From a virus, in the IMG/VR virus record IMGVR_UViG_3300010150_000169, positions 1 through 24,319 of that record: a DNA stretch of 24,319 nt; one strand, written 5' to 3'. The position numbers were made by a program, and so were the translations under genes. The notes under the pieces were generated by a model. It saw nothing but the letters and a program-made list of their open reading frames with translations, did not search any database and was not told the origin of the DNA. This document shows, piece by piece, positions 1 to 24,319 of this stretch. The stretch's first letter is position 1; every line of letters starts with the position of its first letter.

Positions 1-108
1 ATGAACGAAAACGCAGAACGCATTAATGGTTGGGCAGCAATGATCGGTATCGTTGCCGCAATGGGTGCATATGCTACAACTGGACAAATCATTCCAGGTA
101 TTTTTTGA
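1..108 (+). CDS. hli: High-light-inducible protein (Hli), phage type
   Basis: This 35-residue protein has one transmembrane chlorophyll-a/b-binding-like helix and ends in GAYATTGQIIPGIF, a tail typical of the multicopy Hli proteins of marine picocyanobacteria and their phages. Hli proteins bind chlorophyll and carotenoid in thylakoid membranes and protect photosystems during light stress; phages carry them to keep host photosynthesis running during infection. The usual ExxNGRxAM helix motif reads E6-R-I-N9-G-W11-A-A-M14, so Trp stands where the conserved Arg is expected. The ATG is the first base of the window, so a longer in-frame N-terminus upstream cannot be excluded. The stop overlaps the TTG start of the next gene by four bases (TTGA). 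Confidence 0.85.
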   Translation: MNENAERINGWAAMIGIVAAMGAYATTGQIIPGIF

Positions 109-248
109 ACTACGATTGGACGCTACTCCAGACGTTAGTGTTTATTGTCACTCCGTTTTTTCTGATGCTTGTTTTATCAAGTAAAGATGAAGACGATGAT
201 GACGGAACTGATGGTGGTATGATGATGCCAGTTTTCAATCCGTCATAG
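105..248 (+). CDS. Small acidic-tailed membrane protein, function unknown
   Basis: I do not recognise a function. From a TTG start this 47-residue protein has a hydrophobic segment (about residues 6-25, LLQTLVFIVTPFFLMLVL) followed by an acidic, Gly- and Met-rich tail (DEDDDDGTDGG). That suggests a single-pass membrane protein with a charged soluble tail. The TTG was chosen because it overlaps the hli stop as TTGA, the same coupling geometry as the ATGA junctions elsewhere in the window, and because no ATG in this frame lies ahead of the hydrophobic segment. Coupling to hli hints at a role at the thylakoid membrane, but that is inference only. Confidence 0.6.
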   Translation: MNYDWTLLQTLVFIVTPFFLMLVLSSKDEDDDDGTDGGMMMPVFNPS

Positions 249-277
249 TTGACAAAAGTCTATATAGATAGTAAAAT
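249..277 (+). promoter_or_regulatory. Host sigma-70-type promoter for the ferredoxin unit
   Basis: TTGACA (249-254) and TAAAAT (272-277) are separated by exactly 17 bases. Transcription would start near 284, leaving a short leader before the ferredoxin ATG at 301. The promoter begins right after the stop of the preceding gene. Confidence 0.65.
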
Positions 278-300
278 TTGATTGCGTTCAATTTCCAAAT

Positions 301-594
301 ATGACATACAATGTTACTTTCGTCTCGCCTGACGACACCGAAACTGTCATCCAATGCGAAGAAGACCAGTATATCCTTGATGCGGCTGATGAAGCGGGTA
401 TTGATTTACCCTATTCATGCCGTGCAGGTGCTTGTTCTACTTGTGCAGGTAAAATTATTTCGGGTACTGTAAATCAAGAAGATCAATCATTCCTAGATGA
501 TGATCAACTGGAAGCAGGATTTTCGTTGCTGTGTGTGACATATCCTAAATCCGACGTTACAATTAAAACTGAAACTGAAGAAGAACTTTACTAA
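301..594 (+). CDS. petF: Plant-type [2Fe-2S] ferredoxin
   Basis: This 97-residue protein is a full-length chloroplast/cyanobacterial-type ferredoxin. The iron-sulfur ligands are C40, C45, C48 and C78, fitting the CX4CX2CX29C pattern, with the surrounding signature [13 protein letters not shown]. Such ferredoxins carry electrons from photosystem I to soluble acceptors such as FNR, thioredoxin reductase and bilin reductases. In cyanophages they are thought to support phage-encoded redox enzymes or redirect host reducing power. The C-terminus is acidic (ETEEELY), as in host homologues. The gene has its own consensus-like promoter and ends in a TAATG overlap with the next gene, so the two are probably co-translated. 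Confidence 0.93.
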
Positions 595-917
595 TGATTG
601 GTAAACTTGACCCAGAAGAACGTATTATGGAACCACCTACCATAAATGAACAAATCACTCTTCTTGCTCAAAAATATGGGTGGGAAGAAGGTGACAACAT
701 TGTAGTCGAAATGGCAGGAACTCAAGTTTCTGGTATCGACGTAGGTGAAGAGTATAACAAGAAGTGGCAATCACCTATTGGTACTCGTAAATGCAATAAA
801 GAAGCATTCATTGTAATTAAAAATCTCACAAGAGATCCCTTTGAATCTTCTAAACCTATGGATAGGGAACATAAACCCCACCATCCATACGAACCAGTTG
901 GTAAAACAGATGCCTAA
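594..917 (+). CDS. Conserved-looking phage protein, function unknown
   Basis: This 107-residue soluble protein is not recognised. It has no membrane segment. A hydrophobic core containing GDNIVVEMAGTQVSGIDVG suggests a small beta-rich fold, and the C-terminal 30 residues are polar and rich in Pro, His and Lys. The start is fixed by the TAATG overlap with the ferredoxin stop, indicating translational coupling in the same transcript. Its end overlaps the next gene by eight bases. Position in the ferredoxin operon is the only functional hint. Confidence 0.7.
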   Translation: MIGKLDPEERIMEPPTINEQITLLAQKYGWEEGDNIVVEMAGTQVSGIDVGEEYNKKWQSPIGTRKCNKEAFIVIKNLTRDPFESSKPMDREHKPHHPYEPVGKTDA

Positions 918-1059
918 TCCAAACCAACTGTATGAGGACATGCAAAAGTTAGATGATTTGTATGAGGAATTACTTTGGCAACCAGATGATGAATTACAGT
1001 TCACACATGATGGAACCAAGATAATTATCACCAATAAATCACTGGATAAGTATAAATAA
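910..1059 (+). CDS. Small acidic protein, function unknown
   Basis: This is a 49-residue protein beginning MPNPNQLYEDMQKLDDLYEEL. The first half is probably an amphipathic acidic helix and the second half a short beta hairpin (LQFTHDG-TKIIITN). From memory, close relatives occur in many cyanomyoviruses as hypothetical proteins. The ATG at 910 was preferred to an upstream ATG at 841 because it leaves only an eight-base overlap with the previous gene and starts at the acidic helix. The stop lies within a TATAAATA motif that may be a late promoter. Confidence 0.7.
   Translation: MPNPNQLYEDMQKLDDLYEELLWQPDDELQFTHDGTKIIITNKSLDKYK
1051..1058 (+). promoter_or_regulatory. Possible T4-type late promoter (TATAAATA)
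   Basis: This is an exact match to the T4 late core TATAAATA, overlapping the end of the preceding gene and about 22 bases before the ATG at 1080. Expected initiation is near 1065. In AT-rich DNA this octamer also occurs by chance, so position is the main support. Confidence 0.4.
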
Positions 1060-1079
1060 CTATTCCTCGCACATTAAAA

Positions 1080-1172
1080 ATGGCACTACTCGCGACGGTT
1101 GGAATCTTAGTAGCTACATTTATTACTGCTGCAATGATGACTCAATCAGGTGATGAAACAAGAAAAATGTAA
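1080..1172 (+). CDS. 30-residue single-pass membrane peptide
   Basis: This short gene encodes a peptide with a hydrophobic helix (about residues 2-20, ALLATVGILVATFITAAMM) followed by a polar tail (TQSGDETRKM). It resembles the size and layout of the small single-helix subunits of photosystems and cytochrome b6f, but I cannot match it to any of them. A late-type promoter motif lies just upstream. There is no clear ribosome-binding site, which is common in this window. It could be a small holin-like or thylakoid peptide; neither is supported beyond its hydrophobicity. Confidence 0.5.
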   Translation: MALLATVGILVATFITAAMMTQSGDETRKM

Positions 1173-1254
1173 CATTATCTTAAAATCAACACAAATGTGG
1201 CAAAAACTATTATAAAATAAAGAAGTTCTAACAAGATTGTTTTCTTTTAACCCT

Positions 1255-1476
1255 ATGAAAAATTTGCACCAGACATACGGCCACTACTTACATACTGACA
1301 AGCTGCTTGACGATCATGATATTAACGAAAGAGTCTTGTCATATGGGTGGTCGGATGATGGTTCAAAATTAATTGGATACTATGTCTTGACAGAACGCCA
1401 CCATCTGTACTATAATCTAAATGACCAGCTAATTGAGAAGGTTCCTTCAGGTCAATTAGCTGATCGCACTGCTTGA
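1255..1476 (+). CDS. Hypothetical soluble protein
   Basis: The product is a 73-residue protein with no recognised family. It is rich in His and Tyr (HQTYGHYLHTDK, YYVLTERHHLYYN) and has alternating hydrophobic stretches suggesting a small beta-sheet (GSKLIGYYVLTE, HHLYYNLNDQLIEKV). The ATG at 1255 was chosen over a TTG at 1237 because the residues added by the TTG do not look conserved. The stop codon touches the promoter region that follows (TTGACA at 1473-1478). Confidence 0.6.
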   Translation: MKNLHQTYGHYLHTDKLLDDHDINERVLSYGWSDDGSKLIGYYVLTERHHLYYNLNDQLIEKVPSGQLADRTA

Positions 1477-1501
1477 CAGATTTCAAAAAATCTGTTAGTA
1501 T
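1473..1501 (+). promoter_or_regulatory. Sigma-70-like promoter with an inverted repeat in the spacer
   Basis: TTGACA (1473-1478) is followed after 17 bases by TAGTAT (1496-1501), a weaker -10. The spacer carries an 8-bp inverted repeat, ACAGATTT (1476-1483) with AAATCTGT (1488-1495), loop CAAA. The repeat could be an operator or a short RNA hairpin ending the upstream transcript; no T-run follows it. Confidence 0.4.
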
Positions 1502-1506
1502 AAATA
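1499..1506 (+). promoter_or_regulatory. T4-type late promoter (TATAAATA) for the beta-barrel gene
   Basis: This is an exact TATAAATA overlapping the -10 of the sigma-70-like promoter. Initiation near 1512 would give a roughly 100-base leader before the ATG at 1612. The leader would start at a hairpin with an 8-bp stem, AACCTTCT (1510-1517) and AGAAGGTT (1526-1533). Confidence 0.5.
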
Positions 1507-1600
1507 CTTAACCTTCTTGAAATACAGAAGGTTATACTTAACGGGGAGATGTCGAAATCCCCTTTCATCCGTGGGTTAAACTCTACGAGAAAATACTTAA
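1504..1600 (+). repeat. Three copies of ATACTTAA in a structured leader
   Basis: ATACTTAA occurs at 1504-1511, 1534-1541 and 1593-1600; the first and third share the longer AAATACTTAA. Between them lie the 8-bp hairpin at 1510-1533 and a GGGGA/TCCCC pairing (1543-1547 with 1558-1562). The last copy abuts the ribosome-binding site AAAGGAA. Confidence 0.5.
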
Positions 1601-1611
1601 AGGAAAACAAA

Positions 1612-1983
1612 ATGATCAAATCTGTATTCGCAGCACTGTCTGCAACTGCTTTCTCCGCCGGCGCTGCATTCGCTGGTCCTTATGTCAACGTCGAAGCAAA
1701 CTCTGGTTTCACGGGATCCAGCTACAATGGAACTGCTACTGACCTTCACGTTGGTTATGAAGGTGCTCTTGGTGAGAACGCTTCATACTACGTCCAAGGT
1801 GGTGCTACTGTAGTCTCTCCTGATGGTGCTGAGAGTGACACTGTTCCTTCTGGTAAGGCAGGTCTTGGTATCGGTTTGACCGATGCTCTGGGTGCTTATG
1901 GTGAAGTCTCCTTCGTTGGTAGTGGTGACAGCAATGTCGATCGCGGTTACGGTACTAAGTTGGGTCTTAAGTACAGCTTCTGA
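1612..1983 (+). CDS. Secreted outer-membrane-type beta-barrel protein
   Basis: The protein has 123 residues with a clear Sec signal peptide: MIK, a hydrophobic core (VFAALSATAFSAGAAFA), and likely cleavage after Ala21. The mature ~102 residues alternate polar and hydrophobic residues in Gly- and Ser-rich strands (YVNVEA, DLHVGYEG, ASYYVQGG, KAGLGIGL, AYGEVSFVG, KLGLKYSF). The last residue is Phe, the C-terminal aromatic signal used by the BAM machinery. This fits a small outer-membrane barrel of about eight strands. The ATG at 1612 is chosen because AAAGGAA sits at the proper distance and the signal peptide begins there; an upstream in-frame ATG at 1549 would bury the signal. Base use is more GC-rich and codon-regular than its neighbours, as expected for a highly expressed gene. 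A role in altering the host surface is inference. Confidence 0.75.
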   Translation: MIKSVFAALSATAFSAGAAFAGPYVNVEANSGFTGSSYNGTATDLHVGYEGALGENASYYVQGGATVVSPDGAESDTVPSGKAGLGIGLTDALGAYGEVSFVGSGDSNVDRGYGTKLGLKYSF

Positions 1984-1997
1984 TTCACTTGACAATG

Positions 1998-2006
1998 TGA
2001 TATAAT
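1998..2006 (+). promoter_or_regulatory. Possible extended -10 promoter ahead of a terminator
   Basis: TGATATAAT matches an extended -10 (TGN-TATAAT). A TTGACA lies only six bases upstream (1989-1994), too close to act as its -35. Initiation near 2013 would fall inside the terminator hairpin and give a leader of about 20 bases to the ATG at 2034. Confidence 0.3.
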
Positions 2007-2008
2007 GT

Positions 2009-2033
2009 AGGGGTCTATAGGACCCCTTTTTTT
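2009..2033 (+). terminator. Rho-independent terminator
   Basis: AGGGGTC (2009-2015) pairs with GACCCCT (2021-2027) around a five-base loop, followed by a run of T to 2033. It ends the transcript of the beta-barrel gene, and the next ATG follows immediately. Confidence 0.8.
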
Positions 2034-2219
2034 ATGCTTAAGGTAATTTTTCATCCAGTAACAATCTTAAACCTAACTTTTGTTGGGACCTTGGGATTGA
2101 TTCAGGTGGTCCATACCAAAGCACATCATACTCTAGAAACTGATGTGCATGGTCATGTACATCGAGCATTGAGAAAGAATCCAGAGTTGGCACGATCAGC
2201 TTGTTATGAACTTGACTAA
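2034..2219 (+). CDS. Small His-rich protein with one membrane helix
   Basis: Unrecognised, 61 residues. An N-terminal hydrophobic stretch (about residues 3-26, ILNLTFVGTLGLIQVV) is followed by a His-rich segment (HTKAHHTLETDVHGHVHRALRK). It could be a membrane-anchored peptide or carry an uncleaved signal anchor. The start lies directly after the terminator T-run, with no ribosome-binding site beyond a possible AGGA in the hairpin. The end overlaps the next gene as TAATG, which supports it being a real coupled gene. Confidence 0.55.
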   Translation: MLKVIFHPVTILNLTFVGTLGLIQVVHTKAHHTLETDVHGHVHRALRKNPELARSACYELD

Positions 2220-2371
2220 TGAAGAAAAAAGAACTCATTAAAAAATTATCTAAACGACTGGATCAAATAGAGTCGGACAATCTTATTTTGCTTACACGAG
2301 TTGCAAAACTTGAATCCAAATTTGACAATTGCGAAATGCCTCTAAATATTGTGTATGATTCTTCACTATGA
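2219..2371 (+). CDS. Small coiled-coil protein
   Basis: The 50-residue product starts MKKKELIKKLSKRLDQIESDN and continues with heptad-like hydrophobic spacing (LILLTRVAKLESKF), suggesting a short amphipathic coiled coil. It then has a short tail with one Cys. The TAATG overlap with the upstream gene fixes the start. No family is recognised. It is one of a chain of small overlapping genes running to the glutaredoxin. Confidence 0.55.
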   Translation: MKKKELIKKLSKRLDQIESDNLILLTRVAKLESKFDNCEMPLNIVYDSSL

Positions 2372-2409
2372 ATTGCACTTGGAAATGAAATTCGATTTTA
2401 GAGACTGAC

Positions 2410-2724
2410 ATGCTATCTACCAAATACAGACTACGACTCGAATTTATCTGTAAGAAGATCGCTAACAAGGAAGAAGTAAAACTAGATGATATGATCTGGG
2501 CAGAGAAACTTGCCAAACGCCATACTACTGCTAGAGACTGGTTGAAACAAGCACGTCGTCAGGCGTCACAGGACATCCAGGAAGGAACTGTTGATGACTT
2601 CATCAATAAGATGGGACTGGGAGATCCAGACCCCTCTAATCACCGTACAGGGTTCAATGGTGCCGATGATATCAAAGACTGGTTTCAACAAGATAAACCT
2701 GATGACTGGAGACAACGTGACTGA
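2410..2724 (+). CDS. Conserved cyanophage hypothetical protein
   Basis: This 104-residue hydrophilic protein has a basic helical N-terminal half (residues 1-55) with the stretch HTTARDWLKQARRQAS, then a region with MGLGDPDPSNHRTGF, and an aromatic acidic end (DDIKDWF, PDDWRQRD). From memory, near-identical proteins recur in T4-like cyanophages without a function. The ATG at 2410 is the first plausible start; a seven-codon ATG-to-TGA run at 2388-2411 precedes it. The last 23 bases overlap the next reading frame. Confidence 0.75.
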   Translation: MLSTKYRLRLEFICKKIANKEEVKLDDMIWAEKLAKRHTTARDWLKQARRQASQDIQEGTVDDFINKMGLGDPDPSNHRTGFNGADDIKDWFQQDKPDDWRQRD

Positions 2725-2848
2725 TTATGTCTGTGTAGAAACATGGAACCCCATCTATGAACGTATACAGTACCATTGGGTACACAAGTCAGAGAAGGAT
2801 CCTGTGCAATTTGTAAAGAACCTCAATCCAGAGCAAGAAGTCTTATGA
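2702..2848 (+). CDS. Small hypothetical protein, overlapping both neighbours
   Basis: The 48-residue product has aromatic content in its first half (VCVETWNPIYERIQYHWVHK) and a charged end. No family is recognised. The case for a real gene is its placement: it starts within the end of the previous gene and its stop forms an ATGA overlap with the next. Without it there would be a 120-base gap between two coding regions in an otherwise gapless stretch. Confidence 0.5.
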   Translation: MTGDNVTDYVCVETWNPIYERIQYHWVHKSEKDPVQFVKNLNPEQEVL

Positions 2849-3144
2849 GTAGTAAGATGTTGTTCTTGGTTGATGTAGGTAACGGAAGATGCGTCAGTCA
2901 TGATGGATATATACAACTTGGTAGCTTCTCTCACACAGTAGAGAAACATCTTGAGTTATGTCCTGATCAAGAATGGCAAGTAACCTATTGGATGCCTGAT
3001 CCATTTCGTATTAGATACCCAAGACCAAACTATCAACATACTATGAAGGCAAACGAGGGTTCACCTAGAACTGACAATGCTACCGATAGTAGACCAAGAG
3101 ACTTCCCTGACCAACCAACAAATAGATTGGAGAGAACATTATGA
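2845..3144 (+). CDS. Hypothetical protein with a beta-rich N-terminus and disordered tail
   Basis: The protein has 99 residues. Residues 1-60 alternate like a small beta-domain (KMLFLVDVGNGRCV, GYIQLGSFSH, EWQVTYWMPD). The last 35 residues are Pro-, Asp- and Arg-rich and probably disordered (SRPRDFPDQPTNRLERTL). The start at 2845 is set by an ATGA overlap; an upstream in-frame ATG at 2776 would overlap the previous gene by 73 bases and is less likely. No family is recognised. Confidence 0.6.
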   Translation: MSSKMLFLVDVGNGRCVSHDGYIQLGSFSHTVEKHLELCPDQEWQVTYWMPDPFRIRYPRPNYQHTMKANEGSPRTDNATDSRPRDFPDQPTNRLERTL

Positions 3145-3290
3145 AGATGTGGGAGACACAATGTGTTGGGTGTGGAAATATGGTTCCCGCCAATCAATGT
3201 CCTCAAGTTGGATGCTATGTCCCTTCTAAGGGCAAATACGAAAACTCTTTATGTAAACCCTGTTGGTTGATACGAAAATTATGGAAGTAG
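3141..3290 (+). CDS. Small zinc-ribbon-like protein
   Basis: The protein has 49 residues with paired cysteines C8-x-x-C11 and C38-x-x-C41, plus single cysteines C20 and C25, followed by a basic aromatic end (LIRKLWK). The CxxC...CxxC arrangement fits a zinc ribbon that could bind DNA, RNA or protein. The start is set by an ATGA overlap with the previous gene. The TAG stop is followed by about 40 bases before the glutaredoxin start. The exact role is unknown. Confidence 0.65.
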   Translation: MKMWETQCVGCGNMVPANQCPQVGCYVPSKGKYENSLCKPCWLIRKLWK

Positions 3291-3329
3291 TTAAAACCAC
3301 AATCGCTATTGAATATGGAGAAAATCTGG

Positions 3330-3578
3330 ATGAATAAACAAATGAAAGCAGTTTTATATTCAAAAGAAAATTGTCAATGGTGTGATAGGGCAAGAATGCT
3401 ACTAGACAGTGTTGATATTGACTATCTTGAATACAAATATGAAAAGGATTTTACCAAACAGCAATTCCAAATGGAATTTGGCGGTGAAGCCACATTTCCT
3501 CAAGTGAACATCGGTAACCAATATATCGGTGGGTTCAAGGACACCTTGCATTTCTTAAAAGAAAATGAAATCATTTGA
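3330..3578 (+). CDS. grx: Glutaredoxin
   Basis: The protein has 82 residues with a complete glutaredoxin fold: an N-terminal strand (KAVLYSK), the redox motif C15-Q-W-C18, the cis-proline segment TFPQV, and the GG-containing end (IGGFKD) that binds glutathione. It probably reduces disulfides, for example in ribonucleotide reductase, using host glutathione; T4 has its own glutaredoxin-like NrdC. The ATG at 3330 is preferred because GGAG lies nine bases upstream; an ATG at 3342 and a TTG at 3309 are alternatives. The active-site Q-W pair is less common than the usual P-Y or P-F. The gene ends just inside the next promoter. Confidence 0.88.
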   Translation: MNKQMKAVLYSKENCQWCDRARMLLDSVDIDYLEYKYEKDFTKQQFQMEFGGEATFPQVNIGNQYIGGFKDTLHFLKENEII

Positions 3579-3603
3579 CATGACCTAAAATTTGTAGTAT
3601 AAT
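3575..3603 (+). promoter_or_regulatory. Perfect consensus sigma-70-type promoter
   Basis: TTGACA (3575-3580), a 17-base spacer and TATAAT (3598-3603) form an exact consensus. It overlaps the glutaredoxin stop and drives the unit from 3720 to the terminator at 5670-5692. The leader to the ATG at 3720 is about 110 bases. Confidence 0.85.
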
Positions 3604-3719
3604 GACAGGGAAATCAATCGCAGTCTTCTGCTTTTACTCTTGTCTCTAAATAATCATAGATGTATAGAGGGACAACTTATTTTTCTTTCACTATTTGGAC
3701 AATAACAGGGAGTAAACCA

Positions 3720-3950
3720 ATGACTATAGCTGTTTATGTGTTTGTGGTACTAGGAGCTTTTCTAATGGGAACACTAACATCTTGGGTAGCCAAGGATTAT
3801 ATCGATGCTTTCATCGATAATGCTGCATATGCAAAAGCAGTAACTCATCCAGAAATGCTCAACCCTGATGGTACTGTCAATCAATCAGAACTACTAACAC
3901 TTAATTTCTTGTCAGAAGACGACGAAGATTACGAAGACCCTATGAATTAA
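3720..3950 (+). CDS. Membrane-anchored conserved cyanophage protein
   Basis: The protein has 76 residues. An N-terminal transmembrane helix (about residues 2-24, TIAVYVFVVLGAFLMGTLTSW) is followed by an amphipathic region and an acidic end (LSEDDEDYEDP). The ATG at 3720 is chosen because AGGGAG lies seven bases upstream, the clearest ribosome-binding site in this area; an ATG at 3660 would add 20 residues with no such site. From memory, the segment LNPDGTVNQSELLTLNF is conserved in cyanomyoviruses. The function is unknown. It is the first gene of the transcript that includes RNase H. Confidence 0.75.
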   Translation: MTIAVYVFVVLGAFLMGTLTSWVAKDYIDAFIDNAAYAKAVTHPEMLNPDGTVNQSELLTLNFLSEDDEDYEDPMN

Positions 3951-3954
3951 GATC

Positions 3955-4809
3955 ATGATTCTCGTTGATATGAATCAGTGCATGATCAGCAATTTGATGA
4001 TGCAAATTAAAGTCGGTGACAAACTAGATGAAAAACTAGTTCGACATATGGTACTCAACTCTTTAAGATCTTACAACAGAAAATTTAGAGAAGAGTATGG
4101 GGAGATGGTTCTTTGCTATGATAGTAAACACTATTGGCGCAAAGACTATTTCCCTTTTTACAAACAAAACAGAAAAAAAGATAGAGAAAAATCCAATCAT
4201 GATTGGAATGCAATCTTTGAAGTTCTGAATAAAATTCGTGATGAAATCCGAGACAATCTTCCTTACATAGTTATGGAAGTGCCTGGTGCAGAAGCGGATG
4301 ATATCATCAGTGCTTTGTGTAAGCATTCTTCAACAGTTTCAGACCAAAAAGTTTTGATTCTTTCTGGAGACAAAGACTTTATCCAACTTAAAAAATTCTC
4401 TACTGTTAGTCAGTACAATCCGCTACAAAAACATTTTGTGAAAGATGTAAACCCAATAGAATATATTGCAGAACATATCATTAAAGGTGATCGTTCTGAT
4501 GGTATTCCCAATTTTCTTTCTTCCGATGATACTTTTGTTACTAACAAAAGACAACGACCAATAAGTAAAAAAAATCTAGAGAAATGGATTTATGCTAGTC
4601 CATCTGTCTTCTGTAATACACAAGAGAAGATGGATAACTATGTAAGAAACAAAACTCTTATTGATCTTGACTGTATACCTACTACACTTCGCGAAGAAAT
4701 TTTAGATAAATTTAAAGTGTTAAATAGTAATAATAAAACAAAGTTGTCAATTGACTACTTCGTTAAATACGAATTGACTTCACTCATGAATAACTTGGAG
4801 GATTTTTAA
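3955..4809 (+). CDS. rnh: T4-type RNase H (5'-3' nuclease)
   Basis: The protein has 284 residues, close to the length of T4 RNase H. It belongs to the FEN1/5'-nuclease family that removes RNA primers and adjoining DNA from lagging-strand fragments. Metal-binding acidic motifs are visible in order: ILVDMNQ near residue 5, LCYDSKHYWRKDYF near 55, GAEADDII near 110, ILSGDKDF near 140, and KGDRSDGIPN near 180. The last two carry the Asp pairs of the active site and the helix-hairpin-helix start. It lies in the same gene order as T4 (rnh, then 33, 59 and 32), with extra genes inserted. A short gap separates it from the next gene. Confidence 0.92.
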   Translation: MILVDMNQCMISNLMMQIKVGDKLDEKLVRHMVLNSLRSYNRKFREEYGEMVLCYDSKHYWRKDYFPFYKQNRKKDREKSNHDWNAIFEVLNKIRDEIRDNLPYIVMEVPGAEADDIISALCKHSSTVSDQKVLILSGDKDFIQLKKFSTVSQYNPLQKHFVKDVNPIEYIAEHIIKGDRSDGIPNFLSSDDTFVTNKRQRPISKKNLEKWIYASPSVFCNTQEKMDNYVRNKTLIDLDCIPTTLREEILDKFKVLNSNNKTKLSIDYFVKYELTSLMNNLEDF

Positions 4810-4812
4810 ATC

Positions 4813-5265
4813 ATGGCTGATCTAGATAAAAATCAGATGCTTATCTCAGAAGTTCTGAAGAAAGTATCTAATGCTAAAACCAAACCACAAAAAATTAAAA
4901 TACTAAAGGAACTTCGTACTGATGCATTAGTTTCAATTCTAATTTGGAACTATGACACTAGTGTAAAGTCTATGATCCCCGAAGGAGATGTTCCTTATAC
5001 GCCAAATGATGCTCCTATTGGTACGGAACATACTCGTCTTATACAGGACTACCGTAAACTATTCCACTTTGTAAAAGGTGGTAATGATTCCTTGAATAGA
5101 GCTACTCGTGAAAAAATGTTTATTCAAATGTTAGAGGGATTATCAGGCGAAGAAGCAAATCTTATTTGTCTGGTAAAGGACAAGAACCTCCAGAAAAAAT
5201 ATAAGATTACCAAAGCTTGTGTTGACGAGGCGTATCCTGACATTGAGTGGGGGAATCGAAGTTGA
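4813..5265 (+). CDS. DUF6433-like T4-type conserved protein
   Basis: This 150-residue, mostly helical soluble protein has the layout of a T4-superfamily hypothetical family that I recall as DUF6433: an N-terminal KVSNAKTKPQKIKILKE segment, a central PEGDVPYTPNDAPIGTEH, a YRKLFHFVKGG stretch, then REKMFIQMLEGLSGEEANLI and a C-terminal ITKACVDEAYPDI. The function of that family is not known to me. Its place after RNase H and in the early/middle transcript suggests a role linked to replication or its control. The family name is from memory; the segment pattern is what the sequence shows. Confidence 0.75.
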   Translation: MADLDKNQMLISEVLKKVSNAKTKPQKIKILKELRTDALVSILIWNYDTSVKSMIPEGDVPYTPNDAPIGTEHTRLIQDYRKLFHFVKGGNDSLNRATREKMFIQMLEGLSGEEANLICLVKDKNLQKKYKITKACVDEAYPDIEWGNRS

Positions 5266-5519
5266 AGAAAGGAATTAAAGTTCTCCATAAAAAATGTAAT
5301 CCAGAATTAGCACAGGATAAATCACTTCCTTACACGGCATATCTGGTTCAATACACTGAAGATGGTGAACTCAGTTATGATATATGTACTTGTAGTAAAC
5401 AAGTAGAACTATTTGATTTTTATTGGGATACTTACCGTACAAATTTCCTTCGATTTGATCAAACTGAAGGTAGAGTTAATCCAAAATTTTGGAATCCGCA
5501 AGTAGAAGATAAAAAATGA
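5262..5519 (+). CDS. Conserved hypothetical protein
   Basis: From a TTG start this is an 85-residue soluble protein. It begins KKGIKVLHKKCNPEL and has a beta-rich core with YTAYLVQYTEDGELSYDICTC and an aromatic segment (FDFYWDTYRTNF). The TTG is chosen because it forms a TTGA overlap with the upstream stop and follows a purine-rich GGGGGAA; a GTG at 5247 in the same frame is the alternative. Two Cys in CTC could bind metal, but no other ligands are obvious. It ends in an ATGA overlap with the next gene. Confidence 0.6.
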   Translation: MKKGIKVLHKKCNPELAQDKSLPYTAYLVQYTEDGELSYDICTCSKQVELFDFYWDTYRTNFLRFDQTEGRVNPKFWNPQVEDKK

Positions 5520-5680
5520 CATCCCTAAACAGAGCTCTGGTAATGTTTCTTCGTAGAATGGAGATTATCATATCTCTGGAGATGGGTGGCAAGTTGGAAG
5601 CAGAAACTGCTTACCAAAAAATTAAAGAAGAAATGAAGAAACTTAAAAAATTAAGAAAAAAAAGTAACAAAGCCTCCTAA
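5516..5680 (+). CDS. Small basic helical protein
   Basis: The product has 54 residues, with a hydrophobic-amphipathic start (NRALVMFLRRMEIIISLEM) and a strongly basic C-terminal helix (KKLKKLRKKSNKAS). The ATGA overlap fixes the start. The basic end could bind nucleic acid. Its stop codon lies inside the stem of the following terminator, so it is the last gene of the RNase H transcript. It does not match T4 DsbA clearly, although T4 has dsbA near this position. Confidence 0.6.
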   Translation: MTSLNRALVMFLRRMEIIISLEMGGKLEAETAYQKIKEEMKKLKKLRKKSNKAS

Positions 5681-5692
5681 CGGGGGTTTTTT
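5670..5692 (+). terminator. Rho-independent terminator
   Basis: CCTCC (5673-5677) pairs with GGGGG (5682-5686), one pair being a G-U wobble, around a TAAC loop. Six T follow (5687-5692). It overlaps the last codons of the upstream gene, and the next -35 box starts two bases later. Confidence 0.7.
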
Positions 5693-5693
5693 C

Positions 5694-5722
5694 TTGACAT
5701 AACAAGCTCTTAATGTTACAAT
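5694..5722 (+). promoter_or_regulatory. Sigma-70-type promoter with extended -10
   Basis: TTGACA (5694-5699), a 17-base spacer and TACAAT (5717-5722), preceded by TGT (5714-5716) as an extended -10. It drives thyX (ATG at 5745) and probably the genes through 10065. Confidence 0.75.
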
Positions 5723-5744
5723 TATATCATGTTCGGAGAAAACT

Positions 5745-6377
5745 ATGACGGTTAAACTGGTCTCCATCACACCTGATGCTGAGAAACACATGGGATATGT
5801 TGCTAGGGTGTCGAACCCAAACAACCAAGACAACCCAAATTATGCTGGTCTTCTAAAGTACTGCATCAAACATCAACATTGGTCTGTGTTTGAACAAGCA
5901 TTCTTAACCCTTGAGATTGAGACCACTCGTGGTATTGCAGCTCAAATTCTGCGACATCGTAGTTTTACATATCAAGAATTTTCACAACGTTATGCTGATT
6001 CTTCCTTACTCGCGGAGAAGATCCCTCTACCTGAACTACGGCGTCAAGACACCAAGAATCGTCAGAATTCTATTGATGATATTGACCCGTTTGTCAAACA
6101 GAAGTATGAGACCCTGATGCAGGAACACTTCAGAGATGCCATGTCATTGTATCAAACGATGCTTGATGAAGGTATTGCAAAGGAGTGTGCTCGTTTCGTG
6201 CTGCCTCTCGCTGTACCCACTAGAATCTACATGACTGGCAGTGTCAGGTCATGGATCCATTACATAGATCTGAGATCCGCCCACGGTACTCAGAAGGAAC
6301 ACATGGACATCGCTCATGCATGTCGCGATATTTTTAAAGAAGTTTTACCTACTGTTTCCGAAGCACTTGATTGGTGA
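5745..6377 (+). CDS. thyX: Flavin-dependent thymidylate synthase ThyX
   Basis: The protein has 210 residues. It carries the ThyX signature RHRx7S as R70-H71-R72 to S80, within LRHRSFTYQEFSQRY. It makes dTMP from dUMP using methylenetetrahydrofolate and reduced FAD, supplying thymidine for phage DNA. Other family features are the N-terminal PNYAGLLKYCIKHQHWSVFEQ helix and the substrate-binding C-terminal segment with RSWIHYIDLRSAHGTQKE. The gene is slightly shorter than many bacterial ThyX proteins but has all core blocks. It is the first gene of its transcript, directly after a strong promoter. Marine cyanobacteria also use ThyX, so host origin is likely. Confidence 0.95.
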   Translation: MTVKLVSITPDAEKHMGYVARVSNPNNQDNPNYAGLLKYCIKHQHWSVFEQAFLTLEIETTRGIAAQILRHRSFTYQEFSQRYADSSLLAEKIPLPELRRQDTKNRQNSIDDIDPFVKQKYETLMQEHFRDAMSLYQTMLDEGIAKECARFVLPLAVPTRIYMTGSVRSWIHYIDLRSAHGTQKEHMDIAHACRDIFKEVLPTVSEALDW

Positions 6378-6380
6378 ATT

Positions 6381-6893
6381 ATGAACATCTTTGTTACTGA
6401 TGAATCTCCATGGAAATCTGCTGCTGTCTTACCAGACAAGCACATCGTAAAGATGCCCTTGGAGACCTGTCAGATGCTCGCTATAGTCGCTTCAGACAAG
6501 TGGGGTCATAGTTATGGTACATTACCCAAAGCAGACGGTACACCCTATGCTACTGAGAAGGGTGCATTCCGTAATCACCCCTGCACCAAGTGGGCAAACG
6601 AGACTGTAGCAAACTCTCGATGGTTGCTTGAGCATGGTATGGCATTATGTGAAGAGTATTTCAATCGGTATGGAAAGATCCATACTTGTTTCAAGACTCT
6701 CCTTGCTGCTGACGAAATCATTCCTTATGTAAAATACGACAGTCATACTCCCTTTGTCTTTGCAGGACCTGATGAGTATAAATATGACACCAGCATTGAC
6801 ATCTTCACTGCTTATAAGATGTATGTTGCATCCAAACCATGGGTTGCAACTAACTACTTACGACTACCAAATAAAAAACCAGACTGGGTATAA
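6381..6893 (+). CDS. Conserved phage/bacterial protein, function unknown
   Basis: The protein has 170 residues. It begins MNIFVTDESPWKSAAVLPD followed by KHIVKMPLETCQMLAIV, then FRNHPCTKWANETVANSRWL and a Tyr- and Lys-rich end. From memory, this pattern (TD..P..AA..L.D.H..KM.LE..Q.L, RNHPC..W) recurs in many phage proteins without a proven function. Invariant-looking His, Cys and Arg residues suggest an enzyme rather than a structural role. It lies three bases after thyX and three before speD, so it is co-transcribed with nucleotide and polyamine metabolism genes. I do not assign an activity. Confidence 0.75.
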   Translation: MNIFVTDESPWKSAAVLPDKHIVKMPLETCQMLAIVASDKWGHSYGTLPKADGTPYATEKGAFRNHPCTKWANETVANSRWLLEHGMALCEEYFNRYGKIHTCFKTLLAADEIIPYVKYDSHTPFVFAGPDEYKYDTSIDIFTAYKMYVASKPWVATNYLRLPNKKPDWV

Positions 6894-6896
6894 CAC

Positions 6897-7232
6897 ATGA
6901 GACATATTTTATTTACTCTAAAGGGTTGTAATGTAGAACTTATGGAGGATAAAGAATATATGAGGGGACTTTTATATATGGCTGCAAAAGAATCTAAGTC
7001 AACTCTTCTTGATTTGACTGTACATAAGTTTGATCCACAAGGACTTACTGGTATCGCTATGCTTGCAGATTCTCATATCAGTATTCATACTTGGCCGGAA
7101 AAGGGTATGGCAGTGTGTGATGCATTTACATGTGGTGATCACACTGATCCACAAGCTGCAGTAGAATATATGAGAGATAAACTTGAATCTACTGATATGG
7201 TTTCTAAAATGTTTATCAGACCTTTAGACTAA
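6897..7232 (+). CDS. speD: S-adenosylmethionine decarboxylase proenzyme
   Basis: The protein has 111 residues and is of the short bacterial class. Self-cleavage before Ser59 (in LADSHISIHTWPE) would create the pyruvoyl cofactor; His64 and Cys79 lie at the spacing of the processing and catalytic residues (Ser+5, Ser+20). The usual Glu before the Ser is Asp here. The product, decarboxylated SAM, is the aminopropyl donor for spermidine, which helps neutralise packaged DNA. No spermidine synthase is seen in the window, so a host enzyme would have to finish the pathway. speD is a known cyanophage auxiliary gene. Confidence 0.92.
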   Translation: MRHILFTLKGCNVELMEDKEYMRGLLYMAAKESKSTLLDLTVHKFDPQGLTGIAMLADSHISIHTWPEKGMAVCDAFTCGDHTDPQAAVEYMRDKLESTDMVSKMFIRPLD

Positions 7233-7255
7233 ATAAAACTACACTACTTGAAATT

Positions 7256-7489
7256 ATGCCTACTTATCCTGTTATTAACAAAGTGACTGGGGAAAAACAA
7301 ACCCTTCACCTGTCCATGAAACAATATTGTGATTGGAAAGATGGTAATCCTGATTGGGACAAAGATTGGTCTGCAGGATGTGCAGGAGTCGCAGAAGTTG
7401 GCGAATGGAAAAACAAAGTTGACGGTGGATTTAAAGATGTCTTAACCAACATCAAAAACCATCACCCACATGCCACATTTGAAGTCTAA
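7256..7489 (+). CDS. Conserved cyanophage hypothetical protein
   Basis: The protein has 77 residues. It starts MPTYPVINKVTGEKQTLHLSM, which recalls small FmdB-type regulatory proteins but without their zinc-binding cysteines. It then has NPDWDKDWSAGCAGVAEVGEW and a helical end. From memory, the NPDWDKDWS and CAGVxEVGEW blocks recur in cyanomyoviruses. The function is unknown. It lies between speD and phoH and is probably co-transcribed with them. Confidence 0.72.
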   Translation: MPTYPVINKVTGEKQTLHLSMKQYCDWKDGNPDWDKDWSAGCAGVAEVGEWKNKVDGGFKDVLTNIKNHHPHATFEV

Positions 7490-7497
7490 CTAAAATT

Positions 7498-8238
7498 ATG
7501 ACACGAAAGAAAAAGTCTCTTGCTGATACTAGTGCAAAGGTGATGCGGCGAAAGAAGCCAATCAATTCTGATCAACTTCTTGATATCCAGTCGTTAACTC
7601 CAGCTCAAGATAAAGTTTTTGATGATTGGAAACAGGGTAAAAATCTTTGTCTCTTTGGTTGTGCTGGTACAGGTAAAACATTTGTTGCATTATACCTAGC
7701 ACTTAAGTCTGTCTTAGATGATAGTACTCCATACGAGAAGATCTACATCGTTCGTTCTTTAGTTGCTACTAGAGAGATTGGATTCCTTCCAGGAGATCAT
7801 GATGACAAAGCTGCTTTGTATCAGATTCCTTATAAGAACATGGTTCAATACATGTTTGAAATGCCATCTGATCCAGACTTCGATATTCTGTATGATAAAC
7901 TAAAGGAACAAGAAACTGTATCGTTCTGGTCTACAAGTTTTATTCGTGGTACTACTCTCGATAATTCTATTGTTATCGTTGATGAAATGCAGAACTTGAA
8001 TTTTCATGAACTTGATAGTATAATTACAAGGTGTGGTCAAGATACAAGAATCATTTTCTCTGGTGATGCCGTACAGTCTGACCTTGTAAAGACTAACGAA
8101 CGCAATGGTATTCTAAATTTTATGAGTATCATTCAAAACATGAAAGAGTTTGGTTGTACTGAATTTAACATTCAAGACATTGTTCGTTCTGGTTTAGTCC
8201 GAAGTTACTTAGTTGCAAAAATTGAATCAGGATTTTAA
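7498..8238 (+). CDS. phoH: PhoH-like P-loop ATPase
   Basis: The protein has 246 residues. The Walker A motif is GCAGTGKT at about residues 54-61, and the Walker B motif is IVIVDEMQN with D162-E163. These and the segment RLxxSGD-like IIFSGDAVQSDL fit the PhoH family, related to the N-terminal half of superfamily 1 helicases. PhoH is common in marine phages; in bacteria it belongs to the phosphate-starvation regulon, but its biochemical role in phage is unsettled, with RNA-linked ATPase activity one proposal. A basic N-terminus (TRKKKS, RRKK) could bind nucleic acid. Its stop overlaps the next start (TAATG), linking it to a nuclease gene. Confidence 0.92.
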   Translation: MTRKKKSLADTSAKVMRRKKPINSDQLLDIQSLTPAQDKVFDDWKQGKNLCLFGCAGTGKTFVALYLALKSVLDDSTPYEKIYIVRSLVATREIGFLPGDHDDKAALYQIPYKNMVQYMFEMPSDPDFDILYDKLKEQETVSFWSTSFIRGTTLDNSIVIVDEMQNLNFHELDSIITRCGQDTRIIFSGDAVQSDLVKTNERNGILNFMSIIQNMKEFGCTEFNIQDIVRSGLVRSYLVAKIESGF

Positions 8239-8900
8239 TGTTTGAACATGTAACTATTGATCTACCTAAAAAACTTAAACGTGAGGAGATCGATGGCAAA
8301 AGATACTATCGATTGCCAAATGATGATGTTACTAAATTAGTATCGATCACGACAGTCACTGGTTTTAAGTCTAGAGAAGATATTGCAAAGTGGCGTCGTA
8401 GAGTCGGTGCTGCAGAAGCAAACAAAATTTCTACTCGTGCAGCCAGTCGAGGAACTGATATGCACACACTAGTTGAACACTATCTGTTAAACGAACCTCT
8501 ACCAGAGAAACAACCACTAGCAGAGTTTATGTTCAAGTTTGCAAAACCTGAACTAAACAAACTGAGTAAAATTCACGCTCTAGAAAAGTCCCTATATAGT
8601 AAACAACTAGGTGTAGCAGGAACTGTTGACTGCATCGCGGAGTACGACGGTGAGCTCGCCATAGTTGATTTCAAGACTTCTAAAGAACCAAAACCTAGAG
8701 AATGGATTGATAGTTATTTCGTACAAGCAGCTGGTTATGCCTGTATGTTATACGAACTGACTGGCATCGCCGTCAAAAAACTTGTTATTATTATGTCATG
8801 TGAAAATGGAGAATGTAAAGTCTATGAAGAGTACGACAAGCAAAAGTATATTAGATTACTTATGCAGTACATCCGTAACTGGAAAGAATTTAATGAGTAG
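8238..8900 (+). CDS. PD-(D/E)XK (Cas4/RecB-like) exonuclease
   Basis: The protein has 220 residues. Core motifs in order are H76-x3-E80 in MHTLVEHYL, E116 in ALEKSLY, D131 in GVAGTVDCIAEYDG, D144-F-K146 in AIVDFKTSK, and Q163 in YFVQAAGYA. This is the RecB-type nuclease arrangement also seen in MGME1 and Cas4, without the Cas4 iron-sulfur cysteines. It probably trims single-stranded or flapped DNA during replication, recombination or host DNA breakdown. The start overlaps phoH as TAATG and the end overlaps gp33 by eight bases, so all are translationally coupled. The substrate is inferred from the family only. Confidence 0.88.
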   Translation: MFEHVTIDLPKKLKREEIDGKRYYRLPNDDVTKLVSITTVTGFKSREDIAKWRRRVGAAEANKISTRAASRGTDMHTLVEHYLLNEPLPEKQPLAEFMFKFAKPELNKLSKIHALEKSLYSKQLGVAGTVDCIAEYDGELAIVDFKTSKEPKPREWIDSYFVQAAGYACMLYELTGIAVKKLVIIMSCENGECKVYEEYDKQKYIRLLMQYIRNWKEFNE

Positions 8901-9162
8901 ACAAAAGGACGAACTAGAGAATTTACTTGAGGGTAAATTCTTAACCGCTTCTAAATTCTCATTAGAGATTGAGGAGATTGTTCGCGACTGTAAAGGTGAA
9001 TTAAATTACATCGAGGCAATTATTTGTTATTGCGATGAGAATAAAATTGAACTGGAAACAGTAAACAAATTAATTTCTAAACCACTCAAAGAAAAAATTC
9101 GTGCCGATGCACAAAGACTTAACTGCATCAAACGAACTACAAGGGCTAAACTACCATTGTGA
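8893..9162 (+). CDS. 33: gp33 late transcription coactivator
   Basis: The protein has 89 residues (T4 gp33: 112). The block from about residue 16 to 78 follows T4 gp33: a helix (KFSLEIEEIVRDCKG), LNYIEAIICYCDENKIELETV, then KLISKPLKEKIRADAQRLN. The end, TTRAKLPL, is a short hydrophobic tail like the one T4 gp33 uses to dock on the sliding clamp gp45. gp33 bridges the clamp and host RNA polymerase beta flap so that gp55 can fire late promoters. Its place ahead of gp59 matches the T4 order rnh-dsbA-33-59-32. The acidic N-terminus of T4 gp33 is shortened here. The identification rests on pattern and synteny. Confidence 0.78.
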   Translation: MSRQKDELENLLEGKFLTASKFSLEIEEIVRDCKGELNYIEAIICYCDENKIELETVNKLISKPLKEKIRADAQRLNCIKRTTRAKLPL

Positions 9163-9752
9163 CTGGGTTTGAGGTTTACAAAACCTATCTAGCAATCAAA
9201 TTACATTTCACGAAGGACGACTACAACTACTTTACTTTCAATGGAAAGTCTAGGGCATCTGAGTCGTCCTTTGAAAAAAGAAAGGACAGATACTTTTTTA
9301 AAAAACTTGGTACTAAGTTTGACAAAGAAACTATCTTACAATTTTTTGTGTCTCATTTTGTAGAAAACAGTAACACATGGATTGGAGATCTATCTGTCTA
9401 CAACTCTTCAACATTTAATGCTTGGAAGAAAAAAATACAATCAATGACATTTATGTTTGAGAATGACATAGATTACTTAATTGATGTATGTAATTTTGAA
9501 AGTATTTTTGATTGTAAGACTGGTAATCATCCAGTATTATTACAAGCATATTTGGGCGAAAGAATAACACTAGAAACTATGGTGATACTTAATTCATTAG
9601 TTAAGTATATACCAGACTTCGACAAAAAAATTAAAGAACCTGTAGTGTGGCCAGATGTAAGAAAAAAGGTAGTAAAATACGAACCTTTCTTATCTGTAGA
9701 TAAGAATAAATACAAAAGTATCGTAGTTAAAAAAATAAATGGCATTCTTTGA
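9159..9752 (+). CDS. 59: gp59 helicase loader
   Basis: The protein has 197 residues (T4 gp59: 217). It starts with GTG overlapping the gp33 stop as GTGA. It is helical and basic throughout. The segments FEVYKTYLAIKLHF, SSFEKRKDRYFFKKL, SNTWIGDLSVYNSSTFNAWKK and FEFMFENDIDYL-type repeats line up with T4 gp59 (for example, KRRDKYFFQKL and AWIGDISD in T4). gp59 binds forked DNA and gp32, loads the gp41 helicase and holds back the polymerase until loading. It lies two genes before gp32 as part of the T4 replication cluster. Base composition matches its surroundings. Confidence 0.88.
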   Translation: MTGFEVYKTYLAIKLHFTKDDYNYFTFNGKSRASESSFEKRKDRYFFKKLGTKFDKETILQFFVSHFVENSNTWIGDLSVYNSSTFNAWKKKIQSMTFMFENDIDYLIDVCNFESIFDCKTGNHPVLLQAYLGERITLETMVILNSLVKYIPDFDKKIKEPVVWPDVRKKVVKYEPFLSVDKNKYKSIVVKKINGIL

Positions 9753-10065
9753 TGACATTCCCATTCGTGCTGAAGCAGCAGAACTCTTTGATTTATATCA
9801 GAGAATGATGCAAATCAGTATGGGTGGGTTACATAGTATGGAATTGAAAACAGAATATCTAGATAAACTTTCTAGAATTTTAGAACTTCAAAAGATCATG
9901 TGGTTCAGAGCAAAATACTCTGAGGAAGATGATGCATTTGAATTTTGCCAACATCTTAAAAAATGTGCCGAGATGCTAGGATACAAAGGTGACATTGATG
10001 AAACCTTTAAAGCAATGGAGAATGATGTCGCTTCATGCCGAGAAATTCTACAGGGGGAGTCTTGA
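9739..10065 (+). CDS. DUF1825-like cyanobacterial-type protein
   Basis: The protein has 108 residues and is all-helical. It starts MAFFDDIPIRAEAAELFDLYQRMMQ and continues with a YLDKLSRILELQKIMWFRAKYSEED helix and a C-terminal segment ending FKAMENDV. This pattern (MxFFDSxIxQxEAxxLFxxYQxLMQ...RYRIFxKRFELSED) is the one I remember for DUF1825, a family found in cyanobacteria and their phages. T4 has no gene between 59 and 32, so this is a cyanophage insertion. It overlaps gp59 by 14 bases, and its last codons are followed by the gp32 promoter. The function is unknown; a role in replication or transcription is inferred only from position. Confidence 0.68.
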   Translation: MAFFDDIPIRAEAAELFDLYQRMMQISMGGLHSMELKTEYLDKLSRILELQKIMWFRAKYSEEDDAFEFCQHLKKCAEMLGYKGDIDETFKAMENDVASCREILQGES

Positions 10066-10090
10066 CTTCCACCCAATACCCTGTTATAAT
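10062..10090 (+). promoter_or_regulatory. Sigma-70-type promoter for gp32, extended -10
   Basis: TTGACT (10062-10067), a 17-base spacer and a perfect TATAAT (10085-10090), preceded by TGT for an extended -10. It starts inside the stop of the upstream gene and gives gp32 its own strong transcript. Confidence 0.82.
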
Positions 10091-10116
10091 GATTCAGTGG
10101 ACAACACCACACAAGC

Positions 10117-10134
10117 CAAATACGAACAAATACG
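10117..10134 (+). repeat. Direct repeat CAAATACG in the gp32 leader
   Basis: CAAATACG occurs at 10117-10124 and 10127-10134, directly before the ribosome-binding site GGAG (10134-10137) of gp32. The whole leader is A- and C-rich with little pairing, as expected for an autogenous gp32 binding site. Confidence 0.45.
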
Positions 10135-10143
10135 GAGACACAC

Positions 10144-11070
10144 ATGACTTTTTCTTCCCTCAAGCGCGACTCTGCATCCGCTTTTGAAAAACTCACAAAA
10201 GAATTAGAGAAGGTTGCATCTGGAGATAAAGGATCCAATAGAGATGACAACCTTTGGAAACCTGAGATGGATAAATCTGGTAATGGTTACGCAGTAATTC
10301 GTTTCTTGCCTGCCCCTGATGGTGAAGATATTCCCTGGGCAAAGATCTTTAGTCATGCATTCCAGGGACCTGGTGGATGGTATATTGAAAACTCTTTGAC
10401 TACTATTGGTAAATCTGATCCTGTTGGTGATATGAATCGCGAACTTTGGAACAGTGGTTCAGATCGCGATAAAGAAACTGCTCGTAAACAGAAACGTAAA
10501 CTGTCTTACTACTCTAACATCTATGTTGTTCAGGATCCTCTGCATCCTGAGAACGAAGGTAAGGTCTTCCTATACAAGTATGGTAAGAAGATCCATGATA
10601 AGATTGTAGAAGCAATGCAACCTGCATTTGCAGATGAAACTCCCATCAATCCTTTTGATTTCTGGAAAGGTGCTAACTTCAAACTGAAGATTCGCAAACT
10701 TGATGGTTACTGGAACTATGATAAGTCCGAGTTTGATTCTCCTTCCACTCTTGGTGGGTTTGATGATACTCAACTCGAATCAATCTACAAGTCTCAGAAC
10801 TCTCTTGCAGAACTTGCTGCCGCTGATAAGTTCAAGACTTACGAAGAACTTGAAAAGCGTATGAATACGGTTCTTAACTCTAAGAAGACGCCTCGTATTG
10901 ATCCAGAGACTGCCGAAGACGAAATGTTTGAAGCACCTAAGTTCAACACTTCATCTGGTGGATTCAACGATCCAGACATCACTGGTGGCAACCAGGTTGT
11001 TCCTCAGATGAGTGCCGAAGAAAGTGAAGATGATGCAATGTCTTACTTTGCACGTCTCGCTGAAGAGTGA
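10144..11070 (+). CDS. 32: gp32 single-stranded DNA-binding protein
   Basis: The protein has 308 residues (T4 gp32: 301). A basic N-terminal segment for cooperative binding is followed by the OB-fold core: YAVIRFLPAPDGEDIPWAKIF, KRKLSYYSNIYVVQDP, then PENEGKVFLYKYGKKIHDKI, closely parallel to T4. The acidic C-terminal tail (EESEDDAMSYFARLAEE) recruits gp59 and other replication proteins. In the region of the T4 zinc site (Cys77, Cys87, Cys90), this protein has SDPVGDMNREL with no cysteine, so it lacks the zinc finger. It has its own promoter, an unstructured leader and a terminator. A good GGAG lies six bases before the ATG. Expression is probably high and may be self-repressed. Confidence 0.94.
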   Translation: MTFSSLKRDSASAFEKLTKELEKVASGDKGSNRDDNLWKPEMDKSGNGYAVIRFLPAPDGEDIPWAKIFSHAFQGPGGWYIENSLTTIGKSDPVGDMNRELWNSGSDRDKETARKQKRKLSYYSNIYVVQDPLHPENEGKVFLYKYGKKIHDKIVEAMQPAFADETPINPFDFWKGANFKLKIRKLDGYWNYDKSEFDSPSTLGGFDDTQLESIYKSQNSLAELAAADKFKTYEELEKRMNTVLNSKKTPRIDPETAEDEMFEAPKFNTSSGGFNDPDITGGNQVVPQMSAEESEDDAMSYFARLAEE

Positions 11071-11129
11071 TAAATAGTTCTGTCGCTCTTTCGTGCGCGA
11101 CACGCTACGAATAGGAATATCGCTTTATT
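11069..11129 (+). other. Non-coding stretch with a GATAAATA motif and hairpin
   Basis: GATAAATA (11069-11076) fits the late-promoter pattern. It is followed by TGTCGC (11081-11086) pairing with GCGACA (11097-11102). There is no start codon or usable reading frame before the terminator at 11130. A transcript starting here would be only about 75 bases, so this is either a short RNA or simply the gp32 3' untranslated region. Confidence 0.3.
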
Positions 11130-11155
11130 GAGGGGTTAACCACCCCTCTTTTTTT
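11130..11155 (+). terminator. Rho-independent terminator after gp32
   Basis: GAGGGGT (11130-11136) pairs with ACCCCTC (11142-11148), followed by seven T. It also lies at the stop of the minus-strand gp53 gene. Read from the minus strand the hairpin has no T-run after it, so it mainly serves the plus strand. Confidence 0.82.
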
Positions 11156-11861
11156 ATGCCGATCTAAAAAGTGGTTCAGAAATTCTTAAACCTTTATTGT
11201 TAATCTTGTACTTAGTATTATAAGCAAGCAGTTTTTCTAATTCTTCTGCAAGTAAATTCAAATATCTTACTCTTGGTAAAATAATTTCTCGTTTATTTTC
11301 ATTCAGACTATATTCATATTCACGATTAGTAACTGCAGTCAGTCCTTGTGCAGCAGTTACTGTATTAACAACTTGAGTTGTTACGTTATTAGTAGTACTG
11401 GTTGTATAATATTCAAAAGACCAGTCAGGTAGATAACCAGAAACTAATTGTGGTGCAGATCCTTGATAAAATTCAATGATAACTCCTTGATCTAATACAA
11501 TGCCCAAGTCAACATCTGTAATTCTATCTGTTTCCCAGTGTCTAATATCATCAATTTTATCTCCATACTTAACATCGATATAGTCATCAAGTTCATCTGG
11601 TGCTAAGGGCCACTCAGATCTTATATCAGTGATATTATTGAGAAGAAGAATAGTCCAATACCATCTTGGATCATTAAATTCTTTTAAAGCAATTCTATCT
11701 GGTGACTCACCTGGATTAATAGTATATGGAACTGAAGAACTATAGACTGCATTAAAACTATCTCTCGCTCTTACTCTACGAAAAATATTTTTAGAAATTT
11801 TAAAGTCACCCTTTCTTTTGAAATCAGGGTAAAGAAAATTTGGCTGGGAATCGAAAAACAT
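11154..11861 (-). CDS. 53: gp53 baseplate wedge protein
   Basis: The protein has 235 residues (T4 gp53: 196). The typical gp53 block is present: a basic N-terminus with FKISKNIFRRVRARD, then SPDRIALKEFNDPRWYWTILLLNNI followed by SEWPLAPDELDDYIDVKYGD. The WYW-LLLNN and WPL-YI--KYG segments mark this family. gp53 joins neighbouring wedges into the hexagonal baseplate. The C-terminal third is longer than in T4, with a Thr- and Val-rich segment (TTSTTNNVTTQVVNTV). The gene is on the minus strand, convergent with gp32, and follows gp48 by eight bases. No ribosome-binding site is evident. Confidence 0.88.
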   Translation of the reverse strand: MFFDSQPNFLYPDFKRKGDFKISKNIFRRVRARDSFNAVYSSSVPYTINPGESPDRIALKEFNDPRWYWTILLLNNITDIRSEWPLAPDELDDYIDVKYGDKIDDIRHWETDRITDVDLGIVLDQGVIIEFYQGSAPQLVSGYLPDWSFEYYTTSTTNNVTTQVVNTVTAAQGLTAVTNREYEYSLNENKREIILPRVRYLNLLAEELEKLLAYNTKYKINNKGLRISEPLFRSA

Positions 11862-11869
11862 TTTTTTTA

Positions 11870-12898
11870 TTAGTAGTTGTTTTCTTTAACTTCAGTTGAA
11901 GTAATGATCTCAGTTTCTGTGAAACTTAATGTCATAGTATATGCAACAGGATCAGCACCTTTATATGTAGCCCAAATTGCATCTGGTGTATAGTTAATAG
12001 ATACCTGAGTTAAAACACATGGTTTTAATTTTGGTAGAGATGTAATTTCACTATTGTCTTCACCATTTTTCCAACCAATTCTAAAAATATTCGGAACGGT
12101 CAACCAACGATCGGAAAGGTTACCTGAATCACCTTCTGACCCTTCTTTCAAACCAAGTCTAGAGTTATAATCTGGTAGAGAATTTGCTCTGATAGTTTTA
12201 ATAATTCTTTGAATTGCCGCAGTCTCTCCTGAATTTCTGGGGACAAGTTTCCAATCAAAAGTAAACTGTCTCATACCCACACCATTAAATACCTGTTCGG
12301 TATATGGATTCATAATTTTTCCAAAACCATTTTGAGTAACCTGTTGAGATCCGCCTTGACCAACAATACTATCTAATAGTTTCATCGCAACTCCAATCTT
12401 ACCACCACCGGCAAGAGCCTGTAGGTTTTTGGTAATAGATTCTGCACTATCTGCATTAGCAAAACCTTTTCCAATCGAAGGTAATAATTTACCAACAACT
12501 CCAGATCCTTCTTTATAATTTGGACTATCTTGGTATTGAACATTATTGGGTATTGGTAAAATAACAGTACCAAGTTTTGCTACATTTGTTTTTTGTGATT
12601 GAATATTACTAAGAAAAGTAGATTCGCCAAGGTTATCAATACCAAATGAGTTCTCTAATCCAGACTCATCTTCAGTAGCAGTTTCTCCTTCTTCACCACT
12701 AGTTTGTGTAGCAGGTGTAGTTCTAAATTGTAGTTCAGTTGTTTTAACAAATTTAACAATATCCATTTGCATATAATCATAACCTGCACCAGCAGGCCAT
12801 TGAAGACCGTCACCTAAGACAGAACTACTAAGGTTAACGTTTGCGGCAAACTTCCTAAGGTATTCTGGGAGTTCTTCGACGAATGATTTGCTAGACAT
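11870..12898 (-). CDS. 48: gp48 baseplate tail-tube cap protein
   Basis: The protein has 342 residues (T4 gp48: 364). The segments GLQWPAGAGYDYMQMDIVKF near residues 32-52 and NPYTEQVFNGVGMRQFTF followed by DWKLVPRNSGE near 196-222 fit a tail-tube-fold protein of the gp48/gp54 type. A Ser/Thr/Glu-rich insert (TQTSGEEGETATEDES) separates strands in the N-terminal half. gp48 caps the hub and starts the tail tube with gp54. The gene is transcribed leftward with gp53, and its start is divergent from gp4 with only 36 bases between. No late-promoter octamer is visible in that gap on the minus strand. Confidence 0.8.
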   Translation of the reverse strand: MSSKSFVEELPEYLRKFAANVNLSSSVLGDGLQWPAGAGYDYMQMDIVKFVKTTELQFRTTPATQTSGEEGETATEDESGLENSFGIDNLGESTFLSNIQSQKTNVAKLGTVILPIPNNVQYQDSPNYKEGSGVVGKLLPSIGKGFANADSAESITKNLQALAGGGKIGVAMKLLDSIVGQGGSQQVTQNGFGKIMNPYTEQVFNGVGMRQFTFDWKLVPRNSGETAAIQRIIKTIRANSLPDYNSRLGLKEGSEGDSGNLSDRWLTVPNIFRIGWKNGEDNSEITSLPKLKPCVLTQVSINYTPDAIWATYKGADPVAYTMTLSFTETEIITSTEVKENNY

Positions 12899-12903
12899 AA
12901 ATA
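12896..12903 (+). promoter_or_regulatory. Late-type promoter motif (CATAAATA) before gp4
   Basis: CATAAATA overlaps the minus-strand start codon of gp48 and lies about 31 bases before the plus-strand ATG at 12935, a good distance for a T4-type late promoter of the cyanophage form NATAAATA. A perfect palindrome TATAGCTATA follows at 12924-12933. Confidence 0.5.
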
Positions 12904-12934
12904 TTTCTAATGCCGCTATTTCCTATAGCTATAT

Positions 12935-13372
12935 ATGAACACTTTGAAGGGTAGATATATTCCGAAGAACATTCGGAAATATAGAGGAGACTATAAGAAT
13001 ATTATTTATCGTTCTTCGTGGGAACTTAAGTTCATGAAATACTGTGATTTGTATGACAGTATTCTTGAATGGGGTAGTGAAGAAGTTGTGATTCCATATA
13101 GATCTCCACTTGATAATAGAATTCATAGATACTTTGTAGACTTCTATATTAAAGTAGAAGATGCAAGTGGTCAGATTAAAAAATATTTAATCGAAGTGAA
13201 ACCCAAAAGACAAACCAAACCTCCAGCAAAACCAAAGAGACAAACTAAAAGATACATTAGTGAAGTCACTGAGTATGCAAAGAATCAGGCTAAATGGAAA
13301 GCCGCAACTGAGTTTTGTGAAGATAGACAATGGAACTTTATGATAATTACCGAAGACGAACTTAAGGTATGA
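12935..13372 (+). CDS. 4: gp4 head completion nuclease-fold protein
   Basis: The protein has 145 residues (T4 gp4, also called gp50: about 150). It has a TnsA-like restriction-endonuclease core: E30 in RSSWELKFMKYCD, D69 in YFVDFYI, and E87-x-K89 in YLIEVKP. It is a head completion protein that acts on the filled capsid before tail joining. A short internal duplication, KRQTKPPAKPKRQTKR, lies in the loop after the catalytic Lys and looks like an expansion relative to T4. It is the first gene of the plus-strand late block and overlaps the next gene as ATGA. Confidence 0.87.
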   Translation: MNTLKGRYIPKNIRKYRGDYKNIIYRSSWELKFMKYCDLYDSILEWGSEEVVIPYRSPLDNRIHRYFVDFYIKVEDASGQIKKYLIEVKPKRQTKPPAKPKRQTKRYISEVTEYAKNQAKWKAATEFCEDRQWNFMIITEDELKV

Positions 13373-13857
13373 GTATATTTTCAATAATCAAAGAAGCTGT
13401 TGGAAACGAACCAAAATCATTTGGTTGGTATCGTGATAATGTAAAAGTTCTTTTTAAGATGAGTGATTTGTATGCTGATTTAGTAGAACAGGAAGAGACT
13501 TTAAATCCTATCCCTGGTCAGTTATACATGTTTGAGTATAAAGCAATATATGCAGAAAGATTAAATTTTTATGATAGATTTCCCCTTGTGTATATCACTG
13601 GCGGTGGGGATCCTTTTAGAGGTATCAACTTACATTACCTTGCATTGAGACCTAGACTCAATCTAGTATTAAATCTGGAAAATGGTGTGATTGCAGGTGT
13701 TCCTAAAAGAGCCTATCATAATTATTTGACAAGGGGTTTAGAAACTCCACTTTACCTAATAAATAGTGATGATTACAGAACTGCTGCCTTCTTACCTGTA
13801 GAAGATTTCGGTGGTACAAGTAGAACAGCAGTCTGGAACGGAGCCAAACAGTCATGA
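13369..13857 (+). CDS. T4-type late protein, unassigned
   Basis: The protein has 162 residues. The central block QLYMFEYKAIYAERLNFYDR followed by FPLVYI and FRGINLHYLALRPRL is a pattern I have seen in many myovirus structural or packaging proteins (YxxKxxxxLxYYDRFPLV...GxNLHYL). It is coupled to gp4 and gp54 by ATGA overlaps on both sides, so it is surely a late virion or assembly protein. In T4, gene 2 (DNA end protector) lies beside gene 4, so gp2 is one candidate, but I cannot show similarity. The name is left open. Confidence 0.75.
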   Translation: MSIFSIIKEAVGNEPKSFGWYRDNVKVLFKMSDLYADLVEQEETLNPIPGQLYMFEYKAIYAERLNFYDRFPLVYITGGGDPFRGINLHYLALRPRLNLVLNLENGVIAGVPKRAYHNYLTRGLETPLYLINSDDYRTAAFLPVEDFGGTSRTAVWNGAKQS

Positions 13858-14690
13858 CAGTATCTAGAATTTCAAATATCCAAACTTTGTCAAACTACAG
13901 TGAATTTAGAGCTGCAGTGACACGTCATGGTTATAGTATTAATAATCTATATGATGTCATCTTCAACTTACCTGCTAGCACTAATGTATTTAATGAACTG
14001 ATAGCACAATATTCTGGTGCTGATGGAGATCAACCAATTGGTTTACAAGAATGTCTGAATCTATTAAGACTGTATACCAATCAATGTACAATGCCTGGTG
14101 TCACTATGGCTGATAGTGAATACAGAGTAACTAATACACCACAATTAAAATATGCATATGGTGCTGTGTTTAATGAATTTAGTGTTACTTTTACCATGGA
14201 TGCTGATTCATTAATCAGAAAAGTTTTTGATAAGTGGACCAATACAATTTATCCATACTCGCGTTTTCGTGGGGACACTGGTAATACTGGTCCATTAAGA
14301 ACTTCATATAAGGAGGATTACATTGCAGATATTTCAGTGATTAAATATGAAAGATTTAAATCTTCTAAACGTAATAACATAATCGTGGGAAGTAGAATTC
14401 CTAAGAATAGAATTATTCCAGGAATTGATCCTAATGATGGTGATTTTGATTCTGGATTTGCTGATAACATTGCTGTACATGCTGTTAAGATGAAAAATGC
14501 ATTTCCAAAATCTATTGATTCTATGTCATTATCTTCTGAAGGTGGTGCATTAACACAATTTTCTGTAGCATTTGAATATGAATCACTGCAGGTTAGTACG
14601 TTAAATGAATTGCAATCATTTACATTTGATCCAGATAAAGTTACAGAGAATGTATCAGGATCTGTACTTAATTTAGTAACCTCTGTTTAA
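13854..14690 (+). CDS. 54: gp54-type tail-tube initiator
   Basis: The protein has 278 residues (T4 gp54: 320). Its pattern is that of tail-tube-like baseplate proteins: an N-terminal helix (FRAAVTRHGYSINNLYDVIF), a CTMPGVTMADSEYR segment where tube proteins have their first strand loop, then FNEFSVTFTMDADSLIRKVFDKW and a final beta block (GGALTQFSVAFEYES). gp54 sits on gp48 and starts polymerisation of gp19. Finding it two genes from gp48, but on the other strand, supports this pairing. The start is set by an ATGA overlap. Confusion with another tube-fold protein is possible. Confidence 0.72.
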   Translation: MTVSRISNIQTLSNYSEFRAAVTRHGYSINNLYDVIFNLPASTNVFNELIAQYSGADGDQPIGLQECLNLLRLYTNQCTMPGVTMADSEYRVTNTPQLKYAYGAVFNEFSVTFTMDADSLIRKVFDKWTNTIYPYSRFRGDTGNTGPLRTSYKEDYIADISVIKYERFKSSKRNNIIVGSRIPKNRIIPGIDPNDGDFDSGFADNIAVHAVKMKNAFPKSIDSMSLSSEGGALTQFSVAFEYESLQVSTLNELQSFTFDPDKVTENVSGSVLNLVTSV

Positions 14691-14693
14691 TCG

Positions 14694-14701
14694 TATAAAT
14701 A
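14694..14701 (+). promoter_or_regulatory. T4-type late promoter (TATAAATA)
   Basis: This is an exact TATAAATA in the short gap after gp54, 24 bases before the gp26 ATG at 14726. Initiation near 14708 would start the hub/tape-measure transcript. Confidence 0.65.
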
Positions 14702-14725
14702 TTTTCAGATTATATTATTGTCGTA

Positions 14726-15439
14726 ATGCCTTTACCAAAGTTAAATGCACCATCTTATGAATTGGTGCTTCCGTCAACAGGAAAAAAAATTCGCTATCGT
14801 CCATTCCTAGTTAAGGAAGAAAAAATTCTTCTTATTGCTATGGAATCTGAAGATGAGAAACAGATGCAGGAGGCGGTCAGACAAATCCTAAAGAACTGTA
14901 TCTTAAGTAGAGGCATTAAAGTTGATGAACTGGCAGTATTTGATATCGAATATTTATTTTTAAATATTCGCGGTAAGTCTGTTGGTGAAGAGGTAACTCT
15001 AAACCTTATTTGTCCAGACGATGGAGAAACCACTGCTGAGATAACTATTGATATCGAAGATATCAAAGTTCAAAAACCAGATGGTCATGAAAACATTATC
15101 AAACTTAATGATGATGTTTCTATTGTAATGAAGTATCCAAGTATGGAAACTTTCGTTAAAAATAATATCACTGGTAGTTCAAGTCTTGATACTGTATTTG
15201 ATCTGTCTGCTGATTGTATCAATCAGATTGTAGAAGGTGAAGATGTTTATGAATCAAAAAGTTTTTCTAAAAAAGAACTTTTAGAATTTATGGACAGTAT
15301 GGATAGTATACAGTTTCAATTAATTCAAAAATTCTTTGAAACTATGCCTAAATTATCACATAAGGTTTCTATCACCAACCCAAAAACTAATGTAGAAAGT
15401 GAAGTTGTTATTGAAGGTTTAAATAGTTTTTTCGATTAG
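14726..15439 (+). CDS. 26: gp26-type hub assembly protein / tail chaperone
   Basis: The protein has 237 residues (T4 gp26: about 208). It matches the T4 baseplate-hub family: it starts LPKLNAPSYELVLPSTGKK, followed by YRPFLVKEEKILLIAMES, then FDIEYLFLNIRGKSVGEEV, a LICPDD zinc-knuckle remnant, and a helical end (ELLEFMDSMDSIQFQLIQKFFE). The YRPFLVKEEKILL block is diagnostic. Its last codons are AGT-TTT-TTC-GAT-TAG, which contain the slippery heptamer TTTTTTC. A -1 shift there would extend it to 297 residues. Its position directly before the tape-measure-like genes matches that of tail assembly chaperones. A late promoter precedes it. Confidence 0.85.
   Translation: MPLPKLNAPSYELVLPSTGKKIRYRPFLVKEEKILLIAMESEDEKQMQEAVRQILKNCILSRGIKVDELAVFDIEYLFLNIRGKSVGEEVTLNLICPDDGETTAEITIDIEDIKVQKPDGHENIIKLNDDVSIVMKYPSMETFVKNNITGSSSLDTVFDLSADCINQIVEGEDVYESKSFSKKELLEFMDSMDSIQFQLIQKFFETMPKLSHKVSITNPKTNVESEVVIEGLNSFFD
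15427..15433 (+). other. Probable -1 programmed frameshift site (T TTT TTC)
   Basis: The heptamer fits X-XXY-YYZ in the gp26 frame, with zero-frame codons TTT (15428-15430) and TTC (15431-15433). After a -1 slip both Phe tRNAs re-pair fully and reading goes on as TTT-CGA-TTA-GTT with no stop until 15618. The zero frame stops six bases after the heptamer. No strong downstream hairpin is evident. Confidence 0.65.
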
Positions 15440-15486
15440 TTCTAGCTCACGAATCACTTGAAAACTTTTACAAAACAAATTTTGTA

Positions 15487-15618
15487 ATGGTACAACACCA
15501 CAAGTGGGATCTAGAACAATTAGAAAACATGATACCTTGGGAACGAGAAGTTTATGTTCAGATGCTCATCGAATTTATCGAAGAGGAAAATGAACGAATT
15601 AAAAGTCAGCAAAAATAA
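15487..15618 (+). CDS. Tail-chaperone-like extension (-1 frame of gp26), or small separate protein
   Basis: From the only ATG in this frame it would be a 43-residue peptide: MVQHHKWDLEQLENMIPWE, then REVYVQMLIEFIEEENERI. The recognisable domain, however, starts before this ATG: the in-frame codons upstream read LAHESLENFYKTNFV and contain no ATG, GTG or TTG. They can be translated only by a -1 shift from gp26 at 15427-15433. No ribosome-binding site precedes the ATG. The short helical segment with a W/L-N-M-PxE pattern recalls the T part of GT-type chaperones. In cyanophage annotations this segment may appear as gp51; I am unsure of that name, because T4 gp51 is much longer. Confidence 0.65.
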   Translation: MVQHHKWDLEQLENMIPWEREVYVQMLIEFIEEENERIKSQQK

Positions 15619-15621
15619 CTA

Positions 15622-18036
15622 ATGCCAGCACCTTTAGCAGCCGCAGCAGCACCAGCCATAAAAGGATTACTCGGAGCAGGAGTTCGCGGGGCGGCTACTG
15701 GTGGGTTTAGAGCTGCAGCAGGTAACGCTGCTAAAGGAATGGCTGCAGACGCCGTAAAAGGTGGCGCCAAAGAAGGGATGAAGAACTTTGCCCGTAACAT
15801 GACGGGTAAAACATCGGATGATTATAAGGCAAGAGTAGATGGTGTAAATCCAGAGACTGGTGAATATCTAACACCTGAAGAAAGAAAAGCAAGATTTAAG
15901 GGCTTTGCAACCAGTCCAGTAAAAGAATCTTCACAGAAATTATTACCAGGTGCAGCTCAACCTCAAGAAGTACCTGCTTTAGCTCCAGCTGGAGGAGTAG
16001 GTAATGATGATCAACAAGAAAAAGTTGTAAATCATCTGGAAAAAATTCAGATGTACCTAGGAAAACTTCTGATTATTGAAGAGAATGCTTTATCTAGGTT
16101 GCAAGATAAAATTTTAGCAACCGCAAGAGAAGATGATAGAGATGCGGCGGAAGAGGAAGAAGAAAAACAGGAAAAAGGAAAACCTAAAAAGAAATCAGGA
16201 AACAATCCTATCGTTAAAGGAATAAAAAAGAAAGCAAACGGTATTTTTGCTTTTCTGATGGACTTTGCAATGAAGTTTGTTGGAATGAAAATTCTTGAGT
16301 GGATTTCAGACCCAGAGAACCAAGAAAAAATACAAAAAATAGTAGGATTTTTTCAAAGTGTACTCAGTTTCATTACCACAGTAGGTAATATTATTGGGGA
16401 TACATTTAACTTTAGTGTTGATGTAATACAAAAAGGTATTGAGGGTATTACATTCTTAGCTGAAAAAGTTCAGGAATTCTTTAGCTTTGAATGGTTAAAT
16501 ATTGATACATTATTAGAACCACTAACACCAATTGTAACTTTCTTTACCGAAACAATTCCATCAGCGATGAATGGATTCTTAGATGGTCTTGCTGGAGTAA
16601 TTACAAAGCTAGATAATATTCCAAATCAATTTGTTGGTATAGTACAAAAAATTACAAATGGTTTCTTAGAATTTATTGGTCTTCCACCTGAAGACACAAA
16701 ACCTATAAAGCAACCAAGAGATGGTGATACAGCACCAATACCAGAAGACGGTAAATCTTTAGTACCATCATCTACTCCGAGTGGTTCGGATTCGGCAGAA
16801 GAATTATCACCAGGGGAATCTAAACCACCAAAAATGAAACGTGGTGGTTATCTTTCTGGTCGCACACATGCTCAAGGCGGTCAGGTAATTGAGGCAGAGG
16901 GTGGTGAGTATGTAATGAATAGAAGAGCAGTTGCTGCAATTGGCAGGAACAAATTAGATGCAATGAATTTTGGTAATTATCCTGCTGTTGGTAGAGGAGA
17001 AAGAGAAAATCCAAGAAGCATGGCGTCAACTGGTGGAATAATTACTAGAGGTAAAGCAAGGTCTGGTGGGAGTATTATTAATATTGGAGATAAAGCAAAG
17101 TCTGGTGGAATCGTCCAAAAATTTGCCGAAGGTGGTCCAGTTCATCCTCTTCTAACTAAGATGAATGATCAGAACATTAAAAAAGTATCTGCTCCTGTAG
17201 GTCGTTGTGTTACAGGTTCTTTAGATACTATGAAGAGGAGTGGTGTTCCCGAACCTGCTGCTACTGGTCTTGATGAGGGTAACAATCCCAGAGGTGGCAT
17301 GGTTCAGATGATAAAGGATTTTGGGTGGAAGAGTATGGGTGGAACTAAAACTCCCCTTTCGAGTCCTTATGGAGACGTTTCACCAGGAATTTTTACAAAA
17401 GATCAATACCTCAAAAAAGTTGATGAGGGTAAAGTTCCATCTGGTGCATTAGTATTCCAGACAAAACATCCTAGTTGGACTGAAACCAGTTATAACTCTA
17501 GGGGTTTTGACATGGCCATTGCTCAAAAAAATGGCAAGGCATTATGGAATGGAGTACTAATCAATGATCCTTTAGTGTATGCTAATACTAAAAAAGTTGT
17601 TGTATTAACACCTGATGGAAAAGAGAATAATGGTACTGCGGGTCAATCTATGGATAGTGGTCCCGATAATGCTTCTGGGAGTACTACCACCACTGTTAAT
17701 GCTGATGGTACTACCACAACTACTACAACTACCACTACAACTCCAAAGAAAAAAACACCAGAGGTTGATCTTAGTGTATTAAAAGCAATTCTTGCTGGAC
17801 CAGAGTTATCTGGTCAACCGCCTAGTAAATCATCCAGTTCATTAAAAACTTTGCAAAGTGAAAATAACATATTGACTACACCTGGTATTCAATATGATGA
17901 ATCGAATGAAAAGATTTTTATGGCTGAAAAATCGCCATCATTTACAACAGGATTTGATGAAAACATTTTAGGTGGATTAGAATTAGGTGAAAATATTCCA
18001 CCATTTACTCAAGCAGTATTTCCATTTAATCTATAA
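15622..18036 (+). CDS. Large tape-measure-like tail protein with possible peptidase-like domain
   Basis: The protein has 804 residues. Residues 1-50 are Ala/Gly/Lys-rich; 130-165 are helical; 170-205 are highly charged (EEEEEKQEKGKPKKK); 205-350 are hydrophobic helices with EWISDPENQ (226-234). Residues 408-432 carry GGYLSGRTHAQGGQVIEAE plus GGEYVMN, a glycine pattern common in tape-measure proteins. Residues 520-660 look like an NlpC/P60- or CHAP-type fold: Cys529 (GRCVTGS), VPSGALVFQTKH (605-616) and RGFDMAIAQKNGKALWNG, where the usual catalytic His aligns with Asp630. A Thr-rich linker (688-707) is followed by a C-terminal domain. It starts three bases after the chaperone-like frame and overlaps its paralogue as TAATG. 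Confidence 0.72.
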   Translation: MPAPLAAAAAPAIKGLLGAGVRGAATGGFRAAAGNAAKGMAADAVKGGAKEGMKNFARNMTGKTSDDYKARVDGVNPETGEYLTPEERKARFKGFATSPVKESSQKLLPGAAQPQEVPALAPAGGVGNDDQQEKVVNHLEKIQMYLGKLLIIEENALSRLQDKILATAREDDRDAAEEEEEKQEKGKPKKKSGNNPIVKGIKKKANGIFAFLMDFAMKFVGMKILEWISDPENQEKIQKIVGFFQSVLSFITTVGNIIGDTFNFSVDVIQKGIEGITFLAEKVQEFFSFEWLNIDTLLEPLTPIVTFFTETIPSAMNGFLDGLAGVITKLDNIPNQFVGIVQKITNGFLEFIGLPPEDTKPIKQPRDGDTAPIPEDGKSLVPSSTPSGSDSAEELSPGESKPPKMKRGGYLSGRTHAQGGQVIEAEGGEYVMNRRAVAAIGRNKLDAMNFGNYPAVGRGERENPRSMASTGGIITRGKARSGGSIINIGDKAKSGGIVQKFAEGGPVHPLLTKMNDQNIKKVSAPVGRCVTGSLDTMKRSGVPEPAATGLDEGNNPRGGMVQMIKDFGWKSMGGTKTPLSSPYGDVSPGIFTKDQYLKKVDEGKVPSGALVFQTKHPSWTETSYNSRGFDMAIAQKNGKALWNGVLINDPLVYANTKKVVVLTPDGKENNGTAGQSMDSGPDNASGSTTTTVNADGTTTTTTTTTTTPKKKTPEVDLSVLKAILAGPELSGQPPSKSSSSLKTLQSENNILTTPGIQYDESNEKIFMAEKSPSFTTGFDENILGGLELGENIPPFTQAVFPFNL

Positions 18037-20312
18037 TGAAAAGCGCTATCACACCTTACCAAGGTAATCAAAGTAATTCTCTGACTGTTATATCAAAGCC
18101 TCAACAGTCTATGTCGATTGTTCCTGTCAAGAAAGAATCTGATGAGAACCAGTCCGTAAATAAAGCAGAAGTAACAGTAAAAGATATTAGAAAAAATGTT
18201 TTAATGTTGCTCAGAAAGAGACAACAGAGAGATAGACTAGAAGAAAAATATAGTAAATTAGAAGAAAAACTTAATCTAAAAGAATCTGCAAAAAATGAAG
18301 AATCAAAACAAGAGAAGTCTTCATTTTTATCTAAGATGGGTAGTGGAGTAAAAAATAAAGCGGAAAAAGTTGGTGGAGATTTGTTTGGTGCTATAGGAAA
18401 AATCTTAGGATTTATGGCTTTAGATTGGATATCTAAACCAGGGAATCAAGCTGTCCTAGAAGGTATTGTTGAAGGTGTTGGACATATTATTAGGTTTGTA
18501 GATTATTGGGTCACTGGATCTGTTGACAATCTACTGTCTGGTTTTGCAAGCTTTGTGGGTGGAGATACTATTCTAGAAAGAGTAGTAGGATTCTTCCAGA
18601 TGACTGCTGGATTTTTCGGTCTAAGATATTTCTTAAAACCACAAAAAATTATAACTGATTTATTAAAAATTAGAAAATTTATTATGGAGGGTGGTGTAAG
18701 AAAATTAAAAATCTTCACCAAGAAATTACAAAAATTTGGATTAAAAAAAGCACTTAAATTTGCATTCCCAAGATTATCAAAACTAATATCTGGTATTGGA
18801 AATATAGGTTCAAGAATTATCAACGGTATTAAAAAGGTAGTAGGTAAAACTGGGGCAGGAAATTTATTTAAAAAAATTGGTAATGCAATTTGGCGAGGTG
18901 CTGGTGAGAAGGGCGCTAAAGTCATCATGCCAATTTTGAAAAAACTAATGAAACCAGTAACAGGATTCCTAAAAAGAATCCCAGTTGTTGGTGGATTGAT
19001 ATCTTTTGGTGTCAATTTGTTGTTTGGTGATTCTCTTACTCAATCAGCATTTAAAGCTCTTGGTGGGTCACTTGGTTCTTGGATTGGTGGTGGAATAGGA
19101 TCACTAATTCCAATACCACCACTAGGAACTTTTGTTGGTGCATTTTTAGGTGGTGTTGTTGGTGATTGGTTGGGTAGTAAATTCTATGATATGCTGATGA
19201 AGAGACCAGCACCTGAACCATCTGAAACTGAAAAAAATGCAGCTAAAGTTAGACGAAAAGAAGCAATACTTAAAAATAAAAATAGTGATTTAACACAGGG
19301 AGAAATTGATGTCCTCTTAATGGAGGAACTGGGTATTACAAGTGAAGAATTAGAGAAAGCAAGAAAATTCAGTAAAGAAGCTAGAGGTGAAGAAGAGACC
19401 ACAACTACTACCACAACAACCACCACTACGACTGGTGATAATGATTCATCATCTGTATCTGTCAGTGGTGGATTTGATAAAAAATTTGCAGCACTGCTGG
19501 GTGATTACGAGGGACTAAAACTAGAAGCATACGCTGATGCTAACTATGGGTGGGAGATTCCTACCATTGGTATTGGTGCAACTTACTATCCATCTGGATT
19601 CCGTAAGTCTGGCAAGGTTCAGAAGGGTGACACTATTACTGAAGATGAAGCATATTGGATCAAGTCTCAACATATTATTGAGCATCGTAAGCGTCTCGTT
19701 AATGAGGTTGGTAGTGACTATAGTAAGGCACCGAATAAAGTAAAAGCAGCTCTTGAGTCTGTAGTCTTCAACTATGGATCTTTATCTGGTGCTGGTATTT
19801 TAGGTGAAGTAAAACAGTCACTGAAGAGTGGTGATTATGGTCCAGTTATTAATGCATATCGTAGTAGTTTAGCAAGTCACAACGGCGGTATAAACAGCTG
19901 GCGTCGTAATGATGAAGCAACTTTGATGGAATCTGGAAAGAGTAATCGTACTGGTATTCAGTTTGATTCTGGTGGTCAAGGTGATGGTAAACCTAATAAA
20001 TCTAACAAATTTTTAACACCAACTATCAGTGGAGGCAATAATAAATCTTACGACTCTCCAATACTAAATCGTGGTAGAGGTGGTGGTAAACCTACCATGT
20101 CACCGATTACAAAGTCACCAACAAAGAGACATAGTGTTATGTCCGAAATGAGTATGAACGCAGTACAGAATAGAAAATTTGCAAAAAATGGTAGTGGAAG
20201 TACTATCATAATTAAAACTGGTGGTGATACATATGCTCAGTATACATCTATTGCTAGTTCACCCAGTAGGCTAAATAGTAGTACACAGATGAGCCACAAG
20301 AGGGGCCTGTAA
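18036..20312 (+). CDS. Tape-measure-like tail protein with GH24 lysozyme domain
   Basis: The protein has 758 residues. The N-terminal 100 residues are charged and helical (a coiled coil near 45-85). Hydrophobic helices follow from 115 to 390, including LDWISKPGNQ (129-138), which matches EWISDPENQ in the upstream gene, and Gly-rich segments (GSWIGGGIGSLIPIPPLG). A run of 12 Thr (455-466) leads to a T4-type lysozyme domain (about 478-640): E492 in YEGLKLEAYAD, D501 and T510 in PTIGIGAT, matching the Glu-Asp-Thr triad of GH24, then KGDTITEDEA and VKAALESVVFNYGSL. It would cut peptidoglycan during DNA entry. The last 120 residues are basic and probably disordered. The start is coupled by TAATG. 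Confidence 0.8.
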   Translation: MKSAITPYQGNQSNSLTVISKPQQSMSIVPVKKESDENQSVNKAEVTVKDIRKNVLMLLRKRQQRDRLEEKYSKLEEKLNLKESAKNEESKQEKSSFLSKMGSGVKNKAEKVGGDLFGAIGKILGFMALDWISKPGNQAVLEGIVEGVGHIIRFVDYWVTGSVDNLLSGFASFVGGDTILERVVGFFQMTAGFFGLRYFLKPQKIITDLLKIRKFIMEGGVRKLKIFTKKLQKFGLKKALKFAFPRLSKLISGIGNIGSRIINGIKKVVGKTGAGNLFKKIGNAIWRGAGEKGAKVIMPILKKLMKPVTGFLKRIPVVGGLISFGVNLLFGDSLTQSAFKALGGSLGSWIGGGIGSLIPIPPLGTFVGAFLGGVVGDWLGSKFYDMLMKRPAPEPSETEKNAAKVRRKEAILKNKNSDLTQGEIDVLLMEELGITSEELEKARKFSKEARGEEETTTTTTTTTTTTGDNDSSSVSVSGGFDKKFAALLGDYEGLKLEAYADANYGWEIPTIGIGATYYPSGFRKSGKVQKGDTITEDEAYWIKSQHIIEHRKRLVNEVGSDYSKAPNKVKAALESVVFNYGSLSGAGILGEVKQSLKSGDYGPVINAYRSSLASHNGGINSWRRNDEATLMESGKSNRTGIQFDSGGQGDGKPNKSNKFLTPTISGGNNKSYDSPILNRGRGGGKPTMSPITKSPTKRHSVMSEMSMNAVQNRKFAKNGSGSTIIIKTGGDTYAQYTSIASSPSRLNSSTQMSHKRGL

Positions 20313-21628
20313 TGTCACAACAGTTTGAAGGAGATTTTAGTTTAAAAAGTATTAAACTTTATCCAGTAGTTAAGACTGGTGGATATGGTGATGCTATCGA
20401 TATTAAAGAATTACTTGCCGAAGTTACATTACAGGAAAGTGTTTTGTCTGCAAGTTTATATTGCAGTGTAGTATTACAAGATATCGATCAAAATTTAATT
20501 GACTCATTACCACTGATGGGTCAAGAAAGAATAGAAATAAAAATTTCTGCTGGATCAACAACATGGAATCTTAGATTTTATGTTTACAGCATTGATGGTA
20601 GAACAATGCAAGAAAAAAATCAAGCTTATGTTCTTCATTGTTGCAGCTTAGAGGCATTAACTAACGAATCAAAAAGAATTGCAGAAAGACTTGATGGTGT
20701 GAAAGCAGAAGAATTTTTAGAAGAAAAACTATCACTAATTAGTAATAAAAAATTTCATAAAGATTCTAGTCTTCATAACTATAACATGTACATTCCAAAT
20801 TGGAGGTTATTTGATACCGCTATTTGGTTTAGAACAAGAACTGTTTCTACTGCACATAAAGACTCAGTAGGATACTTATTTTGGGAAGCGTTTGATGGTT
20901 ATCATTTCAAATCAATTGATGAACTTATAAAACAAACTCCATACCCAAGAGTAGGTAAAAAATATTCATTCGCACAGGGTAATACACCAAGTGCTGGTGA
21001 TAAATTTAGGATTATCAAATATGCATCACCAAAAGCATTTAATGTATTCAATGATGCAAGAGCAGGATCTTTCGCACATGATGCATGTTACATAGACATC
21101 AATCACAGAACGTATAGAATTTTTAGAACAACTGCCGATGATTTTTGGGATGATAGTAAACATCTTGGTAAATTAAAACCATATAGAACTGATGGTCCAG
21201 TTAGTTTTAATAAAGGTGCAGGTAGAATGGTCTACCGTCCAACAGCTATTAATACTTTTGGTAAATGGAACGAAAATCAATCAATTAAAAAGACAGATAA
21301 TATTGATGAACCAAATAAGATGTATGAGAAAGCAATTTATAGATTTTATTTCTTGGAATATAACAAATTAGATATTGCTGTTCCTGGTGATCTAGATATA
21401 AGAGCTGGTAATCTTATAGATATTAGTATGCCATCCCCGTCAAAGAGTGATCAGGGAGATATTAAGTCTGATAGTAGACTTAGTGGCAAGTATCTAGTTA
21501 ATTCGGTTACGCATACACTAAATAGAGATAAGTTGAGTACTAGAATTACTCTAACTAGAGACTCCTTTGGTGGCAAAAACATTGCTGACGAAAAAGCCAT
21601 AGGTGATCAAGTAGACATCGGTAGGTAA
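20312..21628 (+). CDS. 27: gp27 baseplate hub protein
   Basis: The protein has 438 residues (T4 gp27: 391). The N-terminal half has the pattern of hub proteins related to tube folds: FSLKSIKLYPVVKTGG, then IDIKELLAEVTLQESVLSASLY and GQERIEIKISAGSTTWNLRFYVY, then a helix with CSLEALTNESKRIAERL. Near residues 365-410 it has DLDIRAGNLIDISMPSPS and SGKYLVNSVTHTL, typical of the outlet strand of gp27/VgrG-type hubs. It forms the trimeric ring around the gp5 needle. The internal insert (FWEAFDGYHFKSIDELIKQ) appears longer than in T4. It is coupled to the upstream lysozyme protein as TAATG and is two bases from the CP12-like gene. Confidence 0.88.
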   Translation: MSQQFEGDFSLKSIKLYPVVKTGGYGDAIDIKELLAEVTLQESVLSASLYCSVVLQDIDQNLIDSLPLMGQERIEIKISAGSTTWNLRFYVYSIDGRTMQEKNQAYVLHCCSLEALTNESKRIAERLDGVKAEEFLEEKLSLISNKKFHKDSSLHNYNMYIPNWRLFDTAIWFRTRTVSTAHKDSVGYLFWEAFDGYHFKSIDELIKQTPYPRVGKKYSFAQGNTPSAGDKFRIIKYASPKAFNVFNDARAGSFAHDACYIDINHRTYRIFRTTADDFWDDSKHLGKLKPYRTDGPVSFNKGAGRMVYRPTAINTFGKWNENQSIKKTDNIDEPNKMYEKAIYRFYFLEYNKLDIAVPGDLDIRAGNLIDISMPSPSKSDQGDIKSDSRLSGKYLVNSVTHTLNRDKLSTRITLTRDSFGGKNIADEKAIGDQVDIGR

Positions 21629-21630
21629 AA

Positions 21631-21858
21631 ATGGAAAGTATTGAACAACACATCAAAAAAGATAAAGAGATTTTAGATAATTCATCTATATCTCCACAAC
21701 AACGCCGACATATTGAAGGCGAATTGCATGAACTACAAGAGTATGCAGAACACCACAAGAAGGAGATTGAAGAAGGAGATCATCACGATCCAACATATTT
21801 GGAACTATTCTGTGATCAGAATCCTTCCGAACCAGAATGTTTAGTTTACGAAGATTAA
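21631..21858 (+). CDS. cp12: CP12-like Calvin-cycle regulatory protein
   Basis: The protein has 75 residues. The C-terminal half follows CP12: ELHELQEYAEHHKKEIEEG corresponds to the VEELQAE-helix, and FCDQNPSEPECLVYED carries the second cysteine pair C61-x8-C70 with the NP and terminal YED that insert into GAPDH. CP12 is a redox-controlled scaffold that shuts down GAPDH and PRK, slowing carbon fixation and favouring the pentose phosphate pathway; phage CP12 is thought to raise NADPH for nucleotide synthesis. The N-terminal cysteine pair of full-length CP12 is absent. It lies between gp27 and gp5 in the late hub operon, an odd place for a metabolic switch. Confidence 0.72.
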   Translation: MESIEQHIKKDKEILDNSSISPQQRRHIEGELHELQEYAEHHKKEIEEGDHHDPTYLELFCDQNPSEPECLVYED

Positions 21859-21864
21859 TATTTA

Positions 21865-24297
21865 ATGTCATTAAATCCAACCCTCGATAATCCTACTTTT
21901 TTAGGCCAACAAGATTTCTCTTGGTGGTTGGGTACTGTTGTCAATGCTGATGATAGAGATGCAAAGTTAGGGAGAGTAAAGGTAAGTATCTTAGGTTTCC
22001 ATGAAACTGATACAAAACCTGCTGACTTGCCCTGGTGTATTGTCATGCAACCCACTACCAATCCAGCAATTAGTGGGGTTGGAAATGCTGCAAGTCAATT
22101 GAAACCTGGCAGTTTTGTTATGGGTTTCTTTCTTGACTATCCAGACTGTCAACAACCAGTGGTCATGGGAACTCTGTTCAGTGAAATTAAAAAAGTCACT
22201 GTACCAAAAACTCAAGACAACAGAGATCGTATTAATGCAGCACAAATTTCAGAACCAAATCAAGGAACTGATGCAACTGTTACACAACAACCTGCAGAAT
22301 CGGAAGCTGCAAATGATGGTAAACAACAAACTGTTAGTAACTCAACAAAAGCATCATCATTACCTGGATCAAGAACAAATCCATCTGGTCCTGTAAATAA
22401 AACAGTTGCTAATGGTAAAGACAGTGTTGCAAATACAGTTGCTAGAGAAATTCAAGCTTGTATTGATGATTTAGCAAATGCATTTAAAACTGGTAAAATT
22501 TACGATCCCAATTCTTCAAATCCAGTTTTAACAACAGATCTTAATGCAGAAGAACAATTAATTTCTGTTTCAGGTGCTACCTCTTTTCCACCAAGAGGAA
22601 AGATTAAAATTGGTAGTGAGATTATTGGATACAATGGCAAAAATAGTAACGGTCTGACTCTTGTTAAAAGAGGAATGGAAAAGACTAAAGATGTTGATCA
22701 TAAAAAAGGTTCTGCCGTTAAATTTATTCCGAAAGGAACATCAGCAAAAGAACTTGTAGGTCAGTTTTCTGATACTGCAGTTGACATTCAGTCTGCAATG
22801 CAGCATTGTTTTTCGATTATCAAAAATTTAATTTGGTATATCGTAAATCAACTCAAAGCATTTATCATGGAACAAGTGACAAAATTGCTTAATACAATTG
22901 GTCTTGCATCAATTAGTCCCATTCCTTTATTTGTAAAAGGTGTTACTGAAATTATTATTCAGTTACTCCGTACTATTGGTTGTACTCTTGATGAAGCACT
23001 CGTTGATGCAATCATGGGTGGTATCGAAGGATTTATTGAAGAATTTGTAAATGGAATTTTAAATAGTCTTGCCGATGTTGCACAAAGTTGGGTTGATTTT
23101 GCAGAGAATTGTGTCAATCAAATTTTTGGTTCTATTTTTCAACTGGTAGAAGTTGCAAACGAAATTTTAAGTGTAGTTGATAGTATAAAAGGTATTGTAG
23201 AAAGTGTAGGTGACATTAAATCATTATCAAGTTTATCTGATCTATCTGATGTAGCAAATATTGTTGGGTTCATTCTGCAACTCTTAGGTATTGGTTGTAA
23301 TAGAGATACTGAAGGACCAAAGCAAGTAGATTGGTCAACTTGTGATATTACAGGCAATAATTGTAGTCCATTTAATTTTGAAATTACCAATCCAATTCCA
23401 GGAAGATGGTCTCCAGAGTATTCAAAGATGTTTGTTCAAGCATCTGAGTCTGGACATATTCTTGCTATGGATGACACTCCTGGTTCGTCTAGATTAATTT
23501 TAGAACATGGTCCCAGTAAATCTGGTACACACATTTATGACAATGGTGATGTAAGAGTTACTAATAGTCAAAATCAAACAGAAATTACTATTAAAAATAA
23601 AAATGTTGTTGTTAAAGGTAATGCTAATCTAGAAGTAGAAGGAGATTATCATTTAAAAGTAGGTGGTAACTATCATCTAGAAGTTCGTGGTCAAATGAAT
23701 TTATTTTCGGTAAGAGAAAGTAAATTTACATTTGCTGGTGAACATAAAACAGTTTATAAAAATGATTCAGAATTATCTGCCCATAATGGTTTAGCAATTG
23801 GAGGATCTAAAGTTGGTATCTCTGCGTCTGGTCAACTAGATCATATTTCTCCAACTATTACTAACTTGTGTACAGAATTTAATACTGTTGCAACAGGATC
23901 TATTAATGAAATTTCAACATATTATAATGAGTTTACTTTATTGAATGGATTAAGACTTCATGGTCTTTCCGACATTAAATTAAACCTAGGTAGTACTGCG
24001 AGAGCAGCACTTGGAACTGATAATGATATGGTTGCTGGTGCTCAAACAAAACTGAAATTAGGACAAGAAACAAATGCAACTATCGGTAATGAAACAAGGA
24101 CTAAAGTAGGTGCAGCACAAGAAACTGAAGTTGGTGCAAAATCAGAAAATAATTTAGCATTAAAAATCAGAAATATTCTTGGTGCAGATGTTTCAAATGT
24201 GATTGGAATTAAAAGTCAAACTAGTATTGGTATTCAAACAAAAGCAACACCAGTTATTAACATTGACGTTGCAGGACTTATTAAGCTTACTTGCTAA
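21865..24297 (+). CDS. 5: gp5-type hub needle protein without lysozyme domain
   Basis: The protein has 810 residues (T4 gp5: 575). Residues 18-105 form the gp5/VgrG OB fold: WWLGTVVNADDRDAKLGRVKV, LPWCIVMQPTTN, LKPGSFVMGFFLDYPD, PVVMGTLF. No GH24 motif is present. Instead there is a low-complexity linker (130-190), a small beta domain (about 215-290, with KIGSEIIGYNG), and a strongly hydrophobic helical region (305-475). From 515 on it resembles the end of gp5 and phage spikes: SGHILAMDDTPGSSRLILEHGP, DNGDVRV, then beta-helix repeats (NVVVKGNANLEVEGDYHLKV) and GNETRTKVGAAQETEVG. The trimeric needle would pierce the outer membrane. The central helical insert is unusual. The gene ends 22 bases before the window end. 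Confidence 0.85.
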   Translation: MSLNPTLDNPTFLGQQDFSWWLGTVVNADDRDAKLGRVKVSILGFHETDTKPADLPWCIVMQPTTNPAISGVGNAASQLKPGSFVMGFFLDYPDCQQPVVMGTLFSEIKKVTVPKTQDNRDRINAAQISEPNQGTDATVTQQPAESEAANDGKQQTVSNSTKASSLPGSRTNPSGPVNKTVANGKDSVANTVAREIQACIDDLANAFKTGKIYDPNSSNPVLTTDLNAEEQLISVSGATSFPPRGKIKIGSEIIGYNGKNSNGLTLVKRGMEKTKDVDHKKGSAVKFIPKGTSAKELVGQFSDTAVDIQSAMQHCFSIIKNLIWYIVNQLKAFIMEQVTKLLNTIGLASISPIPLFVKGVTEIIIQLLRTIGCTLDEALVDAIMGGIEGFIEEFVNGILNSLADVAQSWVDFAENCVNQIFGSIFQLVEVANEILSVVDSIKGIVESVGDIKSLSSLSDLSDVANIVGFILQLLGIGCNRDTEGPKQVDWSTCDITGNNCSPFNFEITNPIPGRWSPEYSKMFVQASESGHILAMDDTPGSSRLILEHGPSKSGTHIYDNGDVRVTNSQNQTEITIKNKNVVVKGNANLEVEGDYHLKVGGNYHLEVRGQMNLFSVRESKFTFAGEHKTVYKNDSELSAHNGLAIGGSKVGISASGQLDHISPTITNLCTEFNTVATGSINEISTYYNEFTLLNGLRLHGLSDIKLNLGSTARAALGTDNDMVAGAQTKLKLGQETNATIGNETRTKVGAAQETEVGAKSENNLALKIRNILGADVSNVIGIKSQTSIGIQTKATPVINIDVAGLIKLTC

Positions 24298-24319
24298 GCA
24301 CTTTTTCTGAACCCTGGCA

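Follow-up and report, generated by a model that had tools for sequence, protein, structure and literature searches.

A conserved -1 frameshift signal at the end of gp26, a candidate tail assembly chaperone gene of a T4-like cyanophage, and its relation to the T4 gene pair 26 and 51

The window analyzed in this work is a stretch of 24,319 bases of viral DNA, positions 1-24,319 of IMG/VR record IMGVR_UViG_3300010150_000169, with a gene content of the T4-like cyanophage type. All features described in the window are on its plus strand. A tail-tube-like gene (13854-14690, clear profile match to phrog_45) occupies the position of lambda V and lies directly 5' of gp26 (14726-15439, stop codon included), which encodes a protein of 237 aa, the short (G-like) form of a putative tail assembly chaperone. 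The gp26 protein matches PF12322 (E = 1.1e-72; 244.7 bits vs. the curated cut-off of 24.5) and phrog_150 (E = 1.2e-80, profile positions 5-233 of 282). Directly 3' of gp26, in the position of lambda H, is the gene of an 804-aa tape-measure candidate (15622-18036), assigned by its position and weak matches to phrog tape-measure profiles. The next gene (18036-20312) encodes a 758-aa protein with a Phage_lysozyme domain and a glycine zipper by profile match, the second of the two large tape-measure candidates. With its lysozyme domain (PF00959, 3.8e-9) this product resembles a tape-measure or tail protein that carries a cell-wall enzyme. The sequence-only reading of this DNA had likened the locus to a G/GT arrangement ahead of tape-measure-like genes; the gene order would be that of lambda V-G/GT-H, with weak tape-measure matches downstream.

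The gp26 frame ends in AGT TTT TTC GAT TAG, with the stop codon at 15437-15439. It contains the slippery heptamer T TTT TTC at 15427-15433, whose 0-frame codons are TTT (15428-15430) and TTC (15431-15433). The heptamer had been placed six bases before the stop, which is right if the count begins at the first T of TTC; only three bases lie between the heptamer and the stop codon. The -1 frame is shut just upstream by TAG (15424-15426), so that the heptamer is its only point of entry, after which it has 63 open codons (FFRLVLAHESLENFYKTNFVMVQHHKW...KSQQK) and is closed by TAA at 15616-15618. The earliest ATG, GTG or TTG in the -1 frame of the window is the ATG at 15487, and the stretch from the heptamer to this ATG (15434-15486) would be translated only via a frameshift. 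The extension and its stop (15427-15618; FFRLVLAHES...KSQQK, 63 residues) would form the T-like segment, equivalent to the C-terminal part of gp51, of a predicted fusion of 297 aa. The presence of the heptamer in the gp26 frame, the open -1 frame to 15618, the first possible start at 15487 and the product lengths of 297 vs. 237 residues had all been read correctly from the sequence. In codon shuffles of the window gp26, any X_XXY_YYZ heptamer arose in the last six codons in 3.5% and a T or A run in 1.6%; taken singly, the window sequence is suggestive only. Another slippery heptamer in the gp26 frame, T TTA AAT (15418-15424), is found 9 nt upstream of T TTT TTC. A -1 slip at this site would meet TAG 15424-15426 at once, and no conservation of it was found among relatives.

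Conservation of the T TTT TTC heptamer among homologues had been set beforehand as a test. The homologues were picked by gp26 sequence alone, and the sample (80 loci, 90 more divergent loci and isolates; 173 distinct) was thus not selected for the heptamer. T TTT TTN was found near the gp26 stop in the same register in 170/173 distinct loci, which excludes chance; the last base was C in 126, T in 41, A in 2 and G in 1. Among the 75 distinct close loci, the codon preceding the Phe pair encodes Ser (from two codon boxes), Asn, Ala or Asp, and its third base is T in 75/75. The Phe pair of the slip site reads TTT, then TTC, in every one of the same 75 loci, while the other Phe columns are mixed. 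In the 18 codons that follow the heptamer, -1-frame stops were found in 0/168 loci; frame 0 is closed in 168/168 and frame +1 in 154/168. Over the stretch before the window's first ATG, pairwise comparisons with the window gave pN of 0.02-0.27 vs. pS of 0.32-1.08. These comparisons indicate that the -1-frame codons of 15434-15486 are under purifying selection, and their conservation, which had also been named as a check, is borne out. Three loci have no heptamer: L055 and the Vibrio phages VAP7 (a member of the Ackermannviridae) and D509. In L055 (3001-3891) a two-base deletion at the heptamer results in a single in-frame long form of 297 aa and no short form, which may be a real fusion or an assembly error. 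In the two Vibrio phages (L096:3700-3920, L097:3640-3850) gp26 ends in TAATG, where its stop codon and an ATG of the -1 frame overlap. A scan with alignment A6 for further Ackermannviridae relatives gave VAP7 itself as the sole match.

Next to the slip site, two kinds of putative stimulatory signals were detected. At 15413-15417, 9 nt ahead of the heptamer, the window has GAAGG, which is weak as a Shine-Dalgarno-like sequence; its homologues mostly have GAGGG or GGAGG at this place. GGAGG/GAGGG occurs 7-18 nt before the heptamer in 100/171 loci vs. 0.5% of control windows. The Glu codon of the conserved Glu-Gly encoded here is GAG in 87% of loci; at all other Glu columns but one, GAG makes up 11-59%. 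Downstream, a hairpin starts 5-6 nt 3' of the heptamer in a clade of 53 sequences, and 93% of its cells pair vs. 23-49% for slid control structures. Two-sided compensatory changes were counted in 37 cells, a level reached in 0/500 shuffles; the most telling pair alternates between U-A, G-C and A-U, and one of its sides is an amino-acid-changing position. RNAalifold on all 74 loci gave no common hairpin because the window clade folds differently, and on this result a single hairpin for all loci was rejected. The window's own candidate 3' stimulatory structure (15434-15540, 107 nt) has a z of -3.06 without covariation support, and its downstream 60 nt have a z of -1.50. In the window clade (20 members) the mean z is -1.12, a weaker folding tendency than that of the hairpin clade.

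The -1-frame segment matches phrog_634 ("baseplate hub assembly catalyst", gp51) with an E-value of 4.5e-29, as well as the end part of phrog_150 (positions 230-276). In T4, gp26 reaches phrog_150 position 235 only, whereas gp51 reaches position 280 and matches phrog_634. Both T4 proteins belong to PF12322, and hhalign aligns the two at E = 9.7e-14. The C-terminus of T4 gp26, GLKEFFELL, coincides with the slip point, and T4 gp51 runs on through the extension. A further 34 T4-type contigs have a long gp51 (247-254 aa) and a short gp26 (188-216 aa). By these alignments T4 gp51 is the gp26 domain plus this C-terminal segment, and from the homology and the lengths it appears that T4 encodes in two genes what the window phage would make from one. 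The frameshift genes, gp26 and gp51 formed three separate groups in an unrooted protein tree, and since the tree is unrooted the dating of the 26/51 duplication was dropped. Alignment A8 was the basis for the structure work; two joint alignments, A7 (short forms, extensions and gp51) and the smaller A9, were discarded because the short extensions were misaligned.

For the structure model we used the in-frame L055 fusion (pLDDT 89.4), in which the extension is helical. Foldseek alone gave weak hits only, none of which reached E 0.001 in the PDB. With a second PDB aligner the top matches were the HK97 tail assembly chaperone 2ob9 (Z 8.0), RBSTP2171 3fgx (Z 8.0) and YqbN 3klu (Z 7.3), followed by matches at Z 4.9 and 2.9; the chaperone match spans about residues 1-90 only, and a Z near 8 is modest. 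We take RBSTP2171 and YqbN to be chaperone-family folds. The comparison with chaperone structures called for by the sequence-only reading has the HK97 protein leading the list, and the model supports a tail-chaperone-like fold for the gp26 N-terminal domain. At the sequence level, short and extended forms with a common N-terminal domain are found. Family, gene order and fold together support gp26 as a tail assembly chaperone; this role had been suggested for the window's lineage, and the phenomenon is not confined to that lineage. In the same list, ORF19 of a Vibrio cholerae PICI-like element (5ir0) aligns with the L055 model over residues 6-250 at Z 4.9, and a relationship of this satellite protein to tail chaperones is possible on the modelled structure.

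We concluded that gp26 is very probably a G/GT-type chaperone gene in which a -1 frameshift at T TTT TTC would give a short form of 237 aa and a long form of 297 aa; slippage, its rate and the binding partners of the two forms are inferred from the sequence and from known systems. The majority of ribosomes would end at TAG 15437-15439 and release the short form. A minority would slip back one base while TTT occupies the P site and TTC the A site, aided in this phage group by the Shine-Dalgarno-like element ∼10 nt upstream and by the downstream RNA structure, and would read the -1 frame to 15615 to make the long form. U_UUU_UU runs are weaker slip sites than A_AAA_AAG in E. coli (PMC5009743). 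By analogy to lambda, the short form may coat the tape-measure protein, the C-terminal segment of the long form may recruit tail-tube subunits, and the slip frequency would set the short-to-long ratio.

The frameshift could be real and gp26 could nevertheless be a structural protein of the baseplate hub rather than a tail assembly chaperone. The database name "baseplate hub subunit" and genetic studies that put T4 gp26 in the hub (PMC3004832) speak for such a role. The same review, however, counts T4 gp26 and gp51 among the hub assembly chaperones and reports gp51 to be absent from the particle, the best fold matches are chaperones, and Vladimirov et al. (2022) is cited in two later papers for identifying T4-like chaperone genes (PMC10885494; PMC12846349); we consider a structural hub protein unlikely.

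A lower probability still was given to the -1 segment being a small gene by itself, the annotated gp51, with translation beginning at a start codon within it or coupled by termination-reinitiation. Many database records annotate it so, in 56/75 close loci the sixth codon of the -1 frame is an ATG close to the gp26 stop, and the distant relatives VAP7 and D509 have the TAATG overlap instead of the heptamer. An independent start was nevertheless rejected: the first start in the window (ATG 15487) falls inside the conserved domain, and a ribosome-binding-like site precedes the first -1-frame start in 0/75 loci, in agreement with the view that the segment is not a gene with its own ribosome-binding site. 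Reinitiation would call neither for a constant heptamer in a constant register nor for a hairpin with the near ATG inside its stem, such as the clade of 53 relatives has; moreover, the segment is fused to the gp26 domain in T4 gp51. Least probable of all is RNA polymerase slippage on the T run, by which mRNAs with an extra base would yield the fusion by standard translation: the poly-T tract and the longer T runs of some relatives would suit it, but the window and most relatives have only six T, the T run is flanked by ribosomal stimulators, and such slippage needs no codon register, the conservation of which in 170 loci makes it unlikely.

The proposed ribosomal frameshifting at gp26 can be compared with several known systems. 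Like lambda G/GT and its counterparts in other long-tailed phages, it would give a short protein and a -1-frameshifted long form, and gp26 follows a tail-tube-like gene and precedes tape-measure candidates. It differs in the heptamer, which is a G-run site in lambda, and in having a larger N-terminal protein of the PF12322 family in a contractile-tailed phage. The modelled N-terminal fold also matches that of HK97 gp14. The signals of this phage group resemble those of the E. coli dnaX cassette, which combines a 5' Shine-Dalgarno-like element, located about 10 nt from the slip site, with a 3' stem-loop, whereas here the heptamer is a U run and the frameshift would yield the longer product. T4 gp26/gp51 are of the same families (PF12322 and phrog_150), with gp26 short and gp51 long and carrying the homologous C-terminal segment; unlike the single gene here, T4 has two divergently oriented genes without a frameshift. 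In phage Adele and other Vandenendeviridae/Andersonviridae the short chaperone frame also ends in a T-rich slip motif, but the motif is GTTTTT and the phage families are different. A 2016 review described G/GT frameshifting as conserved in long-tailed phages "except T4" (PMC5009743), and that exception would become an alternative route to the same protein pair. The PRFect paper cites Vladimirov et al. (2022) on T4-like phages that have a short and a long gene (PMC10885494), and the Adele paper cites the same work on the poly-T slip sequences that chaperone genes of T4-like phages contain (PMC12846349). As cited there, chaperone frameshifting in T4-like phages has in kind already been reported, and the mechanism is of a known type. 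The Shine-Dalgarno bias and the covarying hairpin are additions so far as the literature covered shows, in which Vladimirov et al. (2022) is represented by the papers citing it. With the exact sites now given, the short-to-long ratio can be altered and measured.

A tentative scheme, to which we give somewhat less than an even chance, is that a single frameshifted chaperone gene was ancestral to those of the T4-related phages and took three courses: the heptamer was kept with Shine-Dalgarno and hairpin signals in most lineages, duplication gave genes 26 and 51 in T4 and its relatives, and a TAATG stop-start overlap replaced the heptamer in Ackermannviridae-like relatives.

For annotation, the finding implies a correction in a marine phage group that is among the commonest: the cyanophage "gp51" would be the -1-frame end of gp26 and not a truncated gene. 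A 2010 comparison noted that cyanophage gp51 is without its first 200 residues, at ∼20% of the normal length, and that gp51 is missing in Aeh1 (PMC3037559); both remarks are explained if "gp51" is the -1-frame end of gp26. The joined product is annotated in none of the 19 public record stretches examined. Three Aeromonas phages (L136, L084 and L100) carry the -1-frame extension, which is unannotated in Ah1 and CC2. L136, a 233,234-base contig that is probably Aeromonas phage Aeh1, has the heptamer followed by a -1 frame of 57 codons.
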